Source: Starkeya sp. ORNL1 (lineage in GTDB: Bacteria; Pseudomonadota; Alphaproteobacteria; Rhizobiales; Xanthobacteraceae). Taken from it: DNA of 64,000 bases. Within the stretch, counting starts at the first letter, position 1, and every line of letters starts with the position of its first letter. Positions 1 through 64,000 of the stretch are shown here, one piece after another. Under the pieces are notes generated by a model. That model was given only the letters and a program-made list of their open reading frames with translations. It did no database searches and was not told where the DNA came from. The stretch spans positions 2,108,001-2,172,000 of the forward strand of contig NZ_CP048834.1 of assembly GCF_012971745.1 (NCBI RefSeq), written 5' to 3'. The translations under genes were made by a program, and so were the position numbers.

Positions 1-192
1 AAGCGTGGCTTCTGCCCGGAATGCGGCACCACGCTGTTCTCGATGCGCGAGAGCGCCGGCGTCATGGGCATCACCGCCGGCTCGCTCGACGACCCCGGCC
101 TGTTCAAGCCGGCCGACCATATCTGGACCTCGTCCCGGCAGCCCTGGCTGTGCTTGTCCGACGGCCTGACCGAATATCCGGAAGCGCCCTGA
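1..192 (+). CDS. GFA/CENP-V family zinc protein, C-terminal part
   Basis: This is the last 63 codons of an open frame that enters from the left edge; the start lies outside the window. The segment FCPECGTTLF carries a CxxC zinc-binding pair as found in the glutathione-dependent formaldehyde-activating (GFA, Mss4-like fold) family. It is followed by the usual G-I-T-A-G-S-L-D-D strand and an IWTSSRQPWL tail typical of that family. Members bind zinc; most have no proven reaction, so no specific activity is assigned. The frame ends at TGA 190-192, just before a hairpin repeat. Confidence 0.8.
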   Translation, partial: KRGFCPECGTTLFSMRESAGVMGITAGSLDDPGLFKPADHIWTSSRQPWLCLSDGLTEYPEAP

Positions 193-207
193 GCCGGCTT
201 CCCTGAG

Positions 208-253
208 AGCATATCCCGCAAAAGTGGAACCGCCTTTGCGATCAGGATATGCT
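208..253. repeat. Intergenic hairpin repeat (AGCATATCC...GGATATGCT)
   Basis: The arms AGCATATCC (208-216) and GGATATGCT (245-253) are perfectly complementary. Inside them CGCAAA and TTTGCG also pair, giving a long stem-loop between the GFA gene and the methyltransferase. The wording is that of a dispersed Hyphomicrobiales intergenic element; only one copy is seen here. Confidence 0.65.
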
Positions 254-261
254 CCAGGCTA

Positions 262-312
262 TTGAATCTAGAGCACTTTCTTATCGTTCGGATGATTCAT
301 CCAAACGATAAG
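262..312. repeat. GAGCACTTTC palindromic repeat, copy 1
   Basis: The block starts TTGAATCTAGAGCACTTTC and continues into a hairpin whose arms are CTTATCGTT-GGATG and CATCC-AACGATAAG. A second, inverted copy lies at 5950-5994 inside the LPS gene block. It sits just before the GTG start of the methyltransferase, so it could affect that transcript, but nothing proves a regulatory role. Confidence 0.75.
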
Positions 313-342
313 GGCTCCAGCCACTTCCAGCGAGGTCCACAC

Positions 343-1044
343 GTGAGCGCTTTCGATGAGGTATCCGCCGCGATCTGGCGCGGCTACGGCGTGCTCGATA
401 ATTTCCAGGCGGACCAGCATGCGCCCGACGACCAGGGCTGGAATTCCGACCACGTCTTCCTCGGCGACACCATGACCAGCGAGCGCCCGCGGGTGGTGGT
501 CGAGCTCGGCGTCTGGAAAGGCGCCTCGACCATGACCATGGCGGCGACCTTGCGCGAGCACGGCATCGATGGCTGCGTGGTCGCGGTCGATACCTGGCTG
601 GGTTCGAGCGAGCACTGGATGAAGGACATGCACCGTTCCGACATGCGGTTCGAGAACGGCTATCCGCGCATGTACTACACCTTCCTCGCCAACATCGTCG
701 CCAACGGCTTCGCCCGGCACGTGGTGCCGCTGCCGCTGGATTCCGCCAACGCCGCCATCGTGATGCGCAAGTCAGGGGTCTCCGCCGACGTCGTGCACAT
801 CGACGGCGCCCACGACTACGAATCCACCCTCTCGGACCTCAAGCGCTGGTGGGAGATCCTGAAGCCCGGCGGCGTCATGATCGTCGACGATTACGATTCA
901 CGCGGCCGGATCTGGCAGACGGTGCGCCGTGCGGTCGACGATTTCCTCGCCGTGACCCCGCACACCGATTTCGAGTGGCGGCCGGTGAAGGCGCGGTTCC
1001 GGAAGGTGGAAGTGGCGGGGGAAGGTCCGGCCGGCGCCGCGTGA
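343..1044 (+). CDS. Class I SAM-dependent methyltransferase (Methyltransf_24 type)
   Basis: A 233-residue protein when started at GTG 343. An in-frame ATG-like start at 262 would translate the palindromic repeat and is rejected. Motif I reads VVVELGVWKGAST (SAM-binding loop) and the post-motif segment VVHIDGAHDYESTLSDLKRWW is typical of Methyltransf_24/CmcI-like enzymes. LKPGGVMIVDDYD follows as the usual post-III motif. The substrate is unknown; relatives methylate glycans or small hydroxylated metabolites. It stands alone between two repeats. Confidence 0.8.
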   Translation: MSAFDEVSAAIWRGYGVLDNFQADQHAPDDQGWNSDHVFLGDTMTSERPRVVVELGVWKGASTMTMAATLREHGIDGCVVAVDTWLGSSEHWMKDMHRSDMRFENGYPRMYYTFLANIVANGFARHVVPLPLDSANAAIVMRKSGVSADVVHIDGAHDYESTLSDLKRWWEILKPGGVMIVDDYDSRGRIWQTVRRAVDDFLAVTPHTDFEWRPVKARFRKVEVAGEGPAGAA

Positions 1045-1066
1045 TCCTTCGCCACCCCCATCAAGC

Positions 1067-1167
1067 CGTCATCCCGGCCGCAGAGAAGCGGAGAGCCGGG
1101 ATCGCGTGAAGTCCCGCGCCACACCTTCCTGCGATCCCGGATCGGCCTGCGGCCGTCCGGGATGACG
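1067..1167. repeat. REP-like repeat family R1, copy 1
   Basis: The element begins CGTCATCCCGGCCGC and ends CCGTCCGGGATGACG, so its ends are inverted copies of each other, with GATCCCGG words in between. Seven more copies occur at 7048, 15545, 17597, 24920 (interrupted by an IS), 35643, 51404 and 54826. All are intergenic. Confidence 0.9.
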
Positions 1168-1202
1168 ACGAGTGGGGGGAGAAGCCGAGTGGGCGCCGCG
1201 CC

Positions 1203-1721
1203 TCACTCCTCAGCCAGCGGCTCCGAGCTCAGGAGACTTAAACCAAGCGAAGAAACACGGCCGTCTTGGCTCGTCAGAAGAACGGTACCATTCGAAAAGA
1301 GTGGCCCGCAGATGTCCAACGCACGCGGTGTCATGCACAGCATGCTGTGCTCGACCCGCCAGCGGCCCGGAACAATCAAGCGTGGCGCTCGCAGATAGAG
1401 CGTTCTGTCGCGATGAAAGTCGACATAACCGTCGAAATGATAGCCGCGTGCCCGGTAGCGGCGCCCCTCCAGAATTGTTCGGACGGCTCGCGCATTGAGA
1501 GCAGCAAACCCGCTGCTGGCCGGAAGCGGCTTGCCTTCGCGCTCCGCTCTCTCGACGAGCGCGTGAGCCGCGGCATGGGCAGCCTCCAGCTCGGCGGGCA
1601 ACGGAAGCAAGGGCTCCATCTCCACCTTGGCTGAAAGCGGGGATGCAAGACAGAGGCAGCAGCACAACGCGACCAGAAGCACCTTGAGACACGTCGTGAG
1701 CCTGTATCGGTATGAGCTCAT
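1203..1721 (-). CDS. Secreted hypothetical protein
   Basis: A 172-residue protein if started at the ATG complement of 1719-1721, which places a textbook Sec signal peptide at the N-terminus (basic residues, hydrophobic LLVALCCCLCLA, then SPLSAKVE as a likely cleavage region). A longer upstream start would add untypical sequence running into a repeat. The mature part is mixed alpha/beta with a strand-rich block around GYHFDGYVDFHRDRTLYLRAPR. No family is recognised. The two Cys-containing segments (SMLCM, LDICG) could form a disulfide in the periplasm. Confidence 0.6.
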   Translation of the reverse strand: MSSYRYRLTTCLKVLLVALCCCLCLASPLSAKVEMEPLLPLPAELEAAHAAAHALVERAEREGKPLPASSGFAALNARAVRTILEGRRYRARGYHFDGYVDFHRDRTLYLRAPRLIVPGRWRVEHSMLCMTPRALDICGPLFSNGTVLLTSQDGRVSSLGLSLLSSEPLAEE

Positions 1722-1819
1722 GGCATGCCCAGGTGACGCGCAAGAGTGACTGGCCCGTCGATTGTTAGCACGGCCCGGATGACGATGATGGGGAGGTAGA
1801 AGAAGGAAGGCGCTCGGCG

Positions 1820-1928
1820 TGAGCATCCTTCGAGGCTCGCTGCGCTCGCACCTCAGGATGAGGTTGTTCCTCTAACGCGACCTCATCCTGCGGTGCCCGG
1901 CAACGCCGGGCCGCGAAGGATGCTGACG
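1820..1928. repeat. Paired inverted repeat family R2, copy 1
   Basis: Two inverted modules, GAGCATCCTTCGAGG...CACCTCAGGATGAGG and CCTCATCC...CGAAGGATGC, are separated by about 15 nt, so the whole unit can fold into one large cruciform. Ten such units occur in the window. Confidence 0.9.
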
Positions 1929-1948
1929 CAGAGCGCCTCCAATCGCCC

Positions 1949-2539
1949 TCAATCCCGCGCGCTGATCTCGCACTCGCCGCGATGGACGACGTTCGTCTTG
2001 CCGGGCCGGGTCGCGGCGCGGCGCATGAAGATGGTGGGGCGGCGGTGCTTCAGCGCGCCGCGGCGGCGGCGACGCGGGATGGTCCGAGCCACCACCAGGC
2101 GGCCGAGCATCGGATAGGCGGCCTCGACCGTACCGTCGAGCTTCGTCACCAGCATCGGGAGGCCGAGGGCCCCGGCCCAGCCGCGCCATTCGGCGACGAC
2201 ATCGTCCGGCGTCGGCGCCGCGAACAGCGTGACTTCGAGCGAGGGATCGGCATGCGCCAGTACCAGCGTCACGCCCTCGCCTTCCTCGTCGAGCAACCGC
2301 ACCGCGACGCCCTGATAGGAGGCGAGCCGCAGGCTCAGCTTCATCGGAATACCGGCGACATGGCGACGCAGCACGATATGGTCGGGATGGAGCTCCACCG
2401 CGCGCACGCCGGCGTCGGAGCCGTCGTCGCGATCCCGGAAGCGGACCGGCCATGCGCCAGGGGCGGACGGCCGTTCGATACGGACATAAGGGTCCGGCTG
2501 GACGGGAAGGCTCCCGTCCACTGCTGATTGACGCCTCAT
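1949..2539 (-). CDS. DUF6101 family protein
   Basis: A 196-residue protein that matches the DUF6101 pattern: an N-terminal beta-rich region (VRAVELHPDHIVLRRHVAGIPMKLSL), then DEEGEGVTLVLAHADPSLEVTL. It ends with a basic RRRRRGALKHRRPTIFMRR block near residues 154-175. The family is confined to Hyphomicrobiales as far as I recall and has no known function. The start ATG (2537-2539) gives the expected length. It is divergent from the CysQ-LPS block. Confidence 0.75.
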   Translation of the reverse strand: MRRQSAVDGSLPVQPDPYVRIERPSAPGAWPVRFRDRDDGSDAGVRAVELHPDHIVLRRHVAGIPMKLSLRLASYQGVAVRLLDEEGEGVTLVLAHADPSLEVTLFAAPTPDDVVAEWRGWAGALGLPMLVTKLDGTVEAAYPMLGRLVVARTIPRRRRRGALKHRRPTIFMRRAATRPGKTNVVHRGECEISARD

Positions 2540-2747
2540 AGCACTCCCCGCCGGTCGTTGTGGCTCTGTGGCCCCGGTCGTGAGGCAATCATGGCCCCCA
2601 AGTCTGGCTTACGGCTTAAGGGAAATGGTTGACCGTTTCTTCGCTCGCGGTATCGGGGGCATTCCATCCGCCATGCTTGACAAAGTGTTGCGCGTCAAAG
2701 GCCCGCTCGCGCTTGCGCATCTCGCCTTGCGCGCTTATGCGCACGGG

Positions 2748-3575
2748 ATGGACGATCATTCGCACACATTGCCGGCCGGGGACGGTGCCTCGCTGCCCGA
2801 TCCGCTGGCGGATCCCGCCTTTGCCGCGCGCCACATGGCCGATGCCGTGGTCGCCGCCGGCGCGGTGGCGGTGGCGATGTTCCGCGCCGGGGTAAAGTCC
2901 TGGTCGAAGGCCGGGGATTCCCCGGTCACCGAGGCCGACATCGCCGTCGACACCATGCTGCGCGACCGCCTGACCCTGCTTGCGCCCGGCTATGGCTGGC
3001 TGTCGGAGGAGACCGCGGACGATCCGTCGCGCCTCACGCGCGAGCGGCTCTGGATCGTCGATCCGATCGACGGCACCCGCGCCTATATGCACGGCGGCTC
3101 GGACTGGACGGTCTCGGTGGCGCTGGTAGAGCGCGGGCGTCCGATCGCCGCCGCGCTCTACGCCCCGGTCACCGACGAACTGTTCGTCGCGGTAACCGGC
3201 GGCGGCACCACGCGAAATGCGCAGCCGGTTACCGTCTCGAGCGCTGGCGCGCTGCCCGGTATCAGGATCGACGGACCGGTGCCGTTCGTCGACCGGCTGA
3301 TGGGCGACACACCGTTCATCCGCCTGCCGCGCATCCGCTCGCTCGCCTTGCGCATTGCGCGGGTGGCGACCGGAGAGGTTGACGCTGCGCTTGCCTCGCC
3401 CAACGGGCATGATTGGGACCTTGCCGCCGCCGACCTTTTGGTGCACGAAGCAGGGGGCCGCCTCACCACGCTCGACGGCCTCCCGCTCGTCTATAACGCG
3501 CCCGTGCCGCGTCATGGCGCCCTGGTGTCGGCCGGCGCCGCGCTGCACGCGCTGCTTGTGGCGGCGGCACATTGA
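2748..3575 (+). CDS. cysQ: Inositol monophosphatase family protein, probably 3'(2'),5'-bisphosphate nucleotidase
   Basis: A 275-residue IMPase-fold phosphatase from ATG 2748. Metal-binding motifs are present: LSEETADD (loop Glu-Glu), WIVDPIDGTRAY (D-P-I-D-G-T) and GHDWDLAAADLLVHEAGG near the C-terminus. Length fits CysQ, which removes the 3' phosphate from PAP. Upstream in-frame starts exist (2568, 2673) but add sequence outside the family. DUF4170 and DUF374 genes directly follow, an order common in Hyphomicrobiales, so it may be co-transcribed with the LPS block. Substrate choice between PAP and inositol phosphates cannot be read from sequence. Confidence 0.8.
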   Translation: MDDHSHTLPAGDGASLPDPLADPAFAARHMADAVVAAGAVAVAMFRAGVKSWSKAGDSPVTEADIAVDTMLRDRLTLLAPGYGWLSEETADDPSRLTRERLWIVDPIDGTRAYMHGGSDWTVSVALVERGRPIAAALYAPVTDELFVAVTGGGTTRNAQPVTVSSAGALPGIRIDGPVPFVDRLMGDTPFIRLPRIRSLALRIARVATGEVDAALASPNGHDWDLAAADLLVHEAGGRLTTLDGLPLVYNAPVPRHGALVSAGAALHALLVAAAH

Positions 3576-3611
3576 ACGGAGCGGCTCGTCACAGGTGGAC
3601 GCGGAAACGGC

Positions 3612-3866
3612 ATGACTGAGATCACGACCAGCCCACAGCTCCTGCACCTGGTGTTCGGCGGCGAGCTCGAGAGCATTGACGGCGTGACCTTCCGGGACAT
3701 CGCCGGGCTCGACATCGTCGGCATCTATCCGAACTATGCCACCGCCTTCGCTGCCTGGAAGGGCAAGGCCCAGCAGACCGTCGATAATGCGCATATGCGC
3801 TATTTCATCGTGCATCTGCACCGGCTGCTCGATCCCGATGCGACGCCGAAGCCCACCGGCGGCTGA
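3612..3866 (+). CDS. DUF4170 family protein
   Basis: An 84-residue protein recognised by its content (LVFGGELESIDGVTFRDIAGLDIVGIYPNYATAFAAWKGKAQQTVDNAHMRYFIVHLHRLLDP). DUF4170 proteins are small, soluble and restricted to Alphaproteobacteria. They are regularly found between an IMPase-family gene and the DUF374 acyltransferase, as here. The function is unknown; the context suggests a link to lipid A or Kdo addition. It starts 37 nt after the phosphatase gene and ends 11 nt before the next. Confidence 0.85.
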   Translation: MTEITTSPQLLHLVFGGELESIDGVTFRDIAGLDIVGIYPNYATAFAAWKGKAQQTVDNAHMRYFIVHLHRLLDPDATPKPTGG

Positions 3867-3877
3867 GCGGCGCACCC

Positions 3878-4654
3878 ATGGACATCTGGCGTAAACTGCG
3901 CCGCTCGCAGCGCGTGCGCATGGCGCTCGGCCGCAGCATGGCGGCCTATCTGCGCTTCGTCTGGCGCACCTCGCGCGTCACCATGGAGCCGGCCAACCTC
4001 TACGACCTCGCCGAGGTCGAGCTGCCGATGATCCTCACCTTCTGGCACGGGCAGCATTTCCTCACCCCGTTCCTGATGAAGCCGCACCACCGCGGCAAGG
4101 TGATGATCTCGCGCAGCGCCGATGCCGACGTGAACGCGATCGCCGCCGAGGCGCTGGGCATCGGCACGATCCGCGGCTCCGGCGCCATGAAGATCAAGGA
4201 TTCCAACCGCAAGGGCGGCCTCAACGCGACGCTGGAGATGATCCGCACGCTGGAAGAAGGCGTCAATGTCGCGATGACCGCCGACATCCCGAAGATCGCC
4301 CGGGTTGCCGGGCTCGGCGTCGTCACCATCGGCAAGCATTCCGGCCGGCCGATCTTCCCGGTCGCCATCGCCACCCGCTACCGCATATTGGCGAAGAGCT
4401 GGGACCGTGCTGCCATCCACCTGCCGTTCGGCCGGGTGGCGGTGGTGGCGGGCGACGGAGTGCGGGTGCCGGCCGACGCCGATGGCGAGACGCTGGAGGC
4501 GGCGCGCCGCGAGATCCAGCGCCAGCTCGAGGTCGCCACCGCCCGTGCCGAGGCGCTGGTCGGGCGCGGCCCGCTCACCGCCGCCCATTCGGCGCCGGCC
4601 GAGGCAAAACAGGGCTCGCAACAGGGATCGCAGCACGGGTCGCACAATGGCTAG
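3878..4654 (+). CDS. Lysophospholipid acyltransferase family protein (DUF374)
   Basis: A 258-residue protein with the DUF374 signature: LTFWHGQHF near residue 53 in place of the classic NHxxxxD box, ISRSADADVNAIAAEALGIGTIRGSG, and VAMTADIPKIARVAGLGVVTIGKHSGRPIFPVAIAT. The family belongs to the LPLAT fold and is thought to act on membrane lipids next to Kdo transfer. The C-terminus is a low-complexity Q/G/S/H tail (about the last 15 residues) that may be dispensable. Its stop overlaps the start of waaA by 8 nt, indicating translational coupling. Confidence 0.85.
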   Translation: MDIWRKLRRSQRVRMALGRSMAAYLRFVWRTSRVTMEPANLYDLAEVELPMILTFWHGQHFLTPFLMKPHHRGKVMISRSADADVNAIAAEALGIGTIRGSGAMKIKDSNRKGGLNATLEMIRTLEEGVNVAMTADIPKIARVAGLGVVTIGKHSGRPIFPVAIATRYRILAKSWDRAAIHLPFGRVAVVAGDGVRVPADADGETLEAARREIQRQLEVATARAEALVGRGPLTAAHSAPAEAKQGSQQGSQHGSHNG

Positions 4655-5942
4655 CGCCCGCGGCACGCTGCTGATCTCCACCTACCGCTTCGCCACCTGG
4701 GCGGCGACGCCGTTCGCGCGGCTGCTGCTGTCCTCGCGGCTGAAGCGCGGCAAGGAGGATGCGGCGCGGCTGAACGAGCGCTTCGGCCAGGCCAGGGCAC
4801 CGCGGCCGAAGGGGCCGCTGGTATGGCTGCACGGCGCCAGCGTCGGCGAGATACTCTCGCTGCTGCCGCTGATCGACCGGCTGCGCGGGCGCGGCTTCCA
4901 CGTGCTGCTCACCTCCGGCACCGTCACCTCGGCGCGCCTCGCCGAGGACCGCCTGACGGCGGGCACCATGCACCAGTTTGTGCCGCTGGACTCGCCGGTG
5001 TTCATGCGCCGCTTCCTCAGGCACTGGCGGCCCAATCTGGTGCTGCTCGCCGAATCCGAATTGTGGCCGAACCTCATCACCGAGGTGAATGCGCGCCAGA
5101 TTCCGCTGGTGCTGGTCAATGCCCGGCTGTCGCCGCGCTCCTTTGCGAGCTGGCGCCGGCTGCCGCGCAGCGCCGCGGCACTGCTCGCCCGGGTCGACCT
5201 CTGCCTCGCGCAAGGCGAAGGCGACGGCCAGCGCTATGCCAAGCTCGGCGCGCCGCGCGTGACCGTGACCGGCAATCTGAAGTTCGACGCACCGCCGCCG
5301 CCGGTCGACAACGCCGCCTTCGAGACGCTGCGCCAGGCCACGGCCGGGCGTCCGGTGCTGGTCGCCGCCTCCACCCATGCGGGCGAGGACGAGGTGGTGA
5401 TCGCCGCGCACAAGACGCTGCACGCCGCCGTGCCCGACCTGCTCACCATCATCGCGCCGCGCCATCCGCAGCGCGGCCAGGCCATCATCGAGGCGGCGAA
5501 TGCCGAGCAGGTGCCGGCGGTGCTGCGCAGCGACGGCTATCTCCCCGATCGCGGCACGCAGCTCTATGTCGCCGACACCATCGGCGAGCTCGGCCTGTTC
5601 TACAGCCTTGCCCGGATCGCGCTGCTCGGCCGCTCGGTGATCGGCCGCGGCGGGCAGAACCCGATCGAGGCGGCAAAGCTCGGTGCCGCCATCGTGCACG
5701 GGCCGAATGTCGGTAATTTCGAGGAGGTCTATCAGCGCCTCGATGCCGCGAACGGGGCGATCACGGTCACTGATGCGGCGACGCTGGCGGACGCGGCGCG
5801 GCGGCTGCTGACCGACGAGGCCGAGCGCGCGCGCATGGTCGCAGCGGCGCAAGCGACGATTACCTCGCTCAGTGGCGCGCTGGACCGTACATTGGCGGCA
5901 ATCGATCCCTATCTAGTGCAGATACGGCTCGAACGACATTGA
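4647..5942 (+). CDS. waaA: 3-deoxy-D-manno-octulosonic acid (Kdo) transferase
   Basis: A 431-residue GT30-family enzyme that adds Kdo from CMP-Kdo to lipid A precursor at the inner membrane. Features: an N-terminal anchor helix (ISTYRFATWAATPFARLLLSSRLKRGKED), the acceptor-domain GPLVWLHGASVGE motif with the catalytic-region Glu, LLTSGTVTSARL, LAESELWPNLITE, and the donor-domain GRGGQNPIEAAKLGAAIVHGPNVGNF. The ATG at 4647 overlaps the acyltransferase stop. A longer frame upstream (from 4305) is a shadow of that gene. The next gene is lpxK, separated only by a palindromic repeat. Confidence 0.95.
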   Translation: MASARGTLLISTYRFATWAATPFARLLLSSRLKRGKEDAARLNERFGQARAPRPKGPLVWLHGASVGEILSLLPLIDRLRGRGFHVLLTSGTVTSARLAEDRLTAGTMHQFVPLDSPVFMRRFLRHWRPNLVLLAESELWPNLITEVNARQIPLVLVNARLSPRSFASWRRLPRSAAALLARVDLCLAQGEGDGQRYAKLGAPRVTVTGNLKFDAPPPPVDNAAFETLRQATAGRPVLVAASTHAGEDEVVIAAHKTLHAAVPDLLTIIAPRHPQRGQAIIEAANAEQVPAVLRSDGYLPDRGTQLYVADTIGELGLFYSLARIALLGRSVIGRGGQNPIEAAKLGAAIVHGPNVGNFEEVYQRLDAANGAITVTDAATLADAARRLLTDEAERARMVAAAQATITSLSGALDRTLAAIDPYLVQIRLERH

Positions 5943-5949
5943 GCTCTCC

Positions 5950-5994
5950 GGTCGGATGAACCATCCGACCGACAAGAAAGTGCTCTGGATTCAA
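5950..5994. repeat. GAGCACTTTC palindromic repeat, copy 2 (inverted)
   Basis: The reverse complement reads TTGAATCCAGAGCACTTTC followed by a hairpin GTCGGATG-GTT-CATCCGAC. It matches the copy at 262-312. Differences at paired positions keep the stem intact. It occupies the 69-nt gap between waaA and lpxK. Confidence 0.8.
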
Positions 5995-6011
5995 ACTGCT
6001 GAAAGGCCAGC

Positions 6012-7031
6012 ATGCGCGCGCCCGATTTCTGGTGGCGACGGGAGCGGACCGCCGCAGCCTCCCTGCTTGCCCCGTTCGGTGCGCTCGCCGGCGCCTATGC
6101 TTCCGCGCGCATGAAGCGCGAGGGCCGCAGCGTCGGCATTCCGGTGATCTGCGTCGGCAATCCCACGGTCGGCGGCGCCGGCAAGACGCCGACCGCCATC
6201 CATCTCGCCCATCGCCTCGCCGGCCTCGGGCGGCGCGCGGTGTTCCTGACGCGCGGCTATGGCGGTACCCTGCACGGGCCAGCGGTTGTCGACCCCAATC
6301 GCCACAGCTCGGCCGAGGTCGGCGACGAGCCGCTGCTGCTGGCGCGCGCCGCCCCGGTCATTGTCGGCCGGGACCGTGTGGTCGCCGCGCTCGGCGCCGA
6401 ACGCCTGGGCGCCGAGGCCCTGGTGATGGATGACGGCTTCCAGAACCCAGCGCTCACCAAATCGCTGTCGATCCTGGTGGTCGATGCCGGCGTCGGCATC
6501 GGCAATGGGCTGTGCGTGCCGGCCGGGCCGCTGCGGGCGCCGCTGGCACCGCAATTCGCCCGCGCCGACGCGCTGCTGCTGGTCGGCGAAGGCGCGCCGG
6601 GCGATGAGGTCGGCATTGCTGCCAGGGCCGCCGGGCTGCCGGTGCTGCATGGCCGCCTCGCCCCGGAAGCCGGCGCCGTGGCGCGGCTGATCGGGCGCCG
6701 GCTCTATGCCTTTGCCGGCATTGGGCGGCCGTCCAAGTTCTTCGAGACGCTGGATGCGGTCGGCATCCGCCCGGCGCAGAAGCGGGCCTTCCCCGACCAC
6801 CATGTATTCACCGAAGGCGAGGTCGACACGCTGCTGCGCGAGGCCGATGCCGGCGACTACACGCTGGTGACCACGGAAAAGGACGCCGCCCGCCTCGCCA
6901 GCAATACCGCCGGCCGCACGCTGCTGCGCGCCGCCGAGGTGCTGCCGGTCCGGCTGGTGCCGGACGAGGCGAGCGGGCTCGAACTCGACCGTCTCCTCGC
7001 CAAGGCGCTGGCCCCGGCGCGGGCGGTGTGA
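6012..7031 (+). CDS. lpxK: Tetraacyldisaccharide 4'-kinase (lipid A 4'-kinase)
   Basis: A 339-residue LpxK. It starts with the membrane-associated MRAPDFWWRRERTAAASLLAPFGALAGAYA segment, followed by the P-loop VGNPTVGGAGKTPTAIHLA. Then come FLTRGYGG, VGDEPLLLA, ALVMDDGFQNPAL with the catalytic Asp region, and the C-terminal FPDHHVFTEGEVDTLLREAD and TTEKDAARL. The enzyme phosphorylates the 4' position of the lipid A disaccharide at the inner membrane. ATG 6012 follows waaA closely and the pair is probably co-transcribed. A convergent REP-like repeat follows. Confidence 0.95.
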   Translation: MRAPDFWWRRERTAAASLLAPFGALAGAYASARMKREGRSVGIPVICVGNPTVGGAGKTPTAIHLAHRLAGLGRRAVFLTRGYGGTLHGPAVVDPNRHSSAEVGDEPLLLARAAPVIVGRDRVVAALGAERLGAEALVMDDGFQNPALTKSLSILVVDAGVGIGNGLCVPAGPLRAPLAPQFARADALLLVGEGAPGDEVGIAARAAGLPVLHGRLAPEAGAVARLIGRRLYAFAGIGRPSKFFETLDAVGIRPAQKRAFPDHHVFTEGEVDTLLREADAGDYTLVTTEKDAARLASNTAGRTLLRAAEVLPVRLVPDEASGLELDRLLAKALAPARAV

Positions 7032-7047
7032 GGTCTTTCCCAAAGGG

Positions 7048-7146
7048 CGTCATCCCGGCCGCAGCGAAGCGGAGACCCGGGATCGCGTGACAATAGAGAA
7101 CGTCATGCGATCCCGGATATGGCCTGACGGCCATTCCGGGATGACG
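7048..7146. repeat. REP-like repeat family R1, copy 2
   Basis: CGTCATCCCGGCCGCAGCG ... CATTCCGGGATGACG with internal GATCGCG/GATCCCGG words. It lies between the convergent ends of lpxK and the DUF892 gene, where it can form a terminator-like hairpin. Confidence 0.85.
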
Positions 7147-7159
7147 ACTATGGGAACGA

Positions 7160-7666
7160 TCAGCTCGCGGCGCGGACGTTGAGCTTGGATTCCGCCACCT
7201 TGGTAAGCTTGGCGTCGGCGGCCTTCTCCTCCTCCAGGGTGCGGGCCAGCACGGCGGCGCAGTCGGCGCGGCCAAGCTGCTTGGCCCAGGCGATCAGGGT
7301 GCCGTAGCGCGTGATCTCGTAATGTTCCACCGCCTGCGCGGCGGCAGCCAAGGCGGCATCGAGCACTTCCTTGTCGGAGATGTCGCCGCTGATCTCCTCG
7401 GCTTCCTTGATGATGCCGTCGATCGCCGGGCACGTGACGGTCTTGGCCTCGGCGCCGTGCATGCGGAACACCTCCTCCAGCCGCGATACGTGCTGTTCGG
7501 TCTCCTTCAGATGGCTCTTGAAGCCGGCCTTCAGCGTCGCGTCCGTGGTCTTGTCGATCATTTCCGGCAGCGCTTTCAGGATGCGCTTCTCTGCATAATA
7601 GATGTCGCGCAGCGTATGCACGAACAGATCATCCATCGTCTTGATGTCTTTGGTGAAGAAACCCAT
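7160..7666 (-). CDS. Ferritin-like DUF892 (YciE/YciF family) protein
   Basis: A 168-residue four-helix-bundle protein. MDDLFVHTLRDIYYAEKRILKALPEMIDKTTDATLKAGFKSHLKETEQHVSRLEEVF carries the ferritin-like Glu and ExxH ligand pattern. A second pair follows at AQAVEHYEITRYGTLI and ARTLEEEKAADAKL. These proteins accumulate under general stress in proteobacteria; the biochemical role is not settled. A strong EcfG-type promoter at 7756-7780 supports stress control here. The C-terminus ends with a short ESKLNVRAAS tail. Confidence 0.9.
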   Translation of the reverse strand: MGFFTKDIKTMDDLFVHTLRDIYYAEKRILKALPEMIDKTTDATLKAGFKSHLKETEQHVSRLEEVFRMHGAEAKTVTCPAIDGIIKEAEEISGDISDKEVLDAALAAAAQAVEHYEITRYGTLIAWAKQLGRADCAAVLARTLEEEKAADAKLTKVAESKLNVRAAS

Positions 7667-7755
7667 GATTCTTCCTCCTGCCGTTGCCGGTTTGGCTGGT
7701 ATTGAGATGTGTTTCTCGGAGACGGCGGCGCTCTTCTGCGCGGCCAGTGCCCATC

Positions 7756-7780
7756 AACGATCGGTCGGGCGGCATGTTCC
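7756..7780 (-). promoter_or_regulatory. EcfG-type general stress promoter
   Basis: On the minus strand the site reads GGAAC (7780-7776), 16 nt, then CGTT (7759-7756). This is the -35/-10 pattern of the alphaproteobacterial EcfG sigma factor. The -10 ends about 90 nt before the DUF892 start codon. Assignment is by pattern only. Confidence 0.65.
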
Positions 7781-7852
7781 CTCGCCGCGCGACATTTCAG
7801 CGGCGCGGCGGCGATTCTTCTGCGCGCGACAGTCGCTTGATACCGGCGACGA

Positions 7853-7870
7853 CTTTCATATAACTGTCAT
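7853..7870 (+). promoter_or_regulatory. Pho box (PhoB-binding site)
   Basis: CTTTCAT-ATAA-CTGTCAT is two 7-mers with a 4-nt spacer, differing from the classical CTGTCAT-N4-CTGTCAT at one base. It lies 69 nt before the start of the Na/Pi cotransporter gene, an expected PhoB target. The site could also be reached from the divergent DUF892 gene. Confidence 0.8.
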
Positions 7871-7938
7871 ATTACCAGTCTAGGCGATCGCGGCTCCGGC
7901 CTGCAGAACCCCGCCGCCGGCTCGCAGGACCCGCATTG

Positions 7939-9540
7939 ATGATCCAGACTATCGCCACGGCCCTCGGCGGGCTCGGCATCTTCTTCGCGGGCATGTATCT
8001 GCTGAAGGAGAACCTCAAGAAACTGGCGGGCCGGCGCTTCAAGCAGCTGGTCGCGATGTGGACGCGGGGGCGCTTCGCCGGCCTCGGTCTCGGCGTCGTC
8101 GCCGGCGGCGTGATGCAGAGCACCACCGCCGTCACCTTCATCCTCGCCAGCATGATCGCGAGCGGCCTGCTCGGCGTCGGCGCGGCGCTGCCGATCATCA
8201 CCGGCGCCAATGTCGGCGCCACCTTCCTGATCCTGATCGCGACCCTCAACATCCAGCTGTTCGTGCTGTTCGTGCTGGGGATCGCCGGCATCTCCTTCAC
8301 CTTCGACCGGCTGTCCGAGTTCCGCACCGTCGCCTCCGCCATCTTCGGCGTCGGGCTGGTGTTCTTCGGGCTGAAGATGCTGCAGACCGGGGTGGTGCCG
8401 CTGACCCAGGAGCCCTGGTTCGCCAGCCTGCTGACGCTGGCCGGGCCCTCGCTCATCATCCCGCTGCTGGTGGCCAGCGTGCTGACGGTGCTGGCGCAGT
8501 CCAGCACCTCGGTGGTGCTGCTGGTCATCACGCTCGCCACCGCCGGCGGCCTCACCTTCGAGCAGGCGATGATGGGCATCTATGGCGCCAATCTCGGCTC
8601 CAGCGCCCAGAACTATCTGCTGTCGTCGAGCCTCAATGGCCGGCCGAAGCAGGTCGCGATGTACCAGATCTCGTTCAACCTCATCACCGCCGCGGTGATG
8701 CTGCCGCTGTTCGTGATCGAGCGCTTCGGCCATGTGCCGCTGATCGAGGAACTGGTTCAATCGGTGAGCGATACGCTGGCGACGCGGCTCGCCTTAGTGC
8801 AGGTGACGTTCAATGTCGTCGGCGCCACGCTGATGACGATGCTGCTGCCCTATCTGCGCCGGTTCCTGGCGCACCGCTTCCCGCCGCTGCCCGACGAGGA
8901 CGATGCCGAGCCCGCCTATATCCACGACCAGGCGGCGCAGGAGCCGGATTCCGCGCTCGACCTCGCGCGGCTGGAGCAGCGCCGGCTCGCCTCCTATCTG
9001 CCGCGCTATCTCGAGGTCGCCCGTCACCCCTCGAGGGATGCGCCGGCGCGGCTGGACCGGCAGAATCGCAGCTTCACCGTGCTAGGCACCACGGTGCGCG
9101 ATTTCCTCACCGGGCTGCGGGAGGCGCCGTTCGACGCGGTGGGCTATGACCGGCTGAACCGCGCCATCAATCTGCAGCGCCTGCTCGACGGCCTCAACGA
9201 GACGCTGGTCGAGCTCGCCCGCACCTCGCGCCTCACCGACGACGCGGCGCTGGCGCGCCGGCTGCTCGCCAATGTGGTGGAGGGCATCGATGCGGTGCTG
9301 CTCACCCTGGTCGACGCGCTGGGCGACGCCTCGGGCGAGGACCGCGCGCTGTTCCGGGCCATGACGCGCCATCGCGGCGAGGTGATGCACGGCCTGCGTG
9401 AAGCCTATCTCGCCGCCGACGCCCACCTCTCCACCGCCGAGAAGGGCACGATCCTGATCGTCACCAACCTCGCCGAGCGCGCGCTGTGGCTGCTGGGGCA
9501 GATCGCCGAACAGGAAGAGACGGTGCGGGCGGGTAATTAA
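7939..9540 (+). CDS. Na+/phosphate cotransporter family protein (NptA/YjbB type)
   Basis: A 533-residue protein from ATG 7939 (a TTG one codon earlier is less likely). Two inverted Na/Pi repeats are visible: GGVMQSTTAVTFILASM near residue 55 and LTVLAQSSTSVVLLVITLA near residue 185. These are the QS(S/T) signatures of the PF02690 family. Several membrane segments span about residues 1-320. The C-terminal 170 residues are soluble and helical, resembling a PhoU-like domain, as is usual in bacterial members. It likely moves inorganic phosphate across the inner membrane. The Pho box upstream fits induction by phosphate limitation. Confidence 0.88.
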   Translation: MIQTIATALGGLGIFFAGMYLLKENLKKLAGRRFKQLVAMWTRGRFAGLGLGVVAGGVMQSTTAVTFILASMIASGLLGVGAALPIITGANVGATFLILIATLNIQLFVLFVLGIAGISFTFDRLSEFRTVASAIFGVGLVFFGLKMLQTGVVPLTQEPWFASLLTLAGPSLIIPLLVASVLTVLAQSSTSVVLLVITLATAGGLTFEQAMMGIYGANLGSSAQNYLLSSSLNGRPKQVAMYQISFNLITAAVMLPLFVIERFGHVPLIEELVQSVSDTLATRLALVQVTFNVVGATLMTMLLPYLRRFLAHRFPPLPDEDDAEPAYIHDQAAQEPDSALDLARLEQRRLASYLPRYLEVARHPSRDAPARLDRQNRSFTVLGTTVRDFLTGLREAPFDAVGYDRLNRAINLQRLLDGLNETLVELARTSRLTDDAALARRLLANVVEGIDAVLLTLVDALGDASGEDRALFRAMTRHRGEVMHGLREAYLAADAHLSTAEKGTILIVTNLAERALWLLGQIAEQEETVRAGN

Positions 9541-9558
9541 CCACGTCGAAAAGAACCA

Positions 9559-9669
9559 CGTCATCCTGAGGTGCGAGCGTAGCGAGCCTCGAAGGATGCC
9601 CGTCCCCGAGGACCGTCATCTGCTTCAGCATCCTTCGAGGCTCGGATCTTGCCCGAGCACCTCAGGATG
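9559..9669. repeat. Paired inverted repeat family R2, copy 2
   Basis: CGTCATCCTGAGGTGCGAGC...CTCGAAGGATGC, then an inverted module ATCCTTCGAGG...GAGCACCTCAGGATG. It sits between the convergent ends of the phosphate transporter and the STAS gene and can act as a bidirectional stem-loop. Confidence 0.88.
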
Positions 9670-9698
9670 GCGTGGTCTTGTTTGCAGGATGAGGTGGT

Positions 9699-10001
9699 TC
9701 AAACGATCTTGAAGATCGTCGAGAAGCCGGAAATGTCGAACACCTCGCGCACGTGCGGCTGCAGGCCGGAGAGCGTCAGGTCGCGCCCGGCGGCGCGCAT
9801 CTGCTTGGCAGCGATCAGGAGCGAGCGCAGACCGGAGCTGGCGATATAGTCGACATGGGCCATGTCGACCTCGATCGCACCGGGCTCCTGCTGGATGGTC
9901 TCGGTGATGTAGGTCTCGAACGTCTTCGCATGGACCGTATCCAGGCGGCCGTTCATGCGCACGACGGTGTGGTCGCCGAGCCGTTCATGGCTGATGTTCA
10001 T
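9699..10001 (-). CDS. STAS-domain anti-sigma factor antagonist
   Basis: A 100-residue single STAS domain. The segment IEVDMAHVDYIASSGLRSLLIAAKQMRAAGRDLTLSG holds the conserved Ser-Ser pair (residues about 55-56) that is phosphorylated by RsbW-like kinases in SpoIIAA/RsbV proteins. In partner switching, the unphosphorylated form captures the anti-sigma kinase. The matching kinase-fold gene is immediately upstream (33-nt gap) and a SpoIIE-type phosphatase is encoded 3.4 kb away. Together these make a complete switch. Confidence 0.92.
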   Translation of the reverse strand: MNISHERLGDHTVVRMNGRLDTVHAKTFETYITETIQQEPGAIEVDMAHVDYIASSGLRSLLIAAKQMRAAGRDLTLSGLQPHVREVFDISGFSTIFKIV

Positions 10002-10034
10002 GCACTCGCCTTCACTTTTTTGTGCCGACCGGAA

Positions 10035-10511
10035 TTACGCCGGCTGAGGAGTTCGCTCGATGTCGGGAAGCCGGCTGCCGAGTATCAGTTGATTATTGCC
10101 GTCCGTGTGGCAATACGAAAATTCGTCGAGCAGGTGGCGCATCAGCTGCACGCCGTGCCCGCCAATTGCGGCGTGTTCCACGTCTTCCGGCACGTCGGGC
10201 TCGTCGATCGCGGTGGGGTCGAACGGCGCGCCATTGTCGCAGATTCGCACCAGCGCCATGCCGCGATCGCGGCGATAGGCGATCTTGATCGCAGCCTCCG
10301 CCGGCGCCGGGTCCGGAAAACCATAGGAAATGACGTTCACCAGCGCCTCCTCCAGCCCGAGCTGGAGGGTGAACAGCGTGCGCTCCGGCCAGCTGTCGCG
10401 GGCCGCGAGCGTCTCGAGCCACGCGGCGGCGCGCGGCAGTTCGTCGAGGCGGACGGCAAGCGGCAACACATCCGCCGCCCCCGATCCGAAGCCGTCATTG
10501 ACACCGACCAT
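10035..10511 (-). CDS. RsbW-like ATP-binding protein (anti-sigma/serine kinase fold)
   Basis: A 158-residue HATPase_c protein. The N box region FTLQLGLEEALVNVISYGFPD (E and N ligands), the G1 box VRICDNGAPFDP, and the GGHGVQLMRHLLDEFSY G2 box are all present. It should bind ATP and phosphorylate the STAS partner encoded just downstream, or hold a sigma factor or other target. No sigma gene is adjacent, so the final output is open. An inverted repeat at 10548-10564 lies 37 nt upstream of the start. Confidence 0.9.
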   Translation of the reverse strand: MVGVNDGFGSGAADVLPLAVRLDELPRAAAWLETLAARDSWPERTLFTLQLGLEEALVNVISYGFPDPAPAEAAIKIAYRRDRGMALVRICDNGAPFDPTAIDEPDVPEDVEHAAIGGHGVQLMRHLLDEFSYCHTDGNNQLILGSRLPDIERTPQPA

Positions 10512-10547
10512 TCCGCCTCGCTCGTGTGCGCCTCGACAGTCGCCGCG

Positions 10548-10564
10548 CGGTATCGTTAATACCG
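10548..10564. promoter_or_regulatory. Inverted repeat in divergent promoter region
   Basis: CGGTAT-CGTTA-ATACCG, a perfect 6-bp palindrome with a 5-nt centre. It sits between the HATPase/STAS pair (minus) and the sensory operon (plus), where one bound regulator could control both. The regulator is not identified. Confidence 0.45.
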
Positions 10565-10644
10565 TGGACAGGACGCCGCGATATTCTCGCAGCCGTCCGC
10601 ATCATATAAGCTCGAATCCTTAACTGCCTCCAGAGGATGCCCGC

Positions 10645-11658
10645 GTGATCCACCGCCGCGACCTTCTCGCGCTCGCCGCGTGCGGTGTCGGCACGGGCAT
10701 TATCGGTGCGCGGCCGGTCTTCGCGCAGGAGCGGCCGTTCCGCATCCTGATGCTGACCTTCAACGGCGAAACCGAGGTCGAGCGCGGCTTCCGCGACTAT
10801 CTCACCGATTTCGGCGTGCGCACCGAGGTCATTGTCCGCAAGGTCGGCCGCACGCAATCGGATGTGGCGCCGGTGCTGAGCACGCTGCCGGAGATCGCGC
10901 CGGACCTCATCTATACGCGCGGCGCGTCGATGACGCTGGCGGTGGTCGGCCCATATGACGCGCCCAACCCGGCCGACTATGTGCGCGACCGGCCGGTGGT
11001 GTTCGCCCTCGTCGCCGCGCCGGTGCAGGCGAAGATCGTGCGCAGCCTCGAGCGTCCGGGCGGCAATGTCACCGGCGCCATGCATGTCGTGCCGGTGCCC
11101 GTGCAGCTGCGCGCCATGCAGTCCTACCGGCCGTTCAAGAAGGTCGGCGCGCTCTATTCACCCACCGAGCAGAACGCCGCGGCCGTGGTCGAGCAGGTGC
11201 GGGAGCATTTGACCGCCATCGGCGCCGAGCTCATCACCCGCAACTTCCAGACCGGGCCCGACGGCATGCCGATCGCCGATGGGGTGGATGTGCTGGTCAA
11301 CGAGTTGAAGGCGGCGGGCGTCGACTGGATCTATCTGGTGCCCGACACCTTCGGCAGCACCGTACTCGCCCGCATTTCGCCTCCAGCGCTCGCCGCCGGC
11401 CTGCCGATGTTCGGCGCCACCGAGATGGCGGTGCGCCAGGGCGGCGCGCTGGTCGGCCTGGTCAGCCGCTATTACGCCGTCGGCCAGCTCGCCGGCGCCA
11501 AGGCGATGGAGATACTGGTGGCCCGCACCCCGGTGCGCGACATACCGGTGGGCACGCTGAAGCGCTTCTCGCTCATCATCAACATCAACATCGCCAAGAA
11601 GCTCGGCATCTACCCGCCGATCGAGATGCTGAACTATGCCGAGGTCGTGACGTCGTGA
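10645..11658 (+). CDS. ABC_sub_bind family (PF04392) periplasmic binding protein
   Basis: A 337-residue exported binding protein. GTG 10645 is chosen because the upstream ATG at 10636 runs into a stop within four codons, and an AGAGG ribosome site precedes it. The N-terminus is a Tat/Sec-like signal (HRRDLLALAACGVGTGIIGARPVFAQ). The body has the ABC_sub_bind pattern: PDLIYTRGASMTLAVVGPYD, SLERPGGNVTGAMHV, KKVGALYSPTEQNAAAVVEQ, and AAGLPMFGATEMAVRQGGALVGL. No permease or ATPase is near. Instead three membrane signalling genes follow, so it probably serves as the ligand sensor of that operon rather than for transport. Confidence 0.85.
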   Translation: MIHRRDLLALAACGVGTGIIGARPVFAQERPFRILMLTFNGETEVERGFRDYLTDFGVRTEVIVRKVGRTQSDVAPVLSTLPEIAPDLIYTRGASMTLAVVGPYDAPNPADYVRDRPVVFALVAAPVQAKIVRSLERPGGNVTGAMHVVPVPVQLRAMQSYRPFKKVGALYSPTEQNAAAVVEQVREHLTAIGAELITRNFQTGPDGMPIADGVDVLVNELKAAGVDWIYLVPDTFGSTVLARISPPALAAGLPMFGATEMAVRQGGALVGLVSRYYAVGQLAGAKAMEILVARTPVRDIPVGTLKRFSLIININIAKKLGIYPPIEMLNYAEVVTS

Positions 11659-11680
11659 GTGGCACCGGTCTTCCAGTGCC

Positions 11681-11801
11681 ACGTCATCCTGAGGTGCTCG
11701 GGCGCAGCCCGAGCCTCGAAGGATGCCCACCCCAGATGGCCGCCTTCGGCTTCAACATCCTTCGAGGCCGGCCGCACGGCCGGCACCTCAGGATGACGTC
11801 G
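11681..11801. repeat. Paired inverted repeat family R2, copy 3
   Basis: CGTCATCCTGAGGTGCTCG...CGAAGGATGC and the inverted ATCCTTCGAGG...CACCTCAGGATGACG. This copy interrupts the sensory operon between the binding-protein gene and the first membrane gene, so it may set different expression levels of the two parts. Confidence 0.88.
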
Positions 11802-11824
11802 TCACCCGGCAGGGCCCCCGCCTC

Positions 11825-12583
11825 ATGAGCTTCCGGCGGCGCCTCATGCTCATCGTGGTCAGCGCCATCGCGTGCGCGCTGCTCGCCGTCGCGGGCATGG
11901 CCTGGCGGGCCGCCGCCGATGTGGGCGACGCCATCGAGCAGGGCCGCGCCACCTATCTCATCGGCATCATCCGCAGCGCGGCCGAGACCAACCTCTCCTT
12001 CGGCCTGCCGCTCGACCAGATGCCGACCATCGAGGCGCTGATGGAGCGCGAAAAGCTCTCCGATCCCTCCATCCTCGCCATCGACGTGTTCTATCCGGAA
12101 GGACGCTCGGTCTACAGCACCGACCGCGGCGCGCTCGGCGAGCCGGTGCCCCCGGACTGGACCACGTCGCTTTACCGGCCCGGCCTGTGGCAGCTCTCCG
12201 CGCATGGCGAGCTGGTGCTCGGCAGCCGCGTCGAGAACGAGCTCGGCACCGCCGCCGGCGGCATTGCCATCACCTTGTCCGACCAGCCGCGCGAGACCCG
12301 CGACTTCGCCCTCGCACTCGACCTTGCGAGCCTCACCTTCATCGTGACGCTGGCCGGCGCCCTGCTGGCGGCCTTCACCATCCGCCCGCTGGCGCGCCTG
12401 CTGACACGCCCGTTCGCCAATGCGGCGCAGGCGCTGGCAGAAGGCAGCGAAGCGGCACGCCACGGCAAGCCGCACGGCGCGCTGGGGCTGGCGGCGCACG
12501 ATGTGCGCGAGCGCTGGCAGGCGAGCGAGGCCGCCGCGGCGCAGGCAATGCACGATTTGCGGGCACTCGACGATGGCGCTTGA
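11825..12583 (+). CDS. Membrane sensor-like protein, unknown family (1)
   Basis: A 252-residue protein from ATG 11825; the longer frame from 11723 would translate the repeat. Topology: an N-terminal membrane helix (LMLIVVSAIACALLAVAGMAW), a roughly 130-residue periplasmic region with a PAS-like stretch (ILAIDVFYPEGRSVYSTDRGA), and a second helix (LTFIVTLAGALLAAFTI). A HAMP-like cytoplasmic end follows (RPLARLLTRPFANAAQALAEGSEAA). No catalytic domain is visible. It overlaps the next gene by 11 nt and likely passes a periplasmic signal to partners in the same operon. Confidence 0.7.
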   Translation: MSFRRRLMLIVVSAIACALLAVAGMAWRAAADVGDAIEQGRATYLIGIIRSAAETNLSFGLPLDQMPTIEALMEREKLSDPSILAIDVFYPEGRSVYSTDRGALGEPVPPDWTTSLYRPGLWQLSAHGELVLGSRVENELGTAAGGIAITLSDQPRETRDFALALDLASLTFIVTLAGALLAAFTIRPLARLLTRPFANAAQALAEGSEAARHGKPHGALGLAAHDVRERWQASEAAAAQAMHDLRALDDGA

Positions 12584-13433
12584 ACCCGTGGCGCTTGAAC
12601 CCATCGCGCTTGAACCGACAGCGCATCAGCCGGTGGTGCACCCGCCCGGCTTCTTCGGCCGCCACGGCGCGACGCTGGCCTGCGGCATCGCCGCGCTGCT
12701 GCTGGTCGGCATCATCGGCGGCTTCGGCGCCTGGCTGATCATCGACCGCTTCAACCGCTCGGTCGAGCTCGGCGCCCGCACCGAGGTCTCGGCGATCGGC
12801 ACCGCGGTGGCCGGCGCGCTGGCGCACCAGTTCGAGCGCGCCGGCGATTACGGCATCCCGCTCGACAAGCTCGGCGGCGTCTCGGAATACCTGACCCAGA
12901 CCGCCCGCGACGTGCGCGGCGTCGCCCGCATCGTGCTGCGGCTGTCGAACGGCCAGGAGATCCGCCCGGCGAACGACGAGGACGGCAATGGCGACCCGAC
13001 CCGCGAGACCGTGTTCGCGCCTATTTTCGCCGGCGGCGGCAATCTCGGCCAGATCGAGGTGCTGACCGACGCCGCCGAGCTGATCACCCCGCTCGCCCGG
13101 ATGCGCGCACTGGCGGCACTGATGGTCGGCGGGCTGGCGCTCATCGCCGCGCTCGCCGCCGCCACGCTGGTCGGTCGCCGCCTCGACCAGCGCCGCATCG
13201 AGTTCCTCGCGCATCTCGACCGCAATGCCGGCGGCAACTTCATTCGCGGCGCGGTGCCGCGCGTCGGCGGGCACGACGACGTTGCCCACGCCTACCAGGC
13301 GCTGCGCACCGGCGAGGAGCGCATGGTGGAGAGCCGTGCCGCGGTCGATGCCTATGCCGAGGAACTGCTCGGCGTCGATTTCGACGGCGTGCTGCGCGAT
13401 CGTATCGAACGCACCGTGCGGGAACTCGGCTGA
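12573..13433 (+). CDS. Membrane sensor-like protein, unknown family (2)
   Basis: A 286-residue protein from ATG 12573, overlapping the previous stop and ending with a TGATG overlap to the next gene. The N-terminus has three ALEP(V/I/T) repeats encoded by a 15-nt tandem repeat. A membrane helix follows (ATLACGIAALLLVGIIGGFGAWLII), then a periplasmic region of about 115 residues with a PAS-like stretch (VARIVLRLSNGQEIRPANDED). A second helix (LAALMVGGLALIAALAAATLVG) leads to a helical cytoplasmic tail. It has no enzyme domain. Its architecture mirrors the gene before it. Confidence 0.7.
   Translation: MALEPVALEPIALEPTAHQPVVHPPGFFGRHGATLACGIAALLLVGIIGGFGAWLIIDRFNRSVELGARTEVSAIGTAVAGALAHQFERAGDYGIPLDKLGGVSEYLTQTARDVRGVARIVLRLSNGQEIRPANDEDGNGDPTRETVFAPIFAGGGNLGQIEVLTDAAELITPLARMRALAALMVGGLALIAALAAATLVGRRLDQRRIEFLAHLDRNAGGNFIRGAVPRVGGHDDVAHAYQALRTGEERMVESRAAVDAYAEELLGVDFDGVLRDRIERTVRELG
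12576..12620. repeat. 15-nt tandem repeat, three units
   Basis: Three consecutive units of GCGCTTGAACCC/G plus a variable codon (GTG, ATC, ACA) encode ALEPV-ALEPI-ALEPT at the N-terminus of the second sensor. The first unit also carries the TGA stop of the upstream gene in its other frame. Confidence 0.85.
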
Positions 13434-15496
13434 TGCTGCTGCGCACCCGCATCACCCTCATCGTCGCGCTCGGCTTCGTGCTGCTGGTCGCCGTGCTCGG
13501 GCTCGGCTCCTATCTCAGCGACCGCCAGGACGAGAAGCGCTTCTCCGAGATCGCGACCCTGGCCCAGTCCGCGCTATGGGACGAGATCGTGCGCGGCGCC
13601 ACCGCCGACCTCGTCGACGAGCATGGACGGCTCTCCGCCTCGGACGCCTTCCGCAATGCCGCGCTGGCCCGCGACCGTACCGCCGCCACCGCGGCGCTGA
13701 CGACGGAGGGCGTCGCGATCGACCAGAATGGCGGCGAGATCGTCGCGGTGATCGGCGCCAATCGCGACCCGCTCATGGTGGTCGGCTCGCTCGGCAAGGA
13801 CCAGATCACGATGCAGGCGCTGCTCGATGCGGGCACGCTCGACCGGGTGATCGCCGGCTCGCGCATCAATGGCTTGCGCCAGGTCTCGGCGAGCGAGGTC
13901 ATCATCCTCGCCGCCGGCCCGCTCAACCTGCCGGGTGGCGGGCGCGCGGCGCTGCTGCTGGCGCGCGGCGCGCAGGGCCCGCTGCAACGCTTCGCCGACC
14001 AGACCGGCTCGGCGGCGACGCTGGTCACGCTGCGCGGGCGCGTCGTCGCCTCGACCGATGCCGAGCTGTGGCAGCATGCCGGCATCACGCTTGCCCCGCG
14101 CAGCCCGACCGTCGAGCAGGTCGATTATGACGGGCGGCTCTACAGCCTGGTCAGCGTGCCGATCAGCGACATCACCGGCGGCGTCACCGGCGCGGTGGCG
14201 AGCCTGCGCGACATGACCGACACGCTCAGCGTCTCGCGCTTCATCAGCCACGCTGCGCTGGTGGGCGCCGTCGGGCTCTCGCTGATCGGCATCATCGGGC
14301 TGAACTTCTATCTGTGGCGCGGCTTCCGCCCACTGGAAGGCGCGATCAACGCCATGCATGCGCTGGCGCGCGGCGACCTCTCGGCGCGCCTGGAAGGCAG
14401 CGGCCGACGCGACGAGATCGGCCGCATTGCCGAGGCCATCGACACCTTCCGCGGCAACGCGCAGGCGCTCGCCGACAGCCGCACCCAGCGCGAGCGCATC
14501 CGCCGCCGCCAGGAATCGGTGATCCGCACCGAGCTGGAGGGGCTCGCCGCCTCGCTCGATTCGGTCGGCCGCGAGGGCGTGCTGACGCTGCTCTCCGATC
14601 TGTCGGCGGGCGAGGCGCCGCAGGAGGATCCGCTGCGCCGGCTCGCCGGGGTGATGCGCGACCTGTCACGGCGCATCGTCGACCAGCACCAGACGCTGTC
14701 CTCGATGGTGCATGAGTTGCGCGAGGCCCTGGTCACCAAGACCAAGCTCGCCGGCCTGCAGCAGGAGCTGGAGATCGCTCGGCAGGTGCAGCTCGCCATC
14801 CTGCCGCGCGACGTGCCGCGCGACACCCGCATCGAAGTGAACGGGCTGATGACCCCGGCGCGCGAGGTGGGCGGCGACTTCTTCGACTATTTCATGGTCG
14901 ACCGGAACACCATGGGCTTCGTCATCGCCGACGTGTCCGGCAAGGGCGTGCCGGCGGCGCTGTTCATGGCGATCTCGCGCACGCTGCTGAAATCGACCGC
15001 GCTGTTCGAGGCCTCGCCGGCGCTGTGCATGCGACGCATCAACGACGTGCTGGCGTCCGAGAACGACCAGATGCTGTTCGTCACCATGCTGTACGGCATC
15101 GTCGATCTCAGGACCGGCCGGGTGACCTATGTGAATGCCGGCCACAATCCGCCTTATCGCGTCACCAAGGATGGCGAGATCACGCTGGTGCCGCCGACCG
15201 GGGGCATGGCGGTCGCGGTGGTGGAGGACTTCCCCTATGTCGAGCGCGAATTGCGGCTCGCTCCCGGCGAGACGCTGTTCCTGTTCACCGACGGCGTGAC
15301 CGAGGCCTTCGACCCGGAAGACGTAGCGTATGGCGAGGACCGGCTGATCGAGATCCTCGCCACCACCTGCGGCGGCGACCGGCCGATCGGCGCGGCGGCG
15401 GAAGCCGTGGTCACCTCGGTGCGCGCCTTCGAGCAGGGCCTGCCGCCGGCGGACGACCTGACGTGCCTGGCGGTGAGGTATCGCGGGCCGGCGTAG
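13433..15496 (+). CDS. SpoIIE/RsbU-type PP2C phosphatase with HAMP domain
   Basis: A 687-residue membrane phosphatase. It has an N-terminal helix (ITLIVALGFVLLVAVLGLGSYL), a large periplasmic sensor (about residues 35-265), and a second helix (HAALVGAVGLSLIGIIGLNFYLW). A HAMP domain follows (FRPLEGAINAMHALARGDLSARLEG...RIAEAID), then a coiled linker. The SpoIIE catalytic domain starts LEIARQVQLAILPRDVP. Metal-binding Asp residues are in VGGDFFDYF, IADVSGKGVPAALFMA and the C-terminal LFLFTDGVTEAFD and PPADDLTCL. It should dephosphorylate the STAS antagonist encoded at 9699-10001, which would set the partner switch. Confidence 0.93.
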   Translation: MLLRTRITLIVALGFVLLVAVLGLGSYLSDRQDEKRFSEIATLAQSALWDEIVRGATADLVDEHGRLSASDAFRNAALARDRTAATAALTTEGVAIDQNGGEIVAVIGANRDPLMVVGSLGKDQITMQALLDAGTLDRVIAGSRINGLRQVSASEVIILAAGPLNLPGGGRAALLLARGAQGPLQRFADQTGSAATLVTLRGRVVASTDAELWQHAGITLAPRSPTVEQVDYDGRLYSLVSVPISDITGGVTGAVASLRDMTDTLSVSRFISHAALVGAVGLSLIGIIGLNFYLWRGFRPLEGAINAMHALARGDLSARLEGSGRRDEIGRIAEAIDTFRGNAQALADSRTQRERIRRRQESVIRTELEGLAASLDSVGREGVLTLLSDLSAGEAPQEDPLRRLAGVMRDLSRRIVDQHQTLSSMVHELREALVTKTKLAGLQQELEIARQVQLAILPRDVPRDTRIEVNGLMTPAREVGGDFFDYFMVDRNTMGFVIADVSGKGVPAALFMAISRTLLKSTALFEASPALCMRRINDVLASENDQMLFVTMLYGIVDLRTGRVTYVNAGHNPPYRVTKDGEITLVPPTGGMAVAVVEDFPYVERELRLAPGETLFLFTDGVTEAFDPEDVAYGEDRLIEILATTCGGDRPIGAAAEAVVTSVRAFEQGLPPADDLTCLAVRYRGPA

Positions 15497-15544
15497 GTCG
15501 TCATCCGGGCATCCCAACACGCCGTCATCCCGGAAAACCCCGGT

Positions 15545-15645
15545 CGTCATCCCGGACGGCCGAAGGCCGATCCGGGATCGTAGGAAGGTGCCGAGCGGCA
15601 CTTCACGCGATCCCGGCTCTCCGCTTCGCTGCGGCCGGGATGACG
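15545..15645. repeat. REP-like repeat family R1, copy 3
   Basis: CGTCATCCCGGACGGCCGA...GCGGCCGGGATGACG, preceded by two short partial GTCATCC copies at 15500-15545. It lies between the convergent phosphatase and permease genes. Confidence 0.88.
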
Positions 15646-15683
15646 ACTAATGGGAATGACGCCGGGGCGCCGTCGCCCCGCAC

Positions 15684-17435
15684 TCAATGATCGAAATGCA
15701 GCAGCAGGTACGACGAACCGTCCCGCGTGCCTGAGCGCACGCGGTCGGCGAGGCGCTGCACCAGCACGCTCGATACCCCCGCCATGGCGGCGTCGATCGC
15801 GGCGTCGTCCGCGTCGAGCAGCGCATGGATGTCCGGCGCCGGCGCCAGGGCGCGGCCCAGCACCAGAGGCGGGCCGGAATGGAGCAGCTCGATATCGAGA
15901 TTGAACTCGTCGAAGCGGCCCTGGATCGCGGTGGGGCGGCGTCCCTCGCCAGAGGCGACGATGAACTCGGCCGCCTCCAGCGCGGCCAGCGCGGCGCGGC
16001 GCACCACGTCGCGGCGGGCCGCCCAGAGGCCGCCCTGGGCCTCGACGAAATCGACGATGGCTTCCGAGGTCGACTGCCCCTCCTCGCCCAGTTCGCGCCG
16101 CGCCCGCATCGAGGTGCCGAGCCGGAACAACAGGTTCAGCGCCACCGCGGTGACGCCGGCCATGACGAAGCCCGAGCCGACCATGTGCTTCATGACTTCC
16201 GGCACATTCTCCACCAGCTCCGGCATCAGCATCACGCCGAGGCCGACCGTGAGCGCGATGCCGATCATGAAGATGCCGCGGCTGTCGAGCTGGCGCGAGG
16301 CGGCGAGTTCCAGTCCCGACACCGCGAAGAAGCCGGCGGCATAGACCTCGATTGCGCCGATCACCGGCGTGGGGATCAAGGTGAGCGCCAGCGTCACCTG
16401 CGGCAGCAGCGCCACCACCGCGATCATCAAGGCGGCGGCGATGCCGATATAGCGCGAGGTGGAGCGAGTGGCGTGGCAGAGGCCGATATTGGCCGAGGAG
16501 GTCGCGGTCGGCATGGCGCCGATCAGGCCGGCGATGACATTGCCCAGGCCGTTCGCGGTATTGCCGCCGCTCACCATCTTCATGTCGGCGCGGTGCCAGT
16601 CGGCATCGTCCATCTTGTCCATGATGACGACGCTGGCGAAGGTGTCGAGCTGCACCAGCAACGCCACCATCACGATCACCGCCAGCATGCCGATATCGAG
16701 GTTGAACACCGGCGTCGGCACGTGCGGCAGCGCGAACACCGGGGTGGTGGCGAAGCGTTCCAGCCCATGCACATAGCCGAGCGCGGCCGACACCACGATG
16801 CCCGCGACCATGCCGGCCAGCAGGCTGAACAGCTTCATCGCCTTGGTGCCCCAGATGGAGAAACCGACGATGACGCTGAGCGTGACCAGCGCGATGACGA
16901 GGCTCAGCGGGTCGATATGGTACTTGTCGTCGAGCCCGAGCGAATGCTCCAGCGCGCCGCGCACCAGCGAGAAGCCGCCGACCGTCACAACCACGCCCAT
17001 CACGGTGGGCGGGAAGAGCGGGCGCAGATGCGGCACCACGCGGCCGACCAGCAGCGCCGCGCAGCCCGCCAGCACCGTCGCCGGCAGCACGCCGCCAAGG
17101 CCGTAACTGGTGATCACCAGGGCGATGAACGGCACCATGATGGGATCGGGGATGTGCACGATGAAGGCACCGGCCCCGACCTTGCCACCCCAGGCTTGCA
17201 GCACGGTGGCCAGCGCCATGCCGAGGATGGTGCAGGCGAGGAAGGACTGGGTGTCCTCCAGCGAGAGATTGGCGAGCTTCGCCACCACCAGCGCATAGGC
17301 CGACAGCGCGATCGCCATGACGGCATGCTGCACGCCGAGACTGAGCGTCATCCCGAGCGCGGGGCGGTCGTCAGCGGCGTAAGCGATTTCGGAGGGGGTG
17401 CGTTTGGGGCGGGACGGGGGAAGACGAAAATTCAC
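15684..17435 (-). CDS. NCS2 family nucleobase permease with HATPase-like C-terminal tail
   Basis: A 583-residue protein. Residues about 25-455 are an NCS2 (uracil/xanthine permease, SLC23) transporter with many membrane segments. Signature stretches include QHAVMAIALSAYALVVAKLA near the first helix and GLIGAMPTATSSANIGLCHATRSTSRYIGI near helix 8, though the usual NCS2 NxG box is changed. The last 125 residues are soluble and run AALAALEAAEFIVASGEG, FNLDIELLHSGPPLVL, then GVSSVLVQRLADRVRSGTRDGSSYLLLHFDH. Their order of motifs resembles the RsbW-like protein at 10035-10511, without clear glycine boxes. Substrate is unproven. It is convergent with the phosphatase. Confidence 0.85.
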   Translation of the reverse strand: MNFRLPPSRPKRTPSEIAYAADDRPALGMTLSLGVQHAVMAIALSAYALVVAKLANLSLEDTQSFLACTILGMALATVLQAWGGKVGAGAFIVHIPDPIMVPFIALVITSYGLGGVLPATVLAGCAALLVGRVVPHLRPLFPPTVMGVVVTVGGFSLVRGALEHSLGLDDKYHIDPLSLVIALVTLSVIVGFSIWGTKAMKLFSLLAGMVAGIVVSAALGYVHGLERFATTPVFALPHVPTPVFNLDIGMLAVIVMVALLVQLDTFASVVIMDKMDDADWHRADMKMVSGGNTANGLGNVIAGLIGAMPTATSSANIGLCHATRSTSRYIGIAAALMIAVVALLPQVTLALTLIPTPVIGAIEVYAAGFFAVSGLELAASRQLDSRGIFMIGIALTVGLGVMLMPELVENVPEVMKHMVGSGFVMAGVTAVALNLLFRLGTSMRARRELGEEGQSTSEAIVDFVEAQGGLWAARRDVVRRAALAALEAAEFIVASGEGRRPTAIQGRFDEFNLDIELLHSGPPLVLGRALAPAPDIHALLDADDAAIDAAMAGVSSVLVQRLADRVRSGTRDGSSYLLLHFDH

Positions 17436-17596
17436 GCGGCCAATCCCCTCCCCTGACGCTCTTGCGCGCCGCCTGCCGTTAAGGAAGGCAAGCTAGCTGT
17501 ATTGATAGACCATTATCAAGGATTTGCGGGGTGATTCACCAGCACGATGTTGGGGAAATCCCGCGGCTTCAACATTCTTCCTTACCCTCCACCCAT

Positions 17597-17699
17597 CGTC
17601 ATCCCGGACGGCCGCAGGCCGAGCCGGGATCGCAGGAAGGTGTTGCGCGGAACTCCACGCGATCCCGGCTCTACGGCTACGCCTTCGGCCGGGATGACG
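17597..17699. repeat. REP-like repeat family R1, copy 4
   Basis: CGTCATCCCGGACGGCCGC...CGGCCGGGATGACG. It is upstream of the sulfonate operon, between divergent genes, so this copy cannot be a simple 3' terminator of a flanking gene. Confidence 0.88.
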
Positions 17700-17730
17700 A
17701 CGTTGGGAAAGGGTGGGCACCTAAGCCCCC

Positions 17731-17760
17731 TTGCCGCCACCAAAGGCGTTAGTCTATAGA
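17731..17760 (+). promoter_or_regulatory. Sigma70-like promoter for the ssu operon
   Basis: TTGCCG (17731-17736), an 18-nt spacer, and TATAGA (17755-17760) lie just before the inverted repeat and 42 nt before the ssuD start. The match is moderate. Confidence 0.45.
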
Positions 17761-17764
17761 ATTT

Positions 17765-17778
17765 ACCAACTAATTGGT
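17765..17778. promoter_or_regulatory. Inverted repeat ACCAA-N4-TTGGT at the ssu promoter
   Basis: ACCAA-CTAA-TTGGT, a perfect palindrome directly downstream of the putative -10, near the expected transcription start of ssuD. The position suits a repressor operator for the sulfonate genes. The binding protein is unknown. Confidence 0.5.
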
Positions 17779-17801
17779 CCCATCGCGCAGCGAGGCGCAG
17801 C

Positions 17802-18980
17802 ATGCCGAACCTCACCACCACCGACCCGCAGCCCGGCGTCAATGTGCTCTGGTTCCTGCCGACCCATGGCGACGGGCGCTATCTCGGCACCACCACCGGC
17901 GGGCGCGAGGTCAACCTGCCCTATCTCCAGCAGGTGGCGCAGGCGGCCGACAATCTCGGCTTCTACGGCGTGCTGCTGCCGACCGGACGCAGTTGCGAGG
18001 ATTCCTGGGTGATCGCCTCGGCCTTGGCGCCGCAGACCAAGCAGCTGCGCTTCCTGGTCGCGGTGCGTCCCGGCCTCGCCTCGCCGACGCTGGCGGCGCG
18101 GATGACGGCGACGCTCGACCGCATCTCCGACGGCCGGCTGCTCATCAATATCGTCACCGGCGGCGACCCGGTGGAGAATGCCGGCGACGGCATCTTCCTG
18201 AACCATGACGAGCGCTACGAGGTGACGCGCGAATTCCTCGTGGTGTATCGCGCGCTGCTCGCCGGCGAGACCGTCAATTATCACGGCAAGCACATCAGCA
18301 TCGAGGATGGCCGCCTGCTGTTCCAGCCGACGCAGATTCCGCCGCTCTATTTCGGCGGCTCGTCCGTGGCGGCCAACGATGTCGCCGCCGAGCATGTCGA
18401 CAAGTACCTCACCTGGGGCGAGCCGCCGGCAGCGGTGGCGGCCAAGGTCCAGGAAGTGCGGGCGCTTGCCGCGGCACGCGGGCGTGAGGTGACGTTCGGC
18501 ATCCGGCTGCATATGATCGTGCGCGAAACCGACGCCGAGGCCTGGGCAGCGGCGGACGCGCTGATCAGCCAGCTCGACGACGACACCATCGCGCAGGCGC
18601 AGAAGGTGTTCGCCCGGCTCGATTCGGTCGGCCAGGCGCGGATGTCGGCGCTGCATGGCGGGCAGCGCGACAAGCTGGAGGTCAGCCCGAACCTGTGGGC
18701 CGGCGTCGGATTGGTACGCGGCGGCGCGGGTACGGCATTGGTCGGCTCAGGCGAGACGGTGGCGGCACGGATGCAGGAATATATCGATCTCGGCATCGAC
18801 AGCTTCATCCTCTCGGGCTACCCGCATCTGGAGGAAGCCTACCGGGTCGGCGAACTGGTGCTGCCGCGCCTGAAGCTCAACCATGGCCGGCGGACCGAGC
18901 GGCTCAACGTCAATACCGGGCCGTTCGGCGAGACCATTGCCAATGATTACCGCCCGGCGCGGGCGGCCGCGCAATCGTGA
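17802..18980 (+). CDS. ssuD: FMNH2-dependent alkanesulfonate monooxygenase
   Basis: A 392-residue luciferase-fold enzyme that splits alkanesulfonates to aldehyde and sulfite using FMNH2 and O2. Family stretches include [80 protein letters not shown], and the C-terminal [18 protein letters not shown]. Length is normal. The conserved Cys and Arg of SsuD ([10 protein letters not shown] in AVRPG) are present. It is first in an operon with a flavin reductase and an ABC transporter. Its stop overlaps the next start by 4 nt (GTGA). Confidence 0.94.
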
Positions 18981-20401
18981 GCGATCGGGCGGCCGCGACC
19001 TCGGTCGCCATCATCGGCGGCGGCTTTTCCGGCGCCGCCGTCGCCTGGCATTTGCTGCGGCTGCAGCCCAAACTCTCCCACATCGTCATCATCGAGCCGC
19101 GCGCCGAGATCGGGCGCGGCCTCGCCTATAGCGCGGCCGATCCCAGCCACCGCATCAATGTGCCGGCGGCGCGGATGTCGCTGATCCCGGATCAGCCCGA
19201 CCATTTCAATGACTGGCTGATCGCCTCCGGCCATCTCGACGCCGACCCCGCGGCGCATCTGGAAGATGGCCGCAATTTCCCGGCGCGCGCGGTGTTCGGG
19301 CAATATGTGCAGGCTGAGATCGCCAGCCTCGGCAGCCGCATCCGCCATGTCCAAGCCTCGGCCGAGGAGGTGGTCGCGGAGGCGGACGGGTACGCGATAC
19401 GCTGCTCGAATGGCGCCACCGTGCAGGCCGGCATCGTCGTGCTGGCGGTGTGCCATGTGCCGCCGAGTGCGCCGGCGCCACTGGAGCGGGCGCTCGGCGG
19501 CGATCCGCGCTTCATCGCCAATCCCTGGACGCCGGGTGTGCTCGACGCCATCGCGCCCGACGCCCGCGTGCTCATCGTCGGCAGCGGGCTCACCATGGCC
19601 GACATCGTCGCCTCGCTCGACCGCAACGGCCATCGAGGCGAGATCGTCGCGGTGTCGCGGCGCGGGCTGCGCTCACGCGGCCATCCCTCCGCGCCGTGCG
19701 ATCCCTTTGGCGACTTCGCCGCCAACCCCGCGCACACGGTGCAGGCACTGGTGCGGCGGGTGCGCGAAGCAGTTCGCGAGGCGGCGCGCGAGGGCAAGAG
19801 CTGGCACGGCGTGCTCGATCAGGTCCGCCTTCAGGGATCGATCATCTGGGGCGCGCTGCCGCTCAATGAGCGACGCCGGCTGCTGCGCCATCTGCGCCCG
19901 TTCTGGGACGTGCACCGCTTCCGCATCGCGCCGCAGGTCGAAGCCACGCTGGATCGCCGGGCAGAGGCCGGCCGCTTCACGCTGCGCTCCGCCTCGCTGC
20001 GCGGCTTCGCCAGGGACGCGGCAGGCATTGCGGTCACGCTGCGCGACCGCCGCACCAGCCTGATCGATACCTCGCATTTCGACGCCGTGGTGCTGGCCAC
20101 CGGCCCGGCCCATGGCCGCGTGTTCGCCGACAGCGCCCTGCTCGGCGCGCTGGAGGATGCGGGCCTCGCCCGGCCCGACCCGCTGCGACTCGGCATCGAG
20201 GTCGACCAGCAGGCCCGTGCGCTTAGTGCCGACGGCAAGGCGCGGGACGATCTGTTCGTCGCCGGCCCGCTCGCCCGCGGCACGTTCGGCGAACTGATGG
20301 GCCTGCCGGATGTGACCAATTACGCGATCCGCGTCGCCGCCGGCGTCGCCGAGCTGTTGCAGCAGCGCGCCCCGCGGCTGGTTGCCGATAAAATCTACTA
20401 A
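18977..20401 (+). CDS. FAD/NAD(P)-binding oxidoreductase (PF13454 type)
   Basis: A 474-residue protein starting with the Rossmann dinucleotide motif [18 protein letters not shown]. It has a [31 protein letters not shown] block typical of the NAD_binding_9 family, a second nucleotide site [33 protein letters not shown], and a C-terminal FAD-closing [10 protein letters not shown]...[25 protein letters not shown]. It starts (GTG 18977) overlapping ssuD and is followed by the flavin reductase. It may act on a sulfonate-derived or other sulfur compound, but a defined reaction cannot be read. It is not part of the classical ssu operon. Confidence 0.82.
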
Positions 20402-20467
20402 CTAACTAGACAATCAAAAATCGCATGCTTACCATTGCCGGGATTGTTACCCGGAATGGAGCATTCG

Positions 20468-21037
20468 ATGACGCGCCCCAGCATCGTCGGTATCAGCGGC
20501 AGCCTGTCGGCGCCCTCGCGTACCCTGACCTTCGTCCGCCACACCGCGGAGCGCATCGCCGGCGAGGCGGGCGGCGACGCGCACATCGTCGACATCGCGG
20601 CGCTGAGCGGCGTCGGCACGCTGCGCACCCGCGCCGAAGCCGACGCCGAGGTAGAAGCGGCTCTGCGCGCGGTGGAGACCGCGGACCTGCTGATCGCCGG
20701 CTCGCCGGTCTACAAGGGCTCCTATTCCGGCCTGTTCAAGCACTTCATCGACTTCGTCGATTATCGCAGCCTGGTCGGCACGCCTGTGGCGCTGCTGGCG
20801 ACCGGCGGCAGCGACCGCCACGCCCTCGTCATCGAGCATCAGCTGCGTCCGCTCTTCGCCTTCTTCCAGGCGGCGCCGCTCGGCACCGGCCTGTTCCTCA
20901 CCGACCGCGACCTCGCCGAGGGCCGCATCGCCGCCGGCCCGGCCGAACAGCGCTTCGAGCGCCTGGTCGAGGAAGCCGCCCACGCGCTCAAGGTCCGCCT
21001 TTCCCACCAGGCCCGCCTCGCCGGCGCCGCCGCCTGA
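20468..21037 (+). CDS. NADPH-dependent FMN reductase (MsuE/SsuE type)
   Basis: A 189-residue flavodoxin-fold reductase that should supply FMNH2 to SsuD. The N-terminal SIVGISGSLSAPSRT phosphate-binding loop, ADLLIAGSPVYKGSYSGLFKHFIDFVD and GTPVALLATGGSDRHALVIEHQLRPLFAFF are characteristic of the MsuE/SsuE group. ATG 20468 is preferred over an upstream frame start at 20435 because it places the loop at residue 5-15 as in the family. It lies 66 nt after the FAD protein. Confidence 0.88.
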   Translation: MTRPSIVGISGSLSAPSRTLTFVRHTAERIAGEAGGDAHIVDIAALSGVGTLRTRAEADAEVEAALRAVETADLLIAGSPVYKGSYSGLFKHFIDFVDYRSLVGTPVALLATGGSDRHALVIEHQLRPLFAFFQAAPLGTGLFLTDRDLAEGRIAAGPAEQRFERLVEEAAHALKVRLSHQARLAGAAA

Positions 21038-21065
21038 GCGCCCGCATCCCCATCGGAGACCGCCC

Positions 21066-22058
21066 ATGAAACGTCTGTTCCGCGGCCTCCTCGCCGCCGC
21101 CCTCATCGCCGGCAGCGCGCTTCCGGCTTCGGCCGAAGGGCTGATCCGCATCTCCGAGCAGTTCGGCACGCTCTATGTGCCGTTCCACATCCTGCGCGAC
21201 CAGAAGCTGATCGAGAAGCACGGCAAGGCGCTCGGCGTCGACATCACGGTGGAGTGGCAGAAGCTCTCCGGCGGCAATGCGGTGAATGACGCGCTGCTCT
21301 CCGGCTCGATCGACATCGCCTCCGCCGGCATCGGCCCGTTCCTCACCGTGTGGGACCGCACCAAGGGCGCAGTGAAGGTGATCGGCGCCTTTGGCGCGCA
21401 GCCGAGCTACCTGCTGACCAACAAGGACAGCATCAAGAGCCTGAAGGATTTCGGCCCGAACGACCGCATCGCCACCCCCGCGGCCATCGTCTCGGTGCAG
21501 GGCCGCACCTTGCAGATCGCCTCGGAGCAGGCGTTCGGCGAGGGCCAGCAGAACAAGCTCGACGCCAACCAGGTGACGCTGCCGCATCCCGACGCCACCG
21601 CGGCGCTGCTCTCCGGCTCCACCGAGATCACCGCGCATCTCTCCAATTCGCCGTTCCAGGAACAGGCGCTGAAGGACCCGAAGATCCACAAGATCTGGTC
21701 GTCCTATGACGTGCTGGGCGGCCCGCTGACGCCGACACTGGCCTATTCGACGGTGAAGTTCCGGAGTGAGAACCCCAAGACCTACGAGGCGTTCTTCCTC
21801 GCCTTCCAGGAGGCGACCGCGATCGCCGACAAGGACCGCAAGCTCGCCGCCGAGACCTATGTGAAGGTCGAGAAGTCGAAGCTCGACCCGGCCTTCATCC
21901 AGCAGGTGATCTCCAACCCGGAAGTGAAGTTCACCCTCGTCCCGCTGAACACCCAGAAATTCGCCGACTTTCTCTACAAGACGGGGGCGATCAAGGTGAA
22001 GCCGGCGAGCTGGAAGGACTACACCTTCCCTGAACTGCACGACCAGCCGGGCAGCTGA
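21066..22058 (+). CDS. ssuA: Sulfonate/nitrate/taurine-type ABC transporter binding protein
   Basis: A 330-residue periplasmic protein. It has a cleavable signal peptide (KRLFRGLLAAALIAGSALPASAEG) and the NMT1/SsuA-like body: IRISEQFGTLYVPFHILRDQKLIEKHGKALG, GNAVNDALLSGSIDIASAGIGPFL, and a C-terminal tail with PEVKFTLVPLNTQKFADFLYKTG. Position between the flavin reductase and ABC subunits supports aliphatic sulfonate or a related substrate. Taurine or nitrile-type ligands are not excluded. Confidence 0.85.
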   Translation: MKRLFRGLLAAALIAGSALPASAEGLIRISEQFGTLYVPFHILRDQKLIEKHGKALGVDITVEWQKLSGGNAVNDALLSGSIDIASAGIGPFLTVWDRTKGAVKVIGAFGAQPSYLLTNKDSIKSLKDFGPNDRIATPAAIVSVQGRTLQIASEQAFGEGQQNKLDANQVTLPHPDATAALLSGSTEITAHLSNSPFQEQALKDPKIHKIWSSYDVLGGPLTPTLAYSTVKFRSENPKTYEAFFLAFQEATAIADKDRKLAAETYVKVEKSKLDPAFIQQVISNPEVKFTLVPLNTQKFADFLYKTGAIKVKPASWKDYTFPELHDQPGS

Positions 22059-22061
22059 GCG

Positions 22062-22871
22062 ATGCTGGCGCCCTCCCCCGCTTTTCCCGTGCCGCAGCCC
22101 GGACGTCCCGCCGTGCTGGAGGCCAATGGCCTCACGCTCGACTATGAGACCGAGCGCGGCATCGTGCGGGCGGTGGAGGGGGTCGACTTCACCATTCTGG
22201 AAGGCGAGCGGCTGATGCTGCTCGGCCCGTCCGGCTGCGGCAAGTCCTCGATCCTGAAAGCCGCCGCCGGCTTCCTGAAACCGGCCGCCGGCACGCTTGC
22301 CTTGCGCGGCAAGCCGGTGACGGGCCCGGGGCCGGACCGCATCGTGGTGTTCCAGGAATTCGACCAGCTGCTGCCGTGGAAGAGCGTCATCGACAATGTC
22401 GCCTTCCCACTGCGAGTCGCCCGCAAGCTGCCGCTGGCCGCCGCCCGCGAGCGCGCCGCCATGGCGCTGCGTCGGGTCGGCCTCGCCCGGGTGCTGGACC
22501 AGTATCCGCACACACTCTCCGGCGGCATGAAGCAGCGCGCCGCCATTGCCCGCGCGCTCGCCACCGAGCCCGACGTGCTCCTGATGGACGAGCCGTTCGC
22601 CGCGCTCGACGCCCTCACCCGCCTGCAGATGCAGCGCGATCTCCTGGAGATCGCCGAGGAGACCGGGTTGACGCTGCTGTTCGTCACCCATGCCATCGAC
22701 GAGGCCGTGCTGCTCGGCACGCGGCTGCACCTGCTCAGCGCCCATCCCGGCCGCACCATCGCCAGCTTCGACACCTCCGAGTTCGGCGCCGCCGATATCG
22801 GCACCGGCCGCTTCGAGCGCATGGCGCAGGAGGTGCACGCCCGGCTGTTCGGCACAGGAGATGCCGCATGA
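22062..22871 (+). CDS. ssuB: Sulfonate-type ABC transporter ATP-binding protein
   Basis: A 269-residue ATPase. Walker A is LLGPSGCGKSSILKA, the Q-loop is VVFQEFDQLLPWKSV, the signature is LSGGMKQRAAIARALA, Walker B is VLLMDEPFAALDALTR, and the switch His is in LLFVTHAIDEAV. It belongs to the SsuB/TauB/NrtD group. The gene starts 3 nt after ssuA and overlaps the permease gene by 4 nt (ATGA). Confidence 0.92.
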   Translation: MLAPSPAFPVPQPGRPAVLEANGLTLDYETERGIVRAVEGVDFTILEGERLMLLGPSGCGKSSILKAAAGFLKPAAGTLALRGKPVTGPGPDRIVVFQEFDQLLPWKSVIDNVAFPLRVARKLPLAAARERAAMALRRVGLARVLDQYPHTLSGGMKQRAAIARALATEPDVLLMDEPFAALDALTRLQMQRDLLEIAEETGLTLLFVTHAIDEAVLLGTRLHLLSAHPGRTIASFDTSEFGAADIGTGRFERMAQEVHARLFGTGDAA

Positions 22872-23719
22872 GCGAGGTGCTGGACCAGACCCGCATCGAG
22901 GCCCCGCCCGCGCCGGTCATCGTCGTGCGCGCGCATCCGCTCACGCGGCTCGCCCGTTCGCTCGTCTTCCGGCGCTTCATCGTGCTGGCAGTTCTGGCGC
23001 TCGCCTGGGAGATCGCGGCGCGCTGGCAGGACAACCCGATCATGCTGCCGAGCTTCACCGAGGCGGCGCGGGCCTTCATCGAGGCCAGCCTCAACGAAGG
23101 GCTGCTGCTCTCCGCCGTCGGCTCGCTGTTCGTGCTGCTCAAGGGCTATCTGCTGGCGCTCGTCATCGCCATGGTCATCGTCTCGCTGGCAGTGTCGAAC
23201 AGCTTCCTGCGCGACGCCTTGCAGACGGTCGCGGCGATGCTGAACCCGCTGCCCGCCATCGCGCTGCTGCCGCTTGCGCTGCTGTGGTTCGGGCTCGGCG
23301 AGAAGAGCCTGCTGTTCGTACTGGTCAACGCCGTCATCTGGCCGTTCGCGCTGGCCGCGCTGCAGGGCTTCGAGGGCGTGCCGGAGACGCACCGCCTGGT
23401 CGGGCGCAATTACGGGCTGAAGGGACCGGCCTATGTCTGGCACATCCTCATCCCCTCGGCGCTGCCCTCGCTGATCTCCGGCATGCGGGTCGGCTGGGCC
23501 TTCGCCTGGCGCACGCTGATCGCCGCCGAGCTGGTGTTCGGCGTCAGCTCGTCCTCCGGCGGGCTCGGCTGGTTCATCTTCCGCGCCCGCAACGAGCTGT
23601 TCACCGACCGCGTCTTCGCCGGCCTCGCCACCGTGATCCTGATCGGCCTGCTGGTGGAAGCCGTGGTGTTCCGCGGGCTGGAGACATTGACCGTTCGGCG
23701 CTGGGGGGCGTTGCGATAG
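22868..23719 (+). CDS. ssuC: Sulfonate-type ABC transporter permease
   Basis: A 283-residue inner-membrane subunit with about six membrane helices. The start is ATG 22868 (overlap with ssuB). The EAA-like coupling loop is VPETHRLVGRNYGLKGPAYVWHILIPSALPSLISGMRVGWAFAWRTLIAAELV. It closes the sulfonate operon; the next feature is an IS110 element only 28 nt downstream, which may have removed later genes or a terminator. Confidence 0.9.
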   Translation: MSEVLDQTRIEAPPAPVIVVRAHPLTRLARSLVFRRFIVLAVLALAWEIAARWQDNPIMLPSFTEAARAFIEASLNEGLLLSAVGSLFVLLKGYLLALVIAMVIVSLAVSNSFLRDALQTVAAMLNPLPAIALLPLALLWFGLGEKSLLFVLVNAVIWPFALAALQGFEGVPETHRLVGRNYGLKGPAYVWHILIPSALPSLISGMRVGWAFAWRTLIAAELVFGVSSSSGGLGWFIFRARNELFTDRVFAGLATVILIGLLVEAVVFRGLETLTVRRWGALR

Positions 23720-23750
23720 CCTTTCTCTCCTCCCCACCATCGTCATCAAG

Positions 23751-24710
23751 TCAGTTTGGCTGAGGGATTTGAGCGTCTCGCAGGGTAGCGTTGGCGATGA
23801 CGACGAGCTTTCGCGCGACAGCGGCGATGGCGAGGCGCTTTGGTTTTCCAGCGGCGGTGAGGCGCTGGTAGACGGCGCTCAAGGCTGGGTGGGCGCGTGC
23901 AGCGGAGAGCGCCGCCATGAAGAGCACGGGGCGCAGGGCTGCGCGGCCGCCGGTCATTCTTCGGTATTTTCGGGCGGATCCGGAATCTCTGGGATGGGGA
24001 GCGAGGCCGGCGAGGCTGGCGGCCTGTTTGGGGCCGAGCCGGCCGAGTTCGGGCAGCAGGGCGATGAGGGTGCGGGCGGCGACCGGGCCGATGCCCGGGA
24101 TGGCGCGCAGGATCTGCTCGTGGCGCGCCAGGTCGGGGTCGGCGTCGAGTTGCTCGGCCATGAGGCGGTCGATCTCGGCGATCTGGCTGGTGAGGAAGTG
24201 GATCTGCCGATCCAGCAATTGATGGAGCGGCTCGGCGCCTGGAGCGCCGCGCCGGTTCTTGGCCTGGGTGCGCTGGGCCAGCAGATCCTGACGATGGCGC
24301 AGCCGTGCGGCGAAGGCTTCGCGTTCGCGGCTGGGCACTTGCCAGGGCGTCAGGGTGGCGGCGCGTTCGCGGCCGTACCGGCTCAACCAGGCGGCGTCGA
24401 TCCGGTCGGTCTTGGCGCGTCCGCCATGGGAGGCGATGAAGGCCTTCGCCTGGGCGGCGTCCACGCGGGCGGCCGGCAAGCCCACCGCGGCCGCCGTCTC
24501 GAGCAGCGCGCGCTCGTAGCCGCCAGTGGTCTCGCAAATCAGCCAGTCATAGCCGGCGTAGGGCGCCAGCGCCGCGCCCAGGCTCTCGGGGGTGTTGGCC
24601 GCGCTCCAGCTGCGGCCGGTTTGGTCGTCATGGAAGACGATGCTGCCCTTGGCGACATCGGCGCCCAGGATGCGCAGGCCGGCATTGGCCGGCGGGATGG
24701 GTTGAGGCAT
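23751..24710 (-). CDS. IS110 family transposase (DEDD recombinase)
   Basis: A 319-residue transposase, apparently intact. The RuvC-like domain holds D18 (ILGADVAK), E60 (LICETTGG), D102 and D105 (KTDRIDA). The C-terminal Transposase_20 part has a helix-hairpin-helix (ILRAIPGIGPVAARTLIALLPEL) and the catalytic-Ser region LAGLAPHPRDSGSARKYRRMTGGRAALRPVLFMA. This class recombines DNA under guidance of a bridge RNA. Full length and intact residues suggest it is or recently was active. Confidence 0.93.
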   Translation of the reverse strand: MPQPIPPANAGLRILGADVAKGSIVFHDDQTGRSWSAANTPESLGAALAPYAGYDWLICETTGGYERALLETAAAVGLPAARVDAAQAKAFIASHGGRAKTDRIDAAWLSRYGRERAATLTPWQVPSREREAFAARLRHRQDLLAQRTQAKNRRGAPGAEPLHQLLDRQIHFLTSQIAEIDRLMAEQLDADPDLARHEQILRAIPGIGPVAARTLIALLPELGRLGPKQAASLAGLAPHPRDSGSARKYRRMTGGRAALRPVLFMAALSAARAHPALSAVYQRLTAAGKPKRLAIAAVARKLVVIANATLRDAQIPQPN

Positions 24711-24919
24711 GATCTCGCTCGGCTTCGGATTGTCTGCGGGCGCGCTCGCGCGGCCCAGTCAAGTCAACAAGCACACGAAGCCGGCCCGCCGCCGGACCTT
24801 GATGACGACGGGCGTATCGCCCGATCCCAGAACGGCCGCAGCGGCGGGCGCAGATCCGGGGCTGGCCGGCCCCGGATCTGCTTCCGGCCAACACCACAAT
24901 GCATCATCTCCAACAGACA
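24711..24919 (-). ncRNA. Putative IS110 bridge RNA region
   Basis: This noncoding end lies 5' of the transposase, where IS110-group elements specify the bridge RNA. It contains a perfect 12-bp stem with a 6-nt loop (CAGATCCGGGGC / GCCCCGGATCTG, 24851-24880). At 24792-24808 it holds CCGGAC-CTT-GATGACGA. Read on the minus strand, this gives TCGTCATC and GTCCGG, which match the two halves of the actual insertion site. The exact RNA ends are not known. Confidence 0.5.
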
Positions 24920-25016
24920 ATCCCGGACGGCCGAAGGCCGATCCGGGATCGTAGGAAGGTGCCGAGCGGGATTTCACGCGATCCCGGCTCTCCGCTGCGC
25001 TGCGGCCGGGATGACG
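24920..25016. repeat. REP-like repeat family R1, copy 5 (split by the IS)
   Basis: The right part reads ATCCCGGACGGCCGA...CGGCCGGGATGACG. Its missing left edge CGTCATC is on the far side of the IS110 element (23741-23747). Confidence 0.88.
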
Positions 25017-25105
25017 CTGTTTGGATGGGTAGGCCGGTCGGATTGCGAACAAAACGGGAAGCGTGCTTCCTGAGGGGGTCCCGAACCCGCAGCGATTCGC
25101 GCCCC

Positions 25106-27169
25106 TTGACCGCAACAGCCGCCTATCTCGACACCCTCAATCCCGCGCAGCGCCACGCGGTGGAGCATGGCGTCGCCAGCGCGGCCGGGCCGCTGCTGGT
25201 GATCGCCGGCGCGGGATCGGGCAAGACCAACACGCTGGCGCACCGCGTCGCCCATCTCATCGTCAATGGCGCCGATCCGCGCCGCATCCTGCTGCTCACC
25301 TTCTCGCGCCGCGCCGCCTCCGAGATGACGCGCCGGGTCGAGCGCATCGCCCGCAAGGTGCTGGGCGACAGCGCCGCCGTCATGACCGAGGCGCTGAGCT
25401 GGGCCGGCACCTTCCACGGCGTCGGTGCCCGCCTGCTGCGCGACCATGCCGAGCAGATCGGCCTCGACCCGAACTTCACCATCCATGACCGCGAGGACAG
25501 CGCGGACCTGATGAACCTGGTCCGGCACGAGCTGGGCTTCTCCAAGACCGAGAAGCGCTTTCCCACCAAGGGCACGTGCCTCTCCATCTATTCACGGGCG
25601 GTGAATGCCGGCCTGCCGCTCGACGAGGTGCTGGGCGACGCCTTCCCATGGTGCGCGGCCTGGGCGGCCGAACTGAAGGCGATGTTCGCCGGCTATGTCG
25701 AGGCCAAGCAGCGCCAGAGCGTGCTCGATTATGACGATTTGCTGCTCTATTGGGCGCAGATGGTGGCCGAGCCCGCCTTCGCCGCCGAGGTCGGGGCGCG
25801 CTTCGACCATGTGCTGGTCGACGAATATCAGGACACCAATGCATTGCAGGCGTCGATCCTGCTGGCGCTGAAGCCGGACGGGCGCGGCCTGACCGTAGTC
25901 GGCGACGATGCGCAGTCGATCTATTCGTTCCGCGCTGCGACGGTGCGCAACATCCTCGACTTCCCCGGCCATTTCAGCCCGCGCGCGCGCATCGTCACGC
26001 TGGAGCAGAATTATCGCTCCACCCAGCCGCTGCTTGCCGCCGCGAACGCGGTGATCGGCTATGCCAGCGAACGCTACGCCAAGGATCTCTGGTCCGAGCG
26101 CGCCTCGCATGAGCGCCCGCTGCTGGTCGGGGTACGCGACGAGATCGAGCAGGCCAATTATGTGGCGACGCAGGTGCTGGCCAATCGCGAGGACGGCATT
26201 GCGCTGAAGTCGCAGGCCGTGCTGTTCCGCGCCTCGCACCATAGCGGGCCGCTGGAGGTGGAACTGACCCGCCGCAACATCCCGTTCGTGAAGTTCGGCG
26301 GGCTGAAATTCCTGGATTCCGCCCATGTGAAGGACGTGCTGGCGGTGCTGCGCTTCGTCGAGAACCCGCGCGACCGCGTCGCCGGCTTTCGCGTGCTGCA
26401 AGTGGTCGACGGCATCGGCCCGGCCAGCGCCGGCCGGGTGCTCGACCGGCTGACTGATGGCACCGACATGGTGGAGGCGCTCGGTACCTTCACCCCGCCG
26501 GCGCGGGCCGCCGAGGCGTGGCCGGACTTCGTCGCGACAGTCGGCGAGTTGCGCGGCTCGCGCTCGGGCTGGCCGACCGAGCTCGATCTGGTGCGGCGCT
26601 GGTACGAGCCGCATCTGGAGCGCCGCCATGAGGACGCCGCCGCGCGGCAGGCCGACCTCGTGCAACTGGCGCAGATCGCGGCGAGCTATTCATCGCGCGA
26701 GCGCTTCCTCACGGAGCTGACGCTCGACCCGCCCGACGCCACCAGCGGCGAGGCCAATTCGACCCATCTCGACGAGGACTATCTCATCCTCTCCACCATC
26801 CATTCCGCCAAGGGGCAGGAATGGAAATCGGTGTTCGTGCTCAACACCGTCGATGGCTGCATCCCGATCGACCTCGCGGTCGGCGACAAGGACGACATCG
26901 AGGAGGAGCGGCGCCTGCTCTATGTCGCCATGACGCGGGCGAAGGACAGCCTGCACCTCGTAATGCCGCAGCGCTTCTTCATCCACGGCCAGGCCGCGCG
27001 TGGCGACCGGCATGTCTATGCGGCGCGCACTCGGTTCATTCCGCCAGCGATATTGGGGCTGTTCGCGGGGGCGTCGTGGCCTCCGGCGGTGGCGCAGGCT
27101 GGGACGGCGGCAAGCGGGACCGGACCGCGGATCGATATCGGGGCGCGGATGCGGGGGATGTGGCGGTAG
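25106..27169 (+). CDS. UvrD/Rep-family ATP-dependent helicase
   Basis: A 687-residue SF1A helicase. The open frame extends back to 24899 but that part translates IS and repeat sequence, so the start is placed near TTG 25106, giving LTATAAYLDTLNPAQRHAVEHG. The exact codon is uncertain and no strong ribosome site was found. Motifs in order: LLVIAGAGSGKTNTLAHR (Ia/Walker A), HVLVDEYQDTNALQ (II), VVGDDAQSIYSFRAA (III), LEQNYRST (IV), ILSTIHSAKGQEWKSV (V), and EERRLLYVAMTRAKDSLHLV (VI). It unwinds DNA with 3'-5' polarity in repair or replication restart. It looks like a second, shorter UvrD paralogue. Confidence 0.88.
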   Translation: MTATAAYLDTLNPAQRHAVEHGVASAAGPLLVIAGAGSGKTNTLAHRVAHLIVNGADPRRILLLTFSRRAASEMTRRVERIARKVLGDSAAVMTEALSWAGTFHGVGARLLRDHAEQIGLDPNFTIHDREDSADLMNLVRHELGFSKTEKRFPTKGTCLSIYSRAVNAGLPLDEVLGDAFPWCAAWAAELKAMFAGYVEAKQRQSVLDYDDLLLYWAQMVAEPAFAAEVGARFDHVLVDEYQDTNALQASILLALKPDGRGLTVVGDDAQSIYSFRAATVRNILDFPGHFSPRARIVTLEQNYRSTQPLLAAANAVIGYASERYAKDLWSERASHERPLLVGVRDEIEQANYVATQVLANREDGIALKSQAVLFRASHHSGPLEVELTRRNIPFVKFGGLKFLDSAHVKDVLAVLRFVENPRDRVAGFRVLQVVDGIGPASAGRVLDRLTDGTDMVEALGTFTPPARAAEAWPDFVATVGELRGSRSGWPTELDLVRRWYEPHLERRHEDAAARQADLVQLAQIAASYSSRERFLTELTLDPPDATSGEANSTHLDEDYLILSTIHSAKGQEWKSVFVLNTVDGCIPIDLAVGDKDDIEEERRLLYVAMTRAKDSLHLVMPQRFFIHGQAARGDRHVYAARTRFIPPAILGLFAGASWPPAVAQAGTAASGTGPRIDIGARMRGMWR

Positions 27170-27175
27170 CTCGGC

Positions 27176-27292
27176 TTCAACATCCTTCGAGGCCGCTTCG
27201 CGGCACCTCAGGATGAGGTTGTATTTAAAAGATGAACCTCATCCTGAGGTGCCCGGCAAAGCCGGGCCTCGAAGGATGCTGAAGCCGAGCGC
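27176..27292. repeat. Paired inverted repeat family R2, copy 4
   Basis: ACATCCTTCGAGGCCGC...CACCTCAGGATGAGG, about 15 nt, then CCTCATCCTGAGGTGCCCG...CTCGAAGGATGC. It lies between the convergent helicase and sigma factor genes. Confidence 0.88.
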
Positions 27293-27294
27293 CC

Positions 27295-28566
27295 TCACTT
27301 CCCCACCGGCGCCGGCAGACCCCGCGCATCCTCCTTCAAACCATCCAGATGCGTGCGGATGTGCGACGCCTCCGCCGCCGTGGTGGCGAGGCTGATGGCG
27401 GTCATGAAGGCGGTGCGCGCCTCGCTCTCGCGGCCGAGCTGCATCAGGAGCGCGCCGCGCAGGCCGTGATAGTGGAAATAGCCGGAAAGCTTTGAACCCA
27501 GTGGGTCGACCATGGCCAGCGCCACCTCCGGCCCGCGCAGCTTCGAGATCGCCACCGCCCGGTTCAGCGTCACCACCGGCGAGGGCTGCATGATCTCCAG
27601 CGTGCCATAGAGCAAATCGATCTGCGCCCAGTCAGTGTCCTCAGGCTTTGCCGCGCGGGCATGCAAAGCGGCGATCGCGGCCTGTACCTGATAGGGCCCG
27701 GGGCTGCGGTGGCGCATCGCCTTGTCGAGCAGGGCCAACCCCTCGGCGATCATCGCCTTGTTCCACAGCCGCCGGTCCTGATGGTCGAGCAGGATCACAG
27801 CGCCCTCAGCGTCGAAGCGCGCCTTGGCGCGGGCGTGCTGGAGCAGCATCAGGGCCGTGAGGCCCATGATCTCCGGCTCGGCCTGGAACAGCCGCAGCAG
27901 CAGCCGGGCAAGGCGGATCGCCTCCTCGCACAGGGGTTCGCGCGCCGCCGTGGTGTCGCCGCCGGCCGAATAGCCCTCATTGAAGACCAGATAGATCATC
28001 GCCGCGACCGCGCCGAGCCGCTCCGAGCGCTCCACCGCGCCGGGCGTCTCGAACGGCACGTCGGCCTTGGCGATGCGGGCTTTCGCCCGGGTGATGCGCT
28101 GCTCCATCGCCGCCTCGCCCACCAGGAAGGCGCGGGCGATCTGCTTCACCGAAAGGCCGGAGACGATGCGCAAGGCGAGCGCGATCTGCTGCGTCGCCGG
28201 CAATTCCGGATGGCAGCAGATGAACAGCAGCCGCAGCACGTCGTCGCGATAGTGACCGCCATCCAGCCGCTCGGCGAGCTGCTCCTCGGCGTCCTCGGTG
28301 TCGGACAGCACATCTTCCGGCGGCAGTTCGGTCTGTTTCGCGCGGCGGCGCACGACGTCCAGCGCGACATTGCGGCCGACGAACACCAGCCAGGCGGCGG
28401 GGTCGCGCGGCGGGCCGTTCTGCGGCCAGGTCCTCAGCGCGCGCAGGCACGCTTCCTGGAACGCCTCCTCGGCAAGGTCGAGATCGCGGAAATAGCGCAG
28501 CAGCGCGGCAACCGCCTGCGGGCGCGCGGCGGCGAGGGTCGTGCCGATCCAGCGCGCCTCATCCAT
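27295..28566 (-). CDS. ECF sigma factor with C-terminal extension (ECF42 type)
   Basis: A 423-residue protein. Region sigma2 covers FRDLDLAEEAFQEACLRALRTWPQNGPPRDPAAWLVFVGRNVALDVVRRR, and sigma4 is QQIALALRIVSGLSVKQIARAFLVGEAAMEQRITRAKARIA. Beyond residue about 185 a long helical extension (DUF6596/TPR-like: AIRLARLLLRLFQAEPEIMGLTALMLLQHARAKARFD...) follows, as in the ECF42 group. ECF42 factors have no classical anti-sigma and are encoded beside DGPF/YciI proteins, as here. The gene overlaps the YciI-family gene by 1 nt. It probably directs transcription of the genes around it. Confidence 0.9.
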   Translation of the reverse strand: MDEARWIGTTLAAARPQAVAALLRYFRDLDLAEEAFQEACLRALRTWPQNGPPRDPAAWLVFVGRNVALDVVRRRAKQTELPPEDVLSDTEDAEEQLAERLDGGHYRDDVLRLLFICCHPELPATQQIALALRIVSGLSVKQIARAFLVGEAAMEQRITRAKARIAKADVPFETPGAVERSERLGAVAAMIYLVFNEGYSAGGDTTAAREPLCEEAIRLARLLLRLFQAEPEIMGLTALMLLQHARAKARFDAEGAVILLDHQDRRLWNKAMIAEGLALLDKAMRHRSPGPYQVQAAIAALHARAAKPEDTDWAQIDLLYGTLEIMQPSPVVTLNRAVAISKLRGPEVALAMVDPLGSKLSGYFHYHGLRGALLMQLGRESEARTAFMTAISLATTAAEASHIRTHLDGLKEDARGLPAPVGK

Positions 28567-28952
28567 CAGGTGCCCACACCTTCATTGCCGAAGCTTCCAT
28601 TATGGAAGATGCCGACCGGGCGGATCTCGTAGGAGCCGCCGGGATTGGCCTTGCCGAGATCGCGGGCGACATCGAGCGCCTCCTCGAGATCCTTGCAATC
28701 GAGGATGTAGAAGCCGAGCAACTGCTCCTTGGTCTCGGCGAACGGCCCGTCCAGCACCAGCGGCGGATCCTGGTCCTTGCGCAGCGTGGTGGCGGCGGTG
28801 GTCGGCAGCAGCCGCACCACCGGGCCGAGCTTGCCGGCCTTGGCGAGCCGCTCCTGCACCACGGCGAGCTTTTCCATCACCGCATCGTCCTCCTCCTTGC
28901 TCCAGGAGCAGACGACGTCCTCGCGGTGATAGCAGAGCAGGGAATAGAGCAT
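28566..28952 (-). CDS. YciI family (DGPF-domain) protein
   Basis: A 128-residue protein. The segment DPPLVLDGPFAETKEQLLGFYILDCKDLEEALDVARDL shows the DGPF motif that names the family. The N-terminus MLYSLLCYHREDVV and the C-terminal GGSYEIRPV complete the ferredoxin-like fold. Such proteins are the typical partners and targets of ECF42 sigma factors; their reaction is unknown. Co-translation with the sigma gene is indicated by the 1-nt overlap. Confidence 0.9.
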   Translation of the reverse strand: MLYSLLCYHREDVVCSWSKEEDDAVMEKLAVVQERLAKAGKLGPVVRLLPTTAATTLRKDQDPPLVLDGPFAETKEQLLGFYILDCKDLEEALDVARDLGKANPGGSYEIRPVGIFHNGSFGNEGVGT

Positions 28953-28976
28953 GCGGGGTCTCTCTTCGATACGGGT

Positions 28977-29288
28977 TCAGCCGCCGCTGATCGCGGTGAG
29001 GACGAAGATGTCCGCGCCCTCGCGCAGCGGCGTCGACAGGCTGGCGCGGCGGCCCTCGACGAACACGTTGATATGCCGCCTGATCGCCGGCGTCTCGTCG
29101 CAGATGCGCTCGCGCATGCCGGGCCACAGCGCGTCGAGCGCGTCGACCATCTCGTTCACGTCGCGGGCTTTGAGCGACACGCGACGCTCGGCGCCGGGAA
29201 ACAGCACGACGAGATGCGGCGGCAGGCGCACCAGCACGCTTGCCTGCCCCGCCTCGCCGTGCCGCTCCCGCAGCGTCTCGTCGCTCAT
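28977..29288 (-). CDS. MoaD/ThiS family ubiquitin-like protein
   Basis: A 103-residue beta-grasp protein. The body reads VLVRLPPHLVVLFPGAERRVSLKARDVNEMVDALDALWPGMRERI and NVFVEGRRASLSTPLREGADIFVLTAISGG, ending exactly in Gly-Gly as sulfur carriers and ubiquitin-like modifiers do. No MoaE, ThiG or E1-like ThiF/MoeB gene is near. It is next to the BNR-propeller gene, a pairing I recognise from other genomes, with no known joint function. Confidence 0.8.
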   Translation of the reverse strand: MSDETLRERHGEAGQASVLVRLPPHLVVLFPGAERRVSLKARDVNEMVDALDALWPGMRERICDETPAIRRHINVFVEGRRASLSTPLREGADIFVLTAISGG

Positions 29289-29293
29289 CGCCC

Positions 29294-30382
29294 TCACCGC
29301 CCGATCACCAGCGTCTCCACCGACGTGATGGTCGGCAGGAACGGGGCGAGGCAATCCCAGCTTTCGCCCTCGTCGATGCTGGCATAAAGGCCGCCGGCAT
29401 TGGTTCCGAAATAGACTCCGGCCGGCTCCATCGTATCTGTCGCCATGGCCTGGCGCAGCACGTTGAAATAGGCCCCGCCTTGCGGCAGGCCCTCGCGCTT
29501 GGGCTGCCAGCTCCTGCCGGCATCCGTGGTGCGCCACACCGCGGTGTTGCCCTCCGGCATGAAGCGGCCCTTGATGTCGCCGTTCAGCGGGATGAGGTAG
29601 AGGCAATCCGGGTCGCGCGGATGCGCGGCGGCGGGGAAGCCGAAGGAGGACGGCAAGCCGGCCTCGATGCTCTCCCAGGCCTTGCCGCCATCGTCGGAAC
29701 GATACATGCCGCAATGGTTCTGCTGGTAGAGCCGGCCGCCTCCGCCCGGCGCCATCACGAGGCAATGCACGCACTGCCCGAATTCGGGATAGTTCTGGCC
29801 CTCCGGCATGAAGTCGGCGCGGGTGCCGCGATTGCGGGTCTGCCAGCTGGCGCCGCCATCCTCGGTGGCGAACACGCCCGCCGCGGAGATGCCGACCCAG
29901 ATCCTGCTGGCGTCGATGGGATCGGGCACCAGCGAGTGCAGGATCAGCCCGGCGCCGCCGGGATTCCAGTCCGGCCGCGTCGGATGCTGCTGCAGGCCCT
30001 CGATATGGCTCCAGCTCTCGCCGCCATCCTCGCTGCGGAACAGCCCGGCCGGCTCGACGCCGGCATAGAGCGCGCCATCGGCACCGCGGGCGAGGCTCCA
30101 CACCGCCTTCACCGGCGCCTGCCCCGGCTCGAAAGCGAGACCCTGGCTCGAATGGGACCAGGTGGCGCCGAAATCGGTCGATTTCCACACCGCCGGGCCG
30201 AACCATTCATTGCCGCCGCCGGCATAGATGGTGCCGCTAACCGGGTCGGCGACGACATGGTTGGTCGGCCATGTCTCGCAGAACGGGCCCCGCACCGCCC
30301 AGGAGCGGCGCATGGCGTCGCTCTCGAGAATGAAGGCGCCCTTGCGGGTGCCGACGAGGATGAAGACCTGCTCTGCCATCAT
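29294..30382 (-). CDS. BNR/YVTN-repeat beta-propeller protein (sialidase-like)
   Basis: A 362-residue cytoplasmic propeller with no signal peptide. Repeated Asp-box motifs are seen: WKSTDFGATWSHSSQGL, FRSEDGGESWSHIEGLQQ, FATEDGGASWQTRNRGT, YRSDDGGKAWESIEAGL, WRTTDAGRSWQPKREGL and YASIDEGESWDCLAPFL. Six clear blades suggest a six- or seven-bladed propeller. The sialidase catalytic residues cannot be assigned, so enzymatic activity is doubtful. The stop is 5 nt before the MoaD-like gene start. Confidence 0.85.
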   Translation of the reverse strand: MMAEQVFILVGTRKGAFILESDAMRRSWAVRGPFCETWPTNHVVADPVSGTIYAGGGNEWFGPAVWKSTDFGATWSHSSQGLAFEPGQAPVKAVWSLARGADGALYAGVEPAGLFRSEDGGESWSHIEGLQQHPTRPDWNPGGAGLILHSLVPDPIDASRIWVGISAAGVFATEDGGASWQTRNRGTRADFMPEGQNYPEFGQCVHCLVMAPGGGGRLYQQNHCGMYRSDDGGKAWESIEAGLPSSFGFPAAAHPRDPDCLYLIPLNGDIKGRFMPEGNTAVWRTTDAGRSWQPKREGLPQGGAYFNVLRQAMATDTMEPAGVYFGTNAGGLYASIDEGESWDCLAPFLPTITSVETLVIGR

Positions 30383-30404
30383 GTCCTCCCGTAGCTTTCT
30401 GCCG

Positions 30405-30818
30405 TCAGTCGTGGGTGACGACCATCCAGGAGACGCCGAAACGGTCGGCCAGAGTGCCGAAGTTCGACGAGAAGAAGGTCTTGGCGAGCGGCATCGTCAC
30501 CTCGCCGCCCTCGGCGAGCGCATTGAACACACGCTCGGCCTCGTCGGGCGACTTCACCGACAGAGCCAGCGAAATGCCCTTGAATCCCTCGGCGTCCGAC
30601 TGGCAGCCATCGGAGGCCATTACTTCGGCATCGCCGATCTTGAAGCTGGAGTGCATGACCTTGTCACCCCAGTTCTCCGGCACCATTCCGGGCGGCGGCG
30701 CCTCCGGTGCATCGCGGAAGCGCATCAGCGCGGTGACCTCGGCGCCGACCGCCTTCTTGTAGAACTCGATGGCCTCTTCGGTGCGGCCATTGAACATCAC
30801 ATAAGCCTGCACATTCAT
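30405..30818 (-). CDS. VOC family protein (PhnB-like)
   Basis: A 137-residue glyoxalase/bleomycin-resistance fold protein. MNVQAYVMFNGRTEEAIEFYKKAVGAEVTALMRFRDAPE is the typical PhnB N-terminus, and TFFSSNFGTLADRFGVSWMVVTH the C-terminal strand. The start at 30818 follows a good ribosome site (AAGGGGAGCGAAAATC upstream). It is the first gene of the ECF42 cluster. PhnB-like proteins are frequent neighbours of ECF sigma factors. Ligand unknown. Confidence 0.88.
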   Translation of the reverse strand: MNVQAYVMFNGRTEEAIEFYKKAVGAEVTALMRFRDAPEAPPPGMVPENWGDKVMHSSFKIGDAEVMASDGCQSDAEGFKGISLALSVKSPDEAERVFNALAEGGEVTMPLAKTFFSSNFGTLADRFGVSWMVVTHD

Positions 30819-30991
30819 GATTTTCGCTCCCCTTGGCCGTCGCCTCGCGAACGGCACCGCGGCCAAGCTTGCCGGTGCCGATGACATTAGGACGAACGGC
30901 AAAAGGCTAGACCGACATCGCGGCGAGAATTTTTCTGGAGTGCTCCATGCGACGTCGTCCTGGGAGGCTGACCGATAATTCCAGAATGGAC

Positions 30992-31077
30992 CGTCATCCC
31001 CGGCCTTGTGCCGGGGATCTCGATTCCGGACAGCGCATCAGAGCCCGAGATGGCCGGCACAAGGCCGGCCATGACGT
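30992..31077. repeat. Intergenic repeat family R3, copy 1
   Basis: CGTCATCCCCGGCCTTGTG ... GGCCGGCACAAGGCCGG-CCATGACG. Its arms are inverted copies around CTCGATTCCGGACAGCGC. The second copy is at 33031-33115, flanking the alkaline phosphatase gene on its other side. Confidence 0.9.
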
Positions 31078-31128
31078 CGGACATGGCTCGCTTCGCCTGC
31101 CAGCGTCGAAGTATGAGTCAAGCCCCAG

Positions 31129-31145
31129 CATGACGTAACGTCATG
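31129..31145. promoter_or_regulatory. Perfect palindrome CATGACGT-A-ACGTCATG
   Basis: An 8-bp perfect inverted repeat with a single central base, 115 nt before the alkaline phosphatase ATG. It is a good candidate operator; the binding protein is unknown. It is not a Pho box. Confidence 0.5.
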
Positions 31146-31259
31146 TTAAATCATCCACAATCCTTGCGCCCATGCATTCCCCAGCGGGCCGCTTGGTCAT
31201 CCACCTGACACCAGCGGCCCATAATGAGAGGTTCGTCCCCTGCCCTGAGGAGAACCCAC

Positions 31260-33005
31260 ATGCGCAGTTTCATCGCGGCCCTTACGCTGACGACCTGCCT
31301 GGTTTCCGTGGCCGATGCCACGACCATCTATCCGCTCGATCGCGCCACCATCATGATCGGTTCTCCCTTCGACACGAAGGTCGAGTTCGACAAGGTGGTT
31401 AAGGCCGACGAGGTGAAGCTGACCATCAATGGCGAGCCCGCCGAAAAGGTGCTCGGCAAGGATGTGCAGTTCGTCGAGAAGGAACAGGGCGTCGATGCCT
31501 CCGCGGTGCTGATCCGCGCCGGCGCCATCGCCAAGCCGGGCACCTATGAGGTGAAGGCCACCGCCGGTGGCGAGACCAAGACGGTGAGCTGGCATGTCTA
31601 TGCCACCCCGACTTCGGCCAAGGCCAAGAATGTCATCTTCTTCCTCGGCGACGGCATGTCGGTCGCCCATCGCACCGGCGCGCGGATCATGTCCAAGGGC
31701 ATGACCGAGGGCAAGGCGAACGGCCGTCTCAACATGGACGACCTCGACCGCATGGCCTTCATCGGCACCTCGGCCACCAATGCGGTCGCCACCGACAGCG
31801 CCAACACCATGTCGGCGTACATGACCGGCCACAAGACCGCGGTGAACGCGCTCGGCGTCTATGCCGACCGCACCAAGAACAGCCTCGACGACCCGAAGGT
31901 CGAGACCATTGCGGAGGCGCTGCGCCGCACCACGAAGAAGTCGATCGGTGTCGTCTCGACCGCCGAAATCGAGGACGCCACCCCGGCGGCGGTGGTCTCG
32001 CACACCCGCGCGCGCGCCGACAAGGCCGAGATCGCCGGCATGCTGTTCGACGTGAAGCCGGACGTCATCCTCGGCGGCGGCTCGGCCTATTTCCTGCCGA
32101 AGTCGACGGTCGGCTCGAAGCGCAAGGACGAGAAGGATTACGTCAAGATGTTCCGCGACGAAGGCTACACCTTCGCCGGCGACAAGACCGAGCTCGACGC
32201 CGCGCGCGGCACCAATACCGGCAAGATCCTCGGCCTGTTCCACACCGGCAACATGGACGTGACGCTGGACCGCGACTTCCTGAAGAAGGGCACGGTCGGC
32301 AAGTTCCCGAACCAGCCCGGCCTGGTGCAGATGACCTCGGTGGCGCTGGAACAGCTCGCCAAGAATCCGGAAGGCTTCTTCCTGATGGTCGAGGGCGCCT
32401 CGATCGACAAGATGTCCCACCCGATGGACTGGGACCGCGCCTTCGTCGAGACCATCGAGTTCGACAAGGCGATCGGCCTCGGCCTGGAGTTCGCCAAGAC
32501 CCATCCCGACACGCTGATCGTCGTCACCGGCGATCACACCCACGGCGTCTCGATCATCGGCACCGTCGATGATGAGAAGCCGGGCACCGAGATGCGCGAG
32601 AAGGTCGGCACCTATGCCGATGCCGGCTTCCCGAACTATGAGGACAAGGACGGCGACGGCTATCCGGACAAGGTGGACGTGACCCGCCGCCTCGCCACCT
32701 TCTCCAACAACTATCCCGACTATTACGAGACCTTCCGTCCCAAGCTGGATGGCCCGTTCGAGCCGAGCGTGCAGAACGAGAAGAAGGAATACGTCGCCAA
32801 CGAGAAGTACAAGAGCGTGCCCGGCGCGGTGTTCCGCGAAGGCAACATGCCGCGCTCGGTGGACAGCGAAGTCCATGCCGTGGACGATGTGGTGCTCCAG
32901 GCCACCGGCCCCGGCGCCGAGGAGTTCAAGGGCTACATGGAAGAGAGCGACGTCTACCGCGTGCTGGTCGACGCCCTCGCCATCGCCCCGCAGGCGACGA
33001 ACTGA
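31260..33005 (+). CDS. Alkaline phosphatase (PhoA superfamily), exported
   Basis: A 581-residue protein from ATG 31260, preceded by a GAGGAG ribosome site. The signal peptide is MRSFIAALTLTTCLVSVADA. Metal and catalytic elements: NVIFFLGDGMS (Asp ligand), VATDSANTMSAYMTGHKT (Ser nucleophile in TDSA), FLMVEGASIDKMSHPMDWDRAF (Glu/Asp/His), LIVVTGDHTHGVS (Asp/His), and EVHAVDDV (last His). A DKDGDGYPDKVD loop looks like a calcium-binding site. It releases phosphate from organic esters in the periplasm. The insert and length are larger than E. coli PhoA. It sits beside a possible metal ABC system. Confidence 0.92.
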   Translation: MRSFIAALTLTTCLVSVADATTIYPLDRATIMIGSPFDTKVEFDKVVKADEVKLTINGEPAEKVLGKDVQFVEKEQGVDASAVLIRAGAIAKPGTYEVKATAGGETKTVSWHVYATPTSAKAKNVIFFLGDGMSVAHRTGARIMSKGMTEGKANGRLNMDDLDRMAFIGTSATNAVATDSANTMSAYMTGHKTAVNALGVYADRTKNSLDDPKVETIAEALRRTTKKSIGVVSTAEIEDATPAAVVSHTRARADKAEIAGMLFDVKPDVILGGGSAYFLPKSTVGSKRKDEKDYVKMFRDEGYTFAGDKTELDAARGTNTGKILGLFHTGNMDVTLDRDFLKKGTVGKFPNQPGLVQMTSVALEQLAKNPEGFFLMVEGASIDKMSHPMDWDRAFVETIEFDKAIGLGLEFAKTHPDTLIVVTGDHTHGVSIIGTVDDEKPGTEMREKVGTYADAGFPNYEDKDGDGYPDKVDVTRRLATFSNNYPDYYETFRPKLDGPFEPSVQNEKKEYVANEKYKSVPGAVFREGNMPRSVDSEVHAVDDVVLQATGPGAEEFKGYMEESDVYRVLVDALAIAPQATN

Positions 33006-33030
33006 GCACTGGGGTTTACCCCACGCTGAC

Positions 33031-33115
33031 CGTCATCCCCGGCCTTGTGCGGGGGATCTCGATTCCCGACAGTGCGTCGGAGACCGAGATGGCCGGGACA
33101 AGCCCGGCCATGACG
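33031..33115. repeat. Intergenic repeat family R3, copy 2
   Basis: CGTCATCCCCGGCCTTGTG...GGGACAAGCCCGGCCATGACG, about 85% like the copy before the phosphatase gene. Confidence 0.88.
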
Positions 33116-33133
33116 GTTTGAGACGGTTCTTCC

Positions 33134-33156
33134 CCCTCTCCCCGACGGGGAGAGGG
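33134..33156. repeat. R4-type hairpin, single module
   Basis: CCCTCTCCCC-GAC-GGGGAGAGGG, a perfect 10-bp stem 47 nt before the Tat-protein gene. Two further modules form the unit at 37749-37868. Confidence 0.85.
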
Positions 33157-33202
33157 CTTCGGCATACCGTGCTCCCGCAAAGGGCACATCAAGGAGGATG
33201 CC

Positions 33203-33670
33203 ATGAACCGATGGTCCCTCACGCGACGCCGTCTGCTCGCGACCGGTGCGCTCGCCGCTGCAACCTTGCCGGCCCTCGCCCGCGCCGCGGCCGCCGCCAC
33301 GCCGGCCAGGCTCGATTTCGACGAGCTCTATGGCAAGATCAGCGTGCTTGGGCTCGAATTCTCCGAGAAGGTGAAGGCGCTCGCGCAGAAGAAGGTGGCG
33401 ATGCGCGGCTTCATGGCGCCGCCCCTGAAGGCCGAGGCCGATTTCTTCGTGCTCACCGAAATCCCGATGTCGCTCTGCCCGTTCTGCTCGTCGGACGCCG
33501 ACTGGCCGGACAACATCGTCGTCATCTATCTCGACAAGGCGCAGACCTTCGAGCAGGCCAATGCGCTGATCGAGGTGACCGGCACGCTCGAGGTCGGCTC
33601 CTGGACCGATCCCAACACCGGCTTCCTCAGCCGGCTGCGCATCGTCGGCGCCAGCTTCGGCGCGGCCTGA
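33203..33670 (+). CDS. Tat-exported hypothetical protein linked to an ABC transporter
   Basis: A 155-residue protein with a twin-arginine signal (LTRRRLLATGALAAATLPALARAA). The mature part FDELYGKISVLGLEFSEKVKALAQKKVAMRGFMAPPLKAEADFFVLTEIPMSLCPFCSSDADWPDNIVVIYLDK resembles the DUF3299-type proteins found with ABC exporters. The CPFC motif could bind metal or cycle as a thiol pair; Tat export suggests a folded, perhaps metal-loaded protein. It is 4 nt before the ABC ATPase gene, so the three genes form an operon. The ribosome site AAGGAGGATGCC is strong. Confidence 0.75.
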   Translation: MNRWSLTRRRLLATGALAAATLPALARAAAAATPARLDFDELYGKISVLGLEFSEKVKALAQKKVAMRGFMAPPLKAEADFFVLTEIPMSLCPFCSSDADWPDNIVVIYLDKAQTFEQANALIEVTGTLEVGSWTDPNTGFLSRLRIVGASFGAA

Positions 33671-33674
33671 GCCG

Positions 33675-34343
33675 ATGCCCGCACTCGCCTTGCGTGACCT
33701 CGCGGTCGAGTTTCCCGGTCTCGGCCGGCCGGCGCTGGCGATCCCGGCGCTGGACCTGGCATCCGGTGAGCATGTCGCGGTGACCGGCCCGTCCGGCTCC
33801 GGCAAGACCACGCTCATCAACATGCTGACCGGGCTCGACCGCGTCACCCGCGGACGCGTGATCTGGCAGGAGACCGATGTTGCGCGCCTGAGCGAAGGCG
33901 CGCGCGACCGCTGGCGCGCCGCCAATGTCGGGCTGGTCATGCAGGAATTCCATCTCTTCCCCGGCCTCTCGGCGGTGGAGAATGTGCTGCTGCCGCAGCG
34001 GCTCGCGCATCTTCGCCTGCCCGACGGCCGAAAGGCGGAAGCGGCGCGCCTCCTTGCCCGCGTCGGCATCGAACGCGCCACCCAGAGCATCGAGACCATG
34101 TCGCGCGGCCAGATGCAGCGCGTCGCAGTCGCACGCGCCCTGATCGCCCGTCCCGGCATCATCGTCGCCGACGAGCCGACCGCGAGCCTCGATGCCGAGG
34201 CCGGCGCCATTGTCGCCGACCTGCTGGTCGAGCTTGCCCGCGAGGTGAGGGCCAATCTCATCGTCGCCAGCCACGATCCGCGCGTGCTGGACCGGCTCGG
34301 CCGCGTGCTGCGGCTCGATGCCGGCCGGATCCGGGAGGGCTGA
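33675..34343 (+). CDS. ABC transporter ATP-binding protein (LolD/MacB type)
   Basis: A 222-residue ATPase. Walker A is VTGPSGSGKTTLINMLTGLD, the Q-loop VMQEFHLFPGLSAVENVLLPQ, the signature SRGQMQRVAVARALIARP, Walker B IIVADEPTASLDAEAG, and the switch His is in NLIVASHDPRVLD. The sequence type pairs with FtsX-like permeases. It overlaps the permease gene by 1 nt (TGATG). Confidence 0.92.
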   Translation: MPALALRDLAVEFPGLGRPALAIPALDLASGEHVAVTGPSGSGKTTLINMLTGLDRVTRGRVIWQETDVARLSEGARDRWRAANVGLVMQEFHLFPGLSAVENVLLPQRLAHLRLPDGRKAEAARLLARVGIERATQSIETMSRGQMQRVAVARALIARPGIIVADEPTASLDAEAGAIVADLLVELAREVRANLIVASHDPRVLDRLGRVLRLDAGRIREG

Positions 34344-35632
34344 TGTTCCGCTTCATCGCCGCGGATTTGCGCCGCCACTGGATCGGCGTGCTCGCCATCA
34401 TGCTCATCATCGCGCTCGCCACCGCGCTCGGCGTGGTGGTGACGCTGCAGGAGCGCGCGCTGCGCATCGGCAGCGCGCGGGCGGCCGGCGCCTTCGACCT
34501 CGTCATCGGCGCGCCGGGCAGCGAGACGCAGCTGGTGCTGTCCTCGGTATTCCTGCAGGCCGCGCCGCTGTCGCTGATGCCGGGCAGCGTACTGGCGGCG
34601 CTGGCGAAGGACCCGCGGGTCAGCTTCGCGGCGCCGATCGGCTTCGGCGACTTCATCGCCGACAGCCCGATCGTCGGCACCACCCAGCCGCTGATCGACG
34701 GCTTCGGCGGGCTCACCGAGGGCCGCAGCTTCGGCAAGCTCGGTGAGGCGGTGATCGGCGCGCAGGTGCCCTTGAGCGTGGCCGACATCTTCCACCCGAT
34801 GCACGGCCAGGTGCACGGCCCCGGCGAGGTCCATGCCGGCATCAGCTACAAAGTCGTCGGGCGCCTGAAGCCGACCGGCACCTCATGGGACCGTGCGGTG
34901 CTGGTGCCGATCGAAGCGGTGTGGCGGGTTCATGGCTATGGGCACGCGCACGATGATGGCGAGGAACATGAGGGCGAGGCGCACGCCGCGTCGACCCCTC
35001 CCGCTCCAACTCTTGCCGCCACGCTCGGCGCGCCGCGCGATCCCCTGATCGACCTCGACGATCCGATCGATCCGCAGGCGTTGAGCGCGCCGGATGCGCC
35101 CGGCCTGCCGGCGATCCTGGTGAAGCCGCGCACCATCGCCGACGCCTACAAGCTGCGCCACGACTATCGCGGCGAGCGCACCCTCGCCGTCTTCCCCGGG
35201 GAGGTCCTGACCCGGCTCTATGGCACGCTCGGCGATGCCCGCCTGGTGCTCTCAGCCGTGGCCACCGGGGCGCAGGCGCTGGTGGCGGCGGCGATCCTGC
35301 TGGTGGTGATGCTCCACGTGTTGCAACGCCGCCGGCAGATCGGTGCGCTGCGCGCCTTCGGGGCGCCGCGGCTCGTGGTGTTCGCCATCGTCTGGCTGGA
35401 GACCTTCCTGATCATCGGCGCCGGCCTCATCGCCGGCTTCGGCATCGGCTATGCGGCGGCGAGGGTGCTGTCGGGCATCCTCAGCCGGCAGAGCGGCATC
35501 GCGCTTCCGGTGGGTTTCGTGCCGGGCGATGTGATGCCGCTGCTGGTGTTGATCCTGATCAGCGGCGTGGTGGCGATCGTGCCGGCGCTGCTGGCCTACC
35601 GCCAGTCGCCGGCGAGCGCGCTGCGGGGGTGA
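34343..35632 (+). CDS. FtsX-like ABC permease with His-rich loop
   Basis: A 429-residue permease. It has one N-terminal membrane helix (WIGVLAIMLIIALATALGVVVTLQ), a large periplasmic region (about residues 35-300), and three C-terminal helices typical of FtsX/MacB (AQALVAAAILLVVMLHVLQRRRQIGALRAFGAP, FLIIGAGLIAGFGIGYAAARVL, and PLLVLILISGVVAIVPALLAYR). Within the periplasmic part a His/Asp/Glu-rich run (VHGYGHAHDDGEEHEGEAHA, near residues 196-216) suggests metal binding. Direction of transport is not clear; MacB-type systems usually export. Confidence 0.88.
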   Translation: MFRFIAADLRRHWIGVLAIMLIIALATALGVVVTLQERALRIGSARAAGAFDLVIGAPGSETQLVLSSVFLQAAPLSLMPGSVLAALAKDPRVSFAAPIGFGDFIADSPIVGTTQPLIDGFGGLTEGRSFGKLGEAVIGAQVPLSVADIFHPMHGQVHGPGEVHAGISYKVVGRLKPTGTSWDRAVLVPIEAVWRVHGYGHAHDDGEEHEGEAHAASTPPAPTLAATLGAPRDPLIDLDDPIDPQALSAPDAPGLPAILVKPRTIADAYKLRHDYRGERTLAVFPGEVLTRLYGTLGDARLVLSAVATGAQALVAAAILLVVMLHVLQRRRQIGALRAFGAPRLVVFAIVWLETFLIIGAGLIAGFGIGYAAARVLSGILSRQSGIALPVGFVPGDVMPLLVLILISGVVAIVPALLAYRQSPASALRG

Positions 35633-35642
35633 TCCCTATTGT

Positions 35643-35743
35643 CGTCATCCCGGAATGGCCGTCAGGCCATATCCGGGATCGCGCAAACGCTCTTCTTCCG
35701 GCACGGGATCCCGGCTCTCCGCTGCGCTGCGGCCGGGATGACG
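35643..35743. repeat. REP-like repeat family R1, copy 6
   Basis: CGTCATCCCGGAATGGCC...CGGCCGGGATGACG between the convergent permease and amidase genes, next to an R2 unit. Confidence 0.88.
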
Positions 35744-35773
35744 GCGGGTTGGGAGGAGAAGGGTGGCTCTGCG

Positions 35774-35881
35774 TGAGCATCCTTCGAGGCCGCCTACGGC
35801 GGCACCTCAGGATGACGTGGTTATAAAGCAACCTCATCCTTAGGTGCCCGGCAAAGCCGGGCCTCGAAGGATGCTGAAGCA
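35774..35881. repeat. Paired inverted repeat family R2, copy 5
   Basis: GAGCATCCTTCGAGG...CACCTCAGGATGACG and CCTCATCCTTAGGTGCCCG...CGAAGGATGC. Directly adjacent to R1 copy 6, giving about 240 nt of back-to-back repeats at a convergent gene junction. Confidence 0.9.
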
Positions 35882-35893
35882 GAACGACGCCCC

Positions 35894-36817
35894 CTACCCT
35901 TTCAGCGCCGCCAAAACCCCCTTATCCACCTTGCAGATATAGGTGTACTTGGGATTCACCACCTGCGTGCAGCGCGCCTCGGCAATCTGGCCGAGCAGCA
36001 TGTAGCCCTCGGTCGCCGGGATGCCGTACTCGTCCTCCAGCCAGTAGATCATCTCCTGGAAAGCGATGCGCATGGCGTCTTCCAGCGGGCGGGCGCAGCC
36101 GAGCGTGCAGATGTGCGTGGGCGTCTCGATGCGGGGATGGCCGAGCCGCGCCGGGGCCGGCGCCAAGGAGACGCGCACGGTGAGCGTCGCAGCGATCTCG
36201 GTGGCGCCCATGCCATTGGCCTCGCCGTCGCCCTGAATGGCGTGGCAATCGCCGAGGAAGAGATGCGCGCCATCGTGATTCACGCGGAACATCACGGTGT
36301 TGCCGGAGGTGATCTCCTGCACGTCGAGATTGCCGCCATGCGCGCCATTGTCGACGGTGAGCACCGCGCCATGCACCGGGGCGACGCCGGCGACGCCGAT
36401 CATCGGGCGGACAGGGAGCTTCAGCTTGTCGCTCCAGTGCACGAAGCCGTCCTTCACCTCCATGACGCGGGTGTGGTGGCCGTACTCCTTCTGCCGCGCC
36501 CAGTCCGGGAACATGCCGATGCCCGGCCACAGTGCGGTGAAGCCGAGCGTGTCGAGCTCCATATGGATGATGTCGAGCTTGAGCATGTCGCCCTTCTTGG
36601 CGCCGCGCACCTCGATCGGGCCGGTGGCGCCATTGACGAAGGGCAGCGTGACATCGGCGGGGGTCAGTTGCTGGCCGACATGGCGGATGGTGCCGTCATT
36701 GGCATTGATGGCGCATTCGACCACGAAGGTCTCGCCGGGGTCGACGCTGGCGACGAAGGCCTCGTTGCCGGACAGCGCGTATTTGATGTTGCCGGCCTTG
36801 CTGACACGCTGGGACAT
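35894..36817 (-). CDS. Acetamidase/formamidase family protein (1)
   Basis: A 307-residue FmdA_AmdA fold amidase. The start at 36817 follows a TTGGAGTGAGC ribosome site and drops six codons from the longest frame. Family stretches: TFVVECAINANDGTIRHVG, GPIEVRGAKKGDMLKLDIIHMELDTLGF, MIGVAGVAPVHGAVLTVDNGAHGGNLDVQEITSGNTVMFRVNHDGAHLFLGDCHAIQGDGE, and ICTLGCARPLEDAM. Such enzymes release ammonia from short amides. It is encoded with its own ABC transporter (36849-39747), so it probably acts on the imported amide. It shares the family but little close identity with the enzyme at 46440. Confidence 0.88.
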   Translation of the reverse strand: MSQRVSKAGNIKYALSGNEAFVASVDPGETFVVECAINANDGTIRHVGQQLTPADVTLPFVNGATGPIEVRGAKKGDMLKLDIIHMELDTLGFTALWPGIGMFPDWARQKEYGHHTRVMEVKDGFVHWSDKLKLPVRPMIGVAGVAPVHGAVLTVDNGAHGGNLDVQEITSGNTVMFRVNHDGAHLFLGDCHAIQGDGEANGMGATEIAATLTVRVSLAPAPARLGHPRIETPTHICTLGCARPLEDAMRIAFQEMIYWLEDEYGIPATEGYMLLGQIAEARCTQVVNPKYTYICKVDKGVLAALKG

Positions 36818-36848
36818 GCTCACTCCAATATTCACTGCGTATGGAACT

Positions 36849-37688
36849 TCAGGCGAGGCGGCGCCACGGCATCAGCAGCCGCTCCACCTTGCCGACGAGG
36901 AAGGTTAGCACCAGCGCGAGCGCAATGGTCGCGACCAGGGCGGCGAACACCTTGGGGATGATGTAGAGCGAGCCGGCCTTGAAGATGGCATGGCCGAGCC
37001 CTTCGGACGACGACATGAACTCGCCGACGATGGCACCGATCAGGGCAAAGCCGACGGTGAGCTTCAGCCCGGCGAAGATGTCGGTGAGCGAGGCCGGCAC
37101 CACCAGCTTGCGGAAGATCTGGAATTTGGAAGCGCCGAGCGTGCGCATCAGGTTGATCTGGTCCGGATCGACCCCGACCGCGCCCTTGTAGGAGGTGACC
37201 AGCGCGACGATGACGACAGAGAGCGTCGACATGGCGATCTTCGAGGTCAGCCCGGTGCCGAACCAGATGATGATGATCGGCGCCAGCGCGATGATCGGGA
37301 TCGAGCCGATGGCGATGACGAAGGGCTCGACCACGCGCGAGACAAAGCGCGAATACCACAGCGACAGGCCGATCAGCGTGCCGATGATGTTGCCGACCGC
37401 AAAGCCCAGCAGCGTCTCCATGCCGGTGACATAGGTGTCGCGGAACAGCGAGCCATCGCGCGCCATCTGAACAAGGAAATTGGCAATCGCCGAGGGCGAG
37501 CCGAACATGAAGGCGGCCTGGCTGTTCCACGCCGTCATGTATTCCCAGAAGCCGATGAAGGCGCCGAGCACGGCAAGCTGCGCTGCCAGCACCAGCGCCG
37601 TGGTGCGCAGCCGCGCCCGGCGCTTGGCGGCGAGCGGCGGCGTTGCGGGCGCCGTGCCGGAGAGGGTTTCGTCCGCGGTGCCGTCCAT
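36849..37688 (-). CDS. ABC transporter permease (SsuC/TauC-like)
   Basis: A 279-residue membrane subunit from the ATG at 37688; a longer frame upstream reads into an R4 repeat. Helices include ALVLAAQLAVLGAFIGFWEYM and VEPFVIAIGSIPIIALAPIIIIWFGTGLTSKIAMSTLSVVIVALVTSY. The coupling loop is NLMRTLGASKFQIFRKLVVPASLTDIFAGLKLTVGFALIGAIVGEF. Together with the ATPase and binding protein it imports the amidase substrate. It starts 201 nt after the ATPase stop, the gap holding an R4 element that may reduce its expression. Confidence 0.9.
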   Translation of the reverse strand: MDGTADETLSGTAPATPPLAAKRRARLRTTALVLAAQLAVLGAFIGFWEYMTAWNSQAAFMFGSPSAIANFLVQMARDGSLFRDTYVTGMETLLGFAVGNIIGTLIGLSLWYSRFVSRVVEPFVIAIGSIPIIALAPIIIIWFGTGLTSKIAMSTLSVVIVALVTSYKGAVGVDPDQINLMRTLGASKFQIFRKLVVPASLTDIFAGLKLTVGFALIGAIVGEFMSSSEGLGHAIFKAGSLYIIPKVFAALVATIALALVLTFLVGKVERLLMPWRRLA

Positions 37689-37748
37689 CGTACGCCTCAA
37701 ATCCTCGCCTTCGAGGTTACACTCATTGCCACCTTCACCGGCCCAGAA

Positions 37749-37868
37749 CCTCCCTCTCCCCGCTGGGGAGAGGGTTGGGGTGAGGGGTCTTCTTAGCTCC
37801 GCAATCGCGTAGCCCCTCACCGACCCGCTTCGCGGGCCACCTCTCCCCAACGGGGAGAGGGAAGAAGG
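37749..37868. repeat. Intergenic repeat family R4, paired unit
   Basis: CCCTCTCCCC-GCT-GGGGAGAGGG followed by GGTTGGGGTGAGGGG, then CCCCTCACCGACCCGCTTCGCGGG and CTCTCCCC-AAC-GGGGAGAGGG. The flanking hairpins are related to the single module at 33134. It lies inside an operon, between the ATPase and permease genes. Confidence 0.85.
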
Positions 37869-37889
37869 ACGTATCGCTCGTCCCTCCCC

Positions 37890-38705
<816 letters not shown>

Positions 38706-38712
38706 GATCCGA

Positions 38713-39747
38713 CTACCCGAGCTTCTTGATGGCCTTCTCGGCGAAGGAATTGTCGATGATCTGGTCGTAGGTGATCGTGCCCTTGGCGTTGCCGAGATAG
38801 ACCTGCATGTCCATCAGGTTCTTCCACTGGTCCGGCTTGGTGATCACCGACTGCGCCGGGATCAGGTACTTCAGCTCGGCGTCGATCGCCTTGTCCACAA
38901 CGTCGCCCGGGAGGTCCGGGAACTCCTTGCGCGCCACCTGCTTGGAGAAGGCAGGGTCGGCATAGGTCTTGCGCGAGGCTTCCTCGAACGAGGTCACCAG
39001 CGCCTGAACCATCTCCGGATCCTTGGCGATGGTGCTCGGCAGCACCATGATGCCGGTGTTGCAGAACGGGCCGATATAGTTGGAGAAGTCGAACACCACC
39101 TTGGCGCCCTGGGCTTCCGCCGCGGCGACGCTCGGCTGGTAGGCGATGGCGACATCGGCCTGGCCGGCCAGCATGGCGGCGATCTCGGTGCCGGGGTTCA
39201 CCGGGATGATGAAGGCGTCGATGCCGACCTTCATGCCGGCCTTTTCCAGCATGCGCTTGGCAACCGAGTAATTGGTGTTGGGCTCGGGGCTCGTGACGAT
39301 CTTCTTGCCCTTGAGCGCCTTCGGATCGGTGAAGGGCTCCATGGTCTTGGACACGCCGAAATAATGGGCGCGCTGCACCACGGTGCCGACCACGACGCCG
39401 GGGCCGCCATTCTCGCGGGAGATCTGCGCCATGGTGGCGTCGCCAATGGCGAAATCGGCCGAGCCGCCCAGCACCGCGGCGAAGGTCTGGGTGTCGCCGC
39501 CGGCGGCGACCACCTTCATGTCCAGACCGTTCTTCGTGAAGATGCCGGCGTGCATGCCGACATAGAGATTGATGTAGCCGAGGTTGTGCACCGCCTCGCT
39601 GAAATTCACCGTCTTCAGCGGCGCCGCGCCGGCGCGGGTGACGACGTAGGGCGCGGCGATGACGCCACCGGCGACCAGCGCCGAGGTCTTCAGGAAGCCG
39701 CGACGATCAAGGCGGGTGGGCAGATCATTGGGCAGATCTTGGGACAT
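38713..39747 (-). CDS. ABC transporter binding protein (NMT1/THI5-like)
   Basis: A 344-residue periplasmic protein with a twin-arginine-like signal (DRRGFLKTSALVAGGVIAAPYVVTRAGAAP). The mature part NFSEAVHNLGYINLYVGMHAGIFTKNGLDMKVVAAGGDTQTFAAVLGGSADFAIGDATMAQ is typical of NMT1/SsuA-like proteins. It heads the four-gene minus-strand operon ending in the amidase, which suggests an amide, formamide or related ligand. The same family also binds sulfonates and pyrimidines, so the ligand stays open. Confidence 0.85.
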   Translation of the reverse strand: MSQDLPNDLPTRLDRRGFLKTSALVAGGVIAAPYVVTRAGAAPLKTVNFSEAVHNLGYINLYVGMHAGIFTKNGLDMKVVAAGGDTQTFAAVLGGSADFAIGDATMAQISRENGGPGVVVGTVVQRAHYFGVSKTMEPFTDPKALKGKKIVTSPEPNTNYSVAKRMLEKAGMKVGIDAFIIPVNPGTEIAAMLAGQADVAIAYQPSVAAAEAQGAKVVFDFSNYIGPFCNTGIMVLPSTIAKDPEMVQALVTSFEEASRKTYADPAFSKQVARKEFPDLPGDVVDKAIDAELKYLIPAQSVITKPDQWKNLMDMQVYLGNAKGTITYDQIIDNSFAEKAIKKLG

Positions 39748-39846
39748 GATTCGATCTCCTCGGGAGGTCTCTGGCGGACGTCGGAATCGAGGTGAATTCG
39801 TAATTCAGTCCGTAAATCACCAGCAAGATCAAATGACTGGCAGGTG

Positions 39847-39861
39847 CTGCGATGATCGCAG
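39847..39861. promoter_or_regulatory. Palindrome CTGCGAT-G-ATCGCAG
   Basis: A perfect 7-bp inverted repeat with a single central base, 100 nt before the start of the amide-transporter operon on the minus strand. Candidate operator, regulator unknown. Confidence 0.4.
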
Positions 39862-40038
39862 GCACATCCGCACGCGCAGCGGTGAGACCATCCGGGGCGC
39901 GGGCTTCTGCGTGATTTTTGCCCCGCGGACGGGGTGCGTTTCGGGCGGACCGATCAAACCGTTCCCACCCGCCGGACTTTATGTCGCTTTTGCCATTTTG
40001 GCTGCCTAAGGAAGCGGCAGCAAGGGGGTGGCGTTCTG

Positions 40039-40148
40039 CTTGAGCATCCTTCGAGGCGCGGCTTTGCCGGGCACCCCAGGATGAGGTCGCGTTCATTAGA
40101 CGACCTCATCCTGAGGTGCGAGCGCAGCGAGCCTCGAAGGATACTGAA
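40039..40148. repeat. Paired inverted repeat family R2, copy 6
   Basis: TTGAGCATCCTTCGAGG...CACCCCAGGATGAGG and CCTCATCCTGAGGTGCGAG...CGAAGGATACTG, with small changes from the family pattern. Confidence 0.88.
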
Positions 40149-40159
40149 GCCGGGCGCCC

Positions 40160-40543
40160 TTACCGCGTCACCCGCACCGAGGCGAAGCGGCCGACCAGGG
40201 CGCCGCCGCAGCGCTCGGCGGCGAGCGTCGAGGCGCGCACCGGCGACAGACCGGTGCCGGGGCGCGACGGGTGCGGCAGCTCCCCGCTTGGCGGCTCGCG
40301 TCCCGGAGCGCGCAGCCGCTCGGACATGTTGCTCACCAGCGCCCGCAGCCGGCGGTTCTCCGCTTCCAGTTCCTTCATCTCCATCACCGCCGGCGGCGTC
40401 AGCCCGCCGAAGCGGCGGCGCCAGCGATAGAAGGTGCGCAGCGAGACCTGCGCGGTGCGGCAGATCTCGTCGACCGGCACGCCGGCATGCGCCTCGTACA
40501 ACAGGTGGATGATCTCGTTCTCGGTATATTGCGAACGTCGCAT
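40160..40543 (-). CDS. IS3-type OrfA-like helix-turn-helix protein
   Basis: A 127-residue protein. RRSQYTENEIIHLLYEAHAGVPVDEICRTAQVSLRTFYRWRRRFGGL matches the HTH of IS3-family OrfA transposase proteins. A leucine-zipper-like helix follows (ELEAENRRLRALVSNMSERL). No orfB or terminal repeats are near and the C-terminus is unusual (PSGELPHPSRPGTG...), so it is either an IS remnant or a DNA-binding protein derived from one. It sits between the two amide systems. It is flanked on both sides by R2 repeats. Confidence 0.65.
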   Translation of the reverse strand: MRRSQYTENEIIHLLYEAHAGVPVDEICRTAQVSLRTFYRWRRRFGGLTPPAVMEMKELEAENRRLRALVSNMSERLRAPGREPPSGELPHPSRPGTGLSPVRASTLAAERCGGALVGRFASVRVTR

Positions 40544-40708
40544 TGCCTGCTCTCCGCTTCATACCCCGCCATCGGCGACGCCCGCTTGATGGGCATGCGC
40601 TTTCTCTAGGCAGTACTATAGCCGATCGGGCGCAGGCGTGAATGCGCTTTTGCTGCGCTGCGAAGGCGATGACGTCGCGGGATTTGTTGGAAGGAAGGCG
40701 GCGCTCGG

Positions 40709-40820
40709 CTTCAGCATCCTTCGAGGCTCGCTGCGCTCGCACCTCAGGATGACGTGGTTCTTATAAACGCGACGTCATCCTGAGGTGCCCGGCAAAGCCG
40801 GGCCTCGAAGGATGCTCAAG
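40709..40820. repeat. Paired inverted repeat family R2, copy 7
   Basis: CAGCATCCTTCGAGG...CACCTCAGGATGACG and GTCATCCTGAGGTGCCCG...CGAAGGATGC. It is in a divergent region, so it cannot simply be a terminator. Confidence 0.88.
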
Positions 40821-40893
40821 CCGAGCGACGCCCCGTCCCCCGCGCCGCCATCAGATGGCAATAGTGCCATAATCCCTGCCATCGCCCTGTCAT

Positions 40894-40913
40894 TGCTGCC
40901 GAATTGGGCAGCA
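40894..40913. promoter_or_regulatory. Inverted repeat TGCTGCC-N6-GGCAGCA upstream of urtA
   Basis: A perfect 7-bp inverted repeat 79 nt before the urtA start. The TGC...GCA ends recall NtrC-type sites but the arms differ from the consensus, so only a general operator role is proposed. Confidence 0.4.
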
Positions 40914-40991
40914 CTGAACATTATATGAAGTTGCGTCGCCGCCGGGTCCGAACAGAATTCGCGACATCTCCGAATTATGAGGTGTCGTCCC

Positions 40992-42242
40992 ATGAGCAAG
41001 CTTTCGCGGCGTTCCTTCCTGCAGGCGAGCGGCCTCGCCGCCGCGGGGCTGGCCTCGCCCATTGGCATGCCGGCCATTCTGCGCTCCGCCCAGGCGGCCG
41101 GCAGCGTGAAGCTCGGCTGCCTGTTCTCCTCCTCCGGCACCATGGCCAATCTCGAAGGCCGGCTGAACTATGTGGTCAAGATGGCCGCCGACGAGATCAA
41201 CGCCAAGGGCGGCGTCAATGGCCGCACCGTCGAGGTGATGGTCTCCGATCCCGCCTCCGACTGGCCGCTCTATGCGCAGTCGGCCAAGCAGATGCTGCAG
41301 CAGGAGAAGGTCTCCGCGCTGTTCGGCTGCTGGACCTCGGTGTCGCGTAAGACCGTGCTGCCGGTGGTGGAGCAGGAAAAGGGCCTGCTGTTCTATCCGC
41401 TGCATTTCGAGGGCGACGAGAATTCCAAGAACGTCGTCTATGTGAACTCGCCGCCCGCCAGCTCGGTGCTGCCGGCGGTGGACTATCTGATGGGCGAGGA
41501 AGGCGTCTCGGCCAAGCGCTTCTTCATGCTGGGCTCGGACTATGTCTGGCCGCGCACCATCAACAAGCAGCTCAAGGGCTACTGGAAGTCCAAGGGCATC
41601 CCGGAGACCGCCTGGAAGGAGGAATACGTTCCCTTCGGCTTCTCCAATTTCCAGACGCTGGTGAACCAGATCCGCGCCTTCGCCGACCAGGGCGGCGGCC
41701 AGCCCATCGTGGTGCTCACGGTGGTCGGCTCGTCGATCCCCGACTTCATGCGCGAATTCGCCAATCAGGGCATCAAGGCGACCGATATCCCGGTGCTCGG
41801 CCTCGACATGGTGGAGGCCGACCTCGAAGGCCTCGACACCTCCAAGCTGGTCGGCCACCTCAATTGCTGGGCCTATCTGCAGAACGCCAAGGGCGCCGCC
41901 AACGCCACCTTCCTGAAGAGCTGGGCGGACTATGTGAAGGCGAAGAACGTGCCCTTCAAGGGCGACGTCGCCATCGATCCGATGGTCTCCGCCTATGATG
42001 CCGTGCACCTCTGGGCGATGGCGGCGGCCAAGGCCGGCTCGTTCGATATCCCCGAAGTCACCAAGGCGTTTGGCGGCCTCTCCTTCGACTGCCCGTCGGG
42101 CTACAAGATCGGCATGACCGCCGAGAACAACTACGTCTCGCGCGGCGTGTTCATCGGCTCGGTGAACGAGAAGCAGGGCTTCGACATCCTCTGGCAGTCC
42201 AAGGACACGCCGAAGCCGGTGCCCTTCAGCCCGTATGGCTGA
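40992..42242 (+). CDS. urtA: Urea/short-chain amide ABC transporter binding protein
   Basis: A 416-residue exported binding protein with a twin-arginine signal (LSRRSFLQASGLAAAGLASPIGMPAILRSAQA). The UrtA/FmdD pattern is clear: VKLGCLFSSSGTMANLEGRLNYVVKMAADEINAKGG, ALFGCWTSVSRKTVLPVVEQEKGLLFYPLHFEGDE, and SSVLPAVDYLMGEEGVSAKRFFMLGSDYVWPRTINK. No urease genes follow; a formamidase ends the operon, so formamide or short amides are as likely as urea. ATG 40992 is preferred over 40977. Confidence 0.9.
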   Translation: MSKLSRRSFLQASGLAAAGLASPIGMPAILRSAQAAGSVKLGCLFSSSGTMANLEGRLNYVVKMAADEINAKGGVNGRTVEVMVSDPASDWPLYAQSAKQMLQQEKVSALFGCWTSVSRKTVLPVVEQEKGLLFYPLHFEGDENSKNVVYVNSPPASSVLPAVDYLMGEEGVSAKRFFMLGSDYVWPRTINKQLKGYWKSKGIPETAWKEEYVPFGFSNFQTLVNQIRAFADQGGGQPIVVLTVVGSSIPDFMREFANQGIKATDIPVLGLDMVEADLEGLDTSKLVGHLNCWAYLQNAKGAANATFLKSWADYVKAKNVPFKGDVAIDPMVSAYDAVHLWAMAAAKAGSFDIPEVTKAFGGLSFDCPSGYKIGMTAENNYVSRGVFIGSVNEKQGFDILWQSKDTPKPVPFSPYG

Positions 42243-42316
42243 GTTCTTGCCTCCTCTACCGTTCTGATCCCCCGAGGCGGCCGGCTGCAGAGCCGGCCGT
42301 CGTCGTCGAGACTTTC

Positions 42317-43918
42317 ATGACGCGTTGCATCCACCTACTGCTTGCCCTTGCCGGCACTCTGCTCGCGCTGCCCGCAATGGCCGCGCCGCTGGATCGGCCT
42401 GCGCTCATCGCCCAGCTCTGCGGCAATGCCGGCGCCATGGGCGAGGCCGGCGCAGCACTGCTCGCCCTCGCCGCCGCCGGCAGCGCGGAGGATCGCGGCT
42501 GGGCGGCGCCGCTGGCGAAGGCGCTGATCGACAAGAAGCTCGCCTGCGACGACACCGGCGCCGTGCTGGGCGATGTCGATGCCGTGACCCGCGCACCGCG
42601 CACCGCGCCGGACACCGCCCGCACCCCGGTGCTCAGCCTGAAGAACCGCGCCGTGTTTGAGACCGCCGACGCCGCGCTCGCACTGCGCAGCGCGCCCGAT
42701 ACCGACCAGCGCGCCGCCGCGCTGCGCACGCTGGAGCGTCGGCCCGGTTCACTCCCCGAAGGCCTGCTCGATGCCGCCGCCGCGAGCGAAAGCGATGCCG
42801 GCCTGCGCACCCAGATCGAGACGCTGGCGCAGACCGCGGCGCTGAACTCTCCCGACATGGCCAAGCGCATCAATGCCATCAACCGCATCGCCGAGACTCC
42901 GAGCCGGCGCGCGCTGACGCAGATCTCCGCCCTGAAGGCCGATCCCGCCTATGCCTCGGACGCCGGCTTCCGGCAGGCGGTCGACCGCGCCGTCGGCCGG
43001 ATCGATCGTGGCATTGCCATCGGCGACACCCTGGCAGCGCTCTATAATGGCTTGAGCTTTGCCAGCATCCTGTTCATGGCCGCCATCGGCCTCGCCATCA
43101 TCTTCGGCCTGATGGGCGTCATCAATCTCGCCCAGGGCGAGCTGATCATGATCGGCGCCTATGTCACCTACCTCGTGCAGGAGGCGCTGCGCCACCTCGT
43201 CCCGGCGCTGCTCGACTGGTACCTGGTCCTCGCGATTCCCTTCGCCTTCCTGGTGACCGCCGCCATCGGCATCGCGCTGGAGGCGAGCCTGCTGCGCCAC
43301 CTCTACAAGCGCCCGCTGATGAGCCTGCTCGCCACCTGGGCGGTGAGCCTGTTCCTGGTGAACCTCGTCCGCGTGATCTTCGGCACGCAGAATCTGCAGT
43401 TCGAGACGCCGTTCTATGTCACTGGCGGCGTGCCGGTGATCGGCGACTTCATCTTCACCTGGAACCGCATGTTCGCCATCGCCTTCGCGGTGGCGACGCT
43501 GGCGATCACCTGGGCGGTGGTGCGCAAGACCCCGCTCGGGCTGAACATCCGCGCGGTGACGCAGAACCGCGACATGGCCGCCTGCATCGGCATCCCCACC
43601 CGCCGCGTCGACATGATGGCGTTCGGCCTCGGCTCCGGCCTCGCCGGGCTGGCGGGCCTCGCGCTGTCGCCGATCTACAGCGTGAACCCGCAAATGGGCC
43701 AGAACTTCATCATCGACAGCTTCATGGTGGTCGTGCTCGGCGGCGTCGGCACCATTGCAGGCACCGTGGTCGCCGCGCTCGGCATCGGTCAGATCAATGT
43801 GCTGATCGAGCCGCTGTGGGGCGCGGTCGCCGCCAAGGTGATCGTGCTGCTGATGATCATCGGCTTCCTGCAATGGCGGCCTGAAGGGCTGTTCGCCGTG
43901 AAGGGGTGCCGCAAATGA
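42317..43918 (+). CDS. urtB: Urea/amide ABC transporter permease UrtB (long form)
   Basis: A 533-residue protein in two parts. The first 230 residues follow a signal peptide (HLLLALAGTLLALPAMA) and are helical and periplasmic, as in many proteobacterial UrtB proteins. The rest is a LivH-like permease: LYNGLSFASILFMAAIGLAIIFGLMGVINLAQGELIMIGAYVTYLV, LGLNIRAVTQNRDMAACIGIPTRRVDMMAFGLGSGLAGLAGLALS, and FMVVVLGGVGTIAGTVVAALGIGQINVLIE. It starts 74 nt after urtA and overlaps urtC by 4 nt. Confidence 0.9.
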   Translation: MTRCIHLLLALAGTLLALPAMAAPLDRPALIAQLCGNAGAMGEAGAALLALAAAGSAEDRGWAAPLAKALIDKKLACDDTGAVLGDVDAVTRAPRTAPDTARTPVLSLKNRAVFETADAALALRSAPDTDQRAAALRTLERRPGSLPEGLLDAAAASESDAGLRTQIETLAQTAALNSPDMAKRINAINRIAETPSRRALTQISALKADPAYASDAGFRQAVDRAVGRIDRGIAIGDTLAALYNGLSFASILFMAAIGLAIIFGLMGVINLAQGELIMIGAYVTYLVQEALRHLVPALLDWYLVLAIPFAFLVTAAIGIALEASLLRHLYKRPLMSLLATWAVSLFLVNLVRVIFGTQNLQFETPFYVTGGVPVIGDFIFTWNRMFAIAFAVATLAITWAVVRKTPLGLNIRAVTQNRDMAACIGIPTRRVDMMAFGLGSGLAGLAGLALSPIYSVNPQMGQNFIIDSFMVVVLGGVGTIAGTVVAALGIGQINVLIEPLWGAVAAKVIVLLMIIGFLQWRPEGLFAVKGCRK

Positions 43919-44994
43919 CGCGCTGGACCCAGGACCGCGCCTTCCTCGCGCTGATCGCCGTGCTCGTCATCGTCGCGGTGGCGATGCCGGTGCTGGAACC
44001 CTCCCGCTATCTCACCAACGCCATCGGCCAGCTTGCCGCCTTCGCGGTGCTGGCGCTCTCGCTGGACCTGATCTGGGGCTATCTCGGCATTCTCTCGCTC
44101 GGCCATGGCCTGTTCTTCGCCATTGGCGGCTATGTCATTGCCATGCACCTGCTGAAGCACAGCTTCGAGGTGACGGGCACGGTGCCGGACTTCCTCCAGT
44201 TCATGGGCTGGAAGGATTTCCCGTTCTACTGGGCCGGCTTTGGCAGCTTCCCCTATGCGCTGGTCATTGCCATCGCGGTGACGACCTTGATCGCCGGTGT
44301 GTTCGGCTATGTCTCGTTCCGCTCGCGGGTCGGCGGCGTCTATTTCGCCATCATCACGCAGGCGCTGGTCTATGTCGCCATGCTGCTGATGTTCCGCAAT
44401 GACACCGGCTTCGGCGGCAATAACGGCATGACCGGCTTTGCCGTGGTGTTCGGCTGGCCGATCGGCACCACGGGGATGATCACCGCCATGGCGGTGGTCT
44501 CGGTGCTGGCGCTGGCGGGCGTCCTGCTCGCCTGCCGCATGCTGGTCGGCAGCCGCTTCGGCGCGCTGATGCTGGCGACGCGGGACGACGAGACCCGCCT
44601 GCGCACGCTCGGCTACGAGACGCTGCGCCTCAAGCTCGCGGTGTGGTGCCTCTCGGCGCTGATCGCGATGCTCGCCGGCATGCTCTATGTGCCGCAGGTC
44701 GGCATCATCAATCCGCGCGTGCTCTCGCCCGAATTGTCGCTGGAAATCGCGGTGTGGGTGGCGATCGGCGGGCGCGGCCATCTGGTCGGCGCGGTGATCG
44801 GCGCGCTGCTGGTGAACGCGGTGAAATTCTGGCTGTCCTCGGCGGCACCGGAGGTCTGGCCCTTCATCCTCTCGGGCCTGATCGTGCTGGTGGTGCTGGT
44901 CTTCCCCAACGGCCTCGTCGACCTCGCCAAATTCCGGCTCACCCGCCCGATGGGGGCGAAGCGGCTGGCGACCGAGATCGGGGAGGCGCGCTGA
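43915..44994 (+). CDS. urtC: Urea/amide ABC transporter permease UrtC
   Basis: A 359-residue LivM-like permease. ATG 43915 overlaps the urtB stop; a GTG three codons earlier is also possible. Signatures: LDLIWGYLGILSLGHGLFFAIGGYVIAMHL, FRSRVGGVYFAIITQALVYVAMLLMFRNDTGFGGNNGMTGF, and LLATRDDETRLRTLGYETLRLKLAVWCLSALIAMLAGMLYVPQVGIINP (with the usual coupling region). It pairs with UrtB in the membrane. It ends with a TGATG overlap with urtD. Confidence 0.93.
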   Translation: MTRWTQDRAFLALIAVLVIVAVAMPVLEPSRYLTNAIGQLAAFAVLALSLDLIWGYLGILSLGHGLFFAIGGYVIAMHLLKHSFEVTGTVPDFLQFMGWKDFPFYWAGFGSFPYALVIAIAVTTLIAGVFGYVSFRSRVGGVYFAIITQALVYVAMLLMFRNDTGFGGNNGMTGFAVVFGWPIGTTGMITAMAVVSVLALAGVLLACRMLVGSRFGALMLATRDDETRLRTLGYETLRLKLAVWCLSALIAMLAGMLYVPQVGIINPRVLSPELSLEIAVWVAIGGRGHLVGAVIGALLVNAVKFWLSSAAPEVWPFILSGLIVLVVLVFPNGLVDLAKFRLTRPMGAKRLATEIGEAR

Positions 44995-45722
44995 TGGCCG
45001 GCGTCGCGCTCCTGGTCGACGGGCTCACCGTGCAGTTCGGCAGCTTCCGCGCCATCAACGACCTGTCGCTCGCCATCGACTATGGCGAGGTGCGCGCAGT
45101 GATCGGCCCGAACGGCGCCGGCAAGACCACGCTGCTCGACGTCATCTCCGGCATCACCCGTCCCAGGGAAGGCCGCGTGCTGTTCGGCGATGTGCTCGAC
45201 ATCACGAGGCAGAGCGAATCCGCCATCGCCCGCGCCGGCATCCGCCGCAAGTTCCAGAAGCCGAGCGTGTTCGAGGGGCTCACCGTGCGCCAGCACATCG
45301 AGATCGGCACTGAAGCCGGTTTCCGCCGGAAGTATGAGGGCCCGGCGCTGGACGACCGCGTCGCCGAGGTGCTGGAGATTATCGGCCTCGCCGAGCAGGC
45401 CGCGCGCATGGCGGGCGCGCTCAGCCACGGCCAGAAGCAATGGCTGGAGATCGGCATGGTGCTCGCCTCCGACCCCAGGGTGCTGATGCTGGACGAGCCG
45501 GTCGCCGGCCTCACCGACGAGGAGACCGCGCGCACCGCCGCGCTGGTGCGCTCGCTGAAGCGGGCCGACCGCGCCATCGTCGTGGTCGAGCACGACATGG
45601 ATTTCGTCGAGCTGATCGCCGACCGCGTCACCGTGCTCCATGAAGGACGCACGCTGTTCGAAGGCTCCATGGACAAGGTCCGGGCCGACGAGAGCGTCGT
45701 CGAAGTCTATCTGGGGCGCTGA
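44994..45722 (+). CDS. urtD: Urea/amide ABC transporter ATP-binding protein UrtD
   Basis: A 242-residue ATPase of the LivG type. Walker A VIGPNGAGKTTLLDVISGI, the UrtD-typical IRRKFQKPSVFEGLTVRQHIEI, signature LSHGQKQWLEIGMVLA, Walker B VLMLDEPVAGLTDEET and switch His IVVVEHDMDFVELIAD are all present. It overlaps urtC by 1 nt. Confidence 0.93.
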   Translation: MAGVALLVDGLTVQFGSFRAINDLSLAIDYGEVRAVIGPNGAGKTTLLDVISGITRPREGRVLFGDVLDITRQSESAIARAGIRRKFQKPSVFEGLTVRQHIEIGTEAGFRRKYEGPALDDRVAEVLEIIGLAEQAARMAGALSHGQKQWLEIGMVLASDPRVLMLDEPVAGLTDEETARTAALVRSLKRADRAIVVVEHDMDFVELIADRVTVLHEGRTLFEGSMDKVRADESVVEVYLGR

Positions 45723-45723
45723 C

Positions 45724-46416
45724 ATGCAGTTCCGTGTCGAAGCGCTCGACCAGCATTACGGCTCGGCCCAGGTGCTGCGCCATGTCGACCTCACCATCGC
45801 ACCGGGCGAATGCATGGCAGTGCTCGGCCGCAACGGCGCCGGCAAGACCACGCTGCTCAAATGCGTCATGGGCGTGCTGGCGCCGACCTCCGGCCGCGTG
45901 CTGCTGGATGAGCTGGATGCCACCTCCTGGTCGCCGAACCGGCGCTCGCATGCCGGCCTCGCTTATGTGCCGCAAGGCCGCGAGATCTTCTCCGAGCTGA
46001 CCGTAGGCGAGAATATCGAGGCCGCGGCCCGCGCCCACGGCACCTATGGCACCGCGGCGATGGAGGAGGCGATCGGCCTGTTCCCGGTGCTGAAGGAGAT
46101 GTGGAAGCGCTCCGGCGGCGCGCTCTCCGGCGGCCAGCAGCAGCAACTCGCCATCGCCCGGGCGCTGGTCACGCTGCCGAAGCTCCTGATCCTCGACGAG
46201 CCGACCGAGGGCATCCAGCCCAATATCGTCGCCGCCATCGGGCAGGTGCTCACCTCGCTGAAGGGGCGCATCTCCATTCTTCTGGTCGAGCAGTATCTAG
46301 ACTTCGCCATCGGCGTCGCCGACGCCTTCATCATCCTCTCGCGCGGCACCGTCATCGAGGCCGGGCGCGCCGAGGCGATGAGCCGCGAGCATCTCACCCG
46401 TCACATCGCCGTCTGA
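45724..46416 (+). CDS. urtE: Urea/amide ABC transporter ATP-binding protein UrtE
   Basis: A 230-residue LivF-type ATPase. Walker A VLGRNGAGKTTLLKCVMGVL, AYVPQGREIFSELTVGENIE, signature LSGGQQQQLAIARALV, Walker B LLILDEPTEGIQPNIV, and ILLVEQYLDFAIGVADAF are the expected motifs. It follows urtD by 1 nt and leads into the formamidase gene 23 nt later. Confidence 0.93.
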   Translation: MQFRVEALDQHYGSAQVLRHVDLTIAPGECMAVLGRNGAGKTTLLKCVMGVLAPTSGRVLLDELDATSWSPNRRSHAGLAYVPQGREIFSELTVGENIEAAARAHGTYGTAAMEEAIGLFPVLKEMWKRSGGALSGGQQQQLAIARALVTLPKLLILDEPTEGIQPNIVAAIGQVLTSLKGRISILLVEQYLDFAIGVADAFIILSRGTVIEAGRAEAMSREHLTRHIAV

Positions 46417-46439
46417 ACCGCGCACCGCAGGAGCTTGCC

Positions 46440-47378
46440 ATGTCGCGCCGCTATGAAATCCCCGCAACGCCGGAAAACATGGTGTGGGGCTATCTCGACA
46501 GCACGACGCCACCGGTGCTGGAGGTCGCGTCCGGCGACGTGGTGACGCTGCATTCCTTCCCCGCCGGCGGCAAGGAGACGCTGCCCGACGACCTGTCGCT
46601 GGTGCCGGCCGACTATATGACGGCGCTCGACACCCTCCCGCAGGGGCCGGGCCCGCATTTCATCACCGGGCCGGTATTCGTGAAGGATGCGCGGCCCGGC
46701 GATGCGCTGCAGGTCGACATCATCGACGTGAAGGTGCGCCAGGACTGGGGCTTCGTCTCCATCCTGCCACTGCTCGGCACGCTGCCCGACGAATTCACCG
46801 AATACGAGACCATCCACCCCAAGGTCGACCACGCGCGCAATGTCTGCGTCATGCCGTGGGGCTCGATGATCCCGCTCGATCCGTTCTTCGGCATCATCGC
46901 CACCGCCCCGCCGCCGGCCTGGGGCCGCTGCGGCTCGCCGGTGCCGCGCGCCTTCGGCGGCAACATGGACAATAAGGAGCTGCGCGCCGGCACCACGTTG
47001 TACCTGCCGGTCTATAATGAGGGTGCGCTGTTCTTCGCCGGCGACGGCCATGGCGTGCAGGGCGACGGCGAGGTGTGCATCACCGCGCTGGAGACCGGGG
47101 TGACCGGCACCTTCCGCCTTACCGTGCGCAAGGACATGGAGCTCGACTGGCCGTTTGCCGAGAGCGCGACGCATCTGATGTCGATCGGCCTCGACGAGGA
47201 CCTCGACGACGCGGCGAAGCAGGCGACGCGGGAGATGGTGCGGCACATCTGCCTGCGCACCAACCTCACCCGCAACCAGGCCTACATGCTGTGCTCGCTC
47301 GCCGGAAACCTGCGCGTCACGCAGATGGTGGACGGCAACAAGGGCGTCCACATGCTGCTGGCGAAGTCGCATCTTTAG
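46440..47378 (+). CDS. fmdA: Formamidase / acetamidase family protein (2)
   Basis: A 312-residue amidase of the FmdA_AmdA family. Key stretches: PPVLEVASGDVVTLHSFPAGGKETLPDD, PGPHFITGPVFVKDARPGDALQVDIIDVKVRQDWGFVSILPLLG, RNVCVMPWGSMIPLDPFFGIIATAPPPAWGRCGSPVPRAFGGNMDNKEL, and LFFAGDGHGVQGDGEVCITALETGVTG. The transporter just upstream makes it likely that imported formamide or a short amide is hydrolysed to ammonia here. The start ATG 46440 has a CAGGAG ribosome site. Confidence 0.9.
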   Translation: MSRRYEIPATPENMVWGYLDSTTPPVLEVASGDVVTLHSFPAGGKETLPDDLSLVPADYMTALDTLPQGPGPHFITGPVFVKDARPGDALQVDIIDVKVRQDWGFVSILPLLGTLPDEFTEYETIHPKVDHARNVCVMPWGSMIPLDPFFGIIATAPPPAWGRCGSPVPRAFGGNMDNKELRAGTTLYLPVYNEGALFFAGDGHGVQGDGEVCITALETGVTGTFRLTVRKDMELDWPFAESATHLMSIGLDEDLDDAAKQATREMVRHICLRTNLTRNQAYMLCSLAGNLRVTQMVDGNKGVHMLLAKSHL

Positions 47379-47393
47379 GGCGGCGTCGCCCTG

Positions 47394-47502
47394 CTTCAAC
47401 ATCCTTCGAGGCTCGCCAGCGCGAGCACCTCAGGATGAGGTCGATTTAAAAGACAAACCTCATCCTGAGGTGCCCGGCAAAGCCGGGCCTCGAAGGATGT
47501 TC
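47394..47502. repeat. Paired inverted repeat family R2, copy 8
   Basis: CAACATCCTTCGAGG...CACCTCAGGATGAGG and CCTCATCCTGAGGTGCCCG...CGAAGGATG between the convergent fmdA and Tat-protein genes. Confidence 0.9.
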
Positions 47503-47522
47503 ACGCAGAGCGACCAAAAGGC

Positions 47523-47807
47523 CTATTGCGGGCCGTCGCCGCCGTGCTCGTCGGCGAACACGATGCCGGCCTGGGTCTCGGCGATAGCCTGCTGCACCAG
47601 CTCCATCGCTTTCTCGCGGTGGCCGCCCTTGTTCGGGGTGGATTCGCGCAACGAGGCCAGCGCCTGGTAGAGCGCGGACATGGCGCGCTCCATATTGCCC
47701 TGGTAGGCGGCGGCCGGGGTCGCGGCAGCGCCGACCATGCCGACGGCAAGCGCACCACCGGCGGCAAGAGCCGCGAGGTCGCGACGGGTCATTTTGCTCT
47801 CGGACAT
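47523..47807 (-). CDS. Small Tat-exported hypothetical protein
   Basis: A 94-residue protein started at the ATG complement of 47805-47807, which has a strong GGGAGGAAC ribosome site; a slightly longer frame exists. The twin-arginine signal is KMTRRDLAALAAGGALAVGMVGAAATPAAA. The mature part of about 60 residues is helical (NMERAMSALYQALASLRESTPNKGGHREKAMELVQQAIAETQAGIVFADEHGG). No family is named with confidence. Tat export suggests it folds or binds a partner before export. Confidence 0.75.
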   Translation of the reverse strand: MSESKMTRRDLAALAAGGALAVGMVGAAATPAAAYQGNMERAMSALYQALASLRESTPNKGGHREKAMELVQQAIAETQAGIVFADEHGGDGPQ

Positions 47808-47906
47808 CGGAGTTCCTCCCATTGAGTAAGCTGGCTAATAATCTGCAATCTTGAAGTGCCGCAGAATGGCGCCCGCGTGCGGCGGCGGCAATAGGGCGTC
47901 CTGCTT

Positions 47907-48018
47907 CAACATCCTTCGAGGCTCGCTGCGCGAGCACCTCAGGATGAGGTTGTTCTCAAGGAGGAACCTCATCCTGAGGTGCCGGCAAACGGCCGGCCTC
48001 GAAGGATGTTGAAGCCGA
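47907..48018. repeat. Paired inverted repeat family R2, copy 9
   Basis: CAACATCCTTCGAGG...GCACCTCAGGATGAGG and CCTCATCCTGAGGTGCCGG...CGAAGGATGTTG. Lies in the 223-nt gap downstream of the GGDEF-EAL gene. Confidence 0.88.
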
Positions 48019-48030
48019 GCGAGCCCCGAC

Positions 48031-50361
48031 TTACGCCGCGTTCGAGCTGAGCGAGCCGGCGTGCTGGATGCTGAGCAGGCCTTCGCGCTCGGCCACCAGC
48101 CGCTTGCGGATATCGACGCTCGGAATGGCGGGGCTGAACAGGAAGCCCTGCACCTCGCTCACGCTCTTCTCGGCGGCGAGCACGGCCAGCTGCTGCTGGG
48201 TCTCCACGCCCTCGACCACCACCGACATGCCGAGTTCGACCGAGAGCCGCGCCACGCCGCGCAGCAGCTTCATGGCGCGGCGGTCGGCCTCGACGCCGAG
48301 CAGGAAGGAGCGGTCGATCTTCACCTTGCTGAGCGGGAAGGCCTGGAGATAGCTGAGGCTGGAATAGCCCGTGCCGAAATCGTCGAGCGCGATACGCACG
48401 CCCATATTGCGCAGCCGGCGCAGCGTCCGCCGCGTCGCCGCAGTGTCCTGCAGCAGCACGGTCTCGGTGATCTCGATCTCCAGCCGGTCCGGCGACAGGC
48501 CGGAGGTGGCGAGCGCCTCGCGCACAAGCGCCTCGACATTGGCGCGGCGGAACTGGATCGGCGACAGATTGACGGCGACGCTGACATCGGTCGGCCATTT
48601 GGTGCATTCGCTGCACGCCTGGCGCAGCACCCAGGCGCCGATATCGACGATCAGCCCCATCTCCTCGGCGACCGGGATGAACTCGGCCGGCGAGATCATG
48701 CCGCGCGTGGGATGCGGCCAGCGCAGCAGCGCCTCGCAGGTGGTCGAGCGACCGGATTGCAGATTGACGATCGGCTGGTAGTGCAGCTGGAACTCGCCGC
48801 GCGCCAGCGCGTCGCGGATGTCGAGCTCGAGCGTGCGGCGGGCCTGTGCCTTCACGTCCATGTCGCGCTCGAAGAAGCGCGATACGCCGCGCCCGTCCGC
48901 CTTGGCGCGGTAGAGCGCCATGTCGGCGTTCTTCAGCAACTGGTCGACGCTCGCGCCGTCCTGCGGGGTGAGCGAGATGCCGACGCTGGCGCCGACCACG
49001 ATCTGGTGGCCGTCAATGTCGTAGATCTCGCTGAGCGTCTCGATGATGCGGTGGGCGAGCGTGGCGGCGTCCTTCAGCTCCTTGCCGCGGCGCAGGGTCT
49101 GCAGCACCACGAACTCGTCGCCGCCGAAGCGGGCGACGAGGTCGATCTCGCGCACCGCGTTGCGCAGCCGGTCGGCCACCTCGCACAGCAGGGCGTCGCC
49201 GCACGAATGGCCGAGCGTGTCGTTGACCTGCTTGAAATCGTCGAGATCGACGAACAGCACGGCGCGCGAGGTGCCCATGTTGCGGCTGGCCAGCGCGCTC
49301 TCGAACTGCTCGGTGAAGGAGGTGCGGTTCGGCAGGCCGGTCAGCGCGTCGTAGCGGGCGAGGTGCTCGATCTTGGCTTCCGCGCTGCGCCGCTCGGTGA
49401 TGTCCTCCACCAGCACGACGCAGCCGCCGGTCTCCATCGGCTGGAAGGTGAGTTCCAGCATGCGCCCGTCGGCGCGGTCGACCAGAAGCGGCTCGCGGCG
49501 CATCGCCACCAGCGCCTCCATGAAGGCGGCAGCGAAATGGCCGACCGCCTGCGGCAACATCCGGCCGGAGCGCATGCATTCGAGCAGCAGGTCGTGGGCC
49601 GGCGTGCCGCCGCGCTTTTCGCCCTCGGGCAGGCCGAGCAACTCGTCGAAACGCGAATTGGCGACGACGAATTTCTGCCGCTCGTCGAACATGCACAGGC
49701 CGTGCGGCATGTTGTTGAGCGCGGTGTCGAACTGAGCCGCCAGCGACTTGATGTCGTGGGTGGCGACCACCGCATTCATCAATATGCCGCGCAGCCGCGA
49801 GGAGATCACGCGGATCGAGAGGAAGAACGGCACCAGCAGCAGCGCCAGGAAGGCGTAGTAGCTGTCGTACTGCACCATCAGGCCGGCGATCATCGGCACT
49901 GCCGCACACAGTGTCTGGGTGACGACGAGCTGGTCGCTGGAGAAATTGCGCCCGGTGATGCCGACCATATAGCCCAGCACCACGGAGAAGCTGATGAGAT
50001 GCACCACCGCGTCGGAGTTGCGGGCGAAGGTGAGGAAGCACCAGATGCCCAGCACCGCGACATAGGTGGCGGAACCGATGATGTAGCGCACCTCCCAGCG
50101 GCGCGCGGATTCGTAGGAAGCGGGCTTCTCGCTCTGGCCGGCAAAGGCGCGCATGTCGCGCCCGCGGGCAAAGCCGATCAGCGCCAGCACCAGTGCACAG
50201 GCCAGCAGGGTCCAGTCGCCGGTTTTCCACCAGGTGACGAGCGCGGCGACCGAGGCGCTGATCGAGCCGGCATAGAGCGAGCGTGCGTCCGAATACAGCG
50301 CCTCGACAGTCGAGACGTAGATATCCAGCGGCAGCTTCTCGTGCGGCGGTCGAAGACGCAT
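48031..50361 (-). CDS. GGDEF-EAL cyclic-di-GMP signalling protein with PAS domain
   Basis: A 776-residue protein. The N-terminal 190 residues contain several membrane helices (for example IGSATYVAVLGIWCFLTFA and YAFLALLLVPFFLSI). A PAS-like domain follows (QFDTALNNMPHGLCMFDERQKFVVANSRFDELLGLP). The GGDEF domain carries an intact RFGGDEFVVL active site, and the EAL domain has CEALLRWPHPTRG with NLSPIQFRR and DDFGTGYSSLSYLQ. Both motifs look catalytic, so it may make and break c-di-GMP. It is divergent from the FeeM-like gene. Confidence 0.93.
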   Translation of the reverse strand: MRLRPPHEKLPLDIYVSTVEALYSDARSLYAGSISASVAALVTWWKTGDWTLLACALVLALIGFARGRDMRAFAGQSEKPASYESARRWEVRYIIGSATYVAVLGIWCFLTFARNSDAVVHLISFSVVLGYMVGITGRNFSSDQLVVTQTLCAAVPMIAGLMVQYDSYYAFLALLLVPFFLSIRVISSRLRGILMNAVVATHDIKSLAAQFDTALNNMPHGLCMFDERQKFVVANSRFDELLGLPEGEKRGGTPAHDLLLECMRSGRMLPQAVGHFAAAFMEALVAMRREPLLVDRADGRMLELTFQPMETGGCVVLVEDITERRSAEAKIEHLARYDALTGLPNRTSFTEQFESALASRNMGTSRAVLFVDLDDFKQVNDTLGHSCGDALLCEVADRLRNAVREIDLVARFGGDEFVVLQTLRRGKELKDAATLAHRIIETLSEIYDIDGHQIVVGASVGISLTPQDGASVDQLLKNADMALYRAKADGRGVSRFFERDMDVKAQARRTLELDIRDALARGEFQLHYQPIVNLQSGRSTTCEALLRWPHPTRGMISPAEFIPVAEEMGLIVDIGAWVLRQACSECTKWPTDVSVAVNLSPIQFRRANVEALVREALATSGLSPDRLEIEITETVLLQDTAATRRTLRRLRNMGVRIALDDFGTGYSSLSYLQAFPLSKVKIDRSFLLGVEADRRAMKLLRGVARLSVELGMSVVVEGVETQQQLAVLAAEKSVSEVQGFLFSPAIPSVDIRKRLVAEREGLLSIQHAGSLSSNAA

Positions 50362-50427
50362 GGTTGGTGACGGACCTCCCGATCGACCGCCAATGTGCCC
50401 GGAATACCTTTACAATCCCTCGTCGCG

Positions 50428-50447
50428 ATCGCTCAAATTTAAGCGAT
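50428..50447. promoter_or_regulatory. Near-perfect palindrome upstream of the GGDEF-EAL gene
   Basis: ATCGCTCAAATTTAAGCGAT is an inverted repeat with a single mismatch, 67 nt before the GGDEF-EAL start codon. It is a candidate operator. Confidence 0.45.
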
Positions 50448-50585
50448 TTTCCGACAACCCTGTACAGCTTCGGCGCTTTTCCTCGCGTGATGGTTGGGCG
50501 GTGGTGCGGTTTGCGCAGCCGTCAAGCCCCCTCGCCTGCGACACAAAGCCTAAATTTTGATGATTATTTTAAGATTTAAATTTAG

Positions 50586-50600
50586 TTAACAAACAGTTAA
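50586..50600. promoter_or_regulatory. CtrA-type binding site TTAA-N7-TTAA
   Basis: TTAA-CAAACAG-TTAA, the full alphaproteobacterial CtrA spacing, 45 nt before the FeeM-like gene start. Further TTAA words lie at 50569 and 50576 in the same AT-rich patch. It may also influence the divergent GGDEF-EAL gene. Confidence 0.65.
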
Positions 50601-50645
50601 ATTACCTCCGCGCGGGGCGTATTTTCCCAGTGCGAGGAGGGTTTT

Positions 50646-51377
50646 ATGGCGTCTACGGCGCTTGCAGGCCGCAGTTTTTCCGAGCGTTTGGTCGATTTCC
50701 TGGATGTCATTGATTGCCGGCCCATCGACGATGGGGAGGAACGCGAAGCCGTGTTCCGGCTGCGCTACGATGCCTATGTGCGCGAGGGCGCGATCCCGCT
50801 CAGCTTCAGCAAGCGGTTTACGGACCCTTACGACGACGCGCCGAACGCGTGGATCTTCGGCATCTATATTGAAGACCAGCTCGCCTCCTCGATCCGGGTG
50901 CACGTCGCCTCGCCCGAGCATCCGGACGCGCCGTGCATGACGGTGTTCTCCGACCTGCTCGGCCCGGAGATCGCGCGCGGCCATTCCATCGTCGATCCGA
51001 CCCGCTTCGTCGCCGACCAGACGATGGCCCGGCTGCACCCGGAACTGCCTTATGCGACGGTGCGCATGGGCTTCCTCGCCTCGGAATATTTCGACGCCGA
51101 TATCGGTCTCGCCACCGTGCGCGCCGAGCACCAGGCCTTCTACAAGCGCCTGTTCGGCCTGAAGCCGTTGTGCGAGCCGCGCGACTATCCGAGCCTGATG
51201 AAGCCGATCAGCCTGATGGCGATCCACTATCCGACGGTGCGCGAGGGCATCATGGCCCGCTATCCGTTCCTGCGCTCGACCGAGCGGGAGCGCGCGGCGC
51301 TGTTCGGCCGCATGCCGGCCATGCCCAGCGTCCCGCTGGTGCCGCAACCGGCGGCGTTCGAGGCCGCGCGGGGCTGA
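50646..51377 (+). CDS. FeeM/autoinducer-synthase-like N-acyltransferase
   Basis: A 243-residue protein of the GNAT-like fold shared by AHL synthases and the N-acyl amino acid synthase FeeM. REAVFRLRYDAYVREGAIP resembles the LuxI/FeeM FRLR motif, followed by AWIFGIYIEDQLASSIRVHVASPE, HSIVDPTRFVADQTMARLHPELPYATVRMGFLASEYFDADIGLATVRAEHQAFYKRLFGL. These enzymes use acyl-ACP to acylate an amino acid or SAM. No receptor gene is adjacent, so signal use is uncertain. The start has a GGAGGGTTTT ribosome site and a CtrA site upstream. Confidence 0.75.
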   Translation: MASTALAGRSFSERLVDFLDVIDCRPIDDGEEREAVFRLRYDAYVREGAIPLSFSKRFTDPYDDAPNAWIFGIYIEDQLASSIRVHVASPEHPDAPCMTVFSDLLGPEIARGHSIVDPTRFVADQTMARLHPELPYATVRMGFLASEYFDADIGLATVRAEHQAFYKRLFGLKPLCEPRDYPSLMKPISLMAIHYPTVREGIMARYPFLRSTERERAALFGRMPAMPSVPLVPQPAAFEAARG

Positions 51378-51403
51378 GGCGGACGTTATTCGGAAAACGA
51401 GGC

Positions 51404-51507
51404 CGTCATCCCGGCCGAAGGCGAAGCCGTAGAGCCGGGATCGCGTGAAGTCCCGCTCGGCACCTTGCCTGCGATCCCGGCCCGGCCTTCGGCCGTCCGG
51501 GATGACG
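51404..51507. repeat. REP-like repeat family R1, copy 7
   Basis: CGTCATCCCGGCCGAAGG...GGCCGTCCGGGATGACG at the convergent junction of the FeeM-like and hydrolase genes. Confidence 0.88.
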
Positions 51508-51518
51508 ACATGAATGTC

Positions 51519-52379
51519 TCACGCCGAGTGGGCGACCCGCTCCGGCACGGTGCGCGCCTTGCGCGCGGCGAGCTCGTCGAGGAACCGCTCGAAGATCGGA
51601 TTGAACGCTCCCGGCCGCTCCAGGAACGGCGCGTGCCCCGCCCCCTCAATGACATGGCACTGCCCGTCCCAGAGATCGCCATAGGCAAGCTCGGCCAGAT
51701 AGTCGAGCCGCGCGAACGGCTCCTCCGAACCGTTGAGGACCGCGATCGGCGCGCTGGCGTGCTCGGCAATCTGCTTCTGGTCGGCGCCGTCGGCGCGCAT
51801 CATGCCGCGATAGAGCGCGGGGCGCGCCCGCACATCGGTCCGCCGAACCACGTCCAGGAAGATCGGATCATAGGCCGCGCCGAGGCTGGTGCGGGCGAAG
51901 CGGCGCGCCTCCATCAGGCTGAGCTTGGCGCGGGTCGCCAGCAGCAGGCTGAGATTGACCTGGAAAGCCCGCATCATGCCGAGGAAGCCATGAGCGTAAG
52001 GCGGGGCGCCGACGATCATCAGGCCCTTGAGATTCGGGCGGCGGGCCAGCATTTCGAGGCCGACATGGCCGCCAAGCGACCAGCCGAGCACGGCGGCATT
52101 CGACGCCCCCATGGCCTCCAGCACATTGAGCGCGGTCTCGGCATAGCCGGGGATGGTGTAGGCGCGTTCGTCCGTGGCATCGGTGGAGTCGCCATGGCCG
52201 GGCAGATCCATCGCGATCATGCGATAGCGCGTCGCCGCCGGGCTCTCCAACTGGCGGAGGAAGACTTCCTTGCAGCTCGAATTGCCATGGATCAGCAGCA
52301 CCGGCATGCCGGTGCCGGAACTCTCCAGCACGGCGATGTCGGCCATGGCCGTCCGAACCGTTTTGCGCGGCAGAATCAT
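51519..52379 (-). CDS. Alpha/beta hydrolase
   Basis: A 286-residue enzyme; an alternative ATG at 52346 gives 275 residues. The catalytic serine is in LGWSLGGHVGLEML (GxSxG), the oxyanion-side motif is VLLIHGNSSCKEVF, and the histidine lies in VIEGAGHAPFLERP. The acidic residue is probably in VLNGSEEPF/D-region before it. It is a general esterase/lyase-type hydrolase; substrate unknown. It is convergent with the FeeM-like gene, and an acyl-amide substrate would fit that neighbour but is unproven. Confidence 0.85.
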   Translation of the reverse strand: MILPRKTVRTAMADIAVLESSGTGMPVLLIHGNSSCKEVFLRQLESPAATRYRMIAMDLPGHGDSTDATDERAYTIPGYAETALNVLEAMGASNAAVLGWSLGGHVGLEMLARRPNLKGLMIVGAPPYAHGFLGMMRAFQVNLSLLLATRAKLSLMEARRFARTSLGAAYDPIFLDVVRRTDVRARPALYRGMMRADGADQKQIAEHASAPIAVLNGSEEPFARLDYLAELAYGDLWDGQCHVIEGAGHAPFLERPGAFNPIFERFLDELAARKARTVPERVAHSA

Positions 52380-52572
52380 GGGTGCGGCCGAATCCTCTCG
52401 CGCAATTGTCAGATGGAAAGGTTTACGCTGCCTTTAGGCCATCGGGTAAAATCAGCACTACTTCGAGAATCGAATTATCCGGGCGGGCTTCCCCGCAACC
52501 TCTTTCCCCTTCGCCACCCCCGGCGATCAAGAACGCCAATCCAACGACACCGAGCAACGGGAAGACGCCTCG

Positions 52573-53427
52573 ATGAGGAATGATGAAAATCGCGAGACCT
52601 CCGGCGAGGCCGCCTATGTGCTCGGCCATTCCGAGCGGGAACTGGCGCGGCTGGAACGGCAGGCCGGCTTCTTCGCCGAGGCGACGCGGGACATACTCAT
52701 GCGAGCCGGCCTGAGGCCGGGCATGCGCGTGCTCGATGTCGGCTGCGGCGTCGGCGATGTCACCTCGATCGCCGCCGACCTGGTCGGCCCCTCCGGCGAG
52801 GTGCTCGGCATCGACATTTCCGCCGAGGCGCTGGGCATCGCCGAAGCGCGCATGCGCGCCTCCGGGCGCAGCCAGGCCCGCTTCCTTGCCTCCCCCGTCG
52901 AGGCGTTCGAGGGACTGGACGGATTCGATGCCATCATCGGCCGCTTCATCCTGGTGCACATGCCGGACCCCGCGGCGGTGCTGTCGACGCTGGCCTCGCG
53001 GGCACGCGCGCGCACGCTCATCGCCTTCATCGAGATGGACATGAGCACCGCCACGGCGATACCGCCGCTGCCGCTGCTGGAAGCGAATATCGGGCGCATC
53101 ATCGAGCTCTATCGCCGGGTCGGCCGGCAGATGGACATGGGCTCGCATCTGTTCGCCGCCTATCGCGCCGCCGGGCTCGATCCGCAGCTCGCCGGCTTCA
53201 CCCGCATCGCCAGCGGCCGGGAAGAGGCCGGCTTCGAATTCGTCACCGAATCGGTGCGCAGCCTGATGCCGTTCATGGGCAAGCTCGGCATCGCGACGCC
53301 GGAGGAAATCGGCATCGACACGCTCTATGAGCGACTCAATGCCGAGGCCGGCGCTGGCGAGCACTGCATCTTCTACCCGCGGCTGGTCGGCGCGTGGGCT
53401 GCAACCGGCGCTGTCGTGACGAAATAA
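52573..53427 (+). CDS. Class I SAM-dependent methyltransferase
   Basis: A 284-residue protein. Motif I is MRVLDVGCGVGDVTSIAADLVGPSGEVLGIDIS, the acidic ribose-binding residue follows in GIDISAEAL, and the post-II region is FDAIIGRFILVHMPDP. It falls in the UbiE/COQ5-like Methyltransf_25 group; the methyl acceptor is not known. The start at 52573 is supported by position of the N-terminal helix. It is divergent from the hydrolase and precedes a FadL-type gene. Confidence 0.85.
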   Translation: MRNDENRETSGEAAYVLGHSERELARLERQAGFFAEATRDILMRAGLRPGMRVLDVGCGVGDVTSIAADLVGPSGEVLGIDISAEALGIAEARMRASGRSQARFLASPVEAFEGLDGFDAIIGRFILVHMPDPAAVLSTLASRARARTLIAFIEMDMSTATAIPPLPLLEANIGRIIELYRRVGRQMDMGSHLFAAYRAAGLDPQLAGFTRIASGREEAGFEFVTESVRSLMPFMGKLGIATPEEIGIDTLYERLNAEAGAGEHCIFYPRLVGAWAATGAVVTK

Positions 53428-53437
53428 CCACGCGCTT

Positions 53438-53454
53438 AAAAAGTCTCACTTTTT
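53438..53454. other. AT-rich inverted repeat AAAAAGT-CTC-ACTTTTT
   Basis: A perfect 7-bp inverted repeat just after the methyltransferase stop. It ends in T residues on either strand, but has no GC stem, so a terminator role is weak; an operator for the FadL gene is possible. Confidence 0.3.
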
Positions 53455-53543
53455 CCCGCGTCACCGCGCGTGGCGACGGCGACGTGCCGCGGAATCGTCC
53501 CTAAAGTCATGTGCGGCGGGGGCAATCCGGGACAGGTGGGGCA

Positions 53544-54803
53544 ATGCGCGGCTTGACGGCCATTCGAGCGACCGTGGGCGTACTGCTCGCGGCCGGACTA
53601 ATCTCTACGGCCCATGCCGGCGCCTTCCTGATCCGCGACCAGAGCGCCGCCGGCTTCGGCATGGCGATCGCCGGCGTCGCGGCCGGCGACGTGCTGTCCT
53701 ACAGCTTCTGGAACCCGGCCGTGCTGGCGACGGTGCGCGACTTCGAGGCCGAGAGCGACCTCACGGCAATCTTCCCCTCCTTCGACATCCACCCGAGCGA
53801 CGCCACCAACGCCTTCCAGGACGCGGTAGGCGGCACGTCGAACTCCTCGGTCGATGTCGGGCGCTCCGCCTATGTGCCGGCGAGCTACATCGCCTATCCG
53901 CTCAATGACCGGGTGACGCTCGGCGTCGCCATCAACAGCGCCTTCGGCCTCTCCACTTTGGCGCCGGACAATTGGGCCGGCCAAGTCTATTCGCGCCAGT
54001 CCGAGATCTTCTCGCTGAACGTCACGCCGATGGCCTCCTACCGGATCAACGACATGATCTCGGTCGGCGCCGGCGTGCAGCTGGAATATTTCCGGGCGCG
54101 CCTGTCCCAGGCCATCGGCGTCGAGCCGGACGCGCCGAGCGCCTTGCTGCGGGCCACGGATGATCTCGGCGTCGGCTTCAATCTCGGCGTCCAGATCAAT
54201 CCGTGGAAGGGCATCACGCTCGGCCTCGGCTATCGCTCGTCGATCTCGCACGACGTCAACGGCTCGCTGGACGTCTCCGGCACCAGCACGCCGGCCAAGA
54301 CCACGCTCGACACGCCGGACGTGCTGAGCTTCGGCATCCGCCAGGAGATCACCGAACGCTTCCGCGTGCTCGGCACGGTGGAATGGGACCATTGGAGCAA
54401 GCTCGGCGAATTGCCCGTCACCGGGCCGGGCGGCGTGCCGCTCACCTCGCTGAAGCTCGATTATCGCGACGGCTGGCTCTATTCGGTCGGTGCCGAATAC
54501 GACTACAGCGACACGCTGACCCTGCGCGCCGGCATTGGCTACGAGGTGGCGCCGCTCACCGTCGAGAACCGCGACACCCGCCTGCCGGAGACCGACCAGT
54601 TCATCCTCTCCGCGGGCGCGACCTATAAATACAATGAGCGCATCACCCTCGACGCCTCCTATCTCTATTCGATGGGGCTCGGCGACGGCGACATCGACCT
54701 CACCGAGGGCAATCCGCGCTATCTCGGCGTGCCGTTCCAGGCGACCTCGGACCTCGGGGTGAGCATCGTGTCGGTGGCGCTCAGGATGAAGCTGGGGAAG
54801 TAG
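53544..54803 (+). CDS. OmpP1/FadL family outer-membrane transporter
   Basis: A 419-residue outer-membrane protein. ATG 53544 gives a clean signal peptide (AIRATVGVLLAAGLISTAHA). The mature start GAFLIRDQSAAGFGMAIAGVAAGDVLSYSFWNPAVLA carries the FadL hatch NPA motif. Alternating beta strands follow to the end, which closes with an aromatic-poor VSVALRMKLGK. These proteins move long-chain fatty acids or other hydrophobic compounds through the outer membrane. Length and NPA motif fit the family well. Confidence 0.9.
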   Translation: MRGLTAIRATVGVLLAAGLISTAHAGAFLIRDQSAAGFGMAIAGVAAGDVLSYSFWNPAVLATVRDFEAESDLTAIFPSFDIHPSDATNAFQDAVGGTSNSSVDVGRSAYVPASYIAYPLNDRVTLGVAINSAFGLSTLAPDNWAGQVYSRQSEIFSLNVTPMASYRINDMISVGAGVQLEYFRARLSQAIGVEPDAPSALLRATDDLGVGFNLGVQINPWKGITLGLGYRSSISHDVNGSLDVSGTSTPAKTTLDTPDVLSFGIRQEITERFRVLGTVEWDHWSKLGELPVTGPGGVPLTSLKLDYRDGWLYSVGAEYDYSDTLTLRAGIGYEVAPLTVENRDTRLPETDQFILSAGATYKYNERITLDASYLYSMGLGDGDIDLTEGNPRYLGVPFQATSDLGVSIVSVALRMKLGK

Positions 54804-54825
54804 CCGTCCGGCTTTTCCAATCGGC

Positions 54826-54933
54826 CGTCATCCAGCCCGCAGCCCGCAGGGCGGAGAGCCGGGATCGCGTGAAGTCCAGCTCGGCACCTTGTCTGCGATC
54901 CCGGATATTGCCCGCGGCAATTCCGGGATGACG
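54826..54933. repeat. REP-like repeat family R1, copy 8
   Basis: CGTCATCCAGCCCGCAGC...CAATTCCGGGATGACG, directly followed by an R2 unit. Slightly diverged. Confidence 0.85.
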
Positions 54934-54965
54934 CTGGATGGGCGGAAAGAAGGGGTCGCTCGGTT

Positions 54966-55083
54966 TCAACATCCTTCGAGGCTCGCTGACGCTCGCACCT
55001 CAGGATGCGGTTACTCTTACAGAGAACAGATGAACCTCATCCTGAGGTGCCCGGCGAAGCCGAGCCTGGAAGGATGCTCAAGC
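54966..55083. repeat. Paired inverted repeat family R2, copy 10
   Basis: CAACATCCTTCGAGG...CACCTCAGGATGCGG and CCTCATCCTGAGGTGCCCG...GGAAGGATGC. It ends 15 nt before the LysR gene start, so it lies in the 5' region of that message. Confidence 0.88.
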
Positions 55084-55097
55084 CGAGCGGCACACTG

Positions 55098-55994
55098 ATG
55101 GACACGCGCCACCTCGAAGCCTTCCGTGCCGTCTATGAGAACGGCTCGATGAGCGCGGCGGCGGCGGTGCTGAAGAAATCGCAGCCCGCCATCAGCAACC
55201 TCATCGCCCGGCTCGAGGACGAGATCGGGCTGAAGCTGTTCCATCGCGCCCATGGCAGGCTGGAGCCGACGCCCGAGGCGGCGACCTTCTTCGCAACCAT
55301 CACCCGCACGCTCGATGCCATGGAGCAGACGCTCGCGGTCTCGCGCAACCTGAAGGGCCTGTCCTCGGCGACGCTGCTGATCGCCAGCCCGCCCGGCCTC
55401 GCCACCTATGTGCTGCCGCCGATCATCGCCGAGGTGCTCAGGGAGAATCGCGGCGCCACCGCGCGCTTCATCACCCGCTCCTCCTATGCGGTGCGCGATC
55501 TCGGCGCCATCGGCGCCTTCGATGTCGGCTTCGCGGAGCTGCCGATCGACATCCATGTCGCCTCGCTCGAACTGTTCGAGGTGAGCTGCATGTGCGTGAT
55601 GCGGCCGGACCACCCGCTGGCGAACGAGCCCCGGGTCGGCCCGCGCCAGCTGGAATCCATGCCGTTCGTCACGCTGTTCCCCGAGCACATCACCCATATC
55701 GCGGCGGCGGAGGCGTTCTTCGACGCCAATGTGCACTGGAACGTCGTCGCCGAGGTCGAGTTCTTCGGCTCGGCCTGCGTGCTGGTGCAGCAACTCGGCG
55801 CGGTGACGCTGGTCGATCCGGCGACCGCCCGCTTCTTCACCTCGACCGGGCTTAAGGCGGTGCCGTTCGAACCGATGGTGCCGTATCGCTTCGGCATGTT
55901 CCGGCCGAGCATCCGCCCGCCCTCGCGCATCGCGGTCGACTTCATGGAGCGCTTCCGGCGCTTCATGGCACCCGACCGCACGCCTTTCCGATAG
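55098..55994 (+). CDS. LysR family transcriptional regulator
   Basis: A 298-residue LTTR from ATG 55098; the longer frame from 55005 reads through an R2 repeat. The HTH is HLEAFRAVYENGSMSAAAAVLKKSQPAISNLIARLEDEIGLKLFHRAHGRLEPTPEA. The effector domain starts near residue 90 (ATLLIASPPGLATYVLPPIIAEVLR). It is the only regulator next to the catabolic operon, and a matching inverted repeat (56104-56124) lies between them, so it probably activates that operon on sensing a pathway compound. Confidence 0.92.
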   Translation: MDTRHLEAFRAVYENGSMSAAAAVLKKSQPAISNLIARLEDEIGLKLFHRAHGRLEPTPEAATFFATITRTLDAMEQTLAVSRNLKGLSSATLLIASPPGLATYVLPPIIAEVLRENRGATARFITRSSYAVRDLGAIGAFDVGFAELPIDIHVASLELFEVSCMCVMRPDHPLANEPRVGPRQLESMPFVTLFPEHITHIAAAEAFFDANVHWNVVAEVEFFGSACVLVQQLGAVTLVDPATARFFTSTGLKAVPFEPMVPYRFGMFRPSIRPPSRIAVDFMERFRRFMAPDRTPFR

Positions 55995-56103
55995 GCCGAG
56001 CGCGCACAAAGAAGATGCAGCGCCGGCCCGTTGCACCTCGCCGGAAGGCCGGGAGCGGCGATCGCTGTTCGCATGCTGATAAAGGGCCGTGCGATAAAGG
56101 AAG

Positions 56104-56124
56104 GCTATAACGCAAAGTTATAGC
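56104..56124. promoter_or_regulatory. LTTR box GCTATAAC-N5-GTTATAGC
   Basis: A perfect 8-bp inverted repeat with the LysR-type T-N11-A core (ATAAC-N5-GTTAT). It lies 18 nt before a TTGACC (56143-56148) that may be the -35, and 90 nt before the RidA start. The position fits an LTTR activation site. Confidence 0.7.
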
Positions 56125-56213
56125 TTGGCCTCTGAATCACATTTGACCTTGCCCTGAAAACGCATCGAAATCAGCATCTGAGATCCGGCGTCCGGCCGGG
56201 CGGGGAATGATCG

Positions 56214-56702
56214 ATGTCGGCGATGAAGCGTCTCGCGGAACTCGGGCTCCAGCTACCTGCGGCAGGTGGCGGCGAGGGCTATTACGGCAAGCTCTACGGC
56301 AAGATGAAGCCGCACTATCAGAGCGACAAACTGCTGTTCCTGTCCGGCCAGACCGCGGGCGTGAATTCTGAGGGCAAGGTGCTCTATCCCGGCCGGCTCG
56401 GGCGCGACCTCACTGTGGCCCAAGGCTATGAGGCGGCACGGCTCACCGGGCTCAACTGCCTCGGCTGCATTGTCGACGCGGTCGGCGATCTCGATCGGGT
56501 CAAGGGCCTGGTGCGCTCGCTCAACTTCATCGCCTCGGCGCCGGACTTCACCGAGCCGCACAAGGTGGCGAGCGGGCTTACCGACCTGTTCGAGCAGGTG
56601 TTCGGCGAGGAGATCGGCGTCGGCCCGCGTGCCTCCATCGGCGTAATGTCACTCGCCGACGACTATTGCTTCGAGACCTGGGTGACGGTGGAAATCCATT
56701 GA
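56214..56702 (+). CDS. RidA/YjgF family protein
   Basis: A 162-residue RidA-like protein (YjgF_endoribonc subfamily). LLFLSGQTAGVNSEGKVLYPGRLGRDLTVAQGYEAARLTGLNCLGCIVDAVGDLDRVKGLVRSLNFIASAPDF is typical; the conserved arginine of the active group is in GPRASIGVMSLADD. RidA proteins hydrolyse reactive imines/enamines, releasing ammonia. As first gene of a catabolic operon it may clear an imine intermediate. A second in-frame ATG at 56223 is possible. Confidence 0.9.
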   Translation: MSAMKRLAELGLQLPAAGGGEGYYGKLYGKMKPHYQSDKLLFLSGQTAGVNSEGKVLYPGRLGRDLTVAQGYEAARLTGLNCLGCIVDAVGDLDRVKGLVRSLNFIASAPDFTEPHKVASGLTDLFEQVFGEEIGVGPRASIGVMSLADDYCFETWVTVEIH

Positions 56703-56805
56703 TCCCTCAGCAACAACAACCTTCCGGCCCGCAAAATGCGGGAACAACAGTAACCAGACGCAGCGTGTGCGAAGAAGCGCACGGGCTTCTCCAGGGGAGA
56801 CTGAC

Positions 56806-57930
56806 ATGACGATGAAACGCATCGCCGCCGCTGCCCTCGGCATCGGCCTGGCGCTCGCACCGGCCGCCGCCTACAGCGCGGACCAGGTCACCATCGGCTT
56901 CACCGCAGCGCTGTCCGGCGATTTCGCGGCGTTCGGCCTCAACATGCGCAAGGGTCTCGACCTTGCGGTGGACGCGCTCAACAAGAAGGGCGGCGCCACC
57001 TACAAGATCGATGCGGTCGACGATCGCGGCGAAGCCCGCGAGGGCGTGCTGATCGCCCAGCGCTTCTGCTCGGACAGCAATGTCGACGTGGTGATGGGCT
57101 ATTCGTTCTCCTCCATCGCGCTCGCCGCCATCCCGGTGTTCAATGATTGCAAGCTGCCGGTGTTCGCCTCGGCGGTGACCAGCCCGGCGCTGTCCAATGT
57201 CAGCCCGTACTTCCGCCGCAATGTGCTCACCGACGCGGTGCAGGGCGCGATGATGGGCACCTATGCGGCGAAGACCCTCGGCCTCTCCAACATCTATGTG
57301 CTGAACCAGCAGGATGATTACGGCATCGGCGTCGCCAAGTCCTTCAGCGATGCCGCGACCAAGGCCGGCGCCAAGGTGCTCGGCAGTGAATCCTACCTGC
57401 TCGGCGCCAAGGATTTCCGCACCCTGCTGACCAAGGTGCGCGCCGCCCAGCCGGACGCCATCTTCATCGGCGGCTTCTACACCGAGGCCGCCAAGATCGC
57501 CGAGCAGGCCCGCGCCCTCGGCATCAAGGCGCAGTTGCTCTCGACCGATGGCGCGCTGAATGTCGAGCTGATGAAGCTCGGCCGCGGCGCGGTGGAAGGC
57601 ATGATCGTCTACGGCATGTTCGACCCCTCGGTGTCGACGCCGGCGACCGCCGCCTTCCTCACCACCTATCGCGAGAAGTACAAGGAAGACCCCAGCGCCT
57701 GGGCCGCGCTCGGCTATGATGCCGGCATCACGCTCGGCGCCGCCGTCGACCTCGCCGCCAAGGATGGCCCGGTCACCCGCGAGAGCCTGAACGCCGCCTT
57801 CGCCAAGCTAAAGGATGTGCCCGGCGTCACCGGCCCGACCACGTTCGATCCCAGTGGCGATCGCGCCGGCGCGCTCTATTTCCTCACCGTCAGCGGCGGC
57901 AAGTTTAGCCTAGCCCCTAAGCAGCCCTGA
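56806..57930 (+). CDS. Branched-chain-type ABC transporter binding protein
   Basis: A 374-residue periplasmic binding protein from ATG 56806, preceded by a GGGGAGA ribosome site. The signal peptide is MTMKRIAAAALGIGLALAPAAAYSA. The body is Peripla_BP_6 (LivK-like): VTIGFTAALSGDFAAFGLNMRKGLDLAVDALNKKGG, VVMGYSFSSIALAAIPVFNDCKLPVFASAVTSPAL, and IYVLNQQDDYGIGVAKSFSDAATKAGAKV. The ligand is not known. The operon content suggests an amidino, guanidino or quaternary-amine compound rather than leucine. Confidence 0.88.
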   Translation: MTMKRIAAAALGIGLALAPAAAYSADQVTIGFTAALSGDFAAFGLNMRKGLDLAVDALNKKGGATYKIDAVDDRGEAREGVLIAQRFCSDSNVDVVMGYSFSSIALAAIPVFNDCKLPVFASAVTSPALSNVSPYFRRNVLTDAVQGAMMGTYAAKTLGLSNIYVLNQQDDYGIGVAKSFSDAATKAGAKVLGSESYLLGAKDFRTLLTKVRAAQPDAIFIGGFYTEAAKIAEQARALGIKAQLLSTDGALNVELMKLGRGAVEGMIVYGMFDPSVSTPATAAFLTTYREKYKEDPSAWAALGYDAGITLGAAVDLAAKDGPVTRESLNAAFAKLKDVPGVTGPTTFDPSGDRAGALYFLTVSGGKFSLAPKQP

Positions 57931-58013
57931 CGTGGGACCCGAAACCCGCTGGACGCATGTCCGGCGGGTTTCGGCACGCCACCGCCTCTTTTCCGGACCT
58001 ATGATCCGACGCG

Positions 58014-60038
58014 ATGGAATATTTCGGGCAGTTGCTGGCGAACGGCCTTGTGCTCGGGGCGATCTACGCCCTGACCGCGGTCGCCTTCACGCTGGTCTAT
58101 GGCGTGGTGCGGCTGGTGAACTTCGCCTTCGGCGAATTGTTCATGATCGGCGCCTTCCTCACCACCTCGCTGATGCTCGATGAGGTGCGCCTCGTCGGTT
58201 ACACCGTGCCGATGCCGGGCCTCTCCTTCCCGCTGGCGGCGCTGGCGGCGATCCTCATCACCGCCGCGCTCGGCGTGGTGGTCGACCGCATCGCCTACCG
58301 GCCCTTGCGCAAGGCCCCGCGCCTCGCCCCGCTCATCACCTCGATCGCGGTCTCGGTGGTGCTGCAGAGCGCGGCGCAGACCATCTGGGGCGCCGAGGAA
58401 CTGCGCTTCCCGGAATTCACGCTCGCCACCTATCCGCCGGTGGTGCTGTTCGGCGCCATCTATCTCTCGGTGATGGACCTCGTGGTGATGGCGACCGCCA
58501 TCCTCGCCATGATCGGGCTCACGCTGTTCATTTCGCGCTCGACGCTCGGCCGCGCCATGCGCGCCAGCGCCGAGGACCAGACCGCGGCGATGCTGGTGGG
58601 CATACCGGTCGACCGCGTGGTCGCCGCCGCCTTCGCCATCGGCTCGGGCTTTGCCGCGCTGGCCGGCCTGCTCTATGCGCAGACCTATGGCTTCGCCCAT
58701 GCCAGCATGGGATTCCTGCCGGGCGTGAAGGCGCTTACCGCCGCGGTGCTCGGGGGCATCGGCTCGACGCCGGGCGCGGCGCTCGGCGGCGTCATTCTCG
58801 GCCTGGTCGAGGCGCTCGGCGCCGGCTACCTGCCCAATGGCTCGGCCTACAAGGACGCCATCAGCTTCGTGCTGCTGGTGCTGCTGCTCTATATCCGCCC
58901 GCAGGGCCTGCTCGGCCGGCCGGAGCTGAACTCCGCCGGACGCGGCAGCCTGCTGGGGGGCATCAGCGAGATCGGCCCGCGCTGGATCCGCGCCGGCTTC
59001 GAGCAGATGGACACGATGCTCGCCCGCACGTCGCAGGGCGGCGTGCCGCTTGCCCTCGCTCTGCTGGCCATCGCCATCGCGCTGGGCGTGTTCATCCCGT
59101 CGGACTACTGGCTGCGCATCCTCACCACGGTGCTGATCTACGGCATGCTGGCGAGCGGGCTGAACGTCATTGTCGGCTTTACCGGCCTGCTTGATCTCGG
59201 CTTCGTCGCCTTCTGGGCCGTCGGCTCCTACCTCACCTCGATCCTGTTCGTGCTGGTGTTGAAGGACACCTTCGGCATCGCCCCGCAGGAGATGTGGTGG
59301 CTGCTCTACCTCAATCTGCCGCTCGGCGGCCTGATCGCCGCTTGCCTCGCCGTGCTGCTCGGCACCCCGACCTTGAGGCTGCGCGGCGACTATCTCGCCA
59401 TCATGACGCTCGGCTTCGGCGAGATCGTGCGCATCGTCGCCATCAACTGGATCGACCTCACCCGCGGGCCGATGGGCATTCGCGGCATACCCGCGCCGAC
59501 GCTGTTCGGCTTTTCGCTCGGCACGCCGCGCATGCAGTTCTTCTTCGCGCTGGCGCTCGCCGTGGTGGTGCTGTTCGCCATCGGCCGGCTGATCCGTTCC
59601 TATGTCGGGCGCGCCTGGGTGGCGATCCGCGAGGATGAGGAAGCCGCCGAGGCGATGGGCGTGCCGACCGCGCGCTACAAGCTCTATGCCTATGCCACAA
59701 GCGGCTTTGTCGGCGGTTTCGTCGGCGTGTTCTATGCCCACTACCAGCAATATATCAGCCCGCTGAACTTCAGCCTGTTCGAGAACATCATCCTCTTGAT
59801 GCTCATCGTGCTGGGCGGCCTCGGCACCTTTGTCGGGCCGTTCGTCGGCGCGGTGATCTGGATCGTCTTCCTCCAGCTCGCCATCGATATCCCCTTCGTC
59901 CAGGCCTTCCCCGAGACGCGCTTCGCGCTGCTCGGCATCATCCTCATCGCGCTGATGCTGTTCCGCCCGCAGGGGCTGGCCGCGAGCGCGCGGGTGCAGC
60001 TCATCATGGCCGGGCTCATGCGCCGGAGGCCGGCATGA
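58014..60038 (+). CDS. Fused LivH-LivM branched-chain-type ABC permease
   Basis: A 674-residue protein joining two permeases normally separate. Residues about 1-295 are LivH-like (GLVLGAIYALTAVAFTLVYGVVRLVNFAFGELFMIGAF and AMRASAEDQTAAMLVGIPVDRVVAAAFAIGSGFAALAGLLYA). Residues about 345-660 are LivM-like (LRILTTVLIYGMLASGLNVIVGFTGLLDLGFVAFWAVGSYLTSIL and RAWVAIREDEEAAEAMGVPTARYKLYAYATSGFVGGFVGVFYA). Both coupling regions are present, so it can serve as a complete membrane unit. The next gene overlaps by 4 nt. Confidence 0.92.
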   Translation: MEYFGQLLANGLVLGAIYALTAVAFTLVYGVVRLVNFAFGELFMIGAFLTTSLMLDEVRLVGYTVPMPGLSFPLAALAAILITAALGVVVDRIAYRPLRKAPRLAPLITSIAVSVVLQSAAQTIWGAEELRFPEFTLATYPPVVLFGAIYLSVMDLVVMATAILAMIGLTLFISRSTLGRAMRASAEDQTAAMLVGIPVDRVVAAAFAIGSGFAALAGLLYAQTYGFAHASMGFLPGVKALTAAVLGGIGSTPGAALGGVILGLVEALGAGYLPNGSAYKDAISFVLLVLLLYIRPQGLLGRPELNSAGRGSLLGGISEIGPRWIRAGFEQMDTMLARTSQGGVPLALALLAIAIALGVFIPSDYWLRILTTVLIYGMLASGLNVIVGFTGLLDLGFVAFWAVGSYLTSILFVLVLKDTFGIAPQEMWWLLYLNLPLGGLIAACLAVLLGTPTLRLRGDYLAIMTLGFGEIVRIVAINWIDLTRGPMGIRGIPAPTLFGFSLGTPRMQFFFALALAVVVLFAIGRLIRSYVGRAWVAIREDEEAAEAMGVPTARYKLYAYATSGFVGGFVGVFYAHYQQYISPLNFSLFENIILLMLIVLGGLGTFVGPFVGAVIWIVFLQLAIDIPFVQAFPETRFALLGIILIALMLFRPQGLAASARVQLIMAGLMRRRPA

Positions 60039-60805
60039 GCCCGCTGCTCGCCACCAAGGGACTGACGGTGCGCTTCGGCGGGCTGGAGGCGATCGGCGGG
60101 CTCGATCTCGCGGTCCAGCGCGGCACCATCCATGGGCTGATCGGGCCGAACGGCGCCGGCAAGACCACGGTGCTGAACGTGCTCACCGGCTTCATTCGCC
60201 CCACCGCCGGCATGCTCACATTCGACGGCCACGAGATCGGCGGGCTGAGCGTCAACGCCATTGCTGCCTCGGGGCTCGCCCGCACCTTCCAGAACATCCG
60301 GCTGTTCGGCGCCATGACCGTGCTGGAGAGCGTGCTGGTCGGCGCCCATCGCCGCTTCCACGCCTCCCCGCTCGGACTGATCTTCGGCTCGGCCAAGGCC
60401 CGCGCCACCGAGGCGGCGATGATCGAGCGGGCCTATGAGTTGCTCGATTTCGTCGGTCTCGGCGGCACCGTCGCCGACCGCGTCGCCACCACCCTCTCCT
60501 ATGGCCATCAGCGCCGCGTCGAGATCGCCCGCGCCTTGATGTCGGCGCCGAAGCTGCTGCTGCTCGACGAGCCGCTCGCCGGCATGAACGCGCTGGAGAA
60601 GACCGAGATCGCCGATCTGGTGCGCGCAGTGCGCGACCAGGGCATCACCGTGCTGCTGATCGAGCACGACATGCAGATCGTGCGATCGCTGTGCGGCCAT
60701 CTCACCGTGCTCGACTATGGCAAGCGCCTCGCCGACGGCACGCCGCACGCCGTGCTGTCCGATCCCCTGGTGCAGGCCGCCTATCTCGGCCGGGAGCGGG
60801 TGTGA
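60035..60805 (+). CDS. livG: Branched-chain-type ABC transporter ATP-binding protein
   Basis: A 256-residue LivG-type ATPase. Walker A is LIGPNGAGKTTVLNVLTGFI, then LARTFQNIRLFGAMTVLESVLVGAH. The usual LSGGQ signature is replaced by LSYGHQRRVEIARAL, as is normal for LivG. Walker B LLLLDEPLAGMNALE and the switch His VLLIEHDMQIVRSL follow. It overlaps its neighbours on both sides (4 nt and 1 nt). Confidence 0.9.
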   Translation: MSPLLATKGLTVRFGGLEAIGGLDLAVQRGTIHGLIGPNGAGKTTVLNVLTGFIRPTAGMLTFDGHEIGGLSVNAIAASGLARTFQNIRLFGAMTVLESVLVGAHRRFHASPLGLIFGSAKARATEAAMIERAYELLDFVGLGGTVADRVATTLSYGHQRRVEIARALMSAPKLLLLDEPLAGMNALEKTEIADLVRAVRDQGITVLLIEHDMQIVRSLCGHLTVLDYGKRLADGTPHAVLSDPLVQAAYLGRERV

Positions 60806-61563
60806 TGGACGCCACCAACCATCACCGCTTCGACGAGGCGCGCAATGTGGCGCCGCTGATGGAGGTGAAGGGGCTCGCCGTCGCCTATGGCCGCATCCGT
60901 GCGGTCGACGGCGTGAACCTCACCATCGAGCCCGGCCGCATCGTCTCGCTCGTCGGCAGCAACGGCGCCGGCAAGACCACGACGCTGATGGCACTCTCGG
61001 GCCTCTTGCCGCTCACCTCCGGCACGGTGCGCTTTGCCGGTGAGGACATCACCCGGCTCGCCCCGGAAACCCGCGTCGCCCGCGGCATCGCCCATGTGCC
61101 GGAACGCCGCCGCGTCTTCGCCGGCATGAGCGTGCGCGAGAACCTCGTGCTCGGCGGCTATGTGCGCAACGACAAGACCGAGATCGAGCAGGACATCGAG
61201 ACGCTGACCGGCCTGTTCCCGATCCTCGGCAGGCGCATGTCGCAGGCCGCCGGCACGCTCTCCGGCGGCGAGCAGCAGATGCTCGCCATTGCCCGCGGAC
61301 TGATGTCGCGGCCTTCGCTGCTGGTCATGGACGAGCCGACCATGGGCCTCGCGCCGCAGATGATCGATCTCATCCTCGACACGGTGCAGGAGATCCGCAA
61401 GCGCGGCACCACCGTGCTGCTGGTGGAGCAGAACGCGGTCGAGGCGATCCGCCTCTCCGACCATGTCTATGTGATGCGGCTCGGCCGCATCGTCCATGAA
61501 GACTCCGGGTCGTCGATCGATCCGGAGCGCGTGAAGGCCTTCTATATGGGGAACGAGGCATGA
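60805..61563 (+). CDS. livF: Branched-chain-type ABC transporter ATP-binding protein
   Basis: A 252-residue LivF-type ATPase with Walker A LVGSNGAGKTTTLMALSGLL, AHVPERRRVFAGMSVRENLVLGGY, signature LSGGEQQMLAIARGLM, Walker B LLVMDEPTMGLAPQM and VLLVEQNAVEAIRLSDH. The N-terminus carries about 15 extra residues (MDATNHHRFDEARNV) before the usual start. It overlaps the ureohydrolase gene by 4 nt. Confidence 0.9.
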   Translation: MDATNHHRFDEARNVAPLMEVKGLAVAYGRIRAVDGVNLTIEPGRIVSLVGSNGAGKTTTLMALSGLLPLTSGTVRFAGEDITRLAPETRVARGIAHVPERRRVFAGMSVRENLVLGGYVRNDKTEIEQDIETLTGLFPILGRRMSQAAGTLSGGEQQMLAIARGLMSRPSLLVMDEPTMGLAPQMIDLILDTVQEIRKRGTTVLLVEQNAVEAIRLSDHVYVMRLGRIVHEDSGSSIDPERVKAFYMGNEA

Positions 61564-62516
61564 CGGACACTGCAAGCGCATCCACACCCCGGATGCGCCT
61601 CGGCACCTTCCTCGGCGTGCCGCAGGCGAGCGAGGCCAAGGCCGGTCAGATCGCGGTGATGGGGCTGCCGTTCGATTGCGGCACCCACGCCACCCGCATC
61701 GGCTCGCGCCAGGGGCCGGCGGCGTTCCGCGCCATGTCGAGCGAGGTGCGGCCCTATTATCCCCCGCTGGCCGATGTCGATCCCCGCGAGGGCAACCGCG
61801 TGGTCGATCTCGGCGATGTCGATGTGGTCGCCTCCGATCTCGGCCCCTCCCTCGCCGCGATGGAAGCTGCGGTGTTTGACGTGGTGCGCGCGGACGCCGT
61901 GCCGCTCTGCGTCGGCGGCGACGGCACGGTGACGCTGCCGGTGCTGCGCGCGCTCGCCAAGCGCTATCCGGAGCTGGTGCTGGTGCATATCGACGCCCAC
62001 ACCGACGCCTATCCGGGCGAGGACATCAATACCGGCACCACCTTCTCCCGCGCCGCGGCGGAAGGGCTGATCGACACGAAGCGTTCGTTCCATATCGGTG
62101 CGCGCGGCACCATGCTGGTGCCCGGCGCCTATGACTATACCCGCTCGCTCGGCTTCCGCGTCATCACCGGCGAGGAAGTGCGCAAGCGCGGCGCGGCGGA
62201 TGTCGCCGCCGAGGTGCGCGAGGTCGCCGGCAACCGCCCGGTGCACCTGTCCTTCGACATGGATTATTTCGATCCGTCGGCAGCGCCGGGCGTCGCCACC
62301 CCGACCTGGGGCGGCCCGCCGGTGGCGGAGGCGTTCGACCTGCTGCATGGGCTGAAGGGGCTCGACCTCGTCGGCGTCGACATCAACACGCTGAGCCCGC
62401 CGCACGATGTCGCCGGCATGGCCGCAATGTTGGCCGGCCATGTCGCGGTGATCGCCATGCATCTCGTCCAGCTCGGCCAGGCCGAGCATCGCCTGAACGG
62501 AGGAAACCGGTCATGA
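61560..62516 (+). CDS. Ureohydrolase (arginase/agmatinase family) with altered metal site
   Basis: A 318-residue protein of the ureohydrolase fold. Two metal motifs are intact: LVHIDAHTDAYPG (DAHTD) and HLSFDMDYFDPSAAPGVATPTWGG (SFDMDYFDP). The first motif, normally GGDH(S), reads CVGGDGTVTLP, so the first manganese-ligand His is glycine. The substrate loop region INTGTTFSRAAAEGLID is agmatinase-like. It could cleave a guanidino or amidino group to release urea, or have changed chemistry. It is embedded in the catabolic operon and overlaps its neighbours by 4 nt each. Confidence 0.85.
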   Translation: MTDTASASTPRMRLGTFLGVPQASEAKAGQIAVMGLPFDCGTHATRIGSRQGPAAFRAMSSEVRPYYPPLADVDPREGNRVVDLGDVDVVASDLGPSLAAMEAAVFDVVRADAVPLCVGGDGTVTLPVLRALAKRYPELVLVHIDAHTDAYPGEDINTGTTFSRAAAEGLIDTKRSFHIGARGTMLVPGAYDYTRSLGFRVITGEEVRKRGAADVAAEVREVAGNRPVHLSFDMDYFDPSAAPGVATPTWGGPPVAEAFDLLHGLKGLDLVGVDINTLSPPHDVAGMAAMLAGHVAVIAMHLVQLGQAEHRLNGGNRS

Positions 62517-63661
62517 GTACCGCCACCACTCTGGTTCCCGAGCCGTATGTGTGGACCGAGCCGCCGCTCGGCGACGCCAAGAGCGCACCGACGCGCTTCT
62601 ATACCGACCCCGAGGTTTTCAAGGCCGAAGTTCAGCATATCCACCTCAAGACCTGGTTCTTCGCCGGACGCCTCGAAGAGGTTCCCAACCCCGGCGACTA
62701 CAAGGCGCTGGAAAGCGTCGGCGGGCCGGTGCTGCTGGTGCGCGGCGAGGACGGCGTCCTGCGCGCCTTCGCCAATGTGTGCCGGCACCGCGCCTCGATC
62801 CTGCTGGAGGGCTGCGGGCACGCCACCAATATCATCTGCCCCTACCACGCCTGGAACTACCGGCTCGACGGCACGCTCGCCGGGGCGCCCGGCATGCGCG
62901 AGGTGCCGAAGTTCGAGAAGCCGCCGCATGGCCTGATCCCGATCCGGATGGAGGTCTGGGAAGGCGCGATCTTCCTGAACTATGACGACGACGCCCCCGA
63001 TCTCGCGACCTATCTCGGCAATTTGCCGGAACTGCTGGGCAGCCACCGCTTCGGCGAGATGGCGAAGACCTGGCACATCGAGATCGACGTCAACTGCAAT
63101 TGGAAGCTGCTGCTCGAAAACGCCATGGAGACCTACCACACCGGCGTCGTCCATGCCGCGACAGTGGGGGCGCAGCGCTCGGTGAGCTTCCCGACCTCCG
63201 GTGAATGGCTGAGCATCCAGGTGCAGTCCTCGCGCTCCATCGCCGTGCTCGGCGAGGAGCCGCCCTTCCCGCCGATCGAGGGCCTGAACGAACAGGCCCG
63301 CAAGGGCACCTATTTCACGCTTGTAGCGCCGACCACGCAGTTCGCCTGCGCGCAGGACTGCATCTGGTGGCTGGCGGTGCGCCCGGTCGCGGTCGACCGC
63401 TCGGTGCTCTCGGTCGGCGGCTGCTTCCCGAAAGCCTATACCGAGCTGCCGGACTTCGAGAGCCGCGCCGCGCCCTATTACAAGCGCTGGGAAGCGGTGG
63501 CGCTGGAGGATGTCGGCATCCTCGAGAAGCAGCAGCGCGGCCTCTCCTCGAAGCTGGCACGCCCTGGCCCACTCTCCTGGCGCGACGACATGGTGCTCGC
63601 CATGAACCGCTGGGTGATGGCCCGGCTTCCTGCCCATATCGTCGATGGAATGGTCGAGTGA
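62513..63661 (+). CDS. Rieske non-heme iron oxygenase, alpha subunit
   Basis: A 382-residue oxygenase. The Rieske cluster ligands are CRH (NVCRHRASILLEGCG) and CPYH (IICPYHAWNY), near residues 86-110. The mononuclear iron site is ENAMETYHTGVVH, with a late Asp in the C-terminal domain. It fits the GbcA/StcA/CntA-like group acting on N-methylated or betaine-type compounds by oxidative demethylation. No reductase or ferredoxin gene lies within the window. It overlaps the next gene by 1 nt. Confidence 0.9.
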   Translation: MSTATTLVPEPYVWTEPPLGDAKSAPTRFYTDPEVFKAEVQHIHLKTWFFAGRLEEVPNPGDYKALESVGGPVLLVRGEDGVLRAFANVCRHRASILLEGCGHATNIICPYHAWNYRLDGTLAGAPGMREVPKFEKPPHGLIPIRMEVWEGAIFLNYDDDAPDLATYLGNLPELLGSHRFGEMAKTWHIEIDVNCNWKLLLENAMETYHTGVVHAATVGAQRSVSFPTSGEWLSIQVQSSRSIAVLGEEPPFPPIEGLNEQARKGTYFTLVAPTTQFACAQDCIWWLAVRPVAVDRSVLSVGGCFPKAYTELPDFESRAAPYYKRWEAVALEDVGILEKQQRGLSSKLARPGPLSWRDDMVLAMNRWVMARLPAHIVDGMVE

Positions 63662-64000
63662 TGCGCGTCCTGCTGACCCATAATTGCGATCTGCTGAAGC
63701 ACTTCTACGGCAACAAGGCGGTGGAACAGCTGAAAGCCCTGCCGATCGAGCTGATCATGAACGACAGCGACGAGCCGCTGCGGGGCGATGCGCTGGTGAA
63801 GGCCGCCGAGGGTTGCGAGGTGGTGATCTCCGACCGCCTTGCCGCCGGGCCGCGCGAAGTGATGAGCCGCTTGAAGGACGTGAAGACCTTCATCCGGTGC
63901 GCCGTCGATATCCGCAACATCGATGTCGATGCCGCCTCCGACGCCAATATCCTGATCTGCCGCTGCAGCTCGGGCTATGCGGATTCGGTCGGCGAGCACG
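63661..64000 (+). CDS. D-isomer-specific 2-hydroxyacid dehydrogenase, N-terminal part
   Basis: The first 113 codons are visible and the gene runs off the right edge. MRVLLTHNCDLLKHFYGNKAVEQLKALPIELIMNDSDEPLRGDALVKAAEGCEVVISDR is the usual N-terminal substrate domain. FIRCAVDIRNIDVDAASDANILICRCSSGYADSVGEH then approaches the NAD-binding part. It probably reduces or oxidises a 2-hydroxy/2-keto acid from the operon pathway. The NAD-binding motif lies outside the window, so activity cannot be checked. Confidence 0.8.
   Translation, partial: MRVLLTHNCDLLKHFYGNKAVEQLKALPIELIMNDSDEPLRGDALVKAAEGCEVVISDRLAAGPREVMSRLKDVKTFIRCAVDIRNIDVDAASDANILICRCSSGYADSVGEH

Follow-up and report, generated by a model that had tools for sequence, protein, structure and literature searches.

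A putative LysR-controlled uptake-and-catabolism operon with a Rieske oxygenase, a D-2-hydroxyacid dehydrogenase and a GGDG arginase-fold enzyme in Starkeya sp. ORNL1

The window (the whole stretch of 64,000 nucleotides that was analysed, held by a single-contig genome of 6.29 Mb) ends in a putative LysR-controlled operon which, in a reading we hold tentatively and at somewhat less than an even chance, would serve the uptake and catabolism of an N-substituted amino-acid-like compound, probably not a plain guanidino acid. All genes lie on the forward strand in the following order: an upstream LysR-type regulator (55098..55994; PF03466/PF00126), a RidA/YjgF-family protein and candidate imine/enamine deaminase (56214..56702; PF14588, 49.8 bits), a LIV-type periplasmic binding protein (56806..57930; PF13458, 200.7 bits), a fused LivH-LivM-type permease of 674 amino acids in a single open reading frame (58014..60038), LivG-type (60035..60805) and LivF-type (60805..61563) ATPases, an arginase-fold enzyme with GGDG replacing GGDH (61560..62516; PF00491, 226.4 bits), the alpha subunit of a Rieske non-heme iron oxygenase (62513..63661; PF00355/PF00848) and a D-2-hydroxyacid dehydrogenase (63661..64000; PF02826, 160.3 bits). 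The last gene is cut by the window end after its first 113 codons and continues to window-equivalent position 64650, giving a protein of 329 amino acids, on which the PF02826 score was obtained. The gaps from LysR onward are 219, 103, 83, -4, -1, -4, -4 and -1 nt; thus, five of the seven junctions among the eight genes from RidA onward, namely the last five, overlap by 1 or 4 nt, which bears out the original prediction of 1-4 nt overlaps at most junctions. The LivHM, LivG and LivF labels come from the reading of the open reading frames and from tblastn between loci, with a Pfam scan on the Acetobacter fusion only.

The perfect LTTR box predicted beside the LysR gene was confirmed as an inverted repeat, GCTATAAC-N5-GTTATAGC, with perfect 8-bp arms at 56104..56124 (no strand assigned). 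When the 219-bp LysR-RidA gap was shuffled 2000 times by mononucleotide, 46 of the shuffles also contained arms this long, so that the box alone stands only modestly above chance, and the argument that a perfect box is a strong one was dropped. A looser ATAA-N6..8-TTAT motif occurs in the LysR-operon gap of 13 of 14 non-duplicate loci, mostly close relatives, and is missing in Acetobacter (L057); the shuffle control covered the perfect arms only. The LysR gene adjoins RidA in the Ancylobacter-type loci and in L011, and in L057 it adjoins a gene in which the binding protein and the permease are fused. Control of the operon by LysR is put forward as putative.

Extending the sequence to the right, proposed earlier as a search for a reductase and further enzymes, provided the enzymes but no reductase. 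Beyond the window lie a lactonase-like PF04909 amidohydrolase (window-equivalent 64647-65528), a GGT-like Ntn hydrolase (65525-67129) and, 206 nt after it, a ThDP decarboxylase (about 67336-68982), and no reductase gene was found among the operon genes, this continuation included. A YeaX query against the organism's own genome at E 1e-15 gave no match, although this search carries little weight. A second Rieske pair, accompanied by a ferredoxin and a reductase-type protein, is encoded at C1:4236015-4239983, and this ferredoxin and reductase-type protein could serve the operon Rieske oxygenase in trans. Rfam at gathering scores gave no match in L002.

The LysR-linked group of uptake and catabolic genes is conserved as one operon across genomes: it was found in Ancylobacter species, other Xanthobacteraceae records, a Rhodospirillaceae MAG and Acetobacter garciniae, is reordered in a Rhodobacteraceae MAG and is rearranged in Caballeronia and Hydrogenophaga. 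The same gene order recurs in Ancylobacter-type genomes and patchily in others. The Rieske and arginase-fold genes lie within the block in every Ancylobacter-type locus and in L011, L039 and L057; the Caballeronia and Hydrogenophaga versions have no close arginase-fold ortholog inside the block. Permease orthologs are 662-687 amino acids long in the operon loci and 1093 in L057, where the binding protein is included. Some versions of the operon lack the GGT-like or the ThDP gene. The labels of clusters outside the operon mostly derive from one Pfam-scanned copy and sequence clustering. When the Rieske protein of one Hydrogenophaga was searched against 300 genomes of its order at E 1e-90, only itself was matched, so this version is rare in that order. 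The literature searched held no description of, or pathway assigned to, this gene order, in line with the earlier view that the enzyme set fits no known pathway.

By its residue pattern, the GGDG subfamily is a separate group within the arginase fold. The 178 aligned rows, duplicates included, were split by residue pattern, without preset groups, into 171 and 7 rows, one of the seven canonical rows (L084_14) being an annotated agmatinase that had been included manually. In all 171 subfamily rows His163 is replaced by Thr, Pro, Ala, Ser, Val or Asn and Glu274 by Thr, and the Mn-A ligand His126, a His in five PDB alignments, is Gly in 170 of the 170 scorable rows (one fragment could not be scored); the other seven rows keep all three residues. 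Neither the full set of six metal ligands nor the His163-Glu274 pair of agmatinase-type enzymes is therefore present. Unlike the seven, the GGDG rows share Trp250, Asn276 and Thr277 (171/171) and His178 (166/171). A direct alignment of 17 close relatives with SpeB also shows the loss of its guanidine-contact residues. According to one report, His163 and Glu274 contact guanidine in E. coli agmatinase, and agmatinase without Mn-A retains about half its activity (PMC8125230); the loss of the Mn-A histidine alone is consequently compatible with guanidine chemistry. The Mn-B ligands Asp149, His151, Asp230 and Asp232, and also Asp153, are kept, as is the fold of guanidinobutyrase, guanidinopropionase and agmatinase (TM 0.78-0.86 and 31-39% identity for the top PDB matches listed). 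Structure prediction with Foldseek matched guanidinopropionase at TM 0.85 and returned only the known arginase family among the best 50 rows, and hence did not discriminate between the readings. Sources that name GGDG proteins use agmatinase or arginase family; the former name is probably wrong, since the 171 rows lack the residues that grip guanidine. The original assignment as a guanidino/amidino hydrolase is weakened by the loss of three agmatinase guanidine-contact residues across the subfamily.

The closest PDB sequence to the Rieske protein is that of the carnitine monooxygenase CntA (6y9c, residues 22-218). CntA/YeaW shares with it the Rieske domain and the bridging glutamate: Glu206 aligns with the CntA/YeaW Glu, and all 120 homologs listed carry this residue within the motif E-x-[YF]-H-T. 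In contrast, the Cys-x-x-Cys pair found by the iron site of some members of Group V, the quaternary-ammonium group, is absent in the same 120 and in all 52 proteins of the loci at at least 50% identity, a set biased by the pattern used in part to fetch the loci, which contained E[TS]YHT. Cys206 and Cys209 of CntA correspond to Thr/Ser/Ala and Thr, respectively, in the operon protein; the operon further differs in its downstream genes and in having no reductase gene. Of the predicted demethylase or hydroxylase functions, the former may hold given the bridging glutamate, but the likeness to carnitine monooxygenase stops at the cysteine pair.

The Rieske gene and a D-2-hydroxyacid dehydrogenase gene form a recurrent pair. 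Among 79 of the 80 Rieske loci (L048 was left out, its Rieske gene having been missed by the codon-score gene caller), such a dehydrogenase occupies 28 of 167 slots directly beside the Rieske gene versus 3 of 1051 at distances 2-12. It adjoins the Rieske gene in 28 of the 79 loci, and 15 of these 28 do not belong to the operon group of 16 loci. In 51 loci none lies within two genes; these include numerous relatives of the Rieske protein at 53-61% identity, for example the Tabrizicola group. The 42 genes used to train the profile came from the very loci that were then searched, where it found 44 among 2203 genes, so that it may overlook more remote dehydrogenases. As the loci share ancestry, the counts are not independent events. 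The Rieske-adjacent dehydrogenases fall into two groups mutually only 25-35% identical. In Hydrogenophaga, an SSADH-type aldehyde dehydrogenase (477 bits, cut-off 646) follows the Rieske gene, and the fetched locus has no dehydrogenase-lactonase pair, which fits a carbonyl product. The pairing offers a testable reaction for a large and unassigned group of Rieske proteins.

All 21 scorable rows of the binding protein keep the equivalents of LivK Ser79 and Thr102 and have Asp where LivK has Glu226; the equivalent of Tyr202 is Phe. We take Ser79, Thr102 and residue 226 to be amino-acid binding-pocket positions, and the last thus stays acidic. These largely kept residues support an amino-acid-like ligand, so that this part of the predicted import of a nitrogen-rich guanidino- or betaine-like acid stands while its guanidino part has lost ground. 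In RidA, the arginine of the R-x-[SAT]-IGV motif is kept in all 20 aligned rows, the window's included.

The PF04909 enzyme shares the HxH motif with 2-pyrone-4,6-dicarboxylate lactonase and galactarolactone isomerase, its best PDB matches being 4mup (presumably galactarolactone isomerase) and 4dia/4d8l. Unlike that type, the operon members pair with a dehydrogenase; they all have Asn in 'TNWPHP', where the distant homologs L184, L186 and L187 have Asp. The GGT-like protein retains the catalytic Thr391 and Gly483 of gamma-glutamyltransferase in 17/17 rows and Gly484 in 15/17, thus keeping the nucleophile and glycine oxyanion site, but in the window's protein Arg114, Asn411, Gln430, Asp433 and Ser462-Ser463 are all replaced (Ser, Ser and His-Thr for Arg114, Asp433 and the serine pair), and its NCBIfam score is 335.1 vs 357.85 bits. 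According to PMC8062742, Ser at 114 and His replacing one serine of the 462/463 pair are also seen in two extremophile enzymes, PtGGT and GtGGT, and BlGGT R109S retained 85% activity; on this analogy, the GGT-like protein may have gamma-glutamyl activity. The ThDP protein has the three-domain architecture of AruI and indolepyruvate decarboxylase, but it scores 105.2 bits against a cut-off of 500 for 5-guanidino-2-oxopentanoate decarboxylase and 465.4 against 946 for the indolepyruvate enzyme. Among the 80 loci its gene was found, besides the window genome, only in a close relative (L003). A simple 2-ketoarginine route was rejected on account of this distribution and of a score far below the family cut-off.

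From the gene order, its conservation and the residue patterns, we infer the following route. The LIV-type importer would take up a solute with an amino-acid head, as its pocket residues suggest, and the Rieske oxygenase, with a reductase encoded elsewhere, would hydroxylate a carbon adjacent to nitrogen and thereby break the C-N bond, leaving a carbonyl compound, either a 2-oxo acid or a semialdehyde. The dehydrogenase, judging by its pairing with the Rieske gene, would interconvert the 2-oxo and 2-hydroxy acids; the PF04909 enzyme would open or isomerise a lactone form, and in the window genome and its one close relative the ThDP decarboxylase would take CO2 off the 2-oxo acid. The GGDG and GGT-like Ntn enzymes may be hydrolases of C-N bonds of the amide or ureido type, and imines may be cleared by RidA. 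Alternatively, the Rieske enzyme could demethylate at nitrogen or hydroxylate rather than cleave at the alpha carbon.

Several other readings were weighed against this route. Guanidino-acid catabolism, in which the arginase-fold enzyme frees urea and the Rieske enzyme strips an N-alkyl group, draws on the PDB entries closest in sequence and fold, which are guanidinobutyrase, guanidinopropionase, proclavaminate amidinohydrolase and agmatinase, on GGDG enzymes encoded close to a gene of the ADI/DDAH family in L135, L136, L138 and L139 (the L135 copy being the one scanned with Pfam) and on relatives of the Rieske protein beside DUF1989 genes, a family that includes carboxyguanidine deiminase according to PMC11271267. 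The replacement of SpeB His163, Glu274 and His126 described above and an NCBIfam agmatinase score of 137.1 vs a cut-off of 174.3 make it unlikely. N-demethylation of a betaine of the glycine-betaine, carnitine or stachydrine type appears rather improbable: CntA and the demethylase 4qup are among the closest solved Rieske sequences, the bridging glutamate is kept, and distant relatives in L059, L060, L071, L080 and L081 adjoin a trimethylamine-methyltransferase-family gene (Pfam on the L059 copy only), but the missing cysteines are crucial to CntA activity, the glycine betaine monooxygenase score is 153.5 vs 670 (NCBIfam), and Pfam and NCBIfam scans identified no enzyme of dimethylglycine, sarcosine or formaldehyde among the products of the operon.

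We give an equally low chance to a hydroxy-acid or sugar-acid lactone pathway with the dehydrogenase-lactonase pair at its centre and the nitrogen enzymes as accessories. It agrees with the closeness of the PF04909 enzyme to 4mup and 2-pyrone-4,6-dicarboxylate lactonases, with homologs (46-48%) in L181, L182 and L185 clustered with epimerase-family and TRAP genes, and with dehydrogenase and PF04909 neighbours lacking a Rieske gene in L172, L174, L175, L176 and L127 (TRAP-type genes at all but L174), a pairing that also suits the favoured route, but not with the amino-acid pocket of the importer or the constant presence of the Rieske and arginase-fold genes in the conserved blocks. Finally, adjacent genes might serve separate pathways, the importer handling ordinary amino acids and the enzymes other roles. 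The Caballeronia arginase-fold gene is found away from the Rieske block, beside its own polar amino-acid transporter, and the fetched Hydrogenophaga locus has none; at 1e-40, one of two Hydrogenophaga genomes has none and the other has two copies (40-42%) elsewhere. The start-stop overlaps and an order conserved in distant genomes render this very unlikely.

Within the favoured reading of an operon for an N-substituted amino-acid-like compound, a more far-reaching proposal, which we regard as doubtful, is that the GGDG subfamily is a new hydrolase class that uses a single metal and acts on uncharged amide or ureido groups and, jointly, that the Rieske-dehydrogenase pair is a recurrent catabolic module for the oxidative removal of a substituted alpha-amino group from an amino acid to give a 2-oxo acid, the operon being one full version. 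One solved substrate would aid the annotation of clusters across several Proteobacteria groups.

The operon originally predicted from the sequence, running from the LysR gene through RidA, a LIV-type importer, an arginase-fold enzyme and a Rieske oxygenase to a D-2-hydroxyacid dehydrogenase, was recovered by ORF, Pfam and NCBIfam analysis. The window (G000:C1:2108001-2172000) belongs to a single-contig genome of 6.29 Mb, and the 20 kb around the window's right end were read as locus L002 (position equal to window position minus 53999). The dehydrogenase gene ends past the window edge, at window-equivalent 64650, and is directly followed by a PF04909 amidohydrolase gene and then by a GGT-like Ntn hydrolase gene, with overlaps of 4 nt at both junctions; a ThDP decarboxylase gene lies 206 nt further on. 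No reductase gene was found among the operon genes in these 20 kb. No operon enzyme reached the cut-off of any NCBIfam family listed for it among the 25 best matches.

The distribution of the block was followed by scanning the Rieske alignment against named species genomes, where the best 80 loci of a larger number of matches were retained, and gene order was derived using tblastn and a codon-based gene caller. The same order is found elsewhere: LysR-RidA-binding protein-LivHM-LivG-LivF-arginase-fold enzyme-Rieske-dehydrogenase-PF04909 enzyme is shared by the window and nine other Ancylobacter-type loci, ten in all (L003-L010, L012; the records carry the name Ancylobacter or Xanthobacteraceae bacterium), and by L011, a Rhodospirillaceae MAG with a split binding-protein gene. 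In Acetobacter garciniae (L057) the order is kept, but RidA is lacking and a single gene encodes binding protein and permease, and a Rhodobacteraceae MAG (L039) keeps the core genes in a different order. The GGT gene is present in part of these loci, and the ThDP gene, among the best 80 loci, in L003 only. Rearranged versions occur in Caballeronia (L015, L016 and plasmid L083), with a class III aminotransferase gene between the RidA and arginase-fold genes (L083:8772-10145 and L015:14315-15688; the L015 protein scores 711 bits against the PRK06105 cut-off of 517), and in Hydrogenophaga (L018, L019), where an aldehyde dehydrogenase gene of the SSADH type follows the Rieske gene in the dehydrogenase's stead. 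The operon is real and conserved, and no pathway has been assigned to it in the literature searched. Within the window's genus, 16 of 29 sampled genomes, own genome excluded, carry the arginase-fold gene at no less than 85% identity (these 29 may overlap with the named-species genomes). A phylum-wide sample of 398 genomes yielded matches at E 1e-95 or better in just two, the window's own genome and that of a single congener, so the block is patchy. Two irregular binding-protein genes were seen: that of L011 (4262-5387) consists of two reading frames, either because the gene is truly interrupted or because the assembly is faulty there, and that of L057 forms one 1093-aa reading frame with the LivHM permease (4239-7520), in which PF13458 is followed by two PF02653 stretches.

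The nearest PDB sequences of the arginase-fold enzyme are guanidinobutyrase, guanidinopropionase, agmatinase and proclavaminate amidinohydrolase, and its predicted fold is that of the plain arginase family (mean pLDDT 86). According to PMC8125230, E. coli agmatinase binds Mn-A through His126, Asp149, Asp153 and Asp230, and Mn-B through Asp149, His151, Asp230 and Asp232, while the guanidine is contacted by His126, Asp153, His163, Asp230, Asp232 and Glu274. The window protein has Gly at the Mn-A histidine position. An alignment of 178 rows (loci proteins, 120 listed homologs, the window's own and one annotated agmatinase, duplicates included) split into groups of 171 and 7. In the larger group, position 126 is Gly (170 of 170 scorable rows), position 163 is His in none of the 171 and position 274 is Thr in all, whereas the Mn-B ligands and Asp153 (Asp149, His151, Asp153, Asp230, Asp232) are kept throughout; the remaining 7 rows all read H-D-H-D-H-D-D-E. 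This pattern was confirmed by direct alignment with SpeB for 17 of 17 close relatives. The larger group also has a signature of its own, with His178 (166/171) and Trp250, Asn276 and Thr277 (each 171/171), where the 7 rows have other residues. Judged by these residues, the enzyme falls outside the ordinary ureohydrolases. The original prediction of a guanidino hydrolase, and with it of guanidino-compound breakdown, consequently became the lesser alternative, as the subfamily lacks His126, His163 and Glu274; guanidine chemistry appears unlikely, yet conceivable, because agmatinase without Mn-A retains about half of its activity according to the same paper (PMC8125230).

Matches to the arginase-fold enzyme at 1e-75 were obtained in 22 of 385 Alphaproteobacteria, the window's own included. 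In L127 its gene is followed by those of the PF04909 enzyme and the dehydrogenase, in this order, and Pfam showed genes for a DctPQM transporter, GntR and an epimerase-family protein alongside; L157 has the arginase-fold, dehydrogenase, epimerase-family and DctPQM genes (by clustering). A polar amino-acid ABC transporter accompanies it in L130, L143, L147, L148, L152, L156 and plasmid L085, together with an M20 peptidase-family gene in all except L152 (labels from the L085 annotation and Pfam on L148). In L135, L136, L138 and L139 a GGDG arginase-fold gene has in its vicinity an ABC transporter read as the spermidine/putrescine type, as well as an ADI/DDAH-family gene; in L135 a DUF1028 gene lies between. 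The remaining fetched loci of the subfamily had no clear theme.

Over residues 22-218, the solved sequences nearest to the Rieske oxygenase are carnitine monooxygenase and, lower, the demethylase 4qup, which we take to be stachydrine demethylase. The Rieske ligands, the bridging Glu and the iron-site histidines, as we assign them, are kept. The Cys pair of CntA is missing from the window protein, although both share the Rieske domain and bridging Glu; the pair is absent from all 120 listed homologs, which have E-x-[YF]-H-T, and from 52 of 52 loci proteins of at least 50% identity, loci partly fetched by a pattern containing the motif. In CntA the pair, beside the iron, is crucial for activity and unique to some Group V enzymes, as stated in PMC10952381.

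Among the 79 loci where the gene caller detected the Rieske, D-2-hydroxyacid-dehydrogenase-like genes fill 28 of 167 adjacent gene slots, as against 3 of 1051 at distances 2 to 12, and 15 of the 28 paired loci belong to the 63 outside the 16-locus operon group. As a second look, 810 genes from loci that had been retrieved with different queries were scored; 11 were of this kind, and ten of the 11 belonged to copies of the operon or to modules of the arginase-fold and PF04909 enzymes. The pairs outside the operon include clusters of DUF1989, two Rieske genes, dehydrogenase and polar ABC transporter (L058, L066, L068, L069, L074, with M20 called in L058, L069 and L074), taken as a second unassigned pathway, and rows of a trimethylamine-methyltransferase-family (MTTB) gene, Rieske and dehydrogenase (L059, L060, L071, L080, L081); Pfam was run on L058 and L059, the others being labelled by clustering. 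The dehydrogenases fall into two groups that share only 25-35% identity. Being related, the loci do not count as independent cases, and no such neighbour was seen in 51 of the 79. The pairing suggests that a 2-oxo acid is the product of the Rieske enzyme, or that the two enzymes act on a 2-hydroxy/2-oxo-acid skeleton. Elsewhere in the window's own genome (L205, G000:C1:4230000-4247000), two adjacent Rieske genes are accompanied by genes for a ferredoxin-reductase-type protein and a small ferredoxin, which are possible redox partners in trans. The same locus has an ABC transporter that includes TOBE and SBP_bac_8 domains, and presumably a LysR-like gene.

In the binding protein, Ser79 and Thr102 are kept and Asp replaces Glu226 in 21 of 21 scorable rows, Tyr202 being Phe; Ser79, Thr102 and Glu226 are presumably ligand residues of LivK (mature numbering). 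Since Ser79, Thr102 and an acidic residue at 226 persist, the pattern points to a ligand with an amino-acid head group. The PF04909 enzyme is nearest to 4mup and to 2-pyrone-4,6-dicarboxylate lactonases. The GGT-like protein shares with gamma-glutamyltransferase the catalytic Thr (17/17 rows), whereas Arg114, Asp433 and Ser462-Ser463 are all replaced; two extremophile GGTs likewise have Ser at 114 (PMC8062742). From residue patterns and neighbourhoods we infer a pathway in which an N-substituted amino acid would be broken by oxidative C-N cleavage, followed by 2-oxo/2-hydroxy-acid and lactone steps.

The predicted LTTR box is present in the LysR-RidA gap as the inverted repeat GCTATAAC-N5-GTTATAGC (56104-56124). 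One genome's box proves little, because perfect 8-bp arms also arose in 46 of 2000 shuffles of the gap, a control that covered these arms only. A looser ATAA-N6..8-TTAT motif is absent from the L057 gap and present in 13 of 14 loci, mostly close relatives, after removal of three same-genome rows (L002 = window, L154 = L007, L155 = L006). LysR control of the operon is plausible.

Directly upstream of the LysR gene, window 53511-54803 encodes what we take to be an outer-membrane FadL/OmpP1-like protein, and a 411-aa gene before LysR in L003 was taken as its counterpart. Beyond the window, directly after the ThDP gene, L002:15176-19706 holds two minus-strand mandelate-racemase-family genes, one identified by Pfam and the other by sub-threshold NCBIfam matches, and minus-strand genes that we take to be TctA/TctB-like; together they probably form a separate sugar-acid operon.
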